Origin: Pseudomonadota bacterium
GTDB lineage: Bacteria > Chloroflexota > UBA6077 > JAJPHF01
NCBI GenBank assembly: GCA_021325365.1
Contig: JAJPHF010000023.1
Span: forward strand, 1-58,631
Reading direction: 5' to 3'
DNA: 58,631 bases
Position numbers and translations under genes: made by a program. The notes beneath the pieces were generated by a model. It was not told the origin of the DNA and made no database searches. It saw only the letters and a program-made list of their open reading frames with translations. This document shows, piece by piece, positions 1-58,631 of the stretch (positions are counted from its first letter, which is position 1; each line of letters opens with the position of its first letter).

Positions 1-1
1 G

Positions 2-91
2 GGCTGCCGCCGCTACTTCAGCGCGGAGTCGCTGGCGAAGCTCTACCCGCCGGCTGGGGAGCCACTCCCCGAGCTGCCCACCGCCCGCTAA
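2..91 (+). CDS. C-terminal end of an unknown protein (partial)
   Basis: An open frame enters from the left edge and stops at TAA 89-91, giving about 29 residues ending LPELPTAR. It contains a short aromatic and basic stretch (CRRYFSAESL) and a Pro-rich tail. I do not recognise the family. No start is visible because the gene begins outside the window. It is called as coding only because the frame is open from the edge to a stop and is followed by clear intergenic repeat sequence. Confidence 0.35.
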   Translation, partial: GCRRYFSAESLAKLYPPAGEPLPELPTAR

Positions 92-188
92 CGGTACCAC
101 CGGGGATCGCCCGCTAGGCATATACACACTTGCCGGGACTCATACTGGCCGATCGGGACGGACCCTCACCCCTCCCCCTCGCCCCCCC

Positions 189-1455
189 TAACAAGGGGAG
201 GTAAATCAGGGTCCTGGTAGTGCGGGGGCGTCATGGCAGGTCACCTGCAGGGCGGGAGACGGTTCGGGCCAGGGCGCGGGCCCGAGGCGCAGGCGGCGCC
301 AGAGGCGGCCGCGGGCCACTTGCTGTTGGACGGCGAGGTGGCCGCGCTGAAACACGCTCAGGACGTGGGGGAGCGCGCCGGCGGAGGGCTGCCAGGCGTC
401 TTCGAGGCGCGTGCCGACCGCGAGCGTCCAGAGGGTCGCCACGGCCAAGACCAGCCAATAGCGGGCCACGCGGGTGGGATCGGTGCGGCGGGTGCGCTCC
501 CACTCCCAGCCCATCCGCTTGAGCGCGCGAAAGCCGTGTTCGATCCACATCCGCAGCCCGTACCACAGCAGGCCGACGGCCCGCGGCGGCTGATCGGTCA
601 GCAGCACTCAGGGCTCTGCCTGCCCGGCCGCCCACACGACCACTAGGGTGGCCGCGAGGCGCTGCCCCCGGGTAAACGCCGTGCCGGTCCCGACCCAGGC
701 GTGGCCCGGCCCCGGCCCCCAGGTCGCGGCGGGCCGCCCGGCGCGACCTGGGGGCGAAGTGATGGTGGCGTTGGATGCGCAGGACCGGGTACCCGCTCAA
801 GGCCCGCACCTGCTGCCACAAGCGCGGGCTCCACAGGCCGCGATCCGCGAATAGCAGCACCCGGGTGGACGCGGGGATCGCGGTGCTCAACGCCGTGAGC
901 ACCGGCGCGAGCGGCTCCAGCCAGGCGCCCGGGACGTTGGCCGGCAGCACGACCCACCCGACCGGGAGGGCACTGCGGCGGTAGAGCACGCTGACCACGA
1001 CCGCCGCATGGCGGGTGCGATCCAGCGTGGCGTCCAGGGCCAGGGGCAGCGGGCCGCCGGTCCACCAACTGAGCACCCACGCCACCAAGGGGGCGAAGCA
1101 CGCACTCACCTCCACTTGCGCGCGACACGGCGCCGGCCGGTCTACCCCGTCGTACAGCCAGGCCCGCAGCCGCTCCCGCGCCGCGTGCCACTCGGTTGGG
1201 GTGTTCGCCAGTGCGGCCAACACCCGCGCCTCACACGCCGTGCCGGCGGCCAGGGTGCCGGTGACCCACTCCGCGAGCCCGCGCTGTTGCGCCGGCCGCA
1301 AGGCCGGAAAGCGCGCCTGTCCCTGCTCCAGCACGGTCTGATACGATGCCTGGGGATAGCTCATCGGTCCTCCGCTTCTTGGTGGCTGGACACTTCCAAG
1401 ATGCCGGATCGTCTTGAGGTATCTCCACTTTTCGTCCCGTTACCTCCCCTTGTTA
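189..1455. mobile_element. Decayed IS4-type insertion sequence bounded by inverted repeats
   Basis: A 16-bp perfect inverted repeat, TAACAAGGGGAGGTAA at 189-204 and its complement at 1440-1455, brackets a broken transposase gene. The similarity continues outward as C-rich tracts, to about 163 on the left and about 1490 on the right. The same C-rich motif is a dispersed repeat in this window, so the arms may be true IS termini or two flanking repeat copies. I could not define a target-site duplication. The element is inactive as judged from its transposase. Confidence 0.6.
206..1364 (-). pseudogene. IS4-family DDE transposase, frameshifted and interrupted
   Basis: The gene starts at 1364 and reads as transposase (DATLDRTRH, then LLFADRGLW) to about position 755. 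The continuation lies in another frame, a shift of one base somewhere in 690-755. In that second frame an in-frame TGA at complement(608..610) interrupts the protein. The remaining C-terminal part carries the diagnostic Y-(2)-R-(3)-E-(6)-K signature as YGLRMWIEHGFRALK. Family knowledge: IS4-type transposases cut and paste DNA with a DDE triad. One frameshift plus one stop make a functional product unlikely. The stop at 206-208 lies almost inside the left inverted repeat. Confidence 0.85.
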
Positions 1456-1480
1456 GCCGGGGGAGAGGGGGAGGGACGGG

Positions 1481-1508
1481 CCCTCACCCCGGCCCTCTCC
1501 CGGAGGGA
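1481..1508. repeat. Family C palindromic repeat
   Basis: CCCTCACCCCGGCCCTCTCC followed by a complementary purine-rich arm. The same unit occurs at 3233-3271, 3296-3328 and 17421-17451, and inside the coding region at 9973-10008. It can fold into a GC-rich hairpin. Between 1365 and 2005 I see only this repeat, the IS end and a 29-bp direct repeat, and no gene. Confidence 0.7.
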
Positions 1509-1687
1509 GCGCGAGCCAGGGAACGCCTGCGCCGGATTCGGCATGACACCCGGCGGGGTGGCGCCCCGGCGCAGCACAGCAAGTAGCGGCCCTACAAAGT
1601 ACCGGGTTGGCGGGGCGCGATGGTCCAGGGGGCGAAGGGCGCCGGACCGGACGCCGCGAGGGGCGGGGGGGGGGCCGTGCCCGCGGG

Positions 1688-1787
1688 GGGGACGCCAGGC
1701 CGTCGGCAGGAGGCTGACGATGCCAGAGCCTAGCAGACATGGCTGCTATCGGCGCCGCGGGGACGCCAGGCCGTCGGCAGGAGGCTG
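1688..1787. repeat. 29-bp direct repeat, two copies
   Basis: The sequence GGGGACGCCAGGCCGTCGGC plus nine further bases is found at 1688-1716 and again at 1759-1787, 71 bp apart, with no mismatch seen. The copies lie in a GC-rich stretch without a gene, upstream of the lipoprotein gene at 2006. Function unknown. Confidence 0.7.
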
Positions 1788-2005
1788 GGGACGCCGCCAG
1801 CCCGGGCGCAGAACGGCCGGCCTTCGAGAGCAGACGAGACGCACTGGCGACCGGCGCGGCTAGCCGGGGCGCTGGCTGCTCGGCCGGGTGGATGCGGTGG
1901 GGAGGGGCGAGGGGGCGGCGGTGACTCGGGCTGAAGGAGGCGGTGCTGGATGCTCCGATCGCTCATGTGGGAGAAGATCGGGGGACGGGGCGGAGGAGTG
2001 ATGCA

Positions 2006-3148
2006 ATGAGGTGGGGTGGATGGCTGGGCGTAGGAATCGCGCTCTGGCTCGCGGCGTGCACGCCGGCGGGGCCGAGCCAAGCGGGCGCTGCCGCGCGGCC
2101 CACGCCGGCTGCCGCGGAGCAGGCGCCGGGCGGGCCAACCTCTGGCGCGGCCACCGCGGCGGCCGGCGGGGCAGCGGCCAGCGCGTCCACGGCGCCGCTG
2201 TCCCCGCCCGTGGCGCTCAAGGTTGGCTCTACGCTAACGCTCGGCGATAGCCCGTTGTTCGTGGCGATGGCGAAGGGCTACTTCCAGGCGGAAGGGCTGG
2301 ATGTCGAGCTCGTGCCGTTCGATTCGGGCGCCAATATGATTGCACCGCTGGCGGCGGGGCAGCTTGACGCGGGCGTAGGCGCCACGTCGGCGGGGCTGTT
2401 CAATGCGATGGCCCGCGACGTGGGCCTGGTCATCGTCTCGGGTGCGGGGCAGTTCACGGCCGGCCACGGCTCGTCGGTGGTGATGGCCCGCAAAGACCTC
2501 GTGGACAGCGGCCAGATCCGCGACTACGCCGACCTGCGCGGCCGCACGATTGCCACCTCGGGCGAGGGCAACGTGACGACGATTGCCATCGGGAAGGCGC
2601 TGGAGCGGGGCGGGCTGACGCGCGACGATGCGAACGTGGTCAGCATGGGCTTCCCCGACATGCTGAGCGCCTTTGCCGGTGGCTCGCTCGACGTGGGTTT
2701 CGAGGCCGAGCCCTTCGTCACGAACGCGGTGGAGCGCAACCTGGCGACGCGCTGGAAGCCGGTCGACGAGATCCTGCCTGACCATATGGTGACGGTCTGG
2801 ATGTACTCACAGAAGCTGATCCAGACCCAGCCGGAGGCGGCGCGACGGCTCATGGTGGCGCTGGTGCGGGGCTCGCGGGACTATATGGACGCGATCGACA
2901 AGGGGCGCGGCCGCGCCGAGGTGGTCGCTGCCATCACCGAGCACTCTCGCGTGAAGGACCCGGCGCTCTACGATCGCATGGTGTTCATCGCCGTGCCGAC
3001 GTCGGGTGAGGTCGACGTGAAAAGCCTCGCGGACGACATCGCCTGGTACCAGGCGAACGGCTACCTGGAGGCCGCGCCCGATCTGAGCCGCTCGGTGGAC
3101 GGCCGCTTCGCCGCCTACGCGCGCGAGCGGCTCGGGCCGTACCAGTAG
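2006..3148 (+). CDS. ABC transporter substrate-binding lipoprotein, NMT1/SsuA-like
   Basis: A 380-residue periplasmic-type binding protein. The start ATG 2006 is preceded by GGAGGA and gives a lipoprotein signal (WLGVGIALWLAAC, lipid-attached Cys18), followed by an Ala/Pro-rich linker to about residue 75. The mature domain begins LKVGSTLTLGDSPLFVAMAK and has the NMT1/THI5-like pattern (YFQAEGLDVELVPF, then a GQLDAGVGATS block). Such proteins capture small organic ligands (pyrimidine precursors, sulfonates, nitrate, aromatics) for an ABC importer, but no permease or ATPase gene is adjacent. It is closely similar in layout to the protein at 50113-51240. A strong hairpin follows the stop. The ligand cannot be inferred. 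Confidence 0.88.
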   Translation: MRWGGWLGVGIALWLAACTPAGPSQAGAAARPTPAAAEQAPGGPTSGAATAAAGGAAASASTAPLSPPVALKVGSTLTLGDSPLFVAMAKGYFQAEGLDVELVPFDSGANMIAPLAAGQLDAGVGATSAGLFNAMARDVGLVIVSGAGQFTAGHGSSVVMARKDLVDSGQIRDYADLRGRTIATSGEGNVTTIAIGKALERGGLTRDDANVVSMGFPDMLSAFAGGSLDVGFEAEPFVTNAVERNLATRWKPVDEILPDHMVTVWMYSQKLIQTQPEAARRLMVALVRGSRDYMDAIDKGRGRAEVVAAITEHSRVKDPALYDRMVFIAVPTSGEVDVKSLADDIAWYQANGYLEAAPDLSRSVDGRFAAYARERLGPYQ

Positions 3149-3153
3149 GGCGC

Positions 3154-3201
3154 CGGGTCGGGCCCGGCGTAGCTGCCGGTAGCTACGCCGGGCCCGACCC
3201 G
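3154..3201 (+). terminator. Perfect 21-bp-stem hairpin after the lipoprotein gene
   Basis: Arms 3154-3174 and 3181-3201 are exact reverse complements around a 6-nt loop (GCCGGT), starting 5 nt after the stop codon. There is no T-tract, so it would be an atypical terminator or an mRNA 3'-end stabiliser. Confidence 0.65.
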
Positions 3202-3232
3202 ATCCGCCTCGGCGGTCCGCCAGCAGGACGCG

Positions 3233-3328
3233 CCCTCACCCCGGCCCTCTCCCAGGGGGAGAGGGGGAGGGAGGAGAAGGTCGCCCGCGGCGCAACCCTC
3301 ATCCCAGGGGGAGAGGGAGGGGCGGGGG
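3233..3328. repeat. Two copies of family C palindromic repeat
   Basis: Units at 3233-3271 and 3296-3328 share the CCCTCACCCC / CAGGGGGAGAGGG pattern. They fill the gap between the hairpin at 3154-3201 and the convergent gene ending at 3347. Confidence 0.7.
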
Positions 3329-3346
3329 CGACGGAGACGTGCGGGG

Positions 3347-3646
3347 CTAGCGGACGACGACGATCGCGTTCGTCTCGCCGTGCTCGTTGGGCACGGTCCG
3401 GTCGGCCTGGTCGTCGGTAATCCACTCGTGCCCGTCGACTACGAAGCGGTAGGCGAACTCCTGATTCTTGGGGAGGCGGAGAGTGGTCCACCAGCAGCCG
3501 TCCTTGCGCTGCTTCATCGGCGTCGCGGCGGGATTCCACTGGTTGAACTCGCCCGCGAGGCACACTGTGCCCGCATCGGGGCGCGGGGCCGTCTCAAACG
3601 TCACCGATACCTTATCCGATCCCTGGAGAGGCTTCTTCTTCACCAT
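3347..3646 (-). CDS. Small glycogen-binding (CBM48/isoamylase N-terminal) domain protein
   Basis: A 99-residue protein that is essentially one early-set/CBM48 domain: VTFETAP, then LAGEFNQWNP, then a WWTTLRLPKNQEFAYRFVVDG stretch ending ITDDQADRTVPNEHGETNAIVVV. These are the hallmarks of the glycogen-binding domain of isoamylases, branching enzymes and AMPK beta, where FN.W and Y.F.VDG line the sugar site. The start at 3646 (MVKKKPLQG) has GGAAGGAG upstream; a longer frame reaches 3739 but has no good ribosome site. No catalytic domain is attached, so a free carbohydrate-binding adaptor is likely. Confidence 0.8.
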   Translation of the reverse strand: MVKKKPLQGSDKVSVTFETAPRPDAGTVCLAGEFNQWNPAATPMKQRKDGCWWTTLRLPKNQEFAYRFVVDGHEWITDDQADRTVPNEHGETNAIVVVR

Positions 3647-3791
3647 GAGCGCGAGAAATGCTCCTTCCGTGTAGGTGCCTGGGACTAATGGCCGCCCGCT
3701 TCCAGTGTTGCTGGCGAGTGGACAGTGCATTATAGGCAACTTGCGCGCGATGCCTCTACGTTTCGGCTGCCGTTGGCTCTTGGCGCTGCTT

Positions 3792-5312
3792 CTAGCGGCG
3801 GCGGGCTAGCTCGCCGGCGAACATGCGGAAGCTCAGCGCGAGTAGCACGAGCAGCAGCGCGGCGAGCGTGGCCGTCGGGACCCAATGGACGGCGGCCCAA
3901 TCGACCGGGTCACCTCGGAACATGACCGTTTCGAGCAGGAGGCGCCCCGTCGTCACGGGCAGGAGGTACGCGACTACCAGGAGGGGCAGCGTGAGCTGGT
4001 CCAGCGGCGCCAGCAGGCCGCTGAACGCCACCGACGCAATGAGCAGCAGCATGGATGCCTGAATCGCCGACTCCTCGCTGCGAGTGATCAGCCCGATCAC
4101 GAAGCCGAGGGCCAGTGCGGCGAGCAGGAACACGAACAGCACGGCCACGAGCCAGCCGATGCCGGCGAGGACGGGCACGCCCAGCGCAAGGATCGCCAGC
4201 GCCGTGACGAGCGAGGCGATCAAGGCCACCATCAAGCCGAGCCCCAGATACTTGCCTACCAGCACCTCGGCCGCCGACGCGGGCGACAGGCGGTAGAGGT
4301 CGAGGACGCCGAGGCGGCGGTCGCGGGCGATCGAGACGGCCGCGAGCGTCACGGCCAGATGCTGGAGGATCAGCGCCAGGATGCCCGGCAGGAAGTACGT
4401 CGTGCCCTCCGGCTTGTAGGGCGCCACGTTGTCGATGACCGGATAGAAGGGGGCCGAGAGCACGTTCGGGTTGGTGGTCTGGAGCTGCGTGAGCAGTGGC
4501 TGCACCTGATTGATCTGCTGGAGCAGGCTCGCCGCCTCGGCGGGGCTCGGCACGGCGTTGAGCTGCAGATCGAGCTGTTGGAGGTCGGAGTAGAAGCCGC
4601 GCAGGCGCTGGCGCTGCGCGCGCAGCTCGCTGAGCGGCGAGCCTGGCCCCGTCCCCAGCAGCCCCGTGACTTGCGCCACATCTTCGATCTGGCCCAGCGT
4701 GCTGTCGAGCTGGCCGAGGAGCGTGGTGGCGTCGCGCAAGCGGCGGCGCTGCTCGTCGACAGAGCCGTTGGCGACGCCGTTGAGCGCCTGCTGGAGGCGT
4801 GTCACCTCGTCCTGCACGGTCGCCGCGGAGCCGCGCGCCTGGGTGATGACCTGGGCGATCGCCTCGCGGTTCAGCTCGGCGATCTGGGCCTCCACGAACA
4901 GCGTGAAGAACGAGTTGGCGAGCGGGTCGATCTCGTTGGTGGTCAGGCGCACAGGTGCCTGCTGACCCTGGGCGAGCGCCGCCTGCGGGTCGGGGGGCAG
5001 CTCCAGCACGAGCTTCACCTCCCCGCGCCGCAGCCGGGCGAGCGCCGCGTCGCGGTCGGTCGTCGTGCCCACCACGTTCAGGAAATTATCCAGGTTCTGC
5101 GCGCCCATCTGGAGGACCGAATTCTGGGAGGCATTGGGCGGCAGCACCACGATCGTGGTCGGGAAGTCGCGGTACACGCGCGCGCCCAGCACGAACGCCA
5201 GCAAAATCAGGAACGGCCCGAAGATGACGATGCACAGCAGCCAGGGCTGGCGGAACAGCTCCCCCAGGAACACGTTGGCCGGGGCCGTGGTGCGGATCGG
5301 CGTGCTCAGCAT
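3792..5312 (-). CDS. ABC-2 type exporter permease with coiled-coil extracytoplasmic insert
   Basis: A 506-residue membrane protein with an N-terminal membrane segment (PWLLCIVIFGPFLILLAFVLG, about residues 28-48), a ~280-residue soluble region with several heptad-like Leu/Gln stretches (about 150-290), then a C-terminal block of five to six membrane segments from about residue 308. That is the ABC2_membrane_3 architecture. It lies 103 bp downstream of its ATPase partner (5416-6408) on the same strand. The start at 5312 has GGGAGGGAG upstream. The substrate is unknown; lipids or drugs are typical of the family. Confidence 0.85.
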   Translation of the reverse strand: MLSTPIRTTAPANVFLGELFRQPWLLCIVIFGPFLILLAFVLGARVYRDFPTTIVVLPPNASQNSVLQMGAQNLDNFLNVVGTTTDRDAALARLRRGEVKLVLELPPDPQAALAQGQQAPVRLTTNEIDPLANSFFTLFVEAQIAELNREAIAQVITQARGSAATVQDEVTRLQQALNGVANGSVDEQRRRLRDATTLLGQLDSTLGQIEDVAQVTGLLGTGPGSPLSELRAQRQRLRGFYSDLQQLDLQLNAVPSPAEAASLLQQINQVQPLLTQLQTTNPNVLSAPFYPVIDNVAPYKPEGTTYFLPGILALILQHLAVTLAAVSIARDRRLGVLDLYRLSPASAAEVLVGKYLGLGLMVALIASLVTALAILALGVPVLAGIGWLVAVLFVFLLAALALGFVIGLITRSEESAIQASMLLLIASVAFSGLLAPLDQLTLPLLVVAYLLPVTTGRLLLETVMFRGDPVDWAAVHWVPTATLAALLLVLLALSFRMFAGELARRR

Positions 5313-5415
5313 GGCGCGGCTCCCTCCCGTGGCGGCAGACGCCTCGACCGGTCGTGGCGCCCATGTCGGGGCGTGTGGCCGAACGGGCCCCCCCGGGCGC
5401 TCCAGGGGCCCGGGG

Positions 5416-6408
5416 TCAGCGGCGGCGCTCCACCAGGCGCGTGAACACCTCGTCGAACGACGGCTGGCTGGCGTCCGCGGCCTCGACGTGACAGTTCGCG
5501 TCTTCCAGCGCGCGCACCAGCTCGGGCGTGGCGCGGGCGGCGTCTTCCACCAGCACGCGCACCCAGCCCGGCGCCGCGCGGTCGACGCCGAGGACGAGCG
5601 GCAGGCGGGCGACCTGGCTGACGGCCGACCAGTCGAGGCACGGCGAGGCGAGATCGACGACGTCGCCGCCGTAGGCGAGCCGGCGCAGCGCCGCCGGTGT
5701 GCCCTCGGCCAGCAGCCCGCCGCCCGCGACGAGCGCCACGTAGTCGCACTGCTCGGCCTCGTTGACGTACTGGGTGGTAAAGAACACCGTGCGGCCGCTG
5801 TCGGCGATGGCGCGGAACTCCTCCCAGCAGCGGGCGCGCAGCACGGGGTCGATGCCGGCGGTGGGCTCGTCCACCACCAGCAGGCTGGGCTCGTGGAGGA
5901 GCGCAGCGGCGAGCTGCAAGCGGCGCTGCATGCCGCCGCTCAGGTCGCGCGCCACCTTGCCGCGGTGCTCGCTCAGATCCATCGTGTCGAGCGTCTCGCG
6001 GATGCGGCGGCGCCGGTGGCGCCAGCCGAGCCCGTAGAGCCCCGCCACGAAGTCGAGGTTCTCGCGGACGGTGAGATTAGGGTAGAGGGCGAAGCTCTGC
6101 GGCATGTAGCCGATGCGCTGGCGCAGCCGCCGCGGCAGCGTGAGCGCCGGCTCGCCGAACAGGCGCGCCTCGCCTTCCATCGGTTGCAACAAGCCCAGCG
6201 CGGCTCGGAGCAGGGTGGTCTTGCCCCCGCCCGACGGGCCGACCAAGCCGTAGATCTGGCCCGGCGTCACCGCGAGCGACAGGTTGCGGATGATCTCCTG
6301 TCCGTCGTAGCCCAGCGTGAGCCCCACCAGCTCGATCACCGGCGCCCCCGGCCGGTCGTTGGCCGCTGGCACATCGCTGCGCGTCCGCGGCTGGGTTGCC
6401 GTCGCCAT
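5416..6408 (-). CDS. ABC transporter ATP-binding protein (DrrA/CcmA-like)
   Basis: A 330-residue ATPase with Walker A GPSGGGKTT (about residues 59-67), Q-loop GYMPQSFALY, signature LSGGMQRRL, Walker B LLVVDEPTAGIDP and an H-loop replaced by Q (VFFTTQYVNEAE). The Gln at the switch-His position is unusual and may slow hydrolysis. A C-terminal domain of about 90 residues ends with the Drr-type PSFDEVFTRL motif. It energises the permease encoded just downstream. A candidate dyad operator lies upstream at 6467-6489. Confidence 0.9.
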   Translation of the reverse strand: MATATQPRTRSDVPAANDRPGAPVIELVGLTLGYDGQEIIRNLSLAVTPGQIYGLVGPSGGGKTTLLRAALGLLQPMEGEARLFGEPALTLPRRLRQRIGYMPQSFALYPNLTVRENLDFVAGLYGLGWRHRRRRIRETLDTMDLSEHRGKVARDLSGGMQRRLQLAAALLHEPSLLVVDEPTAGIDPVLRARCWEEFRAIADSGRTVFFTTQYVNEAEQCDYVALVAGGGLLAEGTPAALRRLAYGGDVVDLASPCLDWSAVSQVARLPLVLGVDRAAPGWVRVLVEDAARATPELVRALEDANCHVEAADASQPSFDEVFTRLVERRR

Positions 6409-6466
6409 GATGGCCCCCGTTCTGCGCTCACGTCATGGGCTAGCTGGCCGTCACCAGGTCATCGAC

Positions 6467-6489
6467 GTGTCTGTGAGATCACATTACAC
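6467..6489. promoter_or_regulatory. Candidate operator upstream of the ABC exporter operon
   Basis: The arrangement GTGT-2-GTGA-2-TCAC-3-ACAC is a nested, slightly imperfect dyad about 60 bp upstream of the ATPase start, in a locally AT-richer stretch. It resembles sites bound by dimeric repressors. No regulator gene is adjacent, so the assignment is tentative. Confidence 0.25.
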
Positions 6490-6642
6490 ATCAGGCTACC
6501 CATAACGGGGTAGTAGCCGCCCGCCACGACTAGTGCAAGAGCCATGCCCCGCGTGGGATGCACGGCGGGCGCTCGCGGGCGCGGGGACCGGGTTCCGGGA
6601 TGGGCGAGCAGCCCGCCCGGCTCCGGCGCGCGAAGCGGCCGA

Positions 6643-6724
6643 GGCCGGGCGGGCGAGACGCTCGCGCTCCCGGGGGGCAGGCGACAGTGGCCGGGCGGGC
6701 GAGACGCCCGCGCTCCCAGGGAGG
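6643..6724. repeat. Two copies of family B repeat
   Basis: Units at 6643-6681 and 6689-6724 share GGCCGGGCGGGCGAGACGC followed by a CGCGCTCCC arm. Related copies occur at 48786-48820, 53887-53919 and 53958-53989. Apart from these repeats and the candidate operator, 6409-6764 shows no gene. Confidence 0.7.
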
Positions 6725-6764
6725 CCGCTGCCAGGCAGCGACGCGAGCCGAGGACGGCGCGACG

Positions 6765-7457
6765 CTACAGGCGCGCGGCGCGGAGGGCGGCGAAGGTGTC
6801 GCCGTCGACGACGCGAATGTGGCGCGCGCGTGGCCCGACCCCGGGGGCGGGCGGCGCGGTAGTGGCGTCGTCGGGCTCGTCGGCCGTGGTCGCCCTAGGG
6901 GCGTTGGGCGGTGCCGGCGGCGTGGCGGGAATTGCCGGGCGCTCATCGGTTGGCGCCGGCGCGTGGGCGGGCGCGTCCGGCTCGTCGGGCGCCTCGGCCT
7001 CGGGCGGCGCCTCGGCCTCGGGCGCGGTCTCGCTCGCAGCCGACGCGTCGGGCGCAGGCGCGCTCTCCACGGCACGTGGCGCCTGCCCGTCGATGGTCGT
7101 CACGACCTCCAGCCACACGGGGATGCGTCCCTCGCGGAGGCCGCCGAGGCGGGCGAACCCCGCCTCGCTCAAGTCCAGCGTTAGCCCACTGCTGCCGCGA
7201 TCCTGCACGCGCACGTAGATGTACTGGCCGGTTCCCTGGCGGGTGACTTTCAAGAGCGTGCCGAGTGGATACCAGTTATTCGCGGCGATCATGGGGTCCC
7301 AGCGGTTGTAGGGCAGGCCGTTGGCCATGCGATAGCCTTGCAGCGAGGGGTGGTAGTAGGTGGCGGTGGTACCGGTGGTCGACGCGAACGTCTGGGTGGG
7401 CGCGAACAGCGCGGCGCCCAGGACGAGGACGCAGAGCACACGGATAGCACAGGGCAT
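6765..7457 (-). CDS. RlpA-like double-psi beta-barrel secreted protein
   Basis: A 230-residue exported protein. The signal peptide (IRVLCVLVLGAALFAPTQTFA) is followed by an RlpA-type barrel at about residues 27-125: ATYYHPSLQGYRMANGLPYN, then GTLLKVTRQGTGQYIYVRVQ, then DRG and LDLSEAGFARLGGLREGRIPVWLEV. In RlpA and related hydrolases this fold acts on peptidoglycan glycan strands, and the DRGP/LDLS-like region is conserved. The rest is a low-complexity Pro/Ala/Glu tail. ATG 7457 has AAGGAG upstream; a TTG two codons earlier is possible. It is probably an envelope or cell-wall-associated protein. Confidence 0.78.
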   Translation of the reverse strand: MPCAIRVLCVLVLGAALFAPTQTFASTTGTTATYYHPSLQGYRMANGLPYNRWDPMIAANNWYPLGTLLKVTRQGTGQYIYVRVQDRGSSGLTLDLSEAGFARLGGLREGRIPVWLEVVTTIDGQAPRAVESAPAPDASAASETAPEAEAPPEAEAPDEPDAPAHAPAPTDERPAIPATPPAPPNAPRATTADEPDDATTAPPAPGVGPRARHIRVVDGDTFAALRAARL

Positions 7458-7463
7458 GGACAA

Positions 7464-8150
7464 TACACTCCTTGGGATGAGAGTTCATGGCGGAGACGCA
7501 GGGATCGGGGGCAAAGTGCCGCCGATCAGTCTCCGCAAGCCGCGGCCGTGCCTGGACCCCGTGCTTCGCCGCACACGGTAAGCGCCGGGCAGACGGAAAC
7601 TGTCGCAGTGACAGCCTGGGCCGGTGGGGCTATCGCTGCGAGCGTAACCATCTGCCTGGGCGCACTCCGCGTACGGAGAGAGCCAGGGACGTTACACGGT
7701 GGGGATTCGCGGCGGGGAAGCGCTCAGGACGGGAAGGAGAGAGACACCGTATGCAGTTAGCGTGCGAGGGCCGTGCCACGTCGGCGGGGTCGTGCGCCCA
7801 CACGCCTCTGTAAACGAGGGGCGGAAATTACATCGCTCCTAACTCACCTGGGCGAAGTCTCGCGCGGCAATCCGGTGGGGCCTGGAGGCCGCGCGGTGCG
7901 AGTATGGCGGGGCGCGCCGCGCGCCGCAACATCCTCGCTGAACCTAATGCCTTGACCATACTACCAGATTGGAGCGCCTGAATCGAACGGATCCGTGTCA
8001 CAGAATCGAAATGCGGTACGAATGGGGCTTCTTGTCGGGACGGCGGGACCCAGGTGCCTGCTCGCTATAATGCGGCACACGGAACCGCGCGTGGGCCGCT
8101 CGCTTCGTGGCGGGACCGACACACCGGCGGCGCGCGTCACGAGGAAGCGG
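7464..8150. other. Long intergenic region without a recognisable gene
   Basis: About 690 bp between divergent genes. Several short GC-rich stem-loops are possible around 7560-7700, so a structured leader of the RlpA-like gene is conceivable. I could not match it to a known riboswitch or ncRNA. Around 7965-8040 there is a lower-GC patch. The only plausible signal is the -10 box at 8066. Confidence 0.4.
8066..8071 (+). promoter_or_regulatory. Probable -10 box (TATAAT) of the DNA-processing cluster
   Basis: TATAATGCGGC lies 80 bp before ATG 8151. It matches a recurrent TAnAATnnCGGC pattern upstream of several genes here. No good -35 hexamer is seen at the usual distance. Confidence 0.45.
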
Positions 8151-9089
8151 ATGGCCGACACCGACCTGGCTGGAATTAGCGAGATCGTCGCGCGGCTGCG
8201 GCGCGAAATCGAGCAGGCGCGGTTCGCGGGCGACGATCCGACGCTCAGCGTGGCGCCTGCCGATCCGCCGTTGCTGATCGTGGCGAAGACCCTTGCCGCG
8301 GAGCGCCTGAACGCGGGCCTACGGGTGAACGACGCGGTCATTGCTCTGCAGGAGGACGTGGCGGAGGACCTGTTCTATCGCGGCCTGAGCGCGCTCCGCT
8401 ACTGGCGCTTCGCCGGCGCCCAGGCGGCGTTCCAGGAGGCCGGCGCCAAAACGGCCGACGCGGCCCGGCAGCAGCGGCTGACCTTCTACCGCGCCGCGAC
8501 GGCCCTCGTCCGTCGGATCGTGCTGAGCGATCCCGAGCAGCCGCCGCGCGCCGTGCCCGAGGAGCGGGCGCTCGGGCTGGTGGACACGCTCGACGCCCTG
8601 CCGACCGCCGAGCGCGCCCACTACGCCGCGGAGCTGCGCCGACTGATCGCGCTGCGGCAGGCGCTGCCCGGCGATCCCTACCTGCAGACGGTCCACTGCC
8701 TGCTGCGGGCGCGGCTGGCGCTCGGGGGCGGGGACGACACGGTGGGGCTCGGCTGGCTGCTGCGCGCCGCGGCGCTGCAAGGGACCGGCCCGGCGCCGAG
8801 CCCATACCTCGCCGACTTGCTGGAGCGCGCCCGCCGCCGCCTGCGCCGCTTCCTGGGCGAGGCGGACGGCGCTCCTCCTGACCTGCCGAAGGCTGGGAAG
8901 GAAGGGGATGCGCCTGGCGGAGCGTCGGCGCCGGACGGTGCGGCGCCGGAGCGCGCCGAGGAGACGAGCGACGACGTGCGCGCGGCGGCGCTGCTGGAGG
9001 CGCTGGGCAACCATCTGGACCAGGCGCTTGGGCGTGAGGTGCTGCGCGATGCGGCGCAGTTCGGCATCGCGCCGTACCACGAGGAGTAG
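8151..9089 (+). CDS. Helical protein of unknown function, upstream of the Dna2-like gene
   Basis: A 312-residue, Ala/Arg/Leu-rich, mostly helical protein. The start ATG 8151 has GAGGAAGCGG immediately upstream. The first ~240 residues look like helical-repeat (TPR-like) material, for example the segment LRYWRFAGAQAAFQEAG. Next comes a low-complexity Pro/Gly/Asp linker and a short C-terminal helical region (ALLEALGNHLDQALGREVL). No catalytic motif is visible. Its stop is 4 bp before the GTG start of the nuclease-helicase gene, so co-translation and a partner role in that complex are likely. I do not recognise a named family. Confidence 0.7.
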   Translation: MADTDLAGISEIVARLRREIEQARFAGDDPTLSVAPADPPLLIVAKTLAAERLNAGLRVNDAVIALQEDVAEDLFYRGLSALRYWRFAGAQAAFQEAGAKTADAARQQRLTFYRAATALVRRIVLSDPEQPPRAVPEERALGLVDTLDALPTAERAHYAAELRRLIALRQALPGDPYLQTVHCLLRARLALGGGDDTVGLGWLLRAAALQGTGPAPSPYLADLLERARRRLRRFLGEADGAPPDLPKAGKEGDAPGGASAPDGAAPERAEETSDDVRAAALLEALGNHLDQALGREVLRDAAQFGIAPYHEE

Positions 9090-9093
9090 CGAC

Positions 9094-12000
9094 GTGGCCG
9101 CGACGACCGGAGGCGCCCAAGCGCCGGGCGGCCAGCCGGGCCGCGACGAGGCGCCCCGGGCCGCCTGGCGCCGCCTGCTCGCCGCGCGGCGGCCCGTGTA
9201 TCTCGACCTGCCGGTGCTGGCGCGCAAGCTGCCCGAGCGCAGCGGCCCCTCGCGGCTGTTCCTGGAGTTGACGACCGAGGACGGCGCGCGGCTCGGGCGG
9301 GCCCACGTGTTCCCCGGCGAGTGGTTTCCCCGTGGCGGCCGCAACGCCTTCAGCCACTACTTCCTGGTGCTGCAGCGCGCGCTGGCCGGGCTGGAGGCCG
9401 AGGGGCGCGAGCCCCGACTGCGCCTGCAACTGCTCAAGGCGGTGAACAGCGGCGACCAGCACCCTTACGTGGTGCTGCTGAAATACGTCGTGGCGCCCGA
9501 GTTCGCGGTCACGGGCGGCCGGCTGGAAGAGCTGTACCGCTGCCCGCTGAGCGCCTACTACCAGCACTTCCTGGGCCTGGGCCGCGACGTACTGCGCGAC
9601 GCGCGATCGCCGACGTTCGCGGCTGGCCAGGCGCTGCACCGCGGCTACCAGCGGGCGGCGCAGGCGTGGGCGCGCACGCGCGACGCCGGGGCGACGCTGG
9701 CGGCGTACGACGCCGCCGTCGTGCGCGCCTGGGCCGACGACTTCGCCTACTACCTGCTGGACCGTCCGAAGCGGCCCGGGCGGCTGTACACGCTGCCGAT
9801 CTCGGCCGGGCCGACGCTGGTGCGGCGGCTGGGCGAGCGCTGGCCGGACGGCGCCGTGCGGTTCTACCAGGAGCGTCTGTTCTACTCGCCGGCGCGCGGG
9901 CTGGCCGGCCGCGCCGACCGCATCGCGGAGCGGGGGAGCGAGGCGCCGGGGGGCGGGGGCCAGGAGGACGCGAGCCCTCACCCTGACCCTCTCCCAGGGG
10001 GAGAGGGAGCCAGGCGGGAGCTGTTCGAGCTGAAGACGACCGGCTACAGCGCGGACCGGGACCCGCGCACCGGGCGGGCGGCGCCGGGCGGGGTGCAGGC
10101 GCTGGCCTACCACGAGATCCTGCGCAGCCTGGACGGCCGGGCGCCGGCGACCTACGTCGAGGTGGTGGCGCCCGAGGGGGTGGAGGCGCTGCCGCTGACC
10201 ACCCACCCCGTCGTGACGCGCGCCGAGGCCGACGTGCTGGCGCCCCGCGACCGCTACCTCGACCTGTTCGCGCAGGCGCGGAACGTGGCCTACGTCGTCG
10301 AGTCGGGGCTGCTCACCGGCTACGATCGCAACCGCATCGACGAGATCGCCAAGTACGGCCAGCGGCTGCGCGGCGTGGGGGGCGACTTCAACCTGTACGG
10401 TGCCGTGCCGCCCTGCCGCGCCTGCGCCGTGCAGACTCGCGGCCTGTGCGAGGACGCGCGGCACTACGCCGAGCCGCCCTGGTACGACTTCTTCCGCCAC
10501 GTGCCGACGCGGCTGTACCGCTACTGGGCGTGGTTCCACCGCCAGCTGCAGGCCGAGGAGCGGGCGGGCCGCGAGCACCTGTACCACCTGGCCGCCACGC
10601 CGCTCGCGCGGCTGGAGGGCGAGGAGGGCATCAGCCTGGCCGATCTCGCGGTGCAGGCGCACGACGGGCTGCTGGTGCGGCTGGGCCGCGCGCGGCGCAT
10701 CGAGACGCGGCTGCGCGAGGACGACCGTGTGCTGGTCACGCCACAGGGCGTGCCGCCCGGGGAGGTACACTCCGTCGAGGCGACGGTGCGCGCGGTGGGC
10801 GAGGATTGGCTGGAGCTAGACGTGCGCGACGAGCTGGCGGGGGCCGGACCGTACCGGGTCGATCAGATCGGGTACTGGGAGCGCTCCGGCTGGCAGATCG
10901 AGGGGCTGACCGACTTCCTGGTCGGCGCCATGCTTGGGTCGGGCGTGCGCGGCCGCGCCGTTGCGCTCGGCGAGCTGCCGGCGCTCGCCCGGCTGGTGCT
11001 GGGGGCGGGGCACAAGGGCCTGGATTCGCCGGCATCCCCCGCAGCGGCTTGCAGCCCGGCTGAGCAGGTGGCCGACGCCGGGGCGGCGGCCTGTGGGCCG
11101 CGGGCGGGCATGAAACCGGCCACTACGTCATCCTGGCCGCTTACCTTGCGCGCAAGCCGTTCGAGCCCGCTCGATACTGGTGCGGAACGGGACGGAGGCG
11201 ACGGCGAAGCGACTGCGGCGCCAGCGGAGACGGATGGCGGACATCCGCCGGGGTCGGGGGGCTGGGAGGATGGTGCGCTCGGCGCGGGGGTGGCCGACGG
11301 GGCAGGGCTGAACGCGGAGCAGCGCCGAGCGCTGGAGGCGGCGCTGGCGCTGGCGCCGGGCGAGCTGCTGCTGGTGCAGGGGCCTCCGGGGACGGGCAAG
11401 ACGGCGCTCATCGCGCACCTCGTGCGGGCGGTCGTGCAGCGGGAGTTCTGGCACGAGCCGACGCGCCCGATGCTTCTGCTGGCGAACACGCACCGTGCCT
11501 GCGACGAGCTGGTGCGGAAGCTGCACGAGCAGTGGCCCGACCTGCGGCCGTACATCGTGCGGCTGGGGCCGGCGAACGCCGCGATGGAGCCGCTCGTGCG
11601 GCCGTACGTGCTGGCCGAGCGACTGCGAGTGCGCGAGCAGCTCGACGGGGTGGACCTGCGCGCGAACGGCGCCGCGGCCTTCGTGCGGCTGGTGCGCCAG
11701 GGGGGGCTGCTGCACGATCAGGCGGCGGTGTTCGTGGGCACGCTGGCCGGGGCGGCGCGGCCGGAGCTGCGTGGCCTCGCCTTCAGCTACGTCGTCGTGG
11801 ACGAGTGCGGCCAGGCCACCGAGCCGGCGGCGCTCCAGGCGCTGCGCCACCTGCCGCGCGGGTATGCCGGGCGCCTTGTGCTGGTGGGCGACCACCAGCA
11901 GCTGCCGCCCGTGGCGCCCGAGGCGCCGGCGGGGGGCCGGGAGGGTGCCGGGCCGGCGGCGGAGCTGGGGGGCGGGGAGGGCGTGCCGGCCGAGCTGGTG

Positions 12001-12831
12001 CCTGCCGGGTTCCAGCCGGGCGATGGGCTGCGCACTTCGCTGTTCGAGCGGCTGGCGCGGCTTTATCCGGAGCGGCTGGTGACGCTGCGCGAGCAGTACC
12101 GGATGTGCGCGCCGGTGTGCGAGGTGGTCAGCGACACGTTCTACGCGGGCGCGCTGCGGCCCGGCACCGCGGCCGTGGCGGACCGGCGCCTGACCGCGGC
12201 GCGGGAGGCCGCGCTGGCGGCGCCCTGGGACGCCGTGTGGGACCCAGCGGCGGCGATCGTGTTCGTGGACACGCAGGACGACCCGGCGGCGCGGGACACG
12301 CAGGTGCGCCTCGGCGCCGACGACGCGCGCGACAATCCGCGCGAGGCTACGCTGGTGGCCGACCTGCTGGCCGCGCTGTTCGCCGCGCTGCCGGCGGCCG
12401 CGGCGTTCCCCCTGGCCGAGCGCAGCGGCGTGATCTCGCCGTACCGACGGCAGAACAACCGGCTGCGGCAAGAGCTGCGGGCGCGGCTCGGGCCGCTCGC
12501 CGAGCGGCTGCGGGTGGACACGGTGGACCGCTTCCAGGGCGGCGAGCGCGACCTGATCGCCATCAGCCTGGTCGCCAGCAACGCCCAGCGCAGCATCGGG
12601 CCGCTGCACACCGACTGGCGGCGCATGAACGTGGCGCTGTCGCGGGCGCGCGCGAAGCTGCTGGTGGTCGGGGACCGCGCGACCTTCACAGCGCCCGGCG
12701 ACGCGGCCGACGAGCCGGCGAAGGCGCGCTACCGCGCCCTGTTCGCGGCGCTCGATGCGCAGGCCGCCGCGGGCCGGGCGCGCCTCCTCCGCAGCGGGCT
12801 GTTCGCGGCGGGGGGCCGGGCCTACCCGTAG
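9094..12831 (+). CDS. Dna2-like protein: Fe-S RecB/Cas4-type nuclease fused to superfamily 1 helicase
   Basis: A 1245-residue protein started by GTG 9094 (GAGGAG upstream, 4 bp after the previous stop). Residues about 140-455 form a Cas4/AddB-like PD-(D/E)XK nuclease: Cys150 in RCPLSAYY, Asp275 in GRADRI, Glu312 and Lys314 in FELKT, and Cys441, Cys444 and Cys452 in the CRACAVQTRGLC block, the four cysteines expected to hold a 4Fe-4S cluster. From about residue 760 comes a DNA2/NAM7-type helicase: QGPPGTGKT, VVVDECGQA, LVGDHQQLPP, LREQYRM, VDTVDRFQGGERD and NVALSRARAKL. The order nuclease-helicase is that of Dna2, which trims and unwinds DNA ends and flaps. Repeat-derived peptides interrupt it at about 283-307 and 649-735. 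Confidence 0.88.
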   Translation: MAATTGGAQAPGGQPGRDEAPRAAWRRLLAARRPVYLDLPVLARKLPERSGPSRLFLELTTEDGARLGRAHVFPGEWFPRGGRNAFSHYFLVLQRALAGLEAEGREPRLRLQLLKAVNSGDQHPYVVLLKYVVAPEFAVTGGRLEELYRCPLSAYYQHFLGLGRDVLRDARSPTFAAGQALHRGYQRAAQAWARTRDAGATLAAYDAAVVRAWADDFAYYLLDRPKRPGRLYTLPISAGPTLVRRLGERWPDGAVRFYQERLFYSPARGLAGRADRIAERGSEAPGGGGQEDASPHPDPLPGGEGARRELFELKTTGYSADRDPRTGRAAPGGVQALAYHEILRSLDGRAPATYVEVVAPEGVEALPLTTHPVVTRAEADVLAPRDRYLDLFAQARNVAYVVESGLLTGYDRNRIDEIAKYGQRLRGVGGDFNLYGAVPPCRACAVQTRGLCEDARHYAEPPWYDFFRHVPTRLYRYWAWFHRQLQAEERAGREHLYHLAATPLARLEGEEGISLADLAVQAHDGLLVRLGRARRIETRLREDDRVLVTPQGVPPGEVHSVEATVRAVGEDWLELDVRDELAGAGPYRVDQIGYWERSGWQIEGLTDFLVGAMLGSGVRGRAVALGELPALARLVLGAGHKGLDSPASPAAACSPAEQVADAGAAACGPRAGMKPATTSSWPLTLRASRSSPLDTGAERDGGDGEATAAPAETDGGHPPGSGGWEDGALGAGVADGAGLNAEQRRALEAALALAPGELLLVQGPPGTGKTALIAHLVRAVVQREFWHEPTRPMLLLANTHRACDELVRKLHEQWPDLRPYIVRLGPANAAMEPLVRPYVLAERLRVREQLDGVDLRANGAAAFVRLVRQGGLLHDQAAVFVGTLAGAARPELRGLAFSYVVVDECGQATEPAALQALRHLPRGYAGRLVLVGDHQQLPPVAPEAPAGGREGAGPAAELGGGEGVPAELVPAGFQPGDGLRTSLFERLARLYPERLVTLREQYRMCAPVCEVVSDTFYAGALRPGTAAVADRRLTAAREAALAAPWDAVWDPAAAIVFVDTQDDPAARDTQVRLGADDARDNPREATLVADLLAALFAALPAAAAFPLAERSGVISPYRRQNNRLRQELRARLGPLAERLRVDTVDRFQGGERDLIAISLVASNAQRSIGPLHTDWRRMNVALSRARAKLLVVGDRATFTAPGDAADEPAKARYRALFAALDAQAAAGRARLLRSGLFAAGGRAYP
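9973..10008 (+). repeat. Family C repeat inside the Dna2-like coding sequence
   Basis: CCCTCACCCTGACCCTCTCC and its complementary arm are read in frame as SPHPDPLPGGEGA. The unit matches intergenic copies at 3233-3328 and 17421-17451. It sits between the catalytic Asp strand and the ExK strand of the nuclease domain. Confidence 0.8.
11076..11140 (+). repeat. Family D repeat inside the Dna2-like coding sequence
   Basis: A ~60-bp stretch (GGCCGCGGGCGGGCATGAAA, then CTACGTCATCCT) matches the intergenic unit at 42864-42930 with only scattered differences. In the protein it encodes RAGMKPATTSSWPLT within a disordered linker between nuclease and helicase. Confidence 0.7.
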
Positions 12832-12848
12832 GTCCGCGCGGCGGCTGG

Positions 12849-12854
12849 TACAAT
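12849..12854 (+). promoter_or_regulatory. Probable -10 box (TACAAT) of recD2
   Basis: GGTACAATTCCGGC lies 33 bp before the TTG start of recD2 and 18 bp after the stop of the preceding gene, so recD2 can be transcribed on its own. It follows the TAnAATnnCGGC pattern. The -35 region is poor. Confidence 0.5.
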
Positions 12855-12886
12855 TCCGGCGACACTGCTCCCGCCCGGAGGCTCCC

Positions 12887-15415
12887 TTGGCGTCGCCTGC
12901 ACCGCCCCCCGGCTCGCATGGCCGGGCCGCTGGCCGTACGCCAGCGGTCGCGGGAGCCACGGGTCCGGCGCGGCCCAGGCCGGAGGAGGCGGCGCCGGGA
13001 GCGGGCGGGGCGGCCCCACCGCCGACGCCGCCGGCGGCGCTCGCCACGCTGGAGGGCAGCGTCGAGCGCATCACCTTCGCGAACGAGGAGAGCGGCTTCG
13101 CCGTGCTGCGCTTGCAGCCGACGGACAAGAGCTACCTCGTCACGGTCGTCGGCAAGCTGGCGGCGGTCCACATCGGCGAGCAGGTGCGGCTGCACGGCCG
13201 TTGGACGACGCACCCCCAGCACGGCCGCCAGTTCGAGGCCCAGGACTTCGCCGTCGTGCTGCCGACGACCGTGGAGGGCATCCGCAAGTACCTCGGCTCG
13301 GGGCTGATCCGCGGCGTGGGCAAGGTCACCGCCGAGCGACTGGTGCGCCACTTCGGCGCCGACACGCTGGAGATCATCGAGAACGCGCCGGGGCGGCTGG
13401 AGGAGGCGGAGGGCATTGGCCCGACGCGCGCCCGCGCTATCCGCGCCGCCTGGCAGGAGCAGAAGGCCATCAAGGAGGTGATGGTCTTCCTGGCGTCGCA
13501 CGACGTCTCGACCACGCTCGGGCTGAACATCTACCGCCAGTACGGCGACGAGTCGGTGCAGGTGATCCGCGAGACGCCGTACAAGCTGGCCCGCGACGTG
13601 CGCGGCATCGGCTTCAAGACGGCCGACAAGATCGCTGCGAACCTGGGGGTGGCCCCCGACTCGCTCGACCGCGCGATGGCGGCGCTCGCCCACGTGCTCG
13701 CCGAGGCGACCGACGAGGGCCACGTCTACCTGCCCGAGCGCGAGCTGCTCCAGCGCGGCGAGGCGATGCTGGCGCAGCCCGAGGAGCGCCTGCGCGCCGC
13801 GCTGACGGCGCTGGCCGACGAGGGGGCCATCGAGATCGAGGCGAGGATTCAACCTAACCCCCCAACCCCCTTCCCTTCGAAGGAAGGGGGAGCAGGCGAG
13901 AGCGGCGAGGCGTCTCCCCCCTTCCCTCAAAGGGAGGGGGGGATGGGGGGGGTAGGTAACCCTGCCGTCTACCTCCGGCCGCTGGCGCGGGCGGAGCAGG
14001 GGCTGGCAGGCCACGTGCGGCGGCTGCTGTACGCGGGCCAGGACCGCCTGGCGCTGTGGCAGAGCGTGGACTTCGAGCGGGCTTTCGCGTGGCTGGCGCA
14101 GACGACCGGCATGGCGCTCGCGCCCGCGCAGGCCGACGCGGTGCGCACCGCGCTGACCAGCCGCGTGACGGTGCTCACGGGCGGCCCGGGCACCGGCAAG
14201 ACGACGACCGTGCGGGCGCTGCTGCGGCTGCTCCAGGCGAAGCGGGGCACGGCCCTGCTGGCGTCGCCGACCGGCAAGGCGGCCAAGCGCCTGGCCGAGG
14301 CGACGGGGGTGCCGGCGAAGACGCTGCACCGCCTGCTGGGCGTGGGCTTCGGCGGGCGGATCGCCCACGACGCCGAGCACCCGCTCGACGCCGACCTGAT
14401 CGTGGTCGACGAGGCGTCGATGCTCGACGAGCTGCTGGCGAACATGCTGGTGAAGGCGGTGCCGTCGGGCGCGCACCTGCTGTTCGTGGGCGACGTGGAC
14501 CAGCTGCCGTCGGTCGGGCCGGGCAACGTGCTGGCGGACCTGATCGCCTCTGAGCAGGTGGCGGTGGTGCGGCTGGAGGTGATCTTCCGCCAGGCGGCCG
14601 AGAGTGGCATCGTCGTGAACGCTCACCGCATCCTGCACGGCGAGCGGCCGGAGCTGCGGCAGTACCCGGACTTCCGCTTCGTGCCCGCCGACGACCCCGA
14701 CCAGGCGGTGGATGCGATCCGCGACCTGGTGGCGCGCAGGCTGCCGCGCCAACGAGTGGGACCGAGGCCGCCGCTCCAGGCGCGCGACGTGCAGGTGCTG
14801 ACGCCGATGCGGGTCGGGCGGCTGGGCAGCGCCAACCTGAACGAGGTGCTGCAGGCCGCGGTCAACCCGCCGGCGCCCGCGAAGGCCGAGCGCGCGTTCG
14901 GCGGGCGGGTCTTCCGGGTCGGCGACCGCGTGATCTGCGTGAAGAACGACTACAAGCGCGAGACGTTCAACGGCGACGGCGGGGTGGTGCAAGCCGTTGA
15001 CCAGGGCGCGCAGCAGGTCGAAGTGCTGCTCGACGACGGCCGCGCGGTAAGCTACGACTTCGCCGACCTGGACGAGCTGTTGCACGCCTACGCGCTGTCG
15101 GTGCATCGTGCGCAGGGCTCGGAGTACGAGGCGGTGGTGCTGGCGCTGCACACACAGCACTACGTGATGTTGCAGCGCAACCTGCTGTACACCGCCGTGA
15201 GCCGCGCGAAGCGGCTGGTGGTGATCGTGGGGAGTCCGCGCGCGCTGGCGGTAGCGATCAAGAACGATCGCCGGGCCGTGCGCTACAGCGGCCTGGCGGC
15301 CCGCCTGCGCGGGCTCGGCGCGGCGGCGCCACGCTCCGCCACACGGCCCCCCGACGAGGCCGACGTCACGCTCATCGACGACCTGGACACGCTGCGCGCG
15401 TACTTCGCGTCCTGA
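12887..15415 (+). CDS. recD2: ATP-dependent RecD2-family DNA helicase
   Basis: An 842-residue 5'-3' superfamily 1B helicase. The N-terminal OB-like region (LEGSVERITFANEESGFAVL) is followed by helix-hairpin-helix repeats (LIRGVGKVTAERLVRHFG; VRGIGFKTADKIAANLG), typical of RecD2. Helicase motifs: Walker A GGPGTGKTTT near residue 434, VVDEASMLD, FVGDVDQLPSVGPG, IFRQA, and SVHRAQGSEY and YTAVSRAKRLV at the C-terminus. TTG 12887 is chosen because GGAGG sits 5 nt upstream and a -10 box precedes it. A ~106-bp palindromic repeat at 13852-13957 adds about 35 residues in frame. RecD2 acts in DNA repair independently of RecBC. Confidence 0.92.
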   Translation: MASPAPPPGSHGRAAGRTPAVAGATGPARPRPEEAAPGAGGAAPPPTPPAALATLEGSVERITFANEESGFAVLRLQPTDKSYLVTVVGKLAAVHIGEQVRLHGRWTTHPQHGRQFEAQDFAVVLPTTVEGIRKYLGSGLIRGVGKVTAERLVRHFGADTLEIIENAPGRLEEAEGIGPTRARAIRAAWQEQKAIKEVMVFLASHDVSTTLGLNIYRQYGDESVQVIRETPYKLARDVRGIGFKTADKIAANLGVAPDSLDRAMAALAHVLAEATDEGHVYLPERELLQRGEAMLAQPEERLRAALTALADEGAIEIEARIQPNPPTPFPSKEGGAGESGEASPPFPQREGGMGGVGNPAVYLRPLARAEQGLAGHVRRLLYAGQDRLALWQSVDFERAFAWLAQTTGMALAPAQADAVRTALTSRVTVLTGGPGTGKTTTVRALLRLLQAKRGTALLASPTGKAAKRLAEATGVPAKTLHRLLGVGFGGRIAHDAEHPLDADLIVVDEASMLDELLANMLVKAVPSGAHLLFVGDVDQLPSVGPGNVLADLIASEQVAVVRLEVIFRQAAESGIVVNAHRILHGERPELRQYPDFRFVPADDPDQAVDAIRDLVARRLPRQRVGPRPPLQARDVQVLTPMRVGRLGSANLNEVLQAAVNPPAPAKAERAFGGRVFRVGDRVICVKNDYKRETFNGDGGVVQAVDQGAQQVEVLLDDGRAVSYDFADLDELLHAYALSVHRAQGSEYEAVVLALHTQHYVMLQRNLLYTAVSRAKRLVVIVGSPRALAVAIKNDRRAVRYSGLAARLRGLGAAAPRSATRPPDEADVTLIDDLDTLRAYFAS
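13852..13957 (+). repeat. Family E palindromic element inserted in recD2
   Basis: A ~106-bp unit beginning ACCTAACCCCCC and ending GGGGTAGGT, with two internal stem-loops (CTTCCCTTCGAAGGAAG is one). It is translated as a foreign-looking NPPTPFPSKEGG and PPFPQREGGMGG peptide. The same architecture occurs between genes at 26201-26311. Confidence 0.82.
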
Positions 15416-15456
15416 CCGTCGCCCTGACGGCCCACGGCGGCGACGACCACCATGGG

Positions 15457-15486
15457 TTGACGGGCGCGGCGGGCGGGGGCTACAAT
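15457..15486 (+). promoter_or_regulatory. Sigma-70-type promoter of tRNA-Leu
   Basis: TTGACG at 15457-15462 and TACAAT at 15481-15486 with an 18-bp spacer, 37 bp before the tRNA. It is the best full -35/-10 pair in the window. Confidence 0.75.
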
Positions 15487-15523
15487 CCCTGTTGCAGGTT
15501 GGGCTTGCGCCGCCTGCGTCCGC

Positions 15524-15606
15524 GCCCCCGTGGCGGAATTGGCATACGCGGCAGGTTGAGGGCCTGTGCCCGAAAGGGCGTGGTGGTTCGAGTCCACTCG
15601 GGGGCA
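15524..15606 (+). tRNA. tRNA-Leu (anticodon GAG)
   Basis: An 83-nt class II tRNA. The acceptor stem GCCCCCG pairs with CGGGGGC, the anticodon loop TTGAGGG gives GAG, the long variable arm is GCCCGAAAGGGC, and the T-arm is GTGGTTCGAGTCCAC. The 3' CCA is not encoded (the sequence continues A-CCC). Confidence 0.95.
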
Positions 15607-15607
15607 C

Positions 15608-15698
15608 CCTTTGAGCTATCAGCAGTCAGCTATTAGCCGTCAGCAGGCCAGGACGGCAGCCTGGCTGGGCGCTGAGAGCTAACGGCTGGCAGCTTCGT
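15608..15698. repeat. Degenerate inverted repeat between two tRNA genes
   Basis: The spacer holds AGCTATCAGCAGTCAGC and CTATTAGCCGTCAGC on one side and CTGAGAGCTAACGGCTGGCA on the other, which pair imperfectly. This resembles dispersed miniature palindromes often found between tRNA genes. Confidence 0.45.
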
Positions 15699-15772
15699 GG
15701 GCGCCTAGCTCAGCTGGTTAGAGCGTGCGGCTTACATCCGCAAGGTCGGGGGTTCGAGCCCCTCGGCGCCCA
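15699..15772 (+). tRNA. tRNA-Val (anticodon TAC)
   Basis: A 74-nt tRNA. The acceptor GGGCGCC pairs with GGCGCCC, the D-arm is GCTCAGCTGGTTAGAGC, the anticodon loop CTTACAT gives TAC, and the T-arm is GGGGGTTCGAGCCCC. CCA is not fully encoded. The 178 bp that follow up to 15950 show no gene. Confidence 0.93.
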
Positions 15773-15950
15773 CCCACCCCTCGCTAGCGGTTCGCGACGA
15801 GCTAATCGCTCCCTCGGCCGAGCCTCGCGACGCCCACCCGGCCCCGTAGGCTTATTCCTGCGGATTTCTGGCTTCTCGCCTCCCGCGCTAGTACGTCGTC
15901 ACGGGAGATTTGCTCTGTGTTGGCAGCTGGCTAGCGGGAGTGCGGGCTGT

Positions 15951-16424
15951 TCAGAAGGTCACCAGTTCGGCGAGGTGGGCGAGCGAGTTGCCCAGATGCT
16001 CCGGAGGGAACGGCGGGAAGCCGATGTGCTCTCGGATGGAGTCCGAGACTGCTGACCAGTCATAGGTGAGCGTGACGGTGGTGTTCGATGGCCCAGCGGG
16101 CGTGAGGTCGTAGCGCCAGGTCCAGCCGCCGAAGCGCAGCGTACCATCGCCGGCGTCGTAGCCTGGCTCCCAGGCAATAGTGCTCGGCGGGTCGAACACC
16201 TGGACCCGGTTGGCCGTCTGGTAGTTACCGTCCGGGTGGTTCACGTGGTACATGGACATCCGGAAAATTTGCCCGGCGGCGGTCAACGGCTTGCTGTCGA
16301 GGGTTTCGCGGACCCAGCCGGTGCCATCGATCGCAGCGTGCTTTGCTGGATTGGTAAGGACTGCGAAGATTGCCTCCGCCGGGGCGTTGATGACCATGGT
16401 CGCGCTGACACTAGCGTCGGCCAT
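15951..16424 (-). CDS. SRPBCC (START/polyketide cyclase-like) family protein
   Basis: A 157-residue single-domain protein. It opens with the typical first strand and helix (SATMVINAPAEAIFAVLTNP), continues with a beta-rich middle (FRMSMYHVNHPDGNYQTANRV) and ends with the long C-terminal helix (PEHLGNSLAHLAELV), the helix-grip layout of the superfamily. These proteins bind hydrophobic ligands in a deep pocket. AGAGGAGGTAGC lies just before ATG 16424. The ligand and reaction are not predictable. Confidence 0.85.
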   Translation of the reverse strand: MADASVSATMVINAPAEAIFAVLTNPAKHAAIDGTGWVRETLDSKPLTAAGQIFRMSMYHVNHPDGNYQTANRVQVFDPPSTIAWEPGYDAGDGTLRFGGWTWRYDLTPAGPSNTTVTLTYDWSAVSDSIREHIGFPPFPPEHLGNSLAHLAELVTF

Positions 16425-16449
16425 GTAGCTACCTCCTCTAGAGCAGTTT

Positions 16450-16512
16450 CCGGGATGACTGATCCCGGCAACAGCGGCCGGGCGGCGGGGGACGCGCCCC
16501 CGCCCTACCTCA
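16450..16512. repeat. Short hairpin plus family A repeat
   Basis: CCGGGAT-5-ATCCCGG at 16450-16468 is a 7-bp stem-loop that could end the minus-strand exporter operon. It is followed at 16476-16512 by a family A unit (GGCCGGGCGGCGGGGGACGC with a complementary arm and CCCTACC). Confidence 0.55.
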
Positions 16513-16529
16513 TAGCTCGATGGCCCTGG

Positions 16530-17291
16530 TCAGGCGGCCGCGCGGCTGAACGAGCGCGAGGCGATGACGAGCGCGCTGAAGGCCAAGACGCCCAGGATCA
16601 CCAGCGCCCGCGGGATACTGGGGTCGCCCAGCTGCTCGTTGAACAGGGCGCGCGCCGCCGTCACGGCGTGGCTCAGCGGGTTGATCAGCGCGGCCGTTTG
16701 CAGCCAGCCCGGAGCGAGGCTGAGCGGGAGTAGCACCCCCGAGAGCAACAATATCGGCAGGGTAATCGTGTTCAGCAGTGGCGCCAGCGCGTCCTCGTTG
16801 CGCAGCCAGAGCGCGAGCGCGTACGAGACGCAGACCATCAGCAGGCCCAGCAGGACGAGTAGCCCCAGCATCACCGCGAGGCCCAGCAGGTTCGGGTGCA
16901 GGCCGAACGGCACGGCGCAGGCCACCAGCAGCACCGCCTGGATGAGCAGCACGACCACGTCCCGCAGCGCGCGGCCCAGCAGCAGCGCCGGCCGGCTGAC
17001 CGGGGTGACGCGCAGGCGCTCGATGACGCCGTGGCGGACCTCGGCGATCAGGCCGAAGCCCACGAAGCCCGCGCCGAAGAGCCCGAGCTGGATCAGCAGG
17101 CCCGGCACGAACACGTTGAGGGGCGGGCCGGGAGGGAAGCCGGGCGCGCCCGCCAACGGCTCCAGCAGGGGACCGAACAGCACGAGGAAGTAGAGCGGCT
17201 GCACGAGGCCGATGACGACCCAGACCGGGTTGCGCACGGTGAGGCTGACCGAGCGCCCAAACAGCAGCCAGGTGTCGCGCAAGAGTTTCAT
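16530..17291 (-). CDS. ABC-2 type exporter permease (DrrB-like)
   Basis: A 253-residue permease with six predicted membrane segments, beginning MKLLRDTWLLFGRSVSLTVR and then NPVWVVIGLVQPLYFLVLFG. The conserved ABC-2 stretch GVIERLRVTPVSRPALLLGR lies near residue 95 and the characteristic LNPLSHAVTAARALF near residue 210. It works with the ATPase encoded at 17482-18483, 190 bp upstream on the same strand. Drr-type pairs export drugs or lipids. The 190-bp gap contains a family C repeat. Confidence 0.88.
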   Translation of the reverse strand: MKLLRDTWLLFGRSVSLTVRNPVWVVIGLVQPLYFLVLFGPLLEPLAGAPGFPPGPPLNVFVPGLLIQLGLFGAGFVGFGLIAEVRHGVIERLRVTPVSRPALLLGRALRDVVVLLIQAVLLVACAVPFGLHPNLLGLAVMLGLLVLLGLLMVCVSYALALWLRNEDALAPLLNTITLPILLLSGVLLPLSLAPGWLQTAALINPLSHAVTAARALFNEQLGDPSIPRALVILGVLAFSALVIASRSFSRAAA

Positions 17292-17420
17292 AACAGGCTA
17301 CCTTTCCGCGCCGCGAACGGGCTCGATCGGTGCGATCTAGTGGGGCGGGATTCTCAGACGAAAGCCCACGATCATTGATTAACGCCGGATCCTTCCCGGC
17401 GGTTGGGCTACCGGGGCGCG

Positions 17421-17451
17421 CCCTCACCCCCGCCCTCTCCGGGGGCGAGGG
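17421..17451. repeat. Family C palindromic repeat
   Basis: CCCTCACCCCCGCCCTCTCC plus GGGGGCGAGGG, between the ATPase and permease genes of the exporter. As a hairpin it could modulate the ratio of the two products. Confidence 0.65.
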
Positions 17452-17481
17452 AGTACGGGAACGGTCGCGCCGATGTCGGTA

Positions 17482-18483
17482 TTACTCCGCGTCGTCGCGC
17501 AGCGAGCGGCCGGTAGTGCGCAGGAACACGTCGTCGAGGCTGGGCCGGCTCAACGCGATCGTCTGCAGCGGCAGGCCGGCACCGTCGAGCAGGCGCAGGA
17601 CGGCCGGCAGCGCCGCCTCGCCGTGCTCGACGTACAGACGGATGGTGCCGTCCTCACGGCTCGCCTCGCGCACGAACGGCTGTGCCGCCAGCAACGCCTC
17701 GGCCACGACTGGATCGCCCTGCACGCTGAGGGTCACGAGGTCGCCCGCGACCTGGCGCTTGAGCTGGTCGGCGGTGCCCTCGGCGACGATCCGGCCGTGG
17801 TCGATGATGGCCAGGCGGTCGCAGAGCGCGTCGGCCTCCTCCAGGTAGTGCGTCGTCAGGAAGACCGTCATACCGCCGTCGCGCAGGCGCCGCACCTCGT
17901 CCCACATGCGCGCGCGTCCCTGCGGGTCCAGCCCCGTCGTGGGCTCATCGAGGAAGACGAGCCGCGGCCGGTGGATCAGGCCGAGCGCCAGGTCGAGCCG
18001 CCGCCGCTGGCCGCCGGAGTAGGTGCCGGTGGGGCGGTCGGCGGCCGTCTCCAATTCGAAGGCCTCGAGGAGGGCGACCGTGCGCCGCTGCGCCTCGCGC
18101 TTGTCGAGCCCGTACAGGCGCCCCTGGAGCACCAGCTCCTCGCGCGCGCTCAGCGCCGGATCGGTGCCGCCGCCCTGAGCCACGTAGCCGATGCGCTCGC
18201 GCACGCGCGCCGGCTCGCGCCGCAGATCGTAGCCGGCCACTGTCGCCTCGCCGCCGGTCGGCACGAGCAGCGTCGCGAGCATGCGGAGCGTGGTCGTCTT
18301 GCCGGCGCCGTTGGGGCCGAGGAAGCCGAAGACCTCGCCCGCCGCGACGTGGAGATCGACCCCATCCACGGCGACTACCTCGCCGCGGCGCGAGCGGAAC
18401 GTCCGGCGCAGGCCGCGCGTGTCGATCATCGCCACCGCCTCGCGGCGCTCGGCAGGGCTGCAGGCTTCGAGAGTAGCGCGCAT
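17482..18483 (-). CDS. ABC transporter ATP-binding protein (DrrA-like)
   Basis: A 333-residue ATPase: Walker A GPNGAGKTT, Q-loop YVAQGGG, signature YSGGQRRRLDLA, Walker B LVFLDEPTTGLDP, H-loop FLTTHYLEEAD. The C-terminal domain ends with the Drr-type RPSLDDVFLRTTGRSL. GAGGAG precedes ATG 18483; ATG 18429 (MIDTRGL) is an alternative closer to the family's usual N-terminus. Unlike the exporter ATPase at 5416-6408, this one has the normal switch His. It is followed by its permease. Confidence 0.92.
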   Translation of the reverse strand: MRATLEACSPAERREAVAMIDTRGLRRTFRSRRGEVVAVDGVDLHVAAGEVFGFLGPNGAGKTTTLRMLATLLVPTGGEATVAGYDLRREPARVRERIGYVAQGGGTDPALSAREELVLQGRLYGLDKREAQRRTVALLEAFELETAADRPTGTYSGGQRRRLDLALGLIHRPRLVFLDEPTTGLDPQGRARMWDEVRRLRDGGMTVFLTTHYLEEADALCDRLAIIDHGRIVAEGTADQLKRQVAGDLVTLSVQGDPVVAEALLAAQPFVREASREDGTIRLYVEHGEAALPAVLRLLDGAGLPLQTIALSRPSLDDVFLRTTGRSLRDDAE

Positions 18484-18744
18484 CGTGTGCTCCTCGGGGA
18501 GGGTAGCTCGGGTCAGCGCACGCCCGGCCGCGTGGCGGTACGGCGGTCGCTCCGAGTAACTGTAACTCTCGCGGGCCGCGCGCCGTCCGGAGCCGGCCGG
18601 CGTCGGGCTCGCGCACGTTTTAGCGGCGGAGGCACCGCGGCGCGGCCCGACTCGTCTCGCAGGAGTATGCCACGGCAGCGCGGGGCGCGTGCGGAGGCGA
18701 CGGGGGGCCGTGCCGAGCGAGCGGCGACCGCGCGTCGCCGCGGG

Positions 18745-19482
18745 CTAGCGGCCCGCCGGGGACGGCAGCTCGGCCAGCAGGCGCCCGAAGCCCGGGCGCC
18801 GCTCGCGCACCAGGAAATGCTGCTGGATGGCCCAGACGCGGGCGGGGACGGCGTGGAGCACGGGCACCTCGAGGTCCTGCTCCAGCATGTCCACGATGTC
18901 GAGCGCCCGCCAGCCGCTACCCAGCATGTACACGCCGTCGACGCGCGGGTGCTGTCGGAAGGCGGCCTTCGTGTGGGCGTACACCTCACGCGAGGAGAGG
19001 CGCCCCACCTGGTCGAAGGGCACGTCCATGCCCTCCATGGCGAGCACGTCGAAGCCGGCGTCCGTGAAGTACCGCGCGAAGAGGTCGTTGATCTCGCCAC
19101 GGAAGTAGGTTACGCCGACGATGCGCTGCATGTGGAGCGCGCGCATGGCGTCTACCTGCGTGGTGCCCGCGGTGATGACCGGCTTGCCGTAGGCGCGCTG
19201 CCACTGGTCGAGCAGCTCGCGCTCGCGCTGGAAGCCGTGGACCATGAACGGCGGCGCGCCCTCCGGGTGGATCAGCTCGACGCCGATCTCGGCCAGCTCG
19301 CGCACCTTCTGCTCGATAGCGTCGAGCACGCCGCGAAACTCGGCGGTCGTGCCCTCGCGGATGCCCAGGAAGAGTGGGATCACGGCGATGCCGTCGGGCA
19401 GCAGCCGCATGAACTCCTCTAGCGACCCGGGTCGATACGTCGGCTTGATCACGCCCACGCTGCCACGCCAGCTCGCGAACAT
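18745..19482 (-). CDS. Asp/Glu racemase-superfamily (maleate isomerase/arylmalonate decarboxylase-like) protein
   Basis: A 245-residue protein with the two-lobed superfamily pattern: VGVIKPTYRPGS at the N-terminus, a central PVITAGTTQVDAMRAL and a C-terminal GVYMLGSGWRALDIVDMLE. Characterised members use a Cys in one or both of the central and C-terminal motifs. Here those positions are Gly, Thr and Ser, and the whole protein has no cysteine. The fold assignment is reasonable but the chemistry must differ or be absent. A single gene, with no obvious operon partner. Confidence 0.7.
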   Translation of the reverse strand: MFASWRGSVGVIKPTYRPGSLEEFMRLLPDGIAVIPLFLGIREGTTAEFRGVLDAIEQKVRELAEIGVELIHPEGAPPFMVHGFQRERELLDQWQRAYGKPVITAGTTQVDAMRALHMQRIVGVTYFRGEINDLFARYFTDAGFDVLAMEGMDVPFDQVGRLSSREVYAHTKAAFRQHPRVDGVYMLGSGWRALDIVDMLEQDLEVPVLHAVPARVWAIQQHFLVRERRPGFGRLLAELPSPAGR

Positions 19483-19592
19483 GACGTCCTCCCTGCCTGA
19501 AGAATCCCTAAGAATGGGCTAAAGGTCCCCGGAAACCCGTGAGCGCGCCCGGGCGGCTGCGCTATGCTCAAAGCTGTCAGCTCCCACTGACG

Positions 19593-19650
19593 GGGCCGGC
19601 CGGGCCTCGGTCGGGCGGGTGTCTAGTGCCACCAGCCGCCCGGCCGGCCC
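19593..19650 (-). terminator. Inverted repeat downstream of cutA
   Basis: A 13-bp perfect inverted repeat, GGGCCGGCCGGGC at 19593-19605 and GCCCGGCCGGCCC at 19638-19650, with a 32-nt loop. It lies between the cutA stop and the next minus-strand gene. It may also be a repeat copy. Confidence 0.4.
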
Positions 19651-19699
19651 ACCCTCGTAGGCGGCACCCACTTACCGGTCTCGTCGCCGGGGGACGAGG

Positions 19700-20026
19700 C
19701 TACTCCGCGCTCTCGTCGGCGAGCCACTGGAGGTACGGCGGCCAGCCGGCGACGACCGGGAGCGCGATCATCTCGGGCACCGTGTAGCTGTGCAGCGCCT
19801 GGACGCGGGCGGCCAGCGCGTCGAGCCGCGCGCGTCGCGTCTTGACGATGAGCAGCACCTCGGAGGCCTCCTCGATTTGCCCCTGCCAGCGGTACACGGA
19901 CTCCACGGGCAGGCGGTTCACGCAGGCGGCCAGCCGCTCGGCGACGAGCGCGCGCGCTAGCGCGGCGGCCTCCTCAGGCGAGCCGGCGGTAATGTAGACG
20001 ACGACGGCATCGTGCTCCTCGCGCAT
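19700..20026 (-). CDS. cutA: CutA1 divalent-ion tolerance protein
   Basis: A 108-residue protein with clear CutA signatures: VVVYITAGSPEEAAALARAL, then AACVNRLPVESVYRWQGQIE, then EVLLIVKTRRARLDAL and a C-terminal HSYTVPEMIALPV with PYLQWL. CutA1 forms very stable trimers and is linked to copper tolerance, although its biochemical role is unsettled. The start at 20026 (MREEHDAV) fits the family; an ATG nine codons upstream is less likely. Confidence 0.93.
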   Translation of the reverse strand: MREEHDAVVVYITAGSPEEAAALARALVAERLAACVNRLPVESVYRWQGQIEEASEVLLIVKTRRARLDALAARVQALHSYTVPEMIALPVVAGWPPYLQWLADESAE

Positions 20027-20095
20027 CGCATCCTCGTCTTGCCAGCGCCGCACGGCTGCCCCGACAGGCGGAGCGGCGCGGGGCGATCCCCCCAG

Positions 20096-21667
20096 CTATT
20101 CCGCCGCGCCGACGCGGGGCCGCGCGGCGTCGTCGGCGTAGGCCGGCGCCGCGGGCGCGTTCGCGCCGCGCAGGTGCTCGGCCGCCCGGCCGCCCGGCAT
20201 GAACGCCCGCACGACGACGAGGCCCGTGAGCGCCGTGAACGCCATCAGCAGGAACACGCCGTGGAGCCCTTGCTCGAACGCCTGGCGCAGCGTCGCGGCC
20301 ATCGCCGGATCGAGCGTCGCGGCCTGAGCAGGGTCGAGCAAGTCGGTCACCACGTCCACGCTGCTGCCGCGCCCGGCGAGGCCCTCGCTGCCCAGCAGCG
20401 CGAGCAGCTGGGCGTCCAGCGCCACGCCGAGGACGGCCACGCCCACGCTGCGGCCGATGCTCTGGAAGAAGACGGTGGTGGCCGTGGCGACGCCGCGCTG
20501 CGCCCAGTCCACGGAGTTCTGCACGGCGATGGTGACCGGCGCGACGATGCAGCCGAAGCCGAAGCCACAGATGCCGAGGACGAGGCCGAACACCAGGATC
20601 GGCGCGTCGGCGCCCACGCGGCTGGTGGCGAGGCAGCCCAACAGCGCCAGGCTCATGCCGACGGTGATCGCCGTGCGGTAGCCGTAGCGCAAGATGATGC
20701 GGCTGGAGCCGACGCTGCCGACGATCCAGGTGAGGTCGTTCGGCAGCAGCGCGTAGCCGGCTTGCAACGGCGAGCCGCCGAGGACACCCTGCACGAACAG
20801 CGGCCCGAAGGACGCGACGCCCTGCATCGCCACGCCGCCCAGCGCGACCAGCACCGCCCCCGCGGCCACGACGCGGATGCGGAACAGCTCCAGGGGCAGC
20901 AGCGGCTCGGGCGTGCGGCGCTCCCACCAGATGAAGAAGGCCAGCAGGGCGACCGCCAGGATGAGCAGCGGCCACGCGCCGAGGGGCAGGCCGGGGGCGC
21001 TGCCGCTGAGCGCGTAGAGCGCCACGAGAAACGCACTCACGCCGAGCGCCACCGCCACGGCGCCCGGCCAATCGAGCTGATGGCGGCGGTGCGTGACGGT
21101 CTCGTGCAGCGTCAGCGCCATGAGTACCCCGGCGGCCACGCCCACGGGGAGGTTCACCCAGAAGACCCAGTGCCAGCTCAGCGTCACGACCAGGAGGCCG
21201 CCGACGAAGGGGCCGATCAGGCTGGAGAGCGCCCACATGGAGCTGAACAGTCCCTGGATGCGCGCTCGCTGCTCGATGGGGAACAGGTCGCCGGCGAGGG
21301 TCAGGGCGATGGGCTGGATAGCGCCCGCGCCGAGCCCCTGCACTAGCCGAAAGACCAGGAGCTGCGGCATGTTCTGGGCGAATCCGCACAGCGCCGAGCC
21401 TAACAGGAACACCGCCAGGCCCAGCAGGAAGACCGGCTTGCGCCCGTAGGAGTCGGCCAGCTTGCCGTAGAGCGGCGTGGAGACGGTCATCATGATGAGG
21501 TAGGTGGCGAACACCCAGCTGTACAGCTCCAGGCCTTCCAGGGAGCGGATGATGCTGGGCGCAGCAGTGGCCACGACGGTGGACGAGATGGCCGTCAGGA
21601 AGATGCCGCACAGCATCGCCAGGCTGATCAGCCGGCGGTCGCCGACGGGGGCGTTAGCTGCGGGCAC
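20096..21667 (-). CDS. MFS multidrug transporter, DHA2 (EmrB/QacA) family
   Basis: A 523-residue protein with 14 predicted membrane segments. Early motif TVVATAAPSIIRSL, motif A GKLADSYGRKPVFLLG, and motif C-like GPFVGGLLV are those of proton-driven drug exporters. The C-terminal region carries an additional loop (residues about 420-460) before the last helix. Its 5' end overlaps the 3' end of the upstream DsbA-like gene by 14 bp, so the two are translationally coupled. Confidence 0.92.
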   Translation of the reverse strand: MPAANAPVGDRRLISLAMLCGIFLTAISSTVVATAAPSIIRSLEGLELYSWVFATYLIMMTVSTPLYGKLADSYGRKPVFLLGLAVFLLGSALCGFAQNMPQLLVFRLVQGLGAGAIQPIALTLAGDLFPIEQRARIQGLFSSMWALSSLIGPFVGGLLVVTLSWHWVFWVNLPVGVAAGVLMALTLHETVTHRRHQLDWPGAVAVALGVSAFLVALYALSGSAPGLPLGAWPLLILAVALLAFFIWWERRTPEPLLPLELFRIRVVAAGAVLVALGGVAMQGVASFGPLFVQGVLGGSPLQAGYALLPNDLTWIVGSVGSSRIILRYGYRTAITVGMSLALLGCLATSRVGADAPILVFGLVLGICGFGFGCIVAPVTIAVQNSVDWAQRGVATATTVFFQSIGRSVGVAVLGVALDAQLLALLGSEGLAGRGSSVDVVTDLLDPAQAATLDPAMAATLRQAFEQGLHGVFLLMAFTALTGLVVVRAFMPGGRAAEHLRGANAPAAPAYADDAARPRVGAAE

Positions 21668-22250
21668 GTTTGAACTCGTAGACGTGGGGCTGGGCCAGCA
21701 GCCAGGCCGTATGGTCCCACAGCTCGCCGGCCGCCTCGCCGGTCGGCACGCGGTCGATGATCGGGCCGTAGAGCGGCTGGGCGCCGGCCACCTCCAGGGT
21801 CGGCACGCCGAAGGCGCCGCGGGCGGCCAGCGCGGCGTGCTCGTCGCGTAACTCCTGCTCGACAGTGGGATCGGCGAGGGCGGCGTCGCGCAGGCCGCGG
21901 TCGAAACCGGCCTCGTCCAGCGCCGCCGCGATCACGTCGAGCTGGCCGATGTTCTGCTGCCGCTCGTGGTGGGCGCGGCCGAACGCCAGATACAGGCGAT
22001 CGACCGCCTCGGGGCCGTGCTGGCGCCGCGCCAGCGCCATGATGCGAAACGGGACCTGGCTCTGCTGATGGCGCTCCTTGGGCGGGTTGCCGGCCGCGCG
22101 ATTCACCTCGGCGAGCGAGAAGAAGCCCCAAGTTAGCTGCAGCGGCCGCACCTGACGCGCCTCGCGCAGCCAGAGCGACGTGCGCCAGGCCCACGGGCAG
22201 ATGGGATCAAAATACAGCTTGATCTCGGGCGTGCCAGAGCCATTCGCCAT
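21654..22250 (-). CDS. DsbA-family (FrnE/mycothiol-type) oxidoreductase with CPWA motif
   Basis: A 198-residue thioredoxin-fold protein. YFDPICPWAWRTSLWL provides a single active-site Cys (CPWA, not CPWC), followed by the helical insert and the cis-Pro segment GAFGVPTLEVAG. This matches the DsbA-like nitroreductase/FrnE group, some members of which use one Cys with a low-molecular-weight thiol. GAGGAG precedes ATG 22250. It overlaps the drug exporter gene, which hints at a joint role in detoxification. Confidence 0.82.
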   Translation of the reverse strand: MANGSGTPEIKLYFDPICPWAWRTSLWLREARQVRPLQLTWGFFSLAEVNRAAGNPPKERHQQSQVPFRIMALARRQHGPEAVDRLYLAFGRAHHERQQNIGQLDVIAAALDEAGFDRGLRDAALADPTVEQELRDEHAALAARGAFGVPTLEVAGAQPLYGPIIDRVPTGEAAGELWDHTAWLLAQPHVYEFKRARS

Positions 22251-22560
22251 CAGGCTCTCCTCGCATGAGATTGCGCGCGCCAAGGCGTGGCCGCTCAGCT
22301 CGCGCGCCGCGGGGCGCCGGCGCTGCCTGATGATACCTCGCGCGAGCGATCGCGCGGGCGGCAGCGCACGCGCGCGCTGGGTGCGCGCGGCAAAGCTGGC
22401 GCGGGGACGGGCTCGCGCTCGCGCGAGCGGACATGGCGAGGTGGCCGAATGCTCACGACCGGTGCCGCGCGAGGGATGCTACCACCCCGCCGGCGCCCGG
22501 TCAACCGGCTTGCGGGCTCCGGCCGCCGGGTGTCTGGGGCGCCACAACGGCCGCGGGGCG
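22251..22560. other. 310-bp gap with no gene seen
   Basis: Very GC-rich and CG-alternating (GCGCGCGCTGGG and GCTCGCGCTCGCGCGAGC). I see short hairpins but no gene, family repeat or promoter I can defend. Confidence 0.4.
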
Positions 22561-23307
22561 CTATACCGAGCGCACGCGAAGCTCCTCGCGCACCTCGCGC
22601 ACGCCGGGCACGCGGCTGGCGACCGCCTCGGCGTTGTCGGCGTCCTCCAGGCCCTCGACCTCGCCCCGCAGGAACGCCGTTCCCTGGCGCACCTCGACAT
22701 CGATCCGCAGGGCTGTCGTGGTGGCGTCCTCGACCAGCTCCCGCCGAATCGCGTCGGCGATCGCCTCGTCGCCGAGGTAGGGATCCTCGGCCGACGGCGC
22801 GACGTACTGCTCGTCCATCGAGGTGGGCGCGAAGCCGCCCAGGACCTCCGCCTGGCCGCTCGCGGTGCTGATCACTGGATCGGTCGGCGGGACGACGACG
22901 TTCTCGGTTTCCTCGAGGACGTTGCGCGCCTCCCGGTCGTCGCGCGCCTCGGCGACGAAGTCCTCGATGCCCGTCGTCTCGAGGGGCTGGTCCGTGAAGT
23001 CCGGGGCGATGTCCGCGCCCTCGTGCTCGATCTCGGCTACGCTCTCGGGCGGCTGGACGTGCGTCGGCTCCTCGGCGTTGAACTCCGCGGCAGCCTCCGG
23101 AACCGTCGTCTCCACGTCGAGGTTGTTGTCGACGCGCGCACCTGGCGCGATGCGCGCCACGATGTCTTCCGCGGCACGCACGGACGCGGGCGAGTCGACG
23201 TGCCCGGTCAGGACGATCGCGCCGTTCGCCTCCTCGACGGCCACATAGAGGCCCGCCTCTTCGGTAAGCGCGCGCTCGATGCGCGCGGCCAGCGTGCTGT
23301 GTGCCAT
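22561..23307 (-). CDS. Protein with two BON domains
   Basis: A 248-residue protein. The first BON domain is at about residues 5-70 (IERALTEEAGLYVAVEEANG, IVLTGHVDSPASVRAAEDIV), followed by a long acidic linker rich in Glu and Pro. The second BON domain lies at about 175-248 (AIADAIRRELVEDATTTALR, AFLRGEVEGLEDADNAEAVA). BON domains are found in envelope and membrane-maintenance proteins and may bind phospholipid. No signal peptide is visible, so it may be cytoplasmic. ATG 23307 has AGGAGGG upstream. Confidence 0.85.
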   Translation of the reverse strand: MAHSTLAARIERALTEEAGLYVAVEEANGAIVLTGHVDSPASVRAAEDIVARIAPGARVDNNLDVETTVPEAAAEFNAEEPTHVQPPESVAEIEHEGADIAPDFTDQPLETTGIEDFVAEARDDREARNVLEETENVVVPPTDPVISTASGQAEVLGGFAPTSMDEQYVAPSAEDPYLGDEAIADAIRRELVEDATTTALRIDVEVRQGTAFLRGEVEGLEDADNAEAVASRVPGVREVREELRVRSV

Positions 23308-23514
23308 CGTGCCCTCCTGGCAGCCGACGGCTCTTCGCCCAGTCGTCGGCGCACCGCTTTGGGGGCTGTTGTGCAACCTTGGTGCCAGGCGGCCAGGAGG
23401 GGCCGGGCCGACGTCAGACGGCGAGCGTCCGGCGCTTGCGGCGCCGTAGGCGCGGCGGCGCGGCGCCGTCGGGCGGCAAACCGCATCGCGTGCGAGCAGG
23501 ACCGGGGCGCCGGA

Positions 23515-24183
23515 TCACGCGCGTGCGCCGACCAGCTCCAAGGTGGAGTGGGCGTCGGGGCCCCAGTTGATCACGTCGAGCCGCGTGACTCGGCCGAGCT
23601 GGTCCATGAGCGTAGTGGCCTCGCGCACGCTGCGCAGCGCCTTCGTGGCGACCGCGTGCAGCTCGGTGGTGTCGTCGGCCCGTTCGGCGAGCAGCTCGTG
23701 GTAGAGGACGGTGGCAGCGAGCTTGTTACCTAGCTCGTGGCGCATCGTGCGCGCCGCGAGGCGGACGCCTTCCAGGCGGCCCTGCTGGAGCTGCGCGGCC
23801 CGCTGCTCGCGGTGCAGCGCGCTGATCCGCGCCGCGGCGATCAGTGCGATGTCGAGCGCCTCGGCGTCGAGCGGCTTGGCCAGGTAGTCGTCGGCGCCGG
23901 CTTCCATGCCGCGCCGCGCCTGCGATCGGTCGCCGCCCGCCGTGAGGAGAATGAAGTACGTGTAGTCACGGTCGTGGCGGGCCCGCACGCGACGGCATAG
24001 CTCGATGCCGTCGACGTCGGGCAGCTGCCAGTCGCCGATGACCACATCGACGGTCTCGGCCGCGAGGACATCCTCGGCTGTCGCGCCGTCGGCCGCCACG
24101 GTTGCCTCGTGCCCTAGCTGCCCCAGGATGCTCCGTAGCGCACGCTGCTCCACGACGTCGCCGGTGACCAGCAGGACCCGCAT
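23515..24183 (-). CDS. Receiver-domain protein with C-terminal H-box-like helical domain
   Basis: A 222-residue protein. The REC domain (residues 1-120) keeps the acidic pocket and phosphoacceptor (VVIGDWQLPDVDG), the switch Thr (LLTAG) and the Lys (LAKPL). It is followed by a coiled region and TMRHELGNKLAATVLYHELL, which looks like the dimerisation/phospho-His helix of histidine kinases (His then Glu, Leu, Asn, Leu) without any ATPase domain. It may be a phosphotransfer or single-domain response protein. ATG 24183 has GGAGGAGAGG upstream. No kinase gene is adjacent. Confidence 0.8.
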   Translation of the reverse strand: MRVLLVTGDVVEQRALRSILGQLGHEATVAADGATAEDVLAAETVDVVIGDWQLPDVDGIELCRRVRARHDRDYTYFILLTAGGDRSQARRGMEAGADDYLAKPLDAEALDIALIAAARISALHREQRAAQLQQGRLEGVRLAARTMRHELGNKLAATVLYHELLAERADDTTELHAVATKALRSVREATTLMDQLGRVTRLDVINWGPDAHSTLELVGARA

Positions 24184-24378
24184 CGGCCTCTCCTCCGCGC
24201 CTCTCGCCCAGGCGGCTGTACTTCTCACTGTATCGGCCGGAGAGGCGCGGCGCAGGAGTCCCGCGGACGGATGATGCTTGACCAAAGGTACCGATCTAAC
24301 CGGTACCCGCGGCGCTCCGTCGCCGCGGCCTGGCGCGGCGGATGCTGGTCCCGCGGCGAACGCGCCAGTTCAGAACAT

Positions 24379-24424
24379 GGCCGGCGGTCGGGGCGGGGAC
24401 GCGTCCCCGCCCCGACCGCCGGCC
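24379..24424. repeat. 46-bp perfect palindrome
   Basis: Arms 24379-24401 and 24402-24424 are exact reverse complements with no loop, starting GGCCGGCGGTCGGGGCGGGG. It lies in the 300-bp gap downstream of the MFS gene at 24486-26042. It resembles family A repeats whose arms have become fully symmetrical. It may be a terminator or a repeat target. Nothing else is seen in 24184-24485. Confidence 0.75.
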
Positions 24425-24485
24425 GCCACGATTGGGTGAGGAGTCACGAGGAACCGCCGGGCGGCGGGGGCGGCTCCCGCGCAGC

Positions 24486-26042
24486 TCAGCCCGCAAGCCC
24501 GCCGCTGGCGGGCGCCGCCTGGGCGGCGCCGGCCACGCTTTCGGCGGGCATCGCGCCCGCCTGCTCCATGGCGTGGACCTCGTCCCAGATCTTGCGGTCC
24601 TTCGTCTCGGGGATGAACAGCCCGCCGACCACGACCGAGATCAGGGCGACGGCGATCGGGTAAATGAGCCCGGCGAGCAGGTTGCCGTTCGGGTCGCCGC
24701 CCGGGTTCAGCCCGCGCAGGTCGAAGCCGGGAAGCGGCCCGATGTTGAAGAAGGGCACGTAGCCCTGCCCGGTGACGGTGGCCGCGACGATGCCCAGGAA
24801 GATGAACGGTAGCCAGCCGCCGAACCAGCCGTTGCCCAGGTGGTAGGGGATCGACAGCGACGTGTAGCGGATGCGCGCCGGGAAGTACTCGACGAGGAAC
24901 GCGGCGATCGGCCCGTAGACCATCGTCACGTAGAGAATCTGAATCCAGACGAGGACCGTCTCGGCGACCATGTTCGGGTTGGCGCTCGCGATCTTGCCCG
25001 CGGCGTCGTAGGTCAGGTTGCCGTGGGCCAGCATGGCCTGGTAGATCGGCACGTAGGTGATCGCCGCCAGCAGGCAGCCGCCGAGGATCACCGGCTTGCG
25101 GCCGACCCTGTCGGACAGCCAGCCGAAGATGATGAAGAACGGCGTGGCGCAGGCGATGGCGACGAGCAGGATCGTGTAGGCCGCGACGTAGTTCACTTTC
25201 ATCAGCGTGCCGAGGAAGAACAGCGCCTGGAACTGGCCCTGGTACCAGACCACGGCCTGGCCGGCGGTCATGCCGACGAGCACCAGCAGGATGACGCCGA
25301 CCTTGTTGCCGCTGAAGCTGTCCTTGGCCCAGGTGGTGGTGTTACGCGCCGTCTGGCCGGCCGCCTTGATCCGCTGGAAGAGTGGGGTCTCCTGCAAGCG
25401 GGCGCGGATATACAGCGCGCCGGCGACGAGAACGGCCGAGAGCAGGAAGGGGACCCGCCAGCCCCACGCTTTGTAGGTGTCGTCGCCAAAGGCGACCCGC
25501 GTCGCGAGAATCACGCCCAGGCCGCAGAACATGCCGATGGTCGCGGTCGTCTGGATCCACGAGGTGTACAGCCCGCGCTTGCCATCGGGCGCGTGTTCGG
25601 CGACGTAGATCGCCGCGCCGCCATACTCGCCGCCGAGGGCGAGGCCTTGCAGGAGGCGCAGCGTGACGAGGATTAACGGTGCGAGGATGCCGATCTGGGC
25701 GTAGGTGGGCAAGAGCCCGACGATCAACGTGGCGGCCCCCATGATCGAGACCGTGAGCAGGAAGGCGTACTTGCGCCCGATCACGTCGCCGATGCGCCCG
25801 AAGACGAGCGCGCCGAAGGGCCGCACGGCGAACCCGGCGCCGTACACGGCGAAGCCGGCGAGGAGCGACGCGGTTGGGTTGTCGTTCGGGAAGAAGAGGG
25901 GCGCGAGGAAGGGCGTGAGGAGCGCGTAGAGGTAGAAGTCGTACCACTCGATAATCGTGCCCGCCGACGAGGCGCCAATCACGAACGGGATGCCGTAGTC
26001 GCGACCGGCAGTAGCTTGCGCCGTTGCCGCTCTACTAGCCAT
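24486..26042 (-). CDS. MFS transporter, metabolite:H+ symporter (MHS) family
   Basis: A 518-residue protein with 12 predicted membrane segments. N-terminal GTIIEWYDFYLY, motif A FGRIGDVIGRKYAFLLT and LLQGLALGGEYGGAAIYVAE are characteristic of MHS proteins (alpha-ketoglutarate, proline/betaine, shikimate carriers). The second half has GWLSDRVGRKPVILGGC. ATG 26042 has GGAGGGAT upstream. Large hydrophilic inserts occur between helices 9 and 10 and near the C-terminus. The substrate is probably an organic acid or osmolyte but cannot be assigned. Confidence 0.92.
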   Translation of the reverse strand: MASRAATAQATAGRDYGIPFVIGASSAGTIIEWYDFYLYALLTPFLAPLFFPNDNPTASLLAGFAVYGAGFAVRPFGALVFGRIGDVIGRKYAFLLTVSIMGAATLIVGLLPTYAQIGILAPLILVTLRLLQGLALGGEYGGAAIYVAEHAPDGKRGLYTSWIQTTATIGMFCGLGVILATRVAFGDDTYKAWGWRVPFLLSAVLVAGALYIRARLQETPLFQRIKAAGQTARNTTTWAKDSFSGNKVGVILLVLVGMTAGQAVVWYQGQFQALFFLGTLMKVNYVAAYTILLVAIACATPFFIIFGWLSDRVGRKPVILGGCLLAAITYVPIYQAMLAHGNLTYDAAGKIASANPNMVAETVLVWIQILYVTMVYGPIAAFLVEYFPARIRYTSLSIPYHLGNGWFGGWLPFIFLGIVAATVTGQGYVPFFNIGPLPGFDLRGLNPGGDPNGNLLAGLIYPIAVALISVVVGGLFIPETKDRKIWDEVHAMEQAGAMPAESVAGAAQAAPASGGLAG

Positions 26043-26200
26043 AGCGCTTATCCCTCCGGTCTGCTGGCTCCGGCTCCCGATGGCCGGGGCCACGAGTACC
26101 GCAGTGATAGCGCGTAGGGCCGCGGAGCGGGAAGCTGCTGACCGCCAGGCGTCGAAATTGGCCCCCGTTCGGCACCGGTGGGGGGGCGAATGGCCGGGGG

Positions 26201-26311
26201 ACCTACCCCCCCTGCCCCCCTCCCAGTGTGGGAAGGGGGAGAGGGACGGGGACGAGGCCGGGGTGGCTCCCCCCTTCCGTCCCAGGGAAGGGGGACCCGG
26301 GGCGGGTAGGT
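26201..26311. repeat. Family E palindromic element (intergenic copy)
   Basis: A ~111-bp unit beginning ACCTACCCCCC and ending GGGTAGGT, with two internal stem-loops (CCTCCCAGTGTGGGAAGG and TTCCGTCCCAGGGAAGG). It matches the in-frame insert of recD2 at 13852-13957. Its last base is shared with the TGA stop of the LytTR regulator gene. Confidence 0.8.
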
Positions 26312-27048
26312 CACAGCCCGAGCAAGGAGCGCAGGTCTTTCACGCGGCCCCGGCTGACGGTGAGGCTGGAGCCGGCGGCGTCGTTGACTTTCAGCAGGTA
26401 GGTGCCGTTGAAGTAGGGGCGGATCTCGACCACGTTGCGCATGTTGGCCAGGAAGGCGCGGTGGATGCGCAGGAAGGGGGGCGTCGGCAGGCGCCGCTCT
26501 AGGTCGTGCAACGAGAAGCGCGTCGCGTAGACGCGGTCGTGCGTATGGACGTAGACGACGTCGTCGCGTGCCTCGGCGTAGCGGATGTCGGGCAGGTCGA
26601 TCAGCACCGTGCGGCCGGCCGTCTCGACCGGCAGCTTGTCGAGACGGCCGGCGGGGCGGGCGGGCTCCTCCCGCGCGGGCTGACCCCGGCCGGCGTGCAG
26701 CCGCTCCAGCGTCTCGCGGAGGCGATCGAGCGCGACGGGCTTCAGCAGGTAGTCGACCGCGCGCAGCTCGAAGGCGCGGAGGGCGTACTCCTCGTAGGCC
26801 GTCACGAACACCACGGCGGGCGGCTGGTCGAACTCGTGGACCAGGTCCACCAGCTCGAGGCCCGATAGGCCCGGCATCTGGATGTCGACGAACACCGCGT
26901 CGAAGCGATGCTGCTTGAGCAGGCGCAGCGCGTCCAGCGCCGTCGCGGCCGTCTCCACCTCGACGGTAGGGTCGGCCGCGCGCAAGCAGTAGCGCAGCTC
27001 TTCCAGCGCCGGCCGCTCGTCGTCCACCACCAGCGCGCGTAGTGGCAT
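26311..27048 (-). CDS. LytTR-family response regulator
   Basis: A 245-residue regulator. The REC domain (residues 1-120) has DDERPALEELR, phosphoacceptor VFVDIQMPGLSG, VTAYEEYALRAFE and the Lys in YLLKPV. After a Pro/Arg linker comes a LytTR DNA-binding domain (about 145-245): IRYAEARDDVVYVHTHDRVY, then LHDLERRLPTPPFLRIHRAFLA-like core and YLLKVNDAAGSSLTVSRGRV. LytTR domains bind short imperfect direct repeats. The start lies 1 bp after the stop of the kinase gene, so they form one unit. Confidence 0.94.
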   Translation of the reverse strand: MPLRALVVDDERPALEELRYCLRAADPTVEVETAATALDALRLLKQHRFDAVFVDIQMPGLSGLELVDLVHEFDQPPAVVFVTAYEEYALRAFELRAVDYLLKPVALDRLRETLERLHAGRGQPAREEPARPAGRLDKLPVETAGRTVLIDLPDIRYAEARDDVVYVHTHDRVYATRFSLHDLERRLPTPPFLRIHRAFLANMRNVVEIRPYFNGTYLLKVNDAAGSSLTVSRGRVKDLRSLLGL

Positions 27049-27049
27049 A

Positions 27050-28270
27050 CTATATCCCGACGCCCGCCTTGTACTTGGGGATGCTGAAGCTGATACGCGT
27101 GCCCTCGCCCGGGCGGCTGACGATCTCCAGGCCGTGCTCCGGCCCATACACGCTGCGCAGCCGTTCGTTGACGTTGACCAGCCCCACGCCGAAGGCGGCG
27201 CGGCGGGGGCCTTGCAGCACCCGGCGCATGGCCTCGCCGTCCATCCCCACGCCGTCGTCGTCGACGCAGATCCAGCACTCGCTGCCGCGGTCCTCGGCCG
27301 CGATGACGACACGCCCCGCCCCCACCTTCTTGCTGATGCCGTGGCGCACGGCGTTCTCCACGAGGGGTTGCAGCACCAGCACCGGCACCACGGTGGAGAG
27401 GATCTCCGGGTCCACGCGGTACACCACGTCGAGCCGCTCGGCGAAGCGGGCTTTCTCGAAGCTGAGGTACTGGTGGACGTACTCTAGCTCCTGCGCGAAG
27501 GGGCTGAACTCGCCCTTCCGGCGGAAGGTGCGCCGCAGGAACGTGGCGAAGTCGGTGAGCAGCTGGCGTGCGGCCTCGGGGTCGGTGCGCACGAATGCGG
27601 CGATGGTGTTCAGCGTGTTGTAGACGAAATGCGGGGAGATCTGCGCCTGCAAGGCGGCCAATTCCGCCTTGGCTAGCCGTTCGGCCTTGCGATCGACCTC
27701 AGCCAGCTCCATCTGCAGGCTCATGAGCTGGGCCATGGCGCGCACCATCTTGATCTTCCCTGCCGTCAGCGGCTGGCCCTCGCCGAAGTAGATGGTGAGC
27801 GCGCCGGCTACCTGGCGGCGCAGCGTGAGCGGCGCCGCGACCGCCGAGACGAGCGGGCAGCCGGGCCGCGCGCAGCCGATCGCGTCGTGGGTGCGCGCCA
27901 CGATGGGGCGGCCCGTGCGCAGCACCTCGCGGGTGAGCGCGGTAGCCGGCTCGGTGCCCGCAAGGTGGTGGTCGGCGCCCGCGCCGACGTGGGCCAGGAT
28001 CTGCTGCCCGCCGACGATGCCCACGGCCGCGGGGCGCAGCACGTCGTGGATGGCCGCGGCCGTGCGCGCCGCGGTGGCGCGGTTGAGGCCCTGGCGCAGA
28101 TAGGGCAGCGTGCGGTTGGCGAGCGCCAGCGATTCGAAGATAGCGTGCTCGCGGCCCTCGCTGACCGTGCGCCCGCGCGTCAGCACGAGGTGGACGACGA
28201 GCGCCGCCGCCACCGCCGTGAACACGAGCTGCCCGACCAGCAGCGGGATGAGCTGCGGGCTATTCTCCAT
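27050..28270 (-). CDS. LytS-type sensor histidine kinase with GAF domain
   Basis: A 406-residue membrane kinase. One N-terminal membrane segment (LIPLLVGQLVFTAVAAALVV), a GAF-like sensor at about residues 55-180 (containing CARPGCPLVSAVAAPL), then the His_kinase domain with phospho-His in ISPHFVYNTLN, and an HATPase domain (LVENAVRHG, DDDGVGMD, GVGLVNVNERL). It overlaps the symporter gene upstream by 11 bp and is followed by its LytTR partner. In enterobacteria and Bacillus, LytS/LytTR pairs control pyruvate carriers, so control of the linked symporter is likely. Confidence 0.92.
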   Translation of the reverse strand: MENSPQLIPLLVGQLVFTAVAAALVVHLVLTRGRTVSEGREHAIFESLALANRTLPYLRQGLNRATAARTAAAIHDVLRPAAVGIVGGQQILAHVGAGADHHLAGTEPATALTREVLRTGRPIVARTHDAIGCARPGCPLVSAVAAPLTLRRQVAGALTIYFGEGQPLTAGKIKMVRAMAQLMSLQMELAEVDRKAERLAKAELAALQAQISPHFVYNTLNTIAAFVRTDPEAARQLLTDFATFLRRTFRRKGEFSPFAQELEYVHQYLSFEKARFAERLDVVYRVDPEILSTVVPVLVLQPLVENAVRHGISKKVGAGRVVIAAEDRGSECWICVDDDGVGMDGEAMRRVLQGPRRAAFGVGLVNVNERLRSVYGPEHGLEIVSRPGEGTRISFSIPKYKAGVGI

Positions 28271-29882
28271 ACTCCGTCCGCAGCCCGAGCGTCTCGGGCA
28301 CGTGCAGCCGCAGCATCTTGAGGTTCACGTCGGCCGGCACGCGGGTGGGCGTGAGCAGCGAGCCGAGCACCATCGTGCCGAACGAGACGGGGATCGTCCA
28401 GATGGCCGGCTGGGCAAGCAGCGTGCTGCCGAGCGTGCCGGCCGCCGTGCCATCGCCAACGCACATGGTGTACAGGATCGCCGCCGAGGCCAGGCCGCCG
28501 CCCACCAGCGTGCCGGCCGCGGCGCCGACGACGGTCAGGCCGCGCCACCAGATGCCGAGCACGAGCAGCGGGAAGAAGGCGCTGGCGGCGATGGCGAAGG
28601 CCCAGCCGACGAGCATGTTGATCGGAAAGCGCTCGACGGTGAGCCCGATGGCGACGGCCACCGCGCCCGCGCCCAGCGCCGCGAGGCGGAAGGCCAGGAG
28701 GCGCGCGCGCTGCTCGGCGCGCGGATGGAGCGTGCGCGCGTAGAGGTCGTGGGCCAGCGCCCCGGCGACGGCGACCAGCAGGCCGGAGGTGGTGGACATG
28801 AAGGCGGCGAACGCCCCGGCCGCGGTCACGGCGCGCAGCACGTCGCCGAGGGCCGCGCCGGGGAGCCGCCCCGGTAGCTCGAGCAGCAGGGCGTCGGTAC
28901 GGCCGCTGAGGTAGAGGTCCGGGGCGTGGACGCGGCCCGCCAGGCCAAGCAGCGGCGGGAACAGGTAGAAGCAGCCGATCATCGCCAGCACCACGAGCGT
29001 GGTCTGGCGGGCGGCGTGGCCGTCGCGGTTGGTGTAGAAGCGGACCAGGATGTGCGGCAAGCCGGCGGTGCCGCAGATGGTGGCGATCATCAGCGAGTAG
29101 GTGAACAGCAGCGGGTAGCCCTGCTGCTCGGCCAACGGCCCGAACGGCAGGCCCCACTCCGGGCCGGGCGCGGCGCCCGCCTCGATGGCAGCCTGCAGCG
29201 CCGGCGGCGGGCTGCTGGTCGCCCACTCCCAGTGCGTGCCGTAGGAGCCGAACAGCGCCAGCAGCACGAACGCCGGCACGGCGATGGCGAACACCTTGAC
29301 CCAGAACTGGAACGCCTGCACGAAGGTGATACCCTTCATGCCGCCGAGCGCCACGTTCAGGCTAATGACGCCGCCGACCACCACCACGCCTACCCAGTAG
29401 GGCAGGCCGGCCACCGCCTGCACGGCCAGCCCTGCGCCCTTCATCTGGGGCAGCATGTAGAACACGCCGATGACCAGGACGAAGCCCACGGCGATGAGCC
29501 GAAAGGCGGGGCTGCCGAAGCGGCCCTCGGCGAAGTCGGGGATGGTGTAGGCGCCGAAGCGGCGGAGCGGCGCGGCCACGAACAGCAAGAGCAGCAGGTA
29601 GCCGGCCGCATAGCCGGCGGGGTACCAGAGCACGTCGTAGCCAAAGGCCATCACCATGCCGGCCACGCCCAGGAACGAGGCGGCGCTCAGGTACTCACCC
29701 GAGATGGCGGAGGCGTTCAGCACGGGGCCGATGGCGCGCGAGGCGATGTAGACGTCGTGGGTCGTGCGGGCGACGCGCGTGGCGTAGACGCCGACCGCCA
29801 CGGTGGCGACGGCGATGCCGGCGAACGCGAGCAGCGCGACCCAGTGAACCTGCACGGTGGCTACTGCCTCCACGCCGGACAA
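28260..29882 (-). CDS. Sodium:solute symporter, acetate/pyruvate (ActP-like) group
   Basis: A 540-residue protein with 13 or so membrane segments. The SSS signatures include ISGEYLSAASFLGVAGMVMA near the N-terminus, the helix FSTTS-like FAAFMSTTSGLLVAVAGALAH, and GWAFAIAASAFFPLLVLGIWW. It is most like cation/acetate symporters, which are typically encoded next to a DUF485 protein as here. The start is TTG 29882 (AGGAAG upstream); GTG 29855, with GGAGG further upstream, is also possible. Confidence 0.9.
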   Translation of the reverse strand: MSGVEAVATVQVHWVALLAFAGIAVATVAVGVYATRVARTTHDVYIASRAIGPVLNASAISGEYLSAASFLGVAGMVMAFGYDVLWYPAGYAAGYLLLLLFVAAPLRRFGAYTIPDFAEGRFGSPAFRLIAVGFVLVIGVFYMLPQMKGAGLAVQAVAGLPYWVGVVVVGGVISLNVALGGMKGITFVQAFQFWVKVFAIAVPAFVLLALFGSYGTHWEWATSSPPPALQAAIEAGAAPGPEWGLPFGPLAEQQGYPLLFTYSLMIATICGTAGLPHILVRFYTNRDGHAARQTTLVVLAMIGCFYLFPPLLGLAGRVHAPDLYLSGRTDALLLELPGRLPGAALGDVLRAVTAAGAFAAFMSTTSGLLVAVAGALAHDLYARTLHPRAEQRARLLAFRLAALGAGAVAVAIGLTVERFPINMLVGWAFAIAASAFFPLLVLGIWWRGLTVVGAAAGTLVGGGLASAAILYTMCVGDGTAAGTLGSTLLAQPAIWTIPVSFGTMVLGSLLTPTRVPADVNLKMLRLHVPETLGLRTEYGE

Positions 29883-29934
29883 GCACTTCCTGATTGCCTT
29901 AGCGGCCCCACTCGGTCCGTCGCCGGGAGCACCG

Positions 29935-30465
29935 TCACTTCACCAGCGCGGTGAACTCGTCCTCGTACTTGCGGGCGGTCGAGACGAAGTACAGCGCCAG
30001 CGCCCAGACGAACGGGTAGACGAGCACGGCCAGCGCGAGCCAGGCCATCGGCAGGCCGAGCAGCCGCATCTGCACGAGCGCCGGAAACAACAGGTTCATC
30101 AGCGGCAGCCCGAGCAGGATCACCAGGAACACGGCGGCGACGCTCAGCCCCAGGCGCAGCTGGCGGCGCACGAGGTCTTGCATCAGCACTTCGCCGTAAG
30201 CCGTCTGCTCGGCGATCTCCTGAAGTGCCTCGTCGGCCGGCAGCAGCGCCTCCAGCGCATCGAGCACGGCCGCCTCGTCGAGCGGCTCCGCGGCGAGCCA
30301 GTCGTCCAGCGGCTCGAGGCCGCCGCCGACATCGAGCGGCTCCAGGCCGAGCACGGCATCGTGGGGCGCCAGGGCGCCTACGCCGGCGCCGGCGGCCTGC
30401 GCGCCGGCCCGTGCGGGCTGCCGTCTCCGCTCGCTCCCGAAGGGACTCTTCACTGTGCCGCCCAT
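29935..30465 (-). CDS. DUF485 (YjcH-like) membrane protein
   Basis: A 176-residue protein. The N-terminal ~95 residues are soluble, Leu/Glu/Asp/Pro-rich and longer than usual for this family. The C-terminal 80 residues hold two membrane helices in the DUF485 pattern: RRQLRLGLSVAAVFLVILLG and LAVLVYPFVWALALYFVSTA, ending RKYEDEF. DUF485 genes accompany acetate symporters and may assist their assembly. It is the first gene of a four-gene operon with the symporter, LytS and LytTR regulator. The N-terminal extension is unusual. Confidence 0.8.
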   Translation of the reverse strand: MGGTVKSPFGSERRRQPARAGAQAAGAGVGALAPHDAVLGLEPLDVGGGLEPLDDWLAAEPLDEAAVLDALEALLPADEALQEIAEQTAYGEVLMQDLVRRQLRLGLSVAAVFLVILLGLPLMNLLFPALVQMRLLGLPMAWLALAVLVYPFVWALALYFVSTARKYEDEFTALVK

Positions 30466-30616
30466 CTTCGGTCAGCTCTCGCGCGTGCCCCCTATTTAGA
30501 GAGCAATTGGGGTAGATGTCAAGCGTCTGGACGCTCGACGAGGTGGCGACCTGTCGCCGGCGCGTGCCCCGCGGCGCGAGGCGCTCTTCTCACTGCTTCC
30601 GCGCTCGGGCGCCTGT

Positions 30617-30622
30617 TACAAT
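30617..30622 (+). promoter_or_regulatory. Probable -10 box (TACAAT)
   Basis: TTACAATGGCGGC lies 40 bp before ATG 30662 and fits the recurrent TAnAATnnCGGC pattern. The divergent operon on the other strand starts at 30465, so this gap holds both promoters. Confidence 0.5.
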
Positions 30623-30661
30623 GGCGGCACTTCGGTCGCAATCGGTTGCATCGGTGCTGGC

Positions 30662-31717
30662 ATGAATGGCGCTCGCCTGATCGTCGCGCTGCTCGGCGGC
30701 TGCCTGATGGTGGCGTGCGCCGGGCCGGCGGGCGCCCCTGCCGTTCCATCCAGCAGCGCTCCAGCGGTGGGCGGGAGCGCGATCCAGGCGACGAGCGCGC
30801 CGGCCGCGCCGCCCTCGCCCGTCGCGCTGCGCGCGATCAGCATCGCCCACCCGACCGCGAATCCGCAGCTCGTGCCGTTCCGGCTGGCGATCACGGAGGG
30901 CTTCTTCCGGGAGGAAGGGCTGGATGCCCAGATGATCCAGATTGGCTCCAGCGCCTTTGCGCCCGCCATGCTGAACGACGAGATCGACTACTCCACGCTG
31001 TTCGGCGCGACCGTGCGGCTGGCGGCGGCTGGCGCGCCGGTGAAGGCGATCATGGTGCTCAACGACAAGCCGCTCTTCTACCTGATCGCGCAGCCGGGCA
31101 TCGCCAGCGTGCCCGATCTCCGCGGGCAGGAGGTGGGCGTGGGGCCGCGCGGCGGTACGCTCGATCACCTGGCGCGCGACATCTTCACTTACTACGGCCT
31201 CGATCCCCAGACCGATCTGGTCTCCCGGTCGTTTCAGCAGATCGACGGCACGCTGCCGGCGCTGCTCGCCGGCCAGATTCAGGCGGCGGTCGTGCCGCCG
31301 CCGCTCAACCTGCAGGCCGAGGCGCAGGGAATGAAGATGCTGGTGGACGCGGCCGATCTGTTCCGCGCGGCCTCAGGTGGCGTGACGACCACGGAGCGCA
31401 AGCTGCGCGAGCGGCCGGACGAGGTGCGGGGCGTGTTGCGGGCGACGCTGCGCGGGATGGAGTTCATGCGGAGTCACCGCGCGCCCGCGCTCGCCGAGAT
31501 GGTCAGCTGGGCGGGCATCGACGCGGCGCTGGCCGACGGCGCCTACGACGGCGTCGTCAAGTCTTTCACGTCCGACGGACTGGCGACCGATGACGAGATC
31601 CAGCCGGAGATCGACAGCGCGAAAGAGCAGATGGGGACGCCTGACGCGGTCATCCCGGTGTCGCAGGTTGTCGACTTCACGCTGCTGCGCTCGGTCCTCG
31701 CCGAGCCGCGCCGCTAA
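30662..31717 (+). CDS. ABC transporter substrate-binding lipoprotein, NMT1/SsuA-like
   Basis: A 351-residue protein with a lipoprotein signal (LIVALLGGCLMVAC, lipid-attached Cys19), an Ala/Pro linker and an NMT1-like domain: VPFRLAITEGFFREEGLDAQ, then FAPAMLNDEIDYSTLFGATV, then VPDLRGQEVGVGPRGGTLDH. C-terminal ITPVSQV-like segment VIPVSQVVDFTLL. No permease or ATPase is linked. It is convergent with another binding protein gene only 7 bp away. The ligand is unknown. Confidence 0.88.
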   Translation: MNGARLIVALLGGCLMVACAGPAGAPAVPSSSAPAVGGSAIQATSAPAAPPSPVALRAISIAHPTANPQLVPFRLAITEGFFREEGLDAQMIQIGSSAFAPAMLNDEIDYSTLFGATVRLAAAGAPVKAIMVLNDKPLFYLIAQPGIASVPDLRGQEVGVGPRGGTLDHLARDIFTYYGLDPQTDLVSRSFQQIDGTLPALLAGQIQAAVVPPPLNLQAEAQGMKMLVDAADLFRAASGGVTTTERKLRERPDEVRGVLRATLRGMEFMRSHRAPALAEMVSWAGIDAALADGAYDGVVKSFTSDGLATDDEIQPEIDSAKEQMGTPDAVIPVSQVVDFTLLRSVLAEPRR

Positions 31718-31724
31718 GCCGCCG

Positions 31725-32873
31725 TTACCCCGCGTACTTGCCGAGCTGGGCGAGGGCGTAGTCCACGAACTGGTTGTCGACGACCTGGTCCATCGGGACG
31801 AGCCGCTCGATGGCGCCCCACTCCAGGAGCTGCTGCTGGTCGGCCTCGATGCCCGACAGGTTCAGGTAACCGTCCGGGTTCATGTGCTCCCAGTTCACTC
31901 GCGTCACCACGTCTACCGCCAGGTTCGTGGACTGCGCGAGGATCTGCGCGATCTCGTCGGGCGGCTGGCCGCGCCGCTGCCAGTCGACGTAGTCGCGCAC
32001 GCCGCGCAGGTTGGCGATCATCCAGCGGCGGGCCACGTCGGGCCGCCCCTGGTGAAACTGCTCGCCGAAGACGTAGGCCGCCGTCTGCTGGCCGTCGTAG
32101 TAGTCGCTGAGGTTTTGCCACATGACTAGCGGCGCGCGCTGCAGCGACAGCGTGAAGAACGGCTCGACGAACACGCCGCCGTCGACCTGGCGATTGGCCA
32201 TGAGGTCGGGCATGTCGCGGTAAGGGATGATCTTCCAATCCACGTCGTCCATGGTGAGGCCGACCGTGGCCAGCATCTTGACGAGCAGGAAGCCCTGGCC
32301 GCCCGCCTTGGGATCGGTCGTCACCGCGATGGCGCGGCCCTTGATCTCAGCGAGCGGGAGCGTGCCGCTCGCCGGCACGAGGTCGGCGCGCACGCCGAGC
32401 ACGCTCGTGGCGGTGCCTTTCTGCTGGTGGCCCTTGTCGACCACCATGCGCTGCGCGATGCCACGGTTCACGGCGTTGAAGAACGCGGACTGCATGCTCG
32501 TGGTGCCGACGTCGAGCTGCCCGGCGGCGAGCAGGGGCGTCATCTGGGCGCCGGTCGAGTACGGCTCGTCTTGGAGGTCGATGTTCACGTCCTTGAAGTA
32601 GCCGCGCTCGCGGGCGATCGTCGTGCTGAACGCCGTGCCCACGTTGCCCTGGTGGACGACGTCGGGCTCGCGCGCCACGGTGGGCGCCGCCGGTGCCGTG
32701 CTCGCGGCGGGCGGGGACGCGCTGGGGGCGCTCGCCACGCCCCCCGCCGGTTTGGCCGGCGCGGCCGACGGGGTCGCGCACGCCGCGGCAGCCCCGGCCG
32801 CCGCCACCGCGGCAGCGCGCAGGAGCGCCCGGCGGCTGAGTGGTGGCGGCGCCGCGCGCCGGCCTGCCTTCAT
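31725..32873 (-). CDS. ABC transporter substrate-binding lipoprotein with Tat-like signal
   Basis: A 382-residue protein. The signal has SRRALLRAAAVAAAGAAAAC: a twin-arginine pair followed by a hydrophobic stretch and a lipobox Cys32, which suggests Tat export. The binding domain starts VVHQGNVGTAFSTTIARERG and continues YFKDVNIDLQDEPYSTGAQM and GQLDVGTTSMQSAFFNAVNR, an NMT1-like pattern. AGGAGG lies 6 nt before ATG 32873. It heads no transporter operon but lies 10 bp downstream of the alpha/beta hydrolase gene on the same strand, so it probably belongs to that catabolic unit. Confidence 0.87.
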   Translation of the reverse strand: MKAGRRAAPPPLSRRALLRAAAVAAAGAAAACATPSAAPAKPAGGVASAPSASPPAASTAPAAPTVAREPDVVHQGNVGTAFSTTIARERGYFKDVNIDLQDEPYSTGAQMTPLLAAGQLDVGTTSMQSAFFNAVNRGIAQRMVVDKGHQQKGTATSVLGVRADLVPASGTLPLAEIKGRAIAVTTDPKAGGQGFLLVKMLATVGLTMDDVDWKIIPYRDMPDLMANRQVDGGVFVEPFFTLSLQRAPLVMWQNLSDYYDGQQTAAYVFGEQFHQGRPDVARRWMIANLRGVRDYVDWQRRGQPPDEIAQILAQSTNLAVDVVTRVNWEHMNPDGYLNLSGIEADQQQLLEWGAIERLVPMDQVVDNQFVDYALAQLGKYAG

Positions 32874-32883
32874 CAGTATCCTC

Positions 32884-33717
32884 CTACCCCGCGTGCCCCA
32901 GCACCCAGTCCAGTATCCAGGCGTTCGTCTCGGCCGGCTGCTCCCAGAAGAAGCCGTGCGTCTGGTCGGGGAGCACTTTGTAGACGGCGTTCGGGATGCG
33001 CGCGGCGAGCGCCTCGGCCTGCTGCACGTGGTTGCTGCCGCCCGTGTCGGCGCTGCCCACCACGACGAGCGTCGGCACGGCCACGTCGCCCAGGCGGTGC
33101 GTCGCCTCCCAGGCCTGGCGGGCCGCCACCAGCCGCAGGTACTCCGGTGGCCGCGCCGCGCTGCGGGCGACGACCTCGTAGAGCGCCTGCACACGGTCCG
33201 GGTGCTGCGCGCGGAACTCCGGGGTGAAATACGTCGAGGCCTCCACGATCTCGTGGCGCTGGTGGCCGTCGAAGCCGCGCTCGAGCAGGCTCATCACCAG
33301 GCCGTGCGACAGGCCCACGACGCACTGCTCGCCGGCGCGCGTGGCGACGCCCGAGCCGGTGGCGGCGCAGATGAGGCGCTTCACGCGGCCGGGATGGTCG
33401 AGCGCCATGGCCAGCGCGATGCGCCCGCCCATCGAGTGGCCGAGCACGTGCGCCGCGGGCACGCCCAGGTGGTCGAGCAGCGCGATCACGTCCGCCGCCA
33501 TCTGCTCGATGGTGTAGACGCGATCGGGGCGGCTGGAGCGGCCGCAGCCGCGCGGGTCGAGGATGATCAGGTTCAGGCGCTCGCTGAGCGGCCCCACCTG
33601 CTCCAGGTGCCAGACGTCCGAGGCGAACGCCGTCGAGGGGAGCAGCACCAGCGGCTCGCCCGCGCCGTGCGACTCGTAATAGAGGTCGATGCCCGTGGGC
33701 AGCGCTACGGTCGGCAT
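32884..33717 (-). CDS. Alpha/beta hydrolase
   Basis: A 277-residue hydrolase of the BioH/3-oxoadipate enol-lactonase type. Strand VLLPSTAFASDVWHLEQVGP, LDPRGCGRSS, the nucleophile elbow GHSMGG (Ser at about residue 96), the acid Asp in VVVGSADTGG and the catalytic His in DQTHGFFWEQ are all present. Neighbours on the same strand (class II aldolase and flavin reductase upstream, binding lipoprotein downstream) suggest a catabolic operon for a small organic substrate. The exact ester, lactone or C-C bond cleaved is not predictable. Confidence 0.9.
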   Translation of the reverse strand: MPTVALPTGIDLYYESHGAGEPLVLLPSTAFASDVWHLEQVGPLSERLNLIILDPRGCGRSSRPDRVYTIEQMAADVIALLDHLGVPAAHVLGHSMGGRIALAMALDHPGRVKRLICAATGSGVATRAGEQCVVGLSHGLVMSLLERGFDGHQRHEIVEASTYFTPEFRAQHPDRVQALYEVVARSAARPPEYLRLVAARQAWEATHRLGDVAVPTLVVVGSADTGGSNHVQQAEALAARIPNAVYKVLPDQTHGFFWEQPAETNAWILDWVLGHAG

Positions 33718-33748
33718 GGCTCTCCCCCCTCGCGGCGCGCGGGCGCGC

Positions 33749-34486
33749 CTACCACTTCGAGCCCGGCAGGCGGTTGTGCTCGTGCTGCTGCGCCTCCTTG
33801 GACGCTTCCAGGTTGGCGTAGTACTGGAGCGCGCGCCGGCCCACCTTCACGTTCCGCTGGATCGTCTGCATCGCGGGTAGCTCCGCGGGCGGGATCGGCT
33901 TCGGCTGGCCGAGCGCGCTGGCCTCCCAGAGCACGCGCGCGTTGTCCTCGAGGACCATGGCGTTATAGAACATCTCGTCCAGCGTATCGCCCACCACGGT
34001 GATGCCGTGGCTCCGCATCAGCACGGCCGGCGCTGGCCCCAACGCGCGGCAGAGCTGCTCGCCCAGCTCGGGCGTCGTGATCCAGTACACGTCCTCGTAG
34101 ACCGGGACGGGGCCGCCCAGCAGTGTGGCGTAGTTCACGACGATCTCCAGCGGCCGGTCGACCACGCTCCAGACCGTACACCAGTGGGCATGGATATGGC
34201 CGATCGAGGCCAGCTCGGGCCGCGCGGCGTGGATGACCGTGTGGATCGGCGTCTCCCAGGGCGGCGGGTAGGGCCCCGCCAGGCGGTTACCTTCGGGGTC
34301 GATGGTGACCATGTCGGCGCCTGTGAGCCGCGCCTTGTCCAACCCGCCGCCCGGCGTGATGAGGATGTTCGGGCTGTCGGGAATGCGCAGGCTGACGTGG
34401 CCTGACAGGTTCAGCAGGTCGAGGCGATTCAGCGCGCGGGCGCACTGCGCGAGCTGTTCGCGGGCCTCGGCTTCGGCGTTCGTCAT
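33749..34486 (-). CDS. Class II aldolase/adducin family protein
   Basis: A 245-residue zinc enzyme. NLSGHVSLRI at the N-terminus, catalytic Glu in PPWETPIHT, metal ligands HxH in GHIHAHW and the third His in RSHGITVVGDTLDEMF match the fuculose-1-phosphate aldolase fold. Members cleave sugar phosphates or decarboxylate (for example 3,4-dihydroxyphthalate-type substrates). The association with a hydrolase and a flavin reductase suggests catabolism. ATG 34486 has AGAGGAAGC upstream. Confidence 0.9.
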   Translation of the reverse strand: MTNAEAEAREQLAQCARALNRLDLLNLSGHVSLRIPDSPNILITPGGGLDKARLTGADMVTIDPEGNRLAGPYPPPWETPIHTVIHAARPELASIGHIHAHWCTVWSVVDRPLEIVVNYATLLGGPVPVYEDVYWITTPELGEQLCRALGPAPAVLMRSHGITVVGDTLDEMFYNAMVLEDNARVLWEASALGQPKPIPPAELPAMQTIQRNVKVGRRALQYYANLEASKEAQQHEHNRLPGSKW

Positions 34487-34503
34487 TGCTTCCTCTGTCC
34501 GTT

Positions 34504-34545
34504 ATCTCCGGACGGCAGTGTGCGTGCGCACTGCCGTCCGGAGAT
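34504..34545 (-). terminator. Perfect 17-bp-stem hairpin between flavin reductase and aldolase genes
   Basis: Arms 34504-34520 (ATCTCCGGACGGCAGTG) and 34529-34545 are exact complements around an 8-nt loop. It begins 7 nt after the flavin reductase stop on the minus strand. No T-tract follows. Confidence 0.65.
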
Positions 34546-34551
34546 GAAGTT

Positions 34552-35055
34552 CTACCCGCCGTAGAAGATCTTGTCGCCGAGGTCCTTGAGCCAGAGCGTG
34601 GCGTCGTCGGGCCGGCCCTCGGGCTCCTTCTTGAGCCCGGCGTCGACGACCTCGCCGACGAACACCGAGTGGTCGCCCTTCTCCACGGTGCCGACCAGGC
34701 GGCACTCGACGTAGGCCGGCGCCGCGTCGAGGACCGGGGCGCCCGTGCTACCCGCGTGGTACGGCTGGCCGGAGATCGTTTGGCCCTCCTTCTGCGCTGG
34801 CTTGAAGAAGGTGAAGGCCACAGGGCCCTGATCCTTGCCGAGCACGTTCAGCGCGAAGGCCCCCGTCTCCTTGATGAGCGGGTGGGCGTGGGCGTCGGTC
34901 TTCACCGCGACGGCCACCAGCGGCGGCTGGAACGACGCCTGCGTCACCCAGTTGACGGTGCCGGCGGCCACCTCGCCGTTCTTGCCCTCGGCGGTTAACA
35001 CGTACAGGCCGTAGGGGATCATCCGCAGCACGGTCTTCTTCGCGTTCTCGTCCAT
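34552..35055 (-). CDS. Flavin reductase-like FMN-binding protein
   Basis: A 167-residue split-barrel flavoprotein: MIPYGLYVLTAEGKNGEVAAGTVNW (written in part), then TQASFQPPLVAVAVKTDAHA, then FALNVLGKDQ and the C-terminal VGEVVDAGLKKE. This matches flavin reductase/flavoredoxin domains that supply reduced FMN to monooxygenases or transfer electrons. No monooxygenase is present in the window. A TACAAT box lies at complement(35095..35100), so this gene may begin the minus-strand unit, with a strong hairpin separating it from the aldolase. Confidence 0.87.
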   Translation of the reverse strand: MDENAKKTVLRMIPYGLYVLTAEGKNGEVAAGTVNWVTQASFQPPLVAVAVKTDAHAHPLIKETGAFALNVLGKDQGPVAFTFFKPAQKEGQTISGQPYHAGSTGAPVLDAAPAYVECRLVGTVEKGDHSVFVGEVVDAGLKKEPEGRPDDATLWLKDLGDKIFYGG

Positions 35056-35094
35056 GGCGCCGCCTCCTGCGATGTAGTGTCTGCTGGCGCGGCC

Positions 35095-35100
35095 ATTGTA
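35095..35100 (-). promoter_or_regulatory. Probable -10 box (TACAAT) on the minus strand
   Basis: Read on the minus strand as GGTACAATGGCCGC, 40 bp upstream of the flavin reductase start. It fits the recurrent -10 pattern in this window. Confidence 0.45.
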
Positions 35101-35160
35101 CCGTTATAGGACCGGGTCCCGCGACCCCGCGGGCGCCCGCTGAGCGCTTTGCGTTAGGCT

Positions 35161-36567
35161 ATGGGCAGATCGCGCGGAGAAGCGGACGTGAGCAGCGAAG
35201 CCGGCTCTCCCCAGGATGCCGGGGTTGGCGGCAGCCTCCTCGGCGCCGAGTACGAGAACATGCTGCGCTGCATTCGCTGCGGGCTGTGTCTCTCGGTGGG
35301 CCCGACGTACCAGCTCACACTGCTCGAAGAGGAGTCGCCGCGCGGGCGGATCGCCATGGCGCGCGCCGCGACGGAGGGCTACCTGCCGCTCACGCCCGAC
35401 TTCGTGCGCCACGAGGAAAGCTGCCTGCTCTGCGAGGCGTGCACGGCGATCTGCCCCGCGGGCGTGCGGATGGAGGAGTTGGGCGTGGCCGTGCGCGCGA
35501 CGCTCGCGGCCCAGGCGCCGCGGCGGGGCTGGCGCGCGCGGCTGGCGCAGCGGCTCGGCTTCTGGCTGCTCGGCGACGTGGGACGGCTGCGGCGGCTGCT
35601 GACGCTCCTGCGCCTGTACCAGCGCAGCGGGCTCCAGGCGCTCGCGCGGCGGAGCGGCATCCTGCGGGTGTTGGGCCTGGCCGACACGGAGGTGTACCTG
35701 CCGCGGCTGGAGGCGGCGTTTCTCGTGCCGCAGGGACAGACGTGGGAGCCGCACGGGCCGGCGCGCGGGCGCGTGGCGCTGTTCGCCGGCTGCGTCATGT
35801 CGACGGCGTTCGCGGAGACGGACCGGGCCACGGCGCGCGTGCTGGCGGCGAACGGCGTGCGCGTCGAGGCGCCGGCCGGCCAGGGCTGCTGCGGCGCGCT
35901 GCACGCTCACGGCGGCGACCGCGCCGCGGCGCGCGCGCTCGCCCGCCAGAACGTCGCCGCCTTCGAGGCCGGGGGCCACGACGCGGTCGTGGTGAACGCG
36001 GCCGGCTGCGGCGCGATGCTGAAGGAGTACGGCCACCTGCTCGCGGACGATCCCGCGTGGGCCGAGCGGGCTGCGGCCTTCGCCGGGCGCGTGCGCGACT
36101 TCACCGAGTACCTGGCGGCGCTCGGCCCGGCGCCGGCGCCCGGCCGCGTCGCGGCGACGGTCACCTACCAGGACCCGTGTCACCTGGCCCATGCCCAACG
36201 CGTGCGCCGCCAGCCGCGCGCCCTGCTCGGGCAGGTGCCGGGCCTGCGGCTGGTCGAGCTGGCGGAGTCGGACCTCTGCTGCGGCAGCGCGGGCGTCTAC
36301 AACCTGACGCACCCGGACACGGCGGCGCAGCTCCAGGCGCGCAAGCTGGACAACGTGGCGGCGACGGGGGCGCCGGTCGTGGTCACGGCGAACCCCGGCT
36401 GCCTGTTGCAGCTCCAGGCCGGGGCGGCGCGGCGGGGGCAGCGCGTGCAGGTGCGCCACATCGCCGACGTGCTGGACGAGGCGTACCGGGCGGCGCCGGA
36501 GCAGGCGGCACGAGACGACGGGGCGGGCGCGGCGGTGCCCGCGGAGGAGACTGCTCATGCTCGCTGA
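35161..36567 (+). CDS. glcF: Glycolate/D-lactate oxidase iron-sulfur subunit (GlcF-like)
   Basis: A 468-residue protein with two N-terminal ferredoxin-like clusters and two C-terminal CCG domains (GQGCCGALHAHGG; SDLCCGSAG). The second Fe-S motif is complete (CLLCEACTAICP). The first is CIRCGLCLSVGP: Gly47 (GGC 35299-35301) replaces the expected fourth Cys. The gene overlaps glcD by 11 bp, and together they would oxidise a 2-hydroxy acid and pass electrons to the quinone pool. ATG 35161 is the first in frame; GTG 35188 is possible. Confidence 0.87.
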   Translation: MGRSRGEADVSSEAGSPQDAGVGGSLLGAEYENMLRCIRCGLCLSVGPTYQLTLLEEESPRGRIAMARAATEGYLPLTPDFVRHEESCLLCEACTAICPAGVRMEELGVAVRATLAAQAPRRGWRARLAQRLGFWLLGDVGRLRRLLTLLRLYQRSGLQALARRSGILRVLGLADTEVYLPRLEAAFLVPQGQTWEPHGPARGRVALFAGCVMSTAFAETDRATARVLAANGVRVEAPAGQGCCGALHAHGGDRAAARALARQNVAAFEAGGHDAVVVNAAGCGAMLKEYGHLLADDPAWAERAAAFAGRVRDFTEYLAALGPAPAPGRVAATVTYQDPCHLAHAQRVRRQPRALLGQVPGLRLVELAESDLCCGSAGVYNLTHPDTAAQLQARKLDNVAATGAPVVVTANPGCLLQLQAGAARRGQRVQVRHIADVLDEAYRAAPEQAARDDGAGAAVPAEETAHAR

Positions 36568-38002
36568 CGCCGTGCGCGCCGAGCTACAGACCATCGTGGG
36601 GGCAGGCTACGTCCACGGCGGACCCGCGCAGCGCATCGCCTACTCTTACGACGGCACCTTCCAGCAGCAACCGCCCGACCTGGCCGTCTCGCCGCGCACC
36701 ACGGACGAGGTGTCGCGCATCCTGGCGCTCGCCCACGCGCACGGCATCCCTGTGGTGCCGCGCGGCGCGTCGTCGGGGCTCGCGGGTGGCACGATTCCCC
36801 TGGCCGGCGGCATCGTGCTGAACCTGGCGCGCATGAACCGTATCCTGGAGGTGTCGCCGGCCGACGGCGTGGCGGTCGTCGAGCCAGGCGTCATCACCGC
36901 GCGCTTGCAGGCCGAGGTCGAGCGGTACGGGCTGTTCTACCCGCCCGACCCTGCCAGCCTCAGCCAGTCGTCGCTCGGTGGCAACGTATCCACCAACGCC
37001 GGCGGGCCGCGCTGCCTGAAGTACGGCGCCACGAAGGACTACGTGCGCGGGCTCACGGTCGTGCTGGCCGACGGCCGCGTGCTGCGCCCCGGCGGGCGCG
37101 TGCTCAAGCAGTCGACGGGCTACCAGCTCACGCAGCTCTTCGTCGGCTCGGAGGGCACGCTCGGCGTGGTGACCGAGATCATCCTGCGGCTCGTGCCGCT
37201 GCCGCGCGAGCGCTCGACGGCCCAGGCGATCTTCCCGGCGCTCGAGCAGGCGGTCGAGGCCGTCACGGCGATCCTGACGGCGGGGCTGCTGCCGACGGCG
37301 CTGGAGGTTATGGACGCCACGACGATTGGGCTGGTCGAGGACCACATGGCGATCGGGCTGCCGCGCGCGGCCGACGCGGTGCTGATCCTGGAGGCCGATG
37401 GCAACGACGCGGCGGCGGTGCAGGCCGAGATCGAGCGCATGGGGGCGATCGCGCGCGAGTGCGGCGCGTCGGACGTGCGCGTGGCGGCCGATGCGGCGGC
37501 GCGGGCGGCGCTGTGGGAGGCGCGGCGGGCCATCTCGCCGGCGCTCGGCCGGGCGCGGCCGAACAAGCTGGGCGAGGACATCGTGGTGCCGCGCAGCCAG
37601 ATCGTGGCGATGGTGCGACGGGTGCGCGCGATCAGCGCCGAGGTCGGCCTCCCGATCCCGGTGTTCGGCCACGCCGGCGACGGCAACCTGCACCCGAACA
37701 TCCTCTTCGACCGCCGCCTGCCCGGCGAGCTGGAGCGCGTCGAGCGCGCCGCGACGGCCATCTTCCGCGCGGCGATCGAGCTGGGCGGCACGTTGTCAGG
37801 GGAGCACGGCGTTGGCTCGCTGAAGCGCGAGTTCATGAACGACTCGCTGGGCGAGGAGGCCGTGTGGGCGATGCGCGCCATCAAGGACGCCCTCGACCCG
37901 AAGGGCATCCTGAACCCCGGCAAGCTGTTCCCCACGCGCGCCGGCAGCCTCGACGGCTGGCTGGCCGCCCTCCCCACGCTGGAGGGGGTCACGCCGGGCT
38001 AG
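36557..38002 (+). CDS. glcD: FAD-linked glycolate/D-lactate oxidase subunit (GlcD-like)
   Basis: A 481-residue FAD-binding oxidase of the PCMH/VAO type. The FAD domain shows VVPRGASSGLAGGTIPLAGG, then PPDPASLSQSSLGGNVSTNA and GGPRCLKYGATKDYVRGL. The C-terminal domain has FGHAGDGNLHPNILFD and GTLSGEHGVGSLKREFM, which are diagnostic for D-lactate and glycolate oxidases. GAGGAGA precedes ATG 36557. It is co-translated with the preceding GlcF. The substrate could be glycolate, D-lactate or another 2-hydroxy acid. Confidence 0.93.
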   Translation: MLADAVRAELQTIVGAGYVHGGPAQRIAYSYDGTFQQQPPDLAVSPRTTDEVSRILALAHAHGIPVVPRGASSGLAGGTIPLAGGIVLNLARMNRILEVSPADGVAVVEPGVITARLQAEVERYGLFYPPDPASLSQSSLGGNVSTNAGGPRCLKYGATKDYVRGLTVVLADGRVLRPGGRVLKQSTGYQLTQLFVGSEGTLGVVTEIILRLVPLPRERSTAQAIFPALEQAVEAVTAILTAGLLPTALEVMDATTIGLVEDHMAIGLPRAADAVLILEADGNDAAAVQAEIERMGAIARECGASDVRVAADAAARAALWEARRAISPALGRARPNKLGEDIVVPRSQIVAMVRRVRAISAEVGLPIPVFGHAGDGNLHPNILFDRRLPGELERVERAATAIFRAAIELGGTLSGEHGVGSLKREFMNDSLGEEAVWAMRAIKDALDPKGILNPGKLFPTRAGSLDGWLAALPTLEGVTPG

Positions 38003-38017
38003 GCCGGCGCCGGGTGC

Positions 38018-38023
38018 TAGAAT
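38018..38023 (+). promoter_or_regulatory. Probable -10 box (TAGAAT)
   Basis: GCTAGAATGGCGGC lies 48 bp before ATG 38071 and follows the recurrent TAnAATnnCGGC pattern, giving the sulfurtransferase operon its own promoter. Confidence 0.45.
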
Positions 38024-38070
38024 GGCGGCGCGGCGAGCGGCCCAGACCGCCGCGCGCGGAGAGGTGGACG

Positions 38071-38916
38071 ATGGCCCAGCAGGCAGCGCCCGAACTCCTG
38101 GTGACCCCCGAGTGGCTGCACGCCCATCTGCACGACCCGAACGTGCGCGTGGTGGACGGCCGCCCGCCCGAGCAGTACGCGCAGGGCCACATCCCGGGCG
38201 CGACGAACGTGGACTTCATGCACATCGGCACGCGCGACACGAGTGCCGAGGGCATCGCGGCGTGGACCGCGCGGATGGAGGAGGCGTTCTCGGCCGCGGG
38301 CGTGGGCGAGGGGCAGACGGTCGTCTTCTACGAGGACACCTCGGGCTACAACGCGGCTCGCGGCGTGTGGGCGCTGGTCTACTTCGGCCACGACGGCGGG
38401 CGACTGCTCGACGGCGGTCTGAACGCCTGGCGCGCGGCGGGCTACCCGGTGACGACGGACCCGAGCAACGTGGCCCCGACCCGCTTCCAGGCGCGGCCGC
38501 GCCCCGAGGCAGTGGCCGGCTACGAGTACGTGCTGGCCCACCTGAACGACGGCGCGACGCAGATCGTGGACACGCGGCGTCCCACCGAGTACGCGGGCAC
38601 GGAGATCCGCTCGGCGCGTGGCGGCCGCATCCCCGGCGCCATCCCGCTCGACTGGGTGAACAACCTCGATGCCGAGGGGCGCCTGAAGCCGGCGGCCGAG
38701 CTCGAGGCCATGTACGCGAACCTCGGCCTCGACCGCCAGCGCGAGGTGATCACGTACTGCCAGGGTGGCTACCGCGCGGCGCACACGTGGCTGGTGCTGC
38801 GGCTGCTTGGCTACCCGCGGGTGCGCAACTATCTCGGCTCGTGGGGCGAGTGGGGCAATCGGGAGGGGCTGCCGATCGAGAACCTGACGCTGCCCGACGC
38901 GCCGAAGCCGACGTGA
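38071..38916 (+). CDS. Thiosulfate/3-mercaptopyruvate sulfurtransferase (two rhodanese domains)
   Basis: A 281-residue tandem-rhodanese protein. The N-terminal inactive domain has VVDGRPPEQYAQGHIPGATN. The C-terminal domain has QIVDTRRPTEYAG, GGRIPGAIPLDW and the active-site loop YCQGGYRAAH with catalytic Cys (about residue 230). The enzyme moves sulfane sulfur from thiosulfate or mercaptopyruvate to an acceptor. The loop sequence does not distinguish the two donors with certainty. AGGTGG precedes the start. Its stop overlaps the next gene's GTG. Confidence 0.92.
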   Translation: MAQQAAPELLVTPEWLHAHLHDPNVRVVDGRPPEQYAQGHIPGATNVDFMHIGTRDTSAEGIAAWTARMEEAFSAAGVGEGQTVVFYEDTSGYNAARGVWALVYFGHDGGRLLDGGLNAWRAAGYPVTTDPSNVAPTRFQARPRPEAVAGYEYVLAHLNDGATQIVDTRRPTEYAGTEIRSARGGRIPGAIPLDWVNNLDAEGRLKPAAELEAMYANLGLDRQREVITYCQGGYRAAHTWLVLRLLGYPRVRNYLGSWGEWGNREGLPIENLTLPDAPKPT

Positions 38917-39530
38917 GCGGCGCGGAAGACCCGACGAGGCGCGCCACAGGCGACGTGAGCGGCGCTGATGCCCTGCGCGCCGCGCTGGCGGCGGTCGGGG
39001 AGGGCGTCGGCTGCGAGTACTGGACGCTGCCCGATCACGGCCTGCCGGTGGCGCTGCTGAAGGACCTGGGCCTGGCGCGGCCAATCACCGCGCGCATCCC
39101 CCGCTGCGCCGAGCACGGCTGCCGCTACCTCGGCGCCTGCCCACACGAGGTCGTCTTCGCGGAGGGGCGCGACGGCCGCGCGGGGCGCAAGTTCCGGCTG
39201 ACGCCCGAGGGCTCGGCGGCCGCGAGCGACGCCGCGGCGCTGACGGCCGCGCTCGCGGCCCTGCCGCTCGCCGTGGAGGTGCTGGCGGCGCTCGCGGCGG
39301 GCGAGCAGTCGATCTTCACGCTGAACTGGGCGCTCGTCGAGCCGCGCGTCGCCGCGCTCGGCGCGGGCGAGGAGCCGCCGCCGATGCCCTCGCGCGCCTA
39401 CCTGCGCGCCGTGCTGGCGCTCCTGGCCGATCAGGGTGCGATCGAGTGGGACGAGGGCGCCGGCGTCGTGAGGCTGCCCGGCGGAGACGCGGCCACGAGC
39501 GGCGCGCCTCGCGAGCCCTCTCTGGGTTGA
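38913..39530 (+). CDS. Unknown protein with a Cys/His cluster, coupled to the sulfurtransferase
   Basis: A 205-residue protein starting with GTG 38913, which overlaps the preceding stop as GTGA; GTG 38955 is an alternative. A Cys/His cluster CAEHGCRYLGACPHE (Cys-x2-His-x-Cys-x5-Cys) sits at about residues 67-80 and could bind a metal or Fe-S cluster. The C-terminal half is helical, with a winged-helix-like stretch (AYLRAVLALLADQGAIEW). I do not recognise the family. Coupling to a sulfurtransferase makes a sulfur- or redox-related role plausible, as inference only. Confidence 0.65.
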   Translation: MSGAEDPTRRATGDVSGADALRAALAAVGEGVGCEYWTLPDHGLPVALLKDLGLARPITARIPRCAEHGCRYLGACPHEVVFAEGRDGRAGRKFRLTPEGSAAASDAAALTAALAALPLAVEVLAALAAGEQSIFTLNWALVEPRVAALGAGEEPPPMPSRAYLRAVLALLADQGAIEWDEGAGVVRLPGGDAATSGAPREPSLG

Positions 39531-39570
39531 CGGGTAGGGCTGGCGTTTCTACGGTTCCCCTCTTGGCAAA

Positions 39571-39674
39571 CCGGGCGGTAGGGGACGAGCCCTTCCCCTA
39601 CCTCGAGGTCCTGTGATGCCGGAGCGCCCGCGACGCCGGCCGGGCGACAGGGGACGAGCCCTTGCCCGACGATC
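39571..39674. repeat. Two copies of family A repeat
   Basis: Units at 39571-39603 and 39638-39674 share CCGGGCGGTAGGGGACGAGC-type sequence with a CCCTTCCCCTAC or CTTGCCCGAC arm. They fill the gap between convergent genes; no gene is seen in 39531-39754. Confidence 0.65.
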
Positions 39675-39754
39675 CGTTGCCCCAGACCGGTTAGGCGGGC
39701 TCTCCAGCGCCATCGACCAGCACTCCAGGAGGCCCTGCCTGACGACCGATTGCC

Positions 39755-41140
39755 CTACACCTCTTGGCCGAAGAGCCGCCGGATGTGGCCCTGGATCAGC
39801 GACTCGTACCGGTCGCCCTGCGCGTCCTGCCAGCGGCGGGGACCGCGGTGCCAGACGCGGGCGGCGGCGTAGGCGCTGCCGTATTGCCGAGTTAGCTCGG
39901 CGATGGTCTTGGCCAGGTAGGCGATCTGGAGCGCCGGGGGGATGCAGACAGCCGCGGCGCCGCGGCCGTACGCCAGGCCGGCCCAGCGCTCGAAGTCGGG
40001 CAGCAGACCGTTGTCGTCGAGGCCGATGAGGCCGTGGCCGGTGCCGTCGCGGTGGACGCGCCAGTTGGTGAAGCCCGACTCCTGGGCGACAATGGCCGCG
40101 ACCACGCGCGGGTCGGCCCCGTACTGAACGGCCGCGGCCTCGATGCACGACGCGAGCTGCGCGAAGGTGAAGGGGTGGTCGGGCTCACTGGACAGCGACA
40201 CGTCGGCCGGGTCGGGGCGGAGCGGGGCCAGGAAGGCGGCGGCGATCCAGCCGACCGTGGCGTCGGGCGCGCGGACGCGCTGCCAGTCGTAGCCATCGGC
40301 CGACACGGTGGCCGATTCCAGCGCTACGACGATGGTGCCGGCGTCGAGCTGGGCCAGGATTGGTGCCGTCAGCCCGGGTGCCTGGCGGAGGCGCACCTGG
40401 TCGTCGGTCACGCGATAGCGGCGCGCCATGGGGGACGCGGGCGACGATGGGGGCGCGCCCGCCGTGGGGAGCTGGGGTGGCGGGAGCGACGGCGCCGGCG
40501 ACGGGGGGGCGCCCGTCGTGGGTAGCTGGGGCGGCCGACGCGCGTCGAACAGGCGCTCTTGCCAGTAGGCGGTGCTCAGGTCGGTCTGGGTCACGCCGGG
40601 GCCGCCGCTGTCGCCGGTCGCGCAGTGGCAGTCCCACATGCGGCGCGTGCCGGCGCCGAGCGCGATGCCGACGTGGCTGGCGACGTGCCCGTCGGGGCCG
40701 GGCGGCTCGTCCGGCTCGTAGGTGTGCTCGAAGAAGAGCAGGTCGCCGGGCTGGACGGCGCTCCAAGCGACTGGCTCGCACGCCTGGCGGAGCTGCTCGG
40801 CGGTGCGCACGCCGGCCGGAAAGGGCAGGCCCGCGTCGCGAAAGGCGACGAGCACGAAGAGCGAGCAATCGAGGGTGTTTGCGCCGTCGGGCGGGGGATC
40901 GAGGCGGTAGGGGACGCCCTGGCGCCGCGCGGCCTCGGCGAGCACGCGGGCGCGCGGCGCCCCGGCCTCGGGGCCGGGCACGGCGCCGGCGCCGTCCGGG
41001 ACGGTGAGCGCCTGGCCCACGGCGACCACGTCGGGGTTCGCGATCTGGGGGTTGGCCGCGAGGAGCTGGTCCAGGCGGATGCCGAAGCGCTGGGCGATGG
41101 CGGAGAGCGTGTCGTTCGGCGCGACGGTATAGGTTGACAT
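39755..41140 (-). CDS. Multidomain cell-wall hydrolase: LysM, NlpC/P60, SH3 and lysozyme-like domains
   Basis: A 461-residue protein. LysM at residues 2-46 (YTVAPNDTLSAIAQRFGIRL), an NlpC/P60 peptidase at about 60-200 (Cys in NTLDCSLFVLVAF, His in SHVGIALG), a repeated PQLPT-GAPPS linker, a bacterial SH3 domain at about 240-305 (YRVTDDQVRLRQAPG, VGWIAAAFL), and a lysozyme/SLT-like domain at 325-455 with catalytic Glu in VAAIVAQESGF. The combination suits an endolysin-like or self-remodelling wall enzyme. No N-terminal signal peptide is seen, as in many phage lysins. GAGAGGAGCG precedes ATG 41140. Confidence 0.82.
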   Translation of the reverse strand: MSTYTVAPNDTLSAIAQRFGIRLDQLLAANPQIANPDVVAVGQALTVPDGAGAVPGPEAGAPRARVLAEAARRQGVPYRLDPPPDGANTLDCSLFVLVAFRDAGLPFPAGVRTAEQLRQACEPVAWSAVQPGDLLFFEHTYEPDEPPGPDGHVASHVGIALGAGTRRMWDCHCATGDSGGPGVTQTDLSTAYWQERLFDARRPPQLPTTGAPPSPAPSLPPPQLPTAGAPPSSPASPMARRYRVTDDQVRLRQAPGLTAPILAQLDAGTIVVALESATVSADGYDWQRVRAPDATVGWIAAAFLAPLRPDPADVSLSSEPDHPFTFAQLASCIEAAAVQYGADPRVVAAIVAQESGFTNWRVHRDGTGHGLIGLDDNGLLPDFERWAGLAYGRGAAAVCIPPALQIAYLAKTIAELTRQYGSAYAAARVWHRGPRRWQDAQGDRYESLIQGHIRRLFGQEV

Positions 41141-41199
41141 GATCCGCTCCTCTCTCATCGCGGGACCCGAACTGCCCCGAATCGTGTGCCGGGCGAGGC

Positions 41200-41380
41200 C
41201 CTGAGGCCGCGCGGGCGGCGCTGCCGAGGATGCGGTACGTAGACCGCGTCAATCCTCGGTGCCTGCAGCTCTCAGGTGCGCGGACCAGGCACTACGCGCG
41301 GCGAAGCACCCCGACCGCGCGTTAATCTTCGGTGCCTGGAGGCCTCAGGCTGCGCGGGCGGCGCTACGGAGGATCGCGGT
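41200..41380. repeat. Mosaic of two repeat modules in A-B-B'-A' order
   Basis: Module A (GCGCGGGCGGCGCT then GAGGAT) occurs near 41207-41235 and 41350-41380. Module B (AATCCTCGGTGCCTG) occurs near 41245-41276 and 41321-41349. Both copies are on the same strand but in swapped order, between the wall hydrolase and glycoside hydrolase genes. Confidence 0.5.
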
Positions 41381-42680
41381 GGGGGCTGGGGGCGCGTCCG
41401 GGGGCGCGCAGGTAGTCGCGGAGCGCGCCGTAGACCGGCAGCGGGGTGAAATCGGGCTCCAGCAGGCGAAAGTAGTACCAGGCCTCGTCGCGGCGGCTGG
41501 CGTCGGCGCGCTTGAGGTACCAGACGAAGCTGCGCTGGAGCCACGGCCACTCGGCGCGAATGCGCTCCAGCGCGCGCACCGTGTAGCGTGCCTGCTGCGC
41601 CTCGCTGACGCGGCCGTAGACGGCGGGGCCGGGGAAGTCGGGCGGCAGCGCGTCCCAGCCGAGCTCGGCGGCCCAGACCGGCTTAGCCGCGTCGCCGCGG
41701 CGCACCATCAGCTCGCGCACGAGCAGCGGCCGCGAGAAGTTCACGCGGTCGGGCGCCAGGCGGCGGTCGTCGGGGCCGTCGCGCAGGCCGTACGCCTGGA
41801 CGGCCAGCACGTCGAAGTAGGCGCCCGCGCCGGCGTCGTACATCGCGTCGAGGAAGCGTAGCTCGCTCTGCGCCCAGGGGCTGTCCTCGACGGTGGGCGC
41901 GAGCGCGGGCGCGACGATCACGGCGTCGGGATTGGCGGCTTTGGCGCGGCGGTAGCCCTCGGCCAGGAGGGCGGTGAAGGCGACGGGGTCGACTGGCTGC
42001 TCGCCCCACTCGCTGGCCAGGTTCGGCTCGTTCCAGAGCTGGAAGTAGCGCACGCGCCCGGCGTAGCGCCCGACGACCGCCGCGACGTAATCGCCGTAGT
42101 CGGCTAGATTGGTCGGCGGCGTGGCGGGCGAGGGGTTGCCGGGCCGCGCCCAGGCGGGACTCGTGTCGAGGCGGGCGAGCACGTCGAGGCCGTACTCGGC
42201 GGCCAGGTCGACGATCTCGTCGTACTTGGCCCAGCTATCCTGGTCCCAGCGGGCGTCCCAGTAGACGCCTTTGGCGTCGGGCTCCATCTCGGCCCAGGGG
42301 AACTGCTGGCGGATGGCGCCGAAGCCGGCGTCGCGCGCCATCTGGAGCGCGCGGCGGCGGCTGGCCGGCTCCACCTCCTGCTCGAGGAAGGTGTTGACGC
42401 CCACCAGCCCGGCGTCGGGCGCCGGCGCCACCTGGTCGTCGGCGGTGTAGACCGGCGGCGCCGTGAGCCGCGACCAGCCGGCGATGAGCGTGTCGCGGGC
42501 CTCGCCGTCGCGCAGCGCCAGCAGCCCGGCCGCCAGCGCCAGCAGGACCAGCGCGCCGCCGATCGCCAGGATCGCCAGCCGCGCCCGCCCGATCCGTCCC
42601 GCCACGCCGCCTCCGCGCCCTTCTGCCGTGGTCGCCGTCCGGCGGAGTATAGCCGGCCCGGCCGCGCCGCCTGCACCCAT
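41364..42680 (-). CDS. Membrane-anchored glycoside hydrolase (clan GH-A type)
   Basis: A 438-residue protein with an N-terminal membrane anchor (LAILAIGGALVLLALAAGLL) and a TIM-barrel hydrolase. It shows FGAIRQQFPWAEMEP, the acid/base Glu in YFQLWNEPNLA and the probable nucleophile Glu in PVWAAELGWD, plus LAVQAYG. These are clan A features (GH5/GH39-like). The first start considered, ATG 42680, has AGGAGG close upstream; a GTG about 25 codons later is also plausible. It would act outside the cell on a polysaccharide of unknown type. Confidence 0.82.
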   Translation of the reverse strand: MGAGGAAGPAILRRTATTAEGRGGGVAGRIGRARLAILAIGGALVLLALAAGLLALRDGEARDTLIAGWSRLTAPPVYTADDQVAPAPDAGLVGVNTFLEQEVEPASRRRALQMARDAGFGAIRQQFPWAEMEPDAKGVYWDARWDQDSWAKYDEIVDLAAEYGLDVLARLDTSPAWARPGNPSPATPPTNLADYGDYVAAVVGRYAGRVRYFQLWNEPNLASEWGEQPVDPVAFTALLAEGYRRAKAANPDAVIVAPALAPTVEDSPWAQSELRFLDAMYDAGAGAYFDVLAVQAYGLRDGPDDRRLAPDRVNFSRPLLVRELMVRRGDAAKPVWAAELGWDALPPDFPGPAVYGRVSEAQQARYTVRALERIRAEWPWLQRSFVWYLKRADASRRDEAWYYFRLLEPDFTPLPVYGALRDYLRAPGRAPSPHRDPP

Positions 42681-42863
42681 TCCGCCTCCTAACTGATCCG
42701 GGGTCGCTGCCCGGCTCACGCCGCCGCGATGCTCAGCCCCCGTGTCTCCCCAATACCGCCCGCGCGTGCGCCAATCTATCCGAAAAACGGTCAAACGATG
42801 CTCCTTTACCGGGCGGCCTCGCTATTGCGGTTGGCAGCTTGGGTGAGCGGTCGGCAACCGCCG

Positions 42864-42930
42864 GGCTGCGGCCTTGACGGCCGCGGGCGGGCACCAGACC
42901 CGCCCCTACGTCATCCTCTCCGCTCACACA
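42864..42930. repeat. Family D repeat (intergenic copy)
   Basis: GCGGCCTTGACGGCCGCGGG, then GCGGGCACCAGACCCGCCCC and CTACGTCATCCTCTCCGCTC. It matches the in-frame stretch in the Dna2-like gene at 11076-11140. It runs directly into the tandem repeat starting at 42906. Confidence 0.7.
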
Positions 42931-43016
42931 TTCTGTAGCCAGCTACGTCATCCTCTCCGCTCACACATTCTGTAGCCAGCTACGTCATCCTCTCCGCTCA
43001 CACATTCTGTAGCGAG
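42906..43016. repeat. Three tandem copies of a 37-bp unit
   Basis: Units at 42906-42942, 42943-42979 and 42980-43016, each CTACGTCATCCTCTCCGCTC followed by ACACATTCTGTAGCCAG. Only the last copy differs, with GCGAG for GCCAG. There are no spacers, so this is not a CRISPR array. The first unit is the tail of a family D repeat that has been amplified. No gene is seen in 42681-43278. Confidence 0.9.
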
Positions 43017-43241
43017 CTCTACTGAGGAAGGCTATTGGCGGGGGGCGATCGTCCGGGGGACGCGGCGGGCGGCAGCGATGGGAGCGCGGGTGGCGGGGCG
43101 GGGCGACGGATGGCAAGACCGTGGGGACGCCGCCGGCCGGGGGGCGGTTACGACCGCGGGGGCCGCTTTTGCTCGGGCGCGGGCTCGCCCGTGGGGGGGC
43201 GCCCTGGCTGGGGGGCTCGGTGGCGACCGCGGGGCGCGTGG

Positions 43242-43247
43242 TATGCT
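43242..43247 (+). promoter_or_regulatory. Possible -10 box (TATGCT)
   Basis: GGTATGCTGCTTAAGG lies 37 bp upstream of ATG 43279, at a promoter-like spacing. It is a poorer match to the recurrent pattern than the other -10 boxes. Confidence 0.3.
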
Positions 43248-43278
43248 GCTTAAGGCGTCGCGTGCGGGAGGACGGGGA

Positions 43279-44004
43279 ATGGAGCTAAGGCACATTATTC
43301 AGGCGTGGCAGACGCTGATCCTGCGCCTCGACGCCGGCGAGCCCTACCTTGGCCGGCCGCTGCGCCGCGCCGCCCACCCGATCGCCGCCGAGCGGGGCGC
43401 CGACGGCAAGCTGCTGGTGGTGCTCGGCTGCTGGCTGCTGCCGGAGCTGGACTTCCTGAGCGACCCGGACATCGCCGAGCAGGTGGCCGCGGCGCTGTCG
43501 CGGATGCTGGAGGACGAGATCGTCGTCAAGGTCGTGTCGTGGCCGTCGGGGATGACGCAGGCGCCGCCCGACGCGCTCGACGTGCCGGCGCCCGACCTGC
43601 TGGCGGGGCTGCCCGAGGCGGTGCGGGCGGAGGCGGTGAACTGCGAGTCGGCGCTCCAGCGGTGGTTCTACGCGCGCGCCTACCAGCGCGGCTTGCGGCC
43701 GGAGCTACAGTACGTCGTCGGGCACTACCGCCTGGACTTCGTGCTGCCGCGCTACCGCGTGGCGGCGGAGGTCGCGGGGTGGGAAGCGCGTCAAGGCCCG
43801 CGCGAGCGTGAGCACCAGCTTGGTGCCGAGCGGTGGCGCGTGGCCTGGTTCGCCGGCCAGGAGGCCCACGCGGACGCCGACCGCTGCGTGGCGGCGCTGC
43901 TGCGCCTGTTGCCCCGCGACGCCTACGTGGCGGCCGGGCCGCGCCGCCCCCCCGCCCAGTCGCTTCCCCGCCCCCGCCGCAACGGCTACCGCGAGCGGCG
44001 GTGA
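43279..44004 (+). CDS. DUF559-like protein with PD-(D/E)XK nuclease-type C-terminus
   Basis: A 241-residue protein. The first ~110 residues (QTLILRLDAGEPYLGRPLRR, then LLVVLGCWLLPELDFL) are unrecognised. The C-terminal half follows the Vsr/DUF559 pattern: ESALQRWFYARAYQRGLRPE, LQYVVGHYRLDFVLPRYRVA, AEVAGWEARQG and ERWRVAWFAGQEAHADADRC. The Asp in RLDFVLP and Glu in AAEVAGW are the expected metal ligands, though the usual third residue is not obvious. GGGAGGACGGGG precedes ATG 43279. No methylase or restriction partner is adjacent. Confidence 0.72.
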   Translation: MELRHIIQAWQTLILRLDAGEPYLGRPLRRAAHPIAAERGADGKLLVVLGCWLLPELDFLSDPDIAEQVAAALSRMLEDEIVVKVVSWPSGMTQAPPDALDVPAPDLLAGLPEAVRAEAVNCESALQRWFYARAYQRGLRPELQYVVGHYRLDFVLPRYRVAAEVAGWEARQGPREREHQLGAERWRVAWFAGQEAHADADRCVAALLRLLPRDAYVAAGPRRPPAQSLPRPRRNGYRERR

Positions 44005-44028
44005 ATCACCCAAGGACTCGGCCAGAGC

Positions 44029-44066
44029 TGGTATGTCTGTTTGGCGAAGGCAAACAGACACACCAG
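44029..44066. terminator. Long dyad between the DUF559 gene and the kai operon
   Basis: CTGGTATGTCTGTTTG at 44029-44043 and its near-exact complement at 44051-44066 (one mismatch) around the loop GCGAAGG. It lies 24 bp after the upstream stop and ends 32 bp before the -10 box of the kai operon. It may be a terminator or an operator for a dimeric regulator; there is no T-tract. Confidence 0.6.
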
Positions 44067-44097
44067 GCTGGGTCGGCAGCTTGCTCACCAATTGCTC

Positions 44098-44103
44098 TAT
44101 AAT
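44098..44103 (+). promoter_or_regulatory. Probable -10 box (TATAAT) of the kai operon
   Basis: CTATAATGCGGGGC lies 104 bp upstream of the GTG at 44208 and is a perfect -10 hexamer. No good -35 hexamer is visible at 16-18 bp, so an activator or extended -10 may be used. Confidence 0.5.
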
Positions 44104-44207
44104 GCGGGGCTCGCGCGTCCTGGTCGTGCGTTGATCAACTCATCACAGCTACCCAGCCTATAGCCGTCGCTGGCTGCTGATGGTGCGTGTGCCGCGGAGT
44201 AAGTTTC

Positions 44208-45092
44208 GTGGCCAACGACTCCATCCACGTGCTGTTGGTCGAAGATTCCCCGGTCAATGCGGACCTCATGAAGGAGGTGCTGGCCGAGCCGCAGCGGAGC
44301 GGGCCGGCGCAGCCGGCGTTCCGCGTGGTACACGTCGGACGGCTGGCGAACGCCTTAGTCCGCCTAGATCAGGGCGACATCGACGTGGTGCTCCTCGATC
44401 TGTCGCTGCCCGACAGCCAGGGATTCGATACGTTCGCCAAGACGCACGCCCGTGCCCCGCGCGTGCCGATCGTCGTGCTCACCGCGTGGGACGACGCGGA
44501 GCTGGCCGCGCGAGCCGTGCGCGAAGGCGCACAAGACTACCTGGTCAAGGGCGAGATGCCGATTGAGCTAGTGACGCGGTCGCTCCGCTACGCCATTGAA
44601 CGGAAGCGGGCGGAGGCGGAGCTGCTCCGTGAGCAGGCGGCTCGCGCGGCGGCCGAGGCGGCCCTGGATCACGCGCGGCAAGCGGAGAAGCAGCGCCGCG
44701 AGCACCAGCGCCGGGAGCTGCGCTCGCTGGAACGGCTGTCGGCGCCCGGCGCCACAGCGATCACCGCCCAGGTGTTCGGCGTCGAGCCGCTGAGCCGCGC
44801 CCTCCCGGAGACGTTCCGAGAGCTTACGGCACGGTACGCGCAGCTCCTCGATCTGGCGTTGGAGCAGCGAACGCACCGGGTGGACCACCGGCTGTCGGAT
44901 GCTCTCCGCGCGCTGGCGGACGAGCTGGGCTTTCTCCATGCCGGCCCGCGCGACGTGATCGAGCTGCACACCGCCGCGCTCAAGAGCCGCCTGGCCGAGG
45001 CGCAAGCGCCGAAGGCGCAGGCGTACATCGACGAGGGGCGGATGACGGTGCTAGAGCTAATGGGGCACCTCGTGGCATACTACCGCAGTTGA
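44208..45092 (+). CDS. Receiver protein with KaiA-like C-terminal domain
   Basis: A 294-residue protein with GTG 44208 preceded by GGAG. Residues 5-118 form a complete REC domain: Asp13, phosphoacceptor Asp64, Thr92 and Lys114. Residues 130-180 are a charged coiled coil. Residues about 199-294 are helical and end DVIELHTAALKSRL, then GRMTVLELMGHLVAYYRS. This resembles the cyanobacterial KaiA C-terminal domain, whose last helices read VVEIHMELIDEF and then RLTLIDVIAHLCEMYRRS. In KaiA this domain binds the KaiC tail and promotes phosphorylation. The stop overlaps the kaiB start (TTGA). Alignment was made by eye from memory, so the homology needs testing. Confidence 0.72.
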   Translation: MANDSIHVLLVEDSPVNADLMKEVLAEPQRSGPAQPAFRVVHVGRLANALVRLDQGDIDVVLLDLSLPDSQGFDTFAKTHARAPRVPIVVLTAWDDAELAARAVREGAQDYLVKGEMPIELVTRSLRYAIERKRAEAELLREQAARAAAEAALDHARQAEKQRREHQRRELRSLERLSAPGATAITAQVFGVEPLSRALPETFRELTARYAQLLDLALEQRTHRVDHRLSDALRALADELGFLHAGPRDVIELHTAALKSRLAEAQAPKAQAYIDEGRMTVLELMGHLVAYYRS

Positions 45093-45439
45093 CCGCAGCC
45101 TCGCCGGAAGCGCTGGCCGAGAGAGCCGTGCCGTTGCCGAAGCATCTGTTCAAGCTGTACGTCACCGGGCAGACGCCACGCTCCGAGCGTGCGATCGCGA
45201 ACCTGCGACGGATCTGCCGGGACGCGCTGGGCAGCGACTACGAGCTTGTGATCATCGACGTGCTGGAGCACCCTCACCTGGCCGAACAAGATCGGGTGAT
45301 GGTGACGCCCACCCTCGTGAAGCAGGTGCCCCCACCCCCCCGCCGGGTGCTCGGCGACCTCTCGGACACGGAGCGCGTCCTGGCGGAGCTGCACGTTGAG
45401 CCAGCAGCCGCGCCAGGGCCCGCGAGAGAGGAACCATGA
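45089..45439 (+). CDS. kaiB: Clock protein KaiB
   Basis: A 116-residue thioredoxin-like protein with the KaiB consensus throughout: FKLYVTGQTPRSERAIANLR, ELVIIDVLEHPHLAEQDRVM, VTPTLVKQVPPPPRRVLGDL and SD. The conserved GDLSD segment contains the residues involved in KaiB fold switching. The TTG start at 45089 overlaps the previous stop; GTG 45128 would give a shorter form. KaiB binds the KaiC CI ring. The stop overlaps kaiC ATG (ATGA). A generic thioredoxin is excluded by the absence of a CxxC and the match to KaiB-specific motifs. Confidence 0.93.
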   Translation: MTAASPEALAERAVPLPKHLFKLYVTGQTPRSERAIANLRRICRDALGSDYELVIIDVLEHPHLAEQDRVMVTPTLVKQVPPPPRRVLGDLSDTERVLAELHVEPAAAPGPAREEP

Positions 45440-46971
45440 GCGACCGCGCTAACGACAACGGTATCGTCCGGCTGCCGATCGGCATCCCGGGCTTTGACCT
45501 CATTGCCCAGGGCGGCCTGCCGCGCGGCCGGACCACCTTGGTTGCCGGCACGGCCGGCAGCGCGAAGACGGTCTTCGCCGCCCAGTTCCTGGCCGAGGGG
45601 ATCGCCAGCGACGACGAGCACGGCGTCTTCGTGACCTTCGAAGAGTCGCCCGGGGACATCCGCGGCAACATGCTCGGCTTCAACTGGGACATCACGCAGT
45701 GGGAAGCCGAGGGCAAGTGGGCCTTCGTGGATGCGTCGCCCCAACCCGAGGACGAGGCCGTCGTCACGGGCGAGTACGATCTGGGGGCGCTGATGGCGCG
45801 CCTGGAGTACGCGGTACGAACGGTGAGCGCGCGGCGCGTGGTCTTGGACTCGCTGGGCGCCGTCTTCGCGCGGCTCGGCGAGAGCCCGATCGTGCGGCGC
45901 GAGCTGTTCCGTATCGTCTCGGCGCTCAAGAAGCTCGGGGTGACGGCCGTGATGACGGCCGAGCGCACCCACGAGTACGGCGAGATCTCCCGCCATACCG
46001 TCGAGGAGTTCGTCGCCGACAACGTGGTCATCCTGCGCAACGTACTCGAGGACGAGAAACGTCGCCGGACGATCGAGATCCTAAAGTTCCGCGGGACGGC
46101 CCATCAGAAAGGCGAGTTCCCGTTCACCATCCTGCCTGGGGTCGGGATCACGATCTTGCCGCTCTCCGCGATGGAGCTGACGCAACGATCCTCCGACATC
46201 CGGATCACCTCCGGCAGCCCCGAACTGGACGAGATGTGCGGCGGCGGCTTCTTCCGCGACTCGATCATTCTCGTCTCGGGGGCGACGGGCACTGGGAAGA
46301 CGCTGATGGTGACCCAGTTCATGGCTGGCGGCTTCGCCGCGGACGAGCGCTGCTTGCTCTTCGCCTTCGAGGAGAGCCGCGAGCAGCTTTTCCGGAACGG
46401 CCAGGGGTGGGGCATCGACTTCCAGGGGATGGAGCACGACGACAAGCTGCGGGTGGTCTGCGAGTACCCGGAGGTGGCCGGCCTCGAAGATCACCTGGTC
46501 CGGATGAAGGCGATCATCGAGGAGTTCCGGCCCAACCGCGTGGCGGTCGATAGCCTGTCGGCCCTCGAGCGCGTGTCCACCATCAAGGGATTTCGGGAGT
46601 TTGTCATCGGGTTAACGTCCTTCATGAAGGACCAGGAGATGGCCGGCCTGTTCACGTCGACGACGCCGACCCTGATGGGCGGGGAGTCGGTGACGGAAGC
46701 CCACATCTCGTCGATCACGGACTCTATCATCCTGCTACGGTACGTGGAGATGTTTGGCGAGATGCGCCGCGGCGTGACCGTGCTCAAGATGCGCGGCTCG
46801 AAGCACGACAAGGACATCCGCGAGTTCATGATCGACGGCAGCGGCATGCACATTGCCAAACCGTTCCGCAACGTCGTCGGGATCTTGTCCGGGCGGCCCA
46901 CGCACGTGGGCCTGGGCGAGGTGGACCGAATCAGCGACCTGTTCGCCCAGGGAACCAGCCCGGAGGGATAG
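45436..46971 (+). CDS. kaiC: Clock ATPase KaiC
   Basis: A 511-residue tandem RecA-type ATPase. CI: Walker A GTAGSAKT (Lys44) and catalytic Glu pair in VTFEESP. CII: Walker A GATGTGKT (Lys288), FAFEESREQL and RVAVDSLSALE. The autophosphorylation region reads SVTEAHISSITDS, placing Thr420, Ser425 and Ser426 where cyanobacterial KaiC has Thr426, Ser431 and Thr432. The Ser replacing the second site is a conservative change. The C-terminus is shorter than in KaiC of Synechococcus. KaiC acts as the oscillator core and its phosphorylation cycle sets period. The CI P-loop has Ser-Ala where Gly is usual. Confidence 0.96.
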   Translation: MSDRANDNGIVRLPIGIPGFDLIAQGGLPRGRTTLVAGTAGSAKTVFAAQFLAEGIASDDEHGVFVTFEESPGDIRGNMLGFNWDITQWEAEGKWAFVDASPQPEDEAVVTGEYDLGALMARLEYAVRTVSARRVVLDSLGAVFARLGESPIVRRELFRIVSALKKLGVTAVMTAERTHEYGEISRHTVEEFVADNVVILRNVLEDEKRRRTIEILKFRGTAHQKGEFPFTILPGVGITILPLSAMELTQRSSDIRITSGSPELDEMCGGGFFRDSIILVSGATGTGKTLMVTQFMAGGFAADERCLLFAFEESREQLFRNGQGWGIDFQGMEHDDKLRVVCEYPEVAGLEDHLVRMKAIIEEFRPNRVAVDSLSALERVSTIKGFREFVIGLTSFMKDQEMAGLFTSTTPTLMGGESVTEAHISSITDSIILLRYVEMFGEMRRGVTVLKMRGSKHDKDIREFMIDGSGMHIAKPFRNVVGILSGRPTHVGLGEVDRISDLFAQGTSPEG

Positions 46972-46974
46972 CCC

Positions 46975-48090
46975 GTGTCGGCCAGGGCCGGAAGACGGCA
47001 GCAGCCTCCGCGGCGACGGGCGGACGCCGGCCTCCGCACCATCTTGGACGCGAGCGCCGACGGCGTCGTGGTGGTGGACCAGGACGGCATCGTCTGCTTT
47101 GCGAACCCGGCGGCGGAACAGCTGTTCTCGCGCCGCGCGGAGGAGCTGATCGGCCACGTGTTTGGCTTCCCGCTGGTTGCCGACGCGACGGCGGAACTCG
47201 ACGTGCTCCGCCCGTCGGGGGCCACCTGTGTGGTGGAGATGCGCGTGGTGGCGATCGAGTGGGCCGGCCGGCCCGCGCACCTGGCGACGCTCCGCGACGT
47301 CACCGAGCGGAAGCAGGCCGAAGCCGAACGCGCCGCGCTCATTCGGGAGCAGGCGGCGCGGATGGAAGCGGAGGCGGCTCTGCAGGCGCGCGACGAGTTT
47401 CTGGCGACCACCGCGCACGAGCTGAAGACCCCGCTGACCCGGCTCCACCTCTGCGTCCAGCGCGCGCAGCGCCGCCTCGCGCGGGAGGGGCAACGGCCGC
47501 CGGCCTACGTCCAGACGGCGCTCGAACAGATCGCGCTGGAGTCGGAGCACTTGGCGCGGCTGGTGAGCCAGATGCTGGCGCTGCCGGAAATCGAGAGCCG
47601 GAGCCTCGTACTCGAGCGCGCGCCGACGGACCTCCGTCAGCTCGTGGAGGGGGTGGTAGCCCAGGCGCGTGCTACCGTGGGCGAGGGGCGGCTGCTCGTA
47701 CACTCGCCCCCTGCCCCGGTGGAGGTCTCGATCGATCCCCAAGCGGTCGAGCAGATCGTCACCAGCGCCGTGGGCAACGCGCTGCGCGCCAGCCCGCCGG
47801 GCTCCCCGATCGAGGTCGAGTTGACGACGCATCCCGCGTCGCTCTCGTCCGAGCACAGCCGGGGTAGCGCCCAGCTCGCCGTACGGGACCACGGGATGGC
47901 GGTGCCGCCCGAAGACCGCCCCCGCCTGTTCGGGCACTCCTTCGACGTTCACTCCAACGCCTACGTTTCCGGTCTGGGCCTGTGGCTGTACGTCAGCCGG
48001 CAGCTCGCCACGGCGCACGGCGGCTGCATCGACATCGAATTCCCGGAGGATGGCGGCACGCGGGTAGTCCTCAGCCTCCCGCTCGCTTGA
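46975..48090 (+). CDS. PAS-domain sensor histidine kinase (possible clock output)
   Basis: A 371-residue cytoplasmic kinase. PAS domain at about residues 19-115 (ILDASADGVVVVDQDGIVCF), short coiled coil, HisKA with phospho-His in TTAHELKTPL (about residue 144) and HATPase with G1 DHGMAV and G2 GLGLWLYVS; the N-box is VGNALRAS. It lacks membrane segments and a KaiB-like domain, so it is not a SasA homologue by domain order. The GTG start follows the kaiC stop by 3 bp with CGGAGGGA upstream. Position suggests it reads or feeds the Kai complex. Confidence 0.88.
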   Translation: MSARAGRRQQPPRRRADAGLRTILDASADGVVVVDQDGIVCFANPAAEQLFSRRAEELIGHVFGFPLVADATAELDVLRPSGATCVVEMRVVAIEWAGRPAHLATLRDVTERKQAEAERAALIREQAARMEAEAALQARDEFLATTAHELKTPLTRLHLCVQRAQRRLAREGQRPPAYVQTALEQIALESEHLARLVSQMLALPEIESRSLVLERAPTDLRQLVEGVVAQARATVGEGRLLVHSPPAPVEVSIDPQAVEQIVTSAVGNALRASPPGSPIEVELTTHPASLSSEHSRGSAQLAVRDHGMAVPPEDRPRLFGHSFDVHSNAYVSGLGLWLYVSRQLATAHGGCIDIEFPEDGGTRVVLSLPLA

Positions 48091-48241
48091 GCCGGCTCGC
48101 GCAGTGCCGCGCCAGGCGAGCGCACGGCGCGGGGGGCGGCCGGCACGTTTTCTGCGCAGGGGGGCAGCGTAGCGGCGACTGGCGACGCCGGCGCCGCGGA
48201 GCAGGTGCTCCAATCCGATATGGATCCGGGGGCGGGTGGAG

Positions 48242-48733
48242 ATGAGCGAAGACGGCCGAACTGCAGCGCAGGACACGGCCATGTCCGAGGACCGGGGACG
48301 CGGTCGCATCTTGATCGTGGATGACGACCCGCTTATCCGCGACTGCCTCGCCGCCGCGCTGAGCGATGAGGGTTATGAGACGATCACGGCGCCCCATGGG
48401 GCGGCCGCCCTGGAACTGCTCAGCCACTATCCACGATTCCACCGGCCGCCCGCCGTGATCCTGCTCGACATGCGCATGCCGGTCATGGACGGTTGGGCCT
48501 TCGCGGAAGCGTACCGGCGCCTGCCGGAGCCACACGCGCCGATCGTCGTGCTCACGGCCGCGCAGGACGGCGCCAAGGGGGCGATAGAAATCGGAGCGTA
48601 CGCCGCGGTCGCGAAGCCGTTCGATCTAGATGGCCTCCTCGCCGTGATCGACGAATGCCTCCAGCGCGATGACGGGACCGGCGGTCTTCTGCCCACGTCG
48701 GCCGACTACCTTCCCTGCCACGCGAGGCGCTGA
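48242..48733 (+). CDS. Single-domain response regulator
   Basis: A 163-residue protein that is one REC domain: ILIVDDDPLIRDCLAAAL, phosphoacceptor Asp in VILLDMRMPVMDG, Thr in VVLTAAQD and Lys in VAKPFDLD. There is no output domain, so it would act by protein interaction. ATG 48242 is a compromise start; GTG 48236 and ATG 48281 (MSEDRG) are alternatives. It is 151 bp after the kinase gene and may form a phosphorelay with it. It is not a DNA-binding RpaA homologue. Confidence 0.85.
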   Translation: MSEDGRTAAQDTAMSEDRGRGRILIVDDDPLIRDCLAAALSDEGYETITAPHGAAALELLSHYPRFHRPPAVILLDMRMPVMDGWAFAEAYRRLPEPHAPIVVLTAAQDGAKGAIEIGAYAAVAKPFDLDGLLAVIDECLQRDDGTGGLLPTSADYLPCHARR

Positions 48734-48785
48734 GGCCCGAGCTGAGCTAGAGCTAACCGGGAAAAAGCAAGGGCCGCGGAGCGAC

Positions 48786-48820
48786 GGCCGGGTGGGCGCG
48801 ACGCCCGCGCTCCCAGGGAG
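48786..48820. repeat. Family B repeat
   Basis: GGCCGGGTGGGCGCGACGCC then CGCGCTCCCAGGG, matching 6689-6724. It lies between convergent genes. Confidence 0.65.
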
Positions 48821-48846
48821 TGGACTCCCCAGGTGGGTGATTCGGC

Positions 48847-49812
48847 CTAGACGCCCGCGGCCACTCGTCCCTCGACTTGGGGGCGGTATTTCGCGCACAG
48901 CTCCGTCCAGTAGGCGGCGCGCTGGCGCGCGCGCTCGTCCACGGCCGCGGGGATCTCCACGAACGGCGGGCGCAGCGGCCCGGGGTCGCAGTAGCCGGCG
49001 TAGCGGATGGAGATCTTGCGCGCCGTCTCGCGCCAGCTGAGGTTCGGCGGGCCGTCGCCGCCGGCGCTCAGCTCGAGGATGATCTGGCGCGCGGTGGCGG
49101 TGTCGCCCGCGGCGACGGCGTCGCGCAGCCGCAGCAGGGGCCACGGTCCCTGCCAGGCCTCGATGGACCAGCAGCCCGCCGCGCCGAGCGCCGCGAACGG
49201 ATAGTACTGGAGCTGGTTCACGAACACGCTGATCTTGCCGCCGGTGATCTCCTGGAGCCGCATCATGGCGCGCGGGTCGCGGTGGCTGTCCTTCATGGCT
49301 ACCACGTTGGGGACCTGGACCAGCTGACGGAAGGCGTCGACGGGCAGCGTGACGTTGTGCAGGTCGGGGTTGTGGTAGATCATGATCGCCAGGTCGGGGA
49401 ATAGCGCGCCGACGTCGCGGTAGAAGCGGACCGCGTTCTCGACCGTCGAGGGGAAGTAGAAGGGCACCCCGACGAGGACGCCCGCGGCGCCCGCGTCGCG
49501 CGCCACGCGCATCTTCTGGACCGCCTCGCGGCTATTCAGGGCGGTGCAGCCGATGAACAGCGGCACGCGCCCCGCCACGACCTCGACCGTCGCCCGCGCC
49601 AGCGCGGCGAACTCGTCGGGCAGCAGCGTGTGGAACTCGCCGAAGCTGCCGGTGGTGGCGATCACGTCGATGCCATCGGCGATGATGCGGTCCACGCCGG
49701 CCTTCAGGTTGTCCACGTCGATGGTGTGCGTAGCGTTGACGTCGGCGGCGTCCGGCGTGGCGAACGCCGGCATCATGGCCATCACGCCGTGCAGGTCCTG
49801 GGCGGTGAGCAT
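48847..49812 (-). CDS. DapA-superfamily aldolase, hydratase-aldolase (NahE-like) type
   Basis: A 321-residue TIM-barrel class I aldolase. The start MLTAQDLHGVMAMMPAFATP resembles the N-terminus of trans-o-hydroxybenzylidenepyruvate hydratase-aldolases. It has GSFGEFHTL at the carboxylate-binding loop, Tyr in IYHNPDLHNV and the Schiff-base Lys in VVAMKDSH. Such enzymes make or break a pyruvate aldol bond in aromatic-ring catabolism. AGAGGAG precedes ATG 49812. It is divergent from a binding lipoprotein. The substrate is inferred only from the family. Confidence 0.87.
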   Translation of the reverse strand: MLTAQDLHGVMAMMPAFATPDAADVNATHTIDVDNLKAGVDRIIADGIDVIATTGSFGEFHTLLPDEFAALARATVEVVAGRVPLFIGCTALNSREAVQKMRVARDAGAAGVLVGVPFYFPSTVENAVRFYRDVGALFPDLAIMIYHNPDLHNVTLPVDAFRQLVQVPNVVAMKDSHRDPRAMMRLQEITGGKISVFVNQLQYYPFAALGAAGCWSIEAWQGPWPLLRLRDAVAAGDTATARQIILELSAGGDGPPNLSWRETARKISIRYAGYCDPGPLRPPFVEIPAAVDERARQRAAYWTELCAKYRPQVEGRVAAGV

Positions 49813-49890
49813 CGCGCGCTCCTCTCTTGGTGGCGCCGCTAGCAGCCTACGCCGGCCGACCGAGTCGACGGCTCGGCGCGCGGCGCCCCA

Positions 49891-49919
49891 AGGATGGCAC
49901 CCCGCCGCGGCGCTGTCAA
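49891..49919 (-). promoter_or_regulatory. Probable promoter for the hydratase-aldolase gene
   Basis: A perfect TTGACA (minus strand; complement 49914-49919) with a weak CATCCT 17 bp downstream. It mirrors the opposite-strand promoter at 49987-50015. Confidence 0.4.
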
Positions 49920-49986
49920 CCGCCGGCTGGTCTTGAGCCGAGCGGCCGGGGGAGCCCGTGCGGACGCGGCCGGAGGGGAGGGCCGG

Positions 49987-50015
49987 TTGACAGCGGCAGC
50001 GCGCGGGCGGATGAT
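49987..50015 (+). promoter_or_regulatory. Probable promoter for the lipoprotein gene at 50113
   Basis: TTGACA at 49987-49992, 17-bp spacer, GATGAT at 50010-50015. The two opposite-facing TTGACA boxes are in inverted CGGTTGACA / TGTCAACCG context. Confidence 0.5.
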
Positions 50016-50112
50016 AGGCGTGCGTCGCGCCCGGCAGCTGCCCGGCCGCGCGCTGCCGCCGCGATAGCCAGCGTCCTGCCCCCGTGGGCGGGCCGCCCCT
50101 GGAGGGCGCCTC

Positions 50113-51240
50113 ATGGGTCGATACCGCGTGCCGCTGCGACTCGTCGGGCTGGTCGTGCTGCTCGCGATGGGTGGGGCGTGCGCGCCCGCGGCGCCGAGCG
50201 CTCCAGCGCCCGCGGCCCCCGCGCAGCCGGCCGCGAGCGCGCCCACAGCGGCGCCTGCCGCCGCGGCGGCCACGGCGGTCCCCACCGCCGCGCCGCAGCC
50301 GGCGACCGTGCGGGTGGGCATCCTGAACTCGGTCGGCGACGCGGCCTTCAGCATCGGTATCGAGAAAGGCTTCTACGCCGAGCAGGGCATCACCGTCGAG
50401 ACGGTGCCGTTCGACTCGGCGGTGCGGATGATCGCGCCGCTCGGGGCCGGCCAGCTCGAAGTCGGCCAGGGCGTGATCGGGGCGAGCGCGCTCAACGCCG
50501 TGGCCCGCGGCGTGGACGTGCGGGGCATCGCCGGGGCGTCGGGCAGCCCGCCGGGCCACGGCAACAACGCCTTCATTCTCCGCAAGGACCTGGCCGACCA
50601 GGTACACGGGCCGGCCGACTTGCGCGGACGGAAGGTCGGCATCGCCTCGACGGGCAACGGGGTGGAGATCGAGCTGGTGGACCTGCTGCAGCGCGGCGGG
50701 CTCACGCTCGCCGACGTGGAGCTGGTGCAGCTCAACTTCGGCGAGCAGGTGATCGCGCTGAGCAACGGGGGGATTGACCTCGCGCTCATCTCGGAGCCGT
50801 CGGCCACGCTCGCCCTGGACCGCGGCGTCGGGCAGCTGTGGATGCGCTCGGACGAGCTGATCCCGAACCACCTGACCTCGTTCATCTGGGCCGGGCCGCA
50901 CTTCGTGGCCCAGACCGACGTGGCGCAGCGCTTCATGGTGGCGGCGCTGAAGGGCGTGCGGCTGTACAACGACGCCTTCTTCAAGAACGACGCGGCGACG
51001 CGCGAGGAGCTGATCGACATCTTCACCAAGTACACGCCGGTGAAGGACCGTGACCTGTACAACCGGATGGTGTTCCAGGGATTCGATCCCGACGGGCGGA
51101 TCAACCGCGAGAGCGTCGAGCGCGACATGGCGTATTACGTGGCCACCGGCCAGATTCCGGGGCCGGTCGACCTGGACCGCCTGATCGACATGCGGTTCGC
51201 CGACTACGCGGTCAGCGTGCTGGGGCCTTATCCACGGTAG
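50113..51240 (+). CDS. ABC transporter substrate-binding lipoprotein, NMT1/SsuA-like
   Basis: A 375-residue protein with a lipoprotein signal (LVGLVVLLAMGGAC, lipid-attached Cys23), a long Ala/Pro/Thr linker and an NMT1-like domain: VGILNSVGDAAFSIGIEKGF, GITVETVPFDSAVRMIAPLG, QLEVGQGVIGASALNAVARG. It is closely similar to the protein at 2006-3148 (both have VKDxxLYxRMVF and a GPY ending), so the two are paralogues. No transporter partners are present. It is divergent from the hydratase-aldolase and upstream of the molybdenum hydroxylase, so an aromatic or carboxylated ligand is possible. Confidence 0.88.
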   Translation: MGRYRVPLRLVGLVVLLAMGGACAPAAPSAPAPAAPAQPAASAPTAAPAAAAATAVPTAAPQPATVRVGILNSVGDAAFSIGIEKGFYAEQGITVETVPFDSAVRMIAPLGAGQLEVGQGVIGASALNAVARGVDVRGIAGASGSPPGHGNNAFILRKDLADQVHGPADLRGRKVGIASTGNGVEIELVDLLQRGGLTLADVELVQLNFGEQVIALSNGGIDLALISEPSATLALDRGVGQLWMRSDELIPNHLTSFIWAGPHFVAQTDVAQRFMVAALKGVRLYNDAFFKNDAATREELIDIFTKYTPVKDRDLYNRMVFQGFDPDGRINRESVERDMAYYVATGQIPGPVDLDRLIDMRFADYAVSVLGPYPR

Positions 51241-51253
51241 GGAATGGAGGATA

Positions 51254-51278
51254 GGGGTAGGGGATGCCCCCCTACCCC
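51254..51278 (+). terminator. 10-bp-stem hairpin after the lipoprotein gene
   Basis: GGGGTAGGGG at 51254-51263 and CCCCTACCCC at 51269-51278, 13 nt after the stop. No T-tract. Confidence 0.55.
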
Positions 51279-51300
51279 GCCCGCGGCCCCGCGCGAGTGG

Positions 51301-51306
51301 TATCAT
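51301..51306 (+). promoter_or_regulatory. Possible -10 box (TATCAT)
   Basis: GGTATCATTTGCCGC lies 30 bp before ATG 51337, partly matching the recurrent -10 pattern, which gives the hydroxylase gene its own start. Confidence 0.35.
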
Positions 51307-51336
51307 TTGCCGCATTCCCGCGCAGGAGAGAGCCGC

Positions 51337-53823
51337 ATGGTCGAGCATGCCCCCCACGCGAATGGCGCCGGCTACGTTGGGCAGCCGGTGCGCGCCCTGG
51401 AGGCCGAGCGCTACATCACCGGCCGCGCGCAGTACGTGGACGACATCTCGCTGCCCGACATGCTCCATGCCGCCTTCCTGCGCAGCCCGCACGCGCACGC
51501 CTATCTGCGCGCCGTCGACGCGAGCGCCGCGCGCGAGCGCGCCGACGTGGCCGCGGTGCTGACGGGCGCCGAGGCGCAGGCGCGCACGGCGCGGCTGGCC
51601 ACGCCGCTGAACGTGCCGGGCTACCGCGACTGCGGCGCCTGGTGCCTGGCCGTGGACAAGGTGCGCTTCGTGGGCGAGCCGATCGCCATCATCGCGGCCG
51701 AGAGCCGCTACGCCGCGGAGGATGCCGCCGAGGCAATCGTCGTGGACTACGAGCCGCTGGCGGCCGTGACCGACCCGGAGGCGGCGCTGCTGCCCGACGC
51801 GCCGCTATTGTACCCGGAGCTGGGCGAGAACGCGCTGGTCCACGCCGCGTTCGAGGGCGGCGAGCCGGACGCCCAGTTCGCGCGGGCGGACTTCGTGATC
51901 CGCGAGACGTTCTACACGCAGCGCCAGAACGCGAACCCGCTGGAGACGCGCGGGCTGGTCGCGTCGTACGACAAGCGCGCCGACCAGCTTACCGTGTGGG
52001 CGTCGACGCAGGGGCCGCACCTGATGCGCACGGCGCTCGCGGAGTTCCTGCGCTTCCCCGAGAACCGCATCCGCGTCATCGCGCCCGACGTGGGCGGCGG
52101 CTTCGGCACAAAGATGCTCGTGTACCCGGAGGACGTGGCGGTGTGCCTGCTGGCGCTGCACCTCGGGCGGCCGGTGAAGTGGGTCGAGGACCGCCGCGAG
52201 CACCTGCTAGCCGCCTGCAACGCGCGCGAGCAGGTCCACCAGGTGGAGGCGGCGGCCAGCCGCGACGGCCGGCTGCTCGCCATCCGCGACCGCCTGCTGA
52301 GCGACGCGGGCGCCTACTCGACCTGGCCGACGACCGGCGCGATGGAGGCGATGCAGGCTGGCAAGCTGCTGCCGGGACCGTATCGCCTGCGCCACTTCCG
52401 CTGGGAGTCGGTGGGCGTGCTGACGAACAAGGCGCCGATCGGCCCGTACCGGGCCGTGTCGCGGCCGTCGGGCAACTTCGTCATCGAGAGCCTGCTGGAG
52501 CGCATCGCGCAGGAGATCGGCGCGGACCCGGCCGAGGTGCGGCGCAAGAACCTGGTGCAGCCGGAGGACTTCCCGTACGACGCGATCACCAACCTGACCT
52601 ACGACAGCGGGAGCTTCGTGGAGGCGTTCGACCGCGCGCTGGAGATCATCGACTACCAGGGCCTGCGCAAGCAGCAGGCGGCGTGGCGCGCGCAGGGGCG
52701 CAAGGTGGGCATCGGCACGGCCTGCTACACGGAGCTGTCGGCGCAGGGCTCGGCGTCGTTCCGCTCGCGCGGCGTGGCGAACCTGTCGGGCTGGGACTCG
52801 GCGACGGTGCGCGTCGAGCCGACGGGCACCGTGACGCTGTCGGTGGGCGTGTCGTCGCACGGCCAGAGCCACGAGACGAGCCTGGCGCAGGTGGCGGCCG
52901 ACGAGCTGGGGGTGGACCTGGGCGCGGTGACCGTGCTGCACGGCGACACGGGCGCGCAGCCCTACGGCATGGGCACCTGGGCCAGCCGCAGCGCGGTGGC
53001 CGGCGGCGGCGCGACGATCATCGCCTGCCGCGCGCTGAAGGAGAAGATCCTGGCGATTGCCGCGCACCTGCTGGAGGCGCCGGCCGCCGACCTGGAGGTG
53101 CAGCACGGCGAGATCGCCGTGCGCGGCACCCCCGACCGCCGCCTGAGCTTCGAGGAGGTCGCCCGCGTCGCTTACTACCAGATCCACCGGCTGCCCGAGG
53201 ACGTCGATCCGGGGCTGGAGACGACCCGCCGCTACGACCCGCCGCTCGGCACGTTCTCGAACGGCGCGCAGGCGGCGCTCGTCGAGGTGGACCCCGAGAC
53301 GGGCCAGATCAAGGTGCTGCGCTACGTGATCGTGGAGGACTGCGGCCGGGCGATCAACCCGCGGGTGGTGGCGGGGCAGGTCCACGGCGGCGCGGCGCAG
53401 GGGCTGGCGGGCGCACTCTACGAGGAGGTGCGCTACGACGAGAACGGCCAGCTGCTGAGCGGCAGCTTTATGGACTACCTGATGCCGACCGCCGGCGAGG
53501 TGCCGGCCTTCGAGCTAGACACGCTGCACACGCCCTCGCCGATCACGATGGGCGGCTTCAAGGGCATGGGCGAGGGGGGGGCCATCTCGCCGCCCGCGGT
53601 GATGGCCAACGCCGTGTGCGACGCGCTGGCGCCGCTGCCCGTGCGCCTGGTGCGGATGCCGCTCACGCCCGAGCGCGTGCTCGACGCGATCGCCGCGGCC
53701 GAGCGCGCGCCCGCCGCGCAGACGGCGCCCCACACCGACCCGGCGGTCGCCGCGGCGATGGAGCGCGGCGCTGAGCTGGGCACCGCCAACGACCCGCCCG
53801 TCGACCCGATCGAGAGCGTGTAG
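51337..53823 (+). CDS. Xanthine dehydrogenase-family molybdopterin-binding subunit (CoxL-like)
   Basis: An 828-residue molybdenum hydroxylase large subunit. The N-terminal aldehyde-oxidase-like domain has GQPVRALEAERYITGRAQYV, then DVGGGFGTKM for cofactor binding, GPYRAVSRPSGNFVIESLLE near residue 372 and the catalytic Glu in GFKGMGEGGAISPPAVMANA. It hydroxylates an aldehyde or aromatic heterocycle, or a related substrate. Form I CODH is excluded because the AYXCSFR loop is absent. The loop reads YRAVSRPSG instead of the common YRGAGRPE. The FAD and 2Fe-2S subunits are not adjacent. Confidence 0.9.
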   Translation: MVEHAPHANGAGYVGQPVRALEAERYITGRAQYVDDISLPDMLHAAFLRSPHAHAYLRAVDASAARERADVAAVLTGAEAQARTARLATPLNVPGYRDCGAWCLAVDKVRFVGEPIAIIAAESRYAAEDAAEAIVVDYEPLAAVTDPEAALLPDAPLLYPELGENALVHAAFEGGEPDAQFARADFVIRETFYTQRQNANPLETRGLVASYDKRADQLTVWASTQGPHLMRTALAEFLRFPENRIRVIAPDVGGGFGTKMLVYPEDVAVCLLALHLGRPVKWVEDRREHLLAACNAREQVHQVEAAASRDGRLLAIRDRLLSDAGAYSTWPTTGAMEAMQAGKLLPGPYRLRHFRWESVGVLTNKAPIGPYRAVSRPSGNFVIESLLERIAQEIGADPAEVRRKNLVQPEDFPYDAITNLTYDSGSFVEAFDRALEIIDYQGLRKQQAAWRAQGRKVGIGTACYTELSAQGSASFRSRGVANLSGWDSATVRVEPTGTVTLSVGVSSHGQSHETSLAQVAADELGVDLGAVTVLHGDTGAQPYGMGTWASRSAVAGGGATIIACRALKEKILAIAAHLLEAPAADLEVQHGEIAVRGTPDRRLSFEEVARVAYYQIHRLPEDVDPGLETTRRYDPPLGTFSNGAQAALVEVDPETGQIKVLRYVIVEDCGRAINPRVVAGQVHGGAAQGLAGALYEEVRYDENGQLLSGSFMDYLMPTAGEVPAFELDTLHTPSPITMGGFKGMGEGGAISPPAVMANAVCDALAPLPVRLVRMPLTPERVLDAIAAAERAPAAQTAPHTDPAVAAAMERGAELGTANDPPVDPIESV

Positions 53824-53886
53824 GCCCGAGTATACGCTGGCCTGGCGGGCGGGGCACCGAGCCTTCGGCCCCGGCGCGTACTGCGC

Positions 53887-53989
53887 CGGCCGGGCGGCCG
53901 GGACGGCCGCGCTCCCAGACGGCCGGCGTGGGAGCGTGTCGGCATGGCGGGCGCCGCGGCCGGGCGGCCGGCACGGCCGCGGTCGCAGA
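53887..53989. repeat. Two copies of a family B-like repeat
   Basis: Units at 53887-53919 and 53958-53989 share GGCCGGGCGGCCGGGACGGC or GGCCGGGCGGCCGGCACGGC and a CGCGCTCCC/GGTCGCAG arm. They fill 53824-54034, where I see no gene. Confidence 0.6.
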
Positions 53990-54034
53990 GCGGCGGGGCT
54001 AGGCAGTAGGGAGGCGGACCACGGAGAGGCGGCG

Positions 54035-54595
54035 ATGGCGATTACGAAGCAGCGGCTAACCCTGGAGGAGTTCCTGGCGCTGCCCGAGGAGAAGCCGGCG
54101 CTCGAATACGAGGACGGCGAGGTGACTCAGAAGGTGGCTCCGAAGGGGCAGCACAGCGTCCTCCAGTGGCGGATCGCCGAGCTTATCAACGACGCGACGC
54201 GGCCGGGGAAGGTGGCGCTGGCGCTGCCGGAGCTTCGCAGCACCTATGCTCGGACGTCACGCGTGCCGGATATCTCCGTGTACACCTGGGAGCGGATCCC
54301 CACGGACGCTCGGGGCCGGATCGCGGATGACTTCTTCGAGCCACCGGACATCGCCATCGAGATCGTATCGCCGGGGCAAAGCGTCAACCGGCTGGTGCGG
54401 CGCTGCCTCTCGTTCGTGGCGCACGGCGTCAGAGCGGCGCTGCTGGTCGATCCGCGGGACGAGTCGGTCCTCCTCTTCGTTCCCGGGGCGGCTCCCGTGC
54501 CGCTCGGGCGAGATGACGTGATCGATCTAACGAGCGTTGTGGCGGGGCTCGAGATTCGCGTCGACGACGTGTTCGCCGCGCTCGAGCTCCGGTAG
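54035..54595 (+). CDS. Uma2-family endonuclease-like protein
   Basis: A 186-residue protein with the Uma2 layout: LTLEEFLALPEEKPALEYED, then VPDISVYTWERIP with the Asp metal ligand, and PPDIAIEIVSPGQSVNRLVR with the Glu. The Lys/Gln after the central motif is not certain. Uma2 proteins have a PD-(D/E)XK nuclease fold but their natural role is unknown; they expand in cyanobacteria and Chloroflexota. ATG 54035 follows a GAGAGGCGGCG ribosome site. No antitoxin-like partner is seen next to it. Confidence 0.85.
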   Translation: MAITKQRLTLEEFLALPEEKPALEYEDGEVTQKVAPKGQHSVLQWRIAELINDATRPGKVALALPELRSTYARTSRVPDISVYTWERIPTDARGRIADDFFEPPDIAIEIVSPGQSVNRLVRRCLSFVAHGVRAALLVDPRDESVLLFVPGAAPVPLGRDDVIDLTSVVAGLEIRVDDVFAALELR

Positions 54596-54722
54596 GGGCT
54601 TGGGCCCTCGCGGGTCATCTCGCTCGGCGACTGGCGCTACGCGGCCACCGCGCGGCTGTCATCAGGGCCGCCGCCCGTCGGCGGGGCCTACCCGCGCTCG
54701 CAGGGGAGGCAGCCGCTTGCGC

Positions 54723-54878
54723 CTACTGGGCGGTCTTCCAGTCGAGGTAGGCCGCGAGCCATTGGCTGGCGTTGCGGTCCTTGCCCGGCCACGGACAGCC
54801 GTAGATCGCCTCCCAGAGCCGCACCCAGCCGTCGTAGATCGAGTGGGTAGGAGTTTTCGTGACGTTCGCCTGGTTCAT
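54723..54878 (-). CDS. Small 51-residue protein, unknown
   Basis: A short coding frame with a GAGAGGAC ribosome site before ATG 54878. It contains TKTPTHSIYDGWVRLWEAIY, then GCPWPGKDRN and WLAAYLDWKTAQ, rich in Trp and Tyr and with sequence character unlike the surrounding repeats. Trp-rich amphipathic helices suggest a small folded or membrane-surface peptide. The family is not recognised. The rest of 54596-55135 shows a family B-like repeat at 54672-54712 and nothing else. Confidence 0.5.
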   Translation of the reverse strand: MNQANVTKTPTHSIYDGWVRLWEAIYGCPWPGKDRNASQWLAAYLDWKTAQ

Positions 54879-55135
54879 CGCGGTATGTCCTCTCCCGGGA
54901 CCCAGCCCGATGTCGGCGTCCCGCCCGCGGTACGTCTTCGTGAGGGAGCGGGACGCCGGTCGACCGTCGTGGCGTCTCACCGCCACACGTCCAACGTAAT
55001 CGCCGGGCGGTTTCTCGCCGAGGGCCGCGCCGCCCTACTGCGCCAGCCGAAAGTCGGGCCGGCGGGGCGACGATCGTACCGGTCCTGGGCTTGCCTAGCG
55101 CGGCGTGCGGCGACGGGCCGCGGAAGGGAGACAGG

Positions 55136-55570
55136 GTGCCGATCGACAAGTCGGGCGAATGGTGGAAGGGATCAGAGTACGCTGATCTGCAGGAGTATTT
55201 AGGGCTGCTCGACACGGAAGGTTACCTTGTCGAGAGGGTCGTCCAGAGTGTTTGCACTTGCGGTGGCATCGTTTTTCGCTTGCAAGCAGACGCGGAGCAG
55301 GGCTGCGCGGCGCGAACGTGCGTGACGTGCAGCGCAAGGGCCTTTATCTGCGACAGCGGTGACTATTGGGGCGAGGCCGAGCCGGAATGGGTCAGGTGCT
55401 CGTGCGGATCGGAGCGCTTCGAGATCGGCGTTGGCTTTGCCTTTCGCGCGGACGGCGACGTTCGCTGGATCACGATCGGCGTGCGGTGTACCGCTTGCGG
55501 CGTGCTCGGCAGGCCGGTCGACTGGAAGATCGATTACGGCCCGACCGCTCACTTGCTGCAGCAGGCTTGA
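55136..55570 (+). CDS. Conserved zinc-ribbon-like protein of unknown function
   Basis: A 144-residue protein started by GTG 55136 (AAGGGAG upstream). It contains four CxxC-type pairs: CTCGG, CVTCS, CSCGS and CTACG. That is enough for two zinc ribbons. An acidic/aromatic DSGDYWGEAEPEW lies between them. The start PIDKSGEWWKGSEYADLQEY recalls a conserved actinobacterial hypothetical family. Its role is unknown; nucleic acid or protein binding is possible. Confidence 0.7.
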   Translation: MPIDKSGEWWKGSEYADLQEYLGLLDTEGYLVERVVQSVCTCGGIVFRLQADAEQGCAARTCVTCSARAFICDSGDYWGEAEPEWVRCSCGSERFEIGVGFAFRADGDVRWITIGVRCTACGVLGRPVDWKIDYGPTAHLLQQA

Positions 55571-55591
55571 GCTAGCGCGTCCCGCCGCTAG
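55570..55591. terminator. Small hairpin between convergent genes
   Basis: GCTAGCG at 55570-55576 and CGCTAGC at 55585-55591 form a 7-bp stem with an 8-nt loop. It sits exactly between the converging zinc-ribbon and VOC gene ends and may serve both. No T-tract. Confidence 0.4.
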
Positions 55592-56130
55592 CGATGAGCC
55601 GCGGGGACGGGCGGGAGGCGCTGGCCGCGGACGGGGTTGGCGACGGCCTCTTCGAGGGTGAACGCCTGGCGCCACTCGCTGGAAGGGCGCACGTGGCCGT
55701 CGGTGCCGACCTGGTCGAGGTTCCAGTAGATCTCCAGGTTGTTGCCGTCGGGATCGAGGAACTCGACCGCGATCTGGCAGCCGGCGCGGCGGCGGCCCTC
55801 GAAGACGATGGGCACGTCGTGCTGGCGCAGCACGTCGCGCGCGGCGAAGACCTCGTCGAGGGTGGCGACCTCGAAGGCGAAGTGGTTGAGCGAGCTGGCG
55901 CGCTCGGGGTGGCCGGCGCCGACGAGCGCGACCGTGTGGTGGTCGGTGGCGCAGCGGAGGAAGACCATGCCGCCCGGCACCAGCGTCTCCGGGTAGCGGT
56001 CGCTCACCTGAAAGCCGAGGACCTCGGTGTAGAACCGCTCGGACGCTGCCAGGTCCTTGCAGTTGAGCACGACGTGCCCCAGGCGGCGGATCTGGAACGG
56101 CAGCAGGGGGCGAAGCTCCTGATCGGACAT
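55588..56130 (-). CDS. VOC-family (glyoxalase/extradiol dioxygenase) protein
   Basis: A 180-residue protein with two beta-alpha-beta-beta-beta modules. RLGHVVLNCKDLAASERFYT has the first metal His, SLNHFAFEVATLDEVFAARD the second and DPDGNNLEIYW the Glu. This matches extradiol dioxygenase-like or glyoxalase-like VOC proteins. Position suggests aromatic or aldehyde metabolism along with the other catabolic genes. The substrate is not predictable. The start at 56130 is followed by MSDQELRPLLPFQ and has GAGGGGAGG upstream. Confidence 0.88.
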   Translation of the reverse strand: MSDQELRPLLPFQIRRLGHVVLNCKDLAASERFYTEVLGFQVSDRYPETLVPGGMVFLRCATDHHTVALVGAGHPERASSLNHFAFEVATLDEVFAARDVLRQHDVPIVFEGRRRAGCQIAVEFLDPDGNNLEIYWNLDQVGTDGHVRPSSEWRQAFTLEEAVANPVRGQRLPPVPAAHR

Positions 56131-56186
56131 CGGTCCTCCCCTCTAGCGAGTGGCATCCCTGGCGGAAAGCGCAGGCTGGCTCCGCC

Positions 56187-56358
56187 ACGGGGCGGCAGGG
56201 GACAAGCCCCTGCCCTACCTCATGATTGCCGTAATTGCAGGTGCCAGCTACCCGGCCGGGCGGCAGGGGACGAGCCCCTGCCCGACGACGTATTCGCTAG
56301 CCCGGCCGGTGTTAGCAGCGCCGGCCGGGCGGCGGGGGACGAGCCCCTGCCCTACGAC
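56187..56358. repeat. Three copies of family A repeat
   Basis: Units at 56187-56220, 56253-56288 and 56321-56358 share GGCGGCAGGGGACRAGCCCC then TGCCCTACC or TGCCCGACGAC. They occupy the whole gap between leuS and the VOC gene (56131-56366). Each can form a stem. Confidence 0.75.
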
Positions 56359-56366
56359 TTCATCGC

Positions 56367-58631
<2,265 letters not shown>

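Follow-up and report, generated by a model that had tools for sequence, protein, structure and literature searches.

A KaiA3-type gene heading a kaiB-kaiC run in a probable Chloroflexota assembly, and the spread of its KaiA-like domain

Introduction

The closest described relatives of the protein considered here are the KaiA3 proteins, a name given by Koebler et al. (2024) to proteins that join a KaiA-like domain to a NarL-type receiver and are encoded upstream of kaiB3 (PMC11372060). As described in that paper, KaiA3 of Synechocystis sp. PCC 6803 (Sll0485) forms oligomers, binds KaiC3 and raises KaiC3 phosphorylation, and together with KaiB3 and KaiC3 it gives a damped rhythm in vitro (PMC11372060). 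Orthologues are placed there in five non-cyanobacterial genera, Roseiflexus, Chloroflexus and Rhodospirillum among them, and Geron et al. are cited for KaiA orthologues outside the cyanobacteria (PMC11372060). The R. rubrum orthologue is Rru_A3293, which is reported beside genes that are called kaiB2 and kaiC2 in that source (PMC10931921). Dvornyk and Mei describe KaiA, with a kaiABC operon, from two named assemblies that are not cyanobacterial, as well as cyanobacterial KaiA proteins with varied N-termini (PMC8113500).

Two further proteins are relevant for comparison. Canonical KaiA (S. elongatus, PF07688) has its C-terminal fold in common with the protein studied here, but carries a pseudo-receiver without phospho-acceptor where ours has a true receiver with D64. 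The N-terminal domain of RsbU (B. subtilis, PF08673) is described as belonging to the same fold class, dimerising and binding a kinase partner (PMC11372060); RsbU, however, has a PP2C phosphatase domain and our protein has none.

Results and Discussion

Organization of the locus

We analysed a stretch of 58,631 nucleotides (the window), on the forward strand of which the kaiA3-type gene occupies positions 44208..45092 (GTG start, TGA at 45090-45092, 294 aa); the ORF listing also contains an alternative in-frame GTG upstream, at 44187, that would give 301 aa. The receiver domain covers residues 6-123 (44223..44576, +) with its strands and helices modelled, and the Pfam scan matches Response_reg (PF00072) to residues 8-123 (E 8.7e-19). 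A first-pass annotation had called this a full phosphorylatable receiver, and not a pseudo-receiver, and K114 and the phosphorylatable D64 are both in place. The long helical stretch that it described is modelled as a single helix of 59 residues (120-178; 44565..44741, +) continuing the receiver in the full-length AlphaFold2 model, and the two segments it quoted from the C-terminal part, VIELHTAALKSRL and RMTVLELMGHLVAYYRS, are found in the translated ORF. Residues 195-294 (44790..45089, +) correspond to the KaiA-type four-helix domain, as supported by AlphaFold2, fold comparison and hhalign. The full-length model has a mean pLDDT of 92 and a pTM of 0.66, and is weak at residues 181-190 (mean 59), so that the mutual placing of receiver and KaiA-type domain is unsure. 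PF00072 is the sole Pfam domain above cut-off in this protein, with no PP2C phosphatase domain.

Directly downstream, and sharing 4 bases with the kaiA3-type gene, lies kaiB (45089..45439, +; TTG start, with an alternative in-frame GTG at 45128), whose PF07689 match (E 1.2e-26) is above the Pfam cut-off but below the NCBIfam circadian KaiB cut-offs (88.6 vs 110 bits). It overlaps by another 4 bases with kaiC (45436..46971, +), which encodes 511 aa with two ATPase domains, matches PF06745 in two stretches (E 1.1e-115) and scores above the cut-offs of both Pfam and NCBIfam (circ_KaiC). The adjacency to kaiB and kaiC claimed from the first inspection is thus that of an overlapping run, 44208-46971. 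Only 3 bases past kaiC there is a PAS-HisKA-HATPase histidine kinase (46975..48090, +; Pfam), a first candidate partner of the KaiA3-type receiver, followed by a stand-alone receiver (48236..48733, +; PF00072 E 2.9e-22) that is a candidate alternative target or output of the same kinase.

The window protein has the features by which KaiA3 is recognised, i.e., a receiver with its Asp, a KaiA-like four-helix domain, and kaiB followed by kaiC downstream. The published description of Sll0485 and its system has the same receiver and KaiA-like C-terminal four-helix domain, a position of the gene ahead of kaiB, usually accompanied by kaiC, and adjacent KaiC phosphosites (PMC11372060), and it is at the level of this description that the two are alike. 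The differences are the host, the PAS histidine kinase and receiver genes that continue the run in the window, and the second KaiC phosphosite, a Ser here and Thr424 in Synechocystis KaiC3 (PMC11372060). Given the published KaiA3 architecture, the shared family and the KaiC tree (both below), the window gene belongs to an already described kind. Hence, the proposal that a KaiA-type regulator also exists outside cyanobacteria stands as far as profile, fold and kaiBC linkage are concerned, but not as something new, since non-cyanobacterial receiver-KaiA fusions are already in print (PMC11372060).

As for the host, a RecD2-like helicase (window 12875-15412) is 77% identical over residues 358-817 (460 residues) to one genome of the Roseiflexus phylum. 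At E <= 1e-180 it was matched in 10 of 121 genomes of that phylum (best near full length, 54%), while at E <= 1e-120 the cyanobacterial phylum gave one match in 98 genomes (47% identity) and the Tectomicrobia phylum one in five (53% over residues 361-826). The window KaiC is nearest to a Roseiflexus KaiC (75% over 321 columns). Judged by these sequence affinities, the host is likely Chloroflexota, hence non-cyanobacterial. We also observed, by eye, that window ORFs 1943-3148, 30662-31717, 31725-33194 and 50113-51240 resemble substrate-binding lipoproteins of the NMT1/SsuA type, all of a single family, which suggests an expanded transporter set.

Distribution and gene order of the family

GTDB representatives were scanned for one motif that is conserved in the domain, which gave 61 loci, 60 of them with the domain (L061, without it, was dropped from the counts); as a single motif was used, this is a lower bound, at least 60 loci. 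Going by their record titles or taxonomy labels, these loci can be assigned to roughly 13 groups at phylum level: Chloroflexota, Cyanobacteriota, Pseudomonadota, Thermodesulfobacteriota, Nitrospirota, Nitrospinota, Planctomycetota, Acidobacteriota, Spirochaetota, Elusimicrobiota, Tectimicrobiota, Zixibacteria and one Helarchaeota assembly. Since metagenome assemblies make up most of this set, individual cases may be misbinned or mislabelled; one locus (L003) is titled Proteobacteria, yet it is in the Roseiflexus phylum set. Four Roseiflexus, two Rhodospirillaceae and four cyanobacterial loci belong to the same family as the window protein, and the cyanobacterial members include the same architecture.

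On the same strand, a kaiC start is found within 1500 bp downstream in 55 of the 60 loci, kaiB within 600 bp downstream in 51, and both genes downstream in 50. Among the 10 misses, three loci reach contig ends (L009, L049, L059), L058 has kaiB and kaiC on the opposite strand, and L018 has neither of them nearby in the neighbourhood scan. The remaining five are planctomycete loci (L015, L024, L025, L028, L029) in which the KaiA-type gene is followed by kaiC, 180-271 bp from the ORF end to the kaiC match, with no kaiB match in the locus. These are KaiA-KaiC pairs without KaiB at the locus, and PF07689 is matched nowhere in the genome that L015 comes from. A genetic tie of the KaiA-type domain to kaiB and kaiC is therefore supported in the window and in most of the relatives examined.

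Within the cyanobacterial phylum, 23 of 244 genomes carry the domain, with kaiB within 1.5 kb in 19 of the 23 and kaiC in six; L105-L108 have neither gene within that distance. It is carried by 24 of 301 Roseiflexus-phylum genomes, from which 30 loci were fetched, 20 having kaiB and kaiC within 1.5 kb and 10 lacking them (L139-L144, L157, L160, L162 and L163, with L143 at a contig edge). In three genomes (G354, G320, G541) such unlinked copies share the genome with a kaiBC-linked copy. The members without kaiBC nearby may act on a KaiC encoded elsewhere. A search with the whole protein matched 393 of 400 Roseiflexus-phylum genomes, a tally that we do not use because many of these matches cover the receiver part only.

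Two loci have an unusual arrangement. In the Helarchaeota assembly (L031, 7473-12232) a receiver-KaiA-type gene precedes two kaiB-kaiC pairs; the domain was found in one of 227 genomes of that phylum, which points to transfer or misbinning. In a Nitrospirota magnetotactic assembly (L030, 5565-10253) the KaiA-type gene is flanked by a kaiBC pair on each side, and the upstream KaiC is merely 53% identical to that of the window.

KaiC partners and proposed mechanism

The window KaiC groups with the KaiCs linked to KaiA3 in cyanobacteria (SH-aLRT 99), canonical KaiC being apart (SH-aLRT 100), in one quick-method tree of 98 rows built on the N-terminal 330 residues and containing no named KaiC3 or KaiC2 reference; three of the 68 non-cyanobacterial rows (L055, L057, L058) fall outside their group. 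In the alignment, the window KaiC has adjacent phosphosites, HIS-S, which we take to be the equivalents of S. elongatus 431/432, and a short C-terminal tail with no long KaiC2-type extension. Of 53 aligned KaiCs (from the window and 52 loci), all have Ser at the first phosphosite and 52 have T or S at the second. The tails readable in 50 of them (L001 was off frame, L024 and L045 cut short) extend 30-42 residues past the reference point, again with no long extension. With phosphosites conserved and tails short, a KaiC of the kind that a KaiA should have as its partner is present.

We consider it very probable that the window gene, which in a likely member of the Chloroflexota heads a kaiA3-kaiB-kaiC run equipped with a histidine kinase of its own, encodes a KaiA3-type KaiC activator acting as follows. 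The analysis provides directly the domain architecture, the predicted fold, the family, the gene order and the KaiC type. The C-terminal KaiA-type domain would dimerise, and the putative activator dimer would grip the C-terminal tail of the neighbouring KaiC, pulling out the A-loops. By analogy with what has been published for KaiA3 of Synechocystis and KaiA of S. elongatus, from which we infer both KaiC activation and KaiB antagonism, A-loop release would increase KaiC autophosphorylation, and KaiB bound to phosphorylated KaiC would sequester the activator, so that KaiC dephosphorylates. Through the long helix, the receiver would let a histidine kinase, probably the downstream PAS kinase, tune the strength or timing of activation. 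We give fair credence to this gating by phosphorylation, which the first-pass annotation had proposed and which anatomy alone suggests, and the modelled 59-residue helix is a plausible route by which receiver phosphorylation might alter the activator.

Somewhat short of an even chance, in our estimate, is that the KaiA-type protein works in a KaiBC stress or redox regulator or an hourglass timer, with no oscillator and with the receiver just switching KaiC on or off. Many host labels in the family are, as we assume, those of non-phototrophs, and the five planctomycete loci without kaiB, one of them in a genome without any, would suit such a role. Stress and hourglass roles have been described for KaiB/KaiC systems outside cyanobacteria (PMC11372060). 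The window, however, has the full gene trio, with a KaiC that keeps both phosphosites and the short tail, and the Synechocystis relative does oscillate, though in a damped manner (PMC11372060). A timer of this sort is compatible with the KaiA3-type activator that we favour, which claims no rhythm.

Identity of the C-terminal domain

As a single sequence, the C-terminal 96 residues had among the matches listed from Pfam, NCBIfam and PDB only weak and unrelated ones, none of them to a KaiA or RsbU entry, and in the Pfam scan the window protein gave no match at E <= 1 to either PF07688 (KaiA) or PF08673 (RsbU N-terminal domain). PF07688 did match one of the 57 family members scanned (E 8.3e-4). 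Residues 190-294 retrieved 138 proteins at E <= 1e-3, the window's own included, and the family profile, aligned with hhalign to 21 KaiA C-termini, gave Prob 62.9 and P 7.1e-5 over 91 columns, far beyond the 60 column-shuffled profiles used as control (maximum Prob 2.4, P 0.019). The EIH and HLxxxYR positions are in register with KaiA in this profile-profile alignment, as the first-pass annotation had proposed. We take the hhalign evidence from this test with shuffles only, and not from the comparison of the family with one single KaiA (Prob 22, P 1e-3). Neither is the search of PDB with the family profile taken as evidence alone, since its KaiA match is weak (1q6a, E 0.12) and ranks below SHERP (0.019). 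The prediction of the domain (AlphaFold2 pLDDT 95.8) is a four-helix structure for which KaiA C-domains rank first in the fold comparison, with an rmsd of 2.2 A over 94 residues to 1r8j and 14-17% identity with the aligned KaiA structures. Profile and predicted fold thus support a KaiA-type domain that appears nearer to KaiA than to RsbU.

The domain might instead belong to the RsbU N-terminal family and recruit a stress-response partner (e.g., an RsbT-like kinase), the adjacency of kaiBC being incidental. The two share a fold class (PMC11372060), and the IHRKVLK segment of RsbU resembles the EIH...LK of the KaiA-type family; but the profile similarity to RsbU is at shuffle level and the fold match poorer than that of KaiA, which, with the missing PF08673 match, led us to reject this identity as highly unlikely. 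That we are dealing with a response regulator whose helical domain is no more than a generic dimerisation bundle, convergent on KaiA, seems hardly credible to us, for although short four-helix domains match many folds (the best Foldseek E for the modelled domain was 0.089) and the AGPRDV hallmark of the family is missing from KaiA, the profile match exceeds all shuffles, the KaiA Pfam model itself matches a family member, and kaiC was downstream in nearly all loci found by the domain alone (55/60).

Sensor variety and significance

All 60 loci have the KaiA-type domain at the C-terminus or close to it, behind N-terminal modules of several kinds. A Pfam scan of 57 members (the window and 56 loci; L043, L049, L059 and L060, truncated or fragments, were excluded here and kept among the 60) found a receiver in 38 and PAS in 12 (overlap uncounted), MASE3 in two, and GAF, protoglobin, MEDS, a four-helix sensor and HAMP in one each. 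The receiver class is approximate, as its size varies with the count (phmmer 36/55 of the loci with kaiC downstream; 35/60; Pfam 38/57). The phospho-acceptor Asp is conserved in 32 of 35 receiver-type loci.

Family-wide, the kinase context gives mixed evidence about the partner of the receiver. Counting related genomes separately, 14 of 36 receiver-type loci and none of 19 of other types have a kinase match in the 3 kb upstream, while a kinase downstream of kaiC is found in three of 31 and eight of 13, respectively. We therefore reject the idea that receiver-type loci generally have a kinase downstream of kaiC.

What is under-described about the KaiA-type family is how large it is and how varied its sensors are. 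In the open-access literature we found no published account of so wide a spread with such varied N-termini, and we do not claim novelty firmly. We lean slightly towards the view that the domain is a widespread plug-in output module, not a cyanobacterial invention, that couples many sensors to KaiC in roughly a dozen phyla, and of which canonical KaiA, pseudo-receiver included, is one derived branch. If so, the usual way for KaiBC clocks or timers to receive input would be a sensor fused directly to the KaiC activator. The presence of a complete kaiABC-type set beyond the cyanobacteria renders a KaiABC oscillator in other bacteria directly testable, with the receiver and its adjacent kinase as a defined input that could be switched in vitro. 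Finally, the breadth of the family bears on the age of KaiA, which one paper holds to be as old as the cyanobacteria (PMC8113500).
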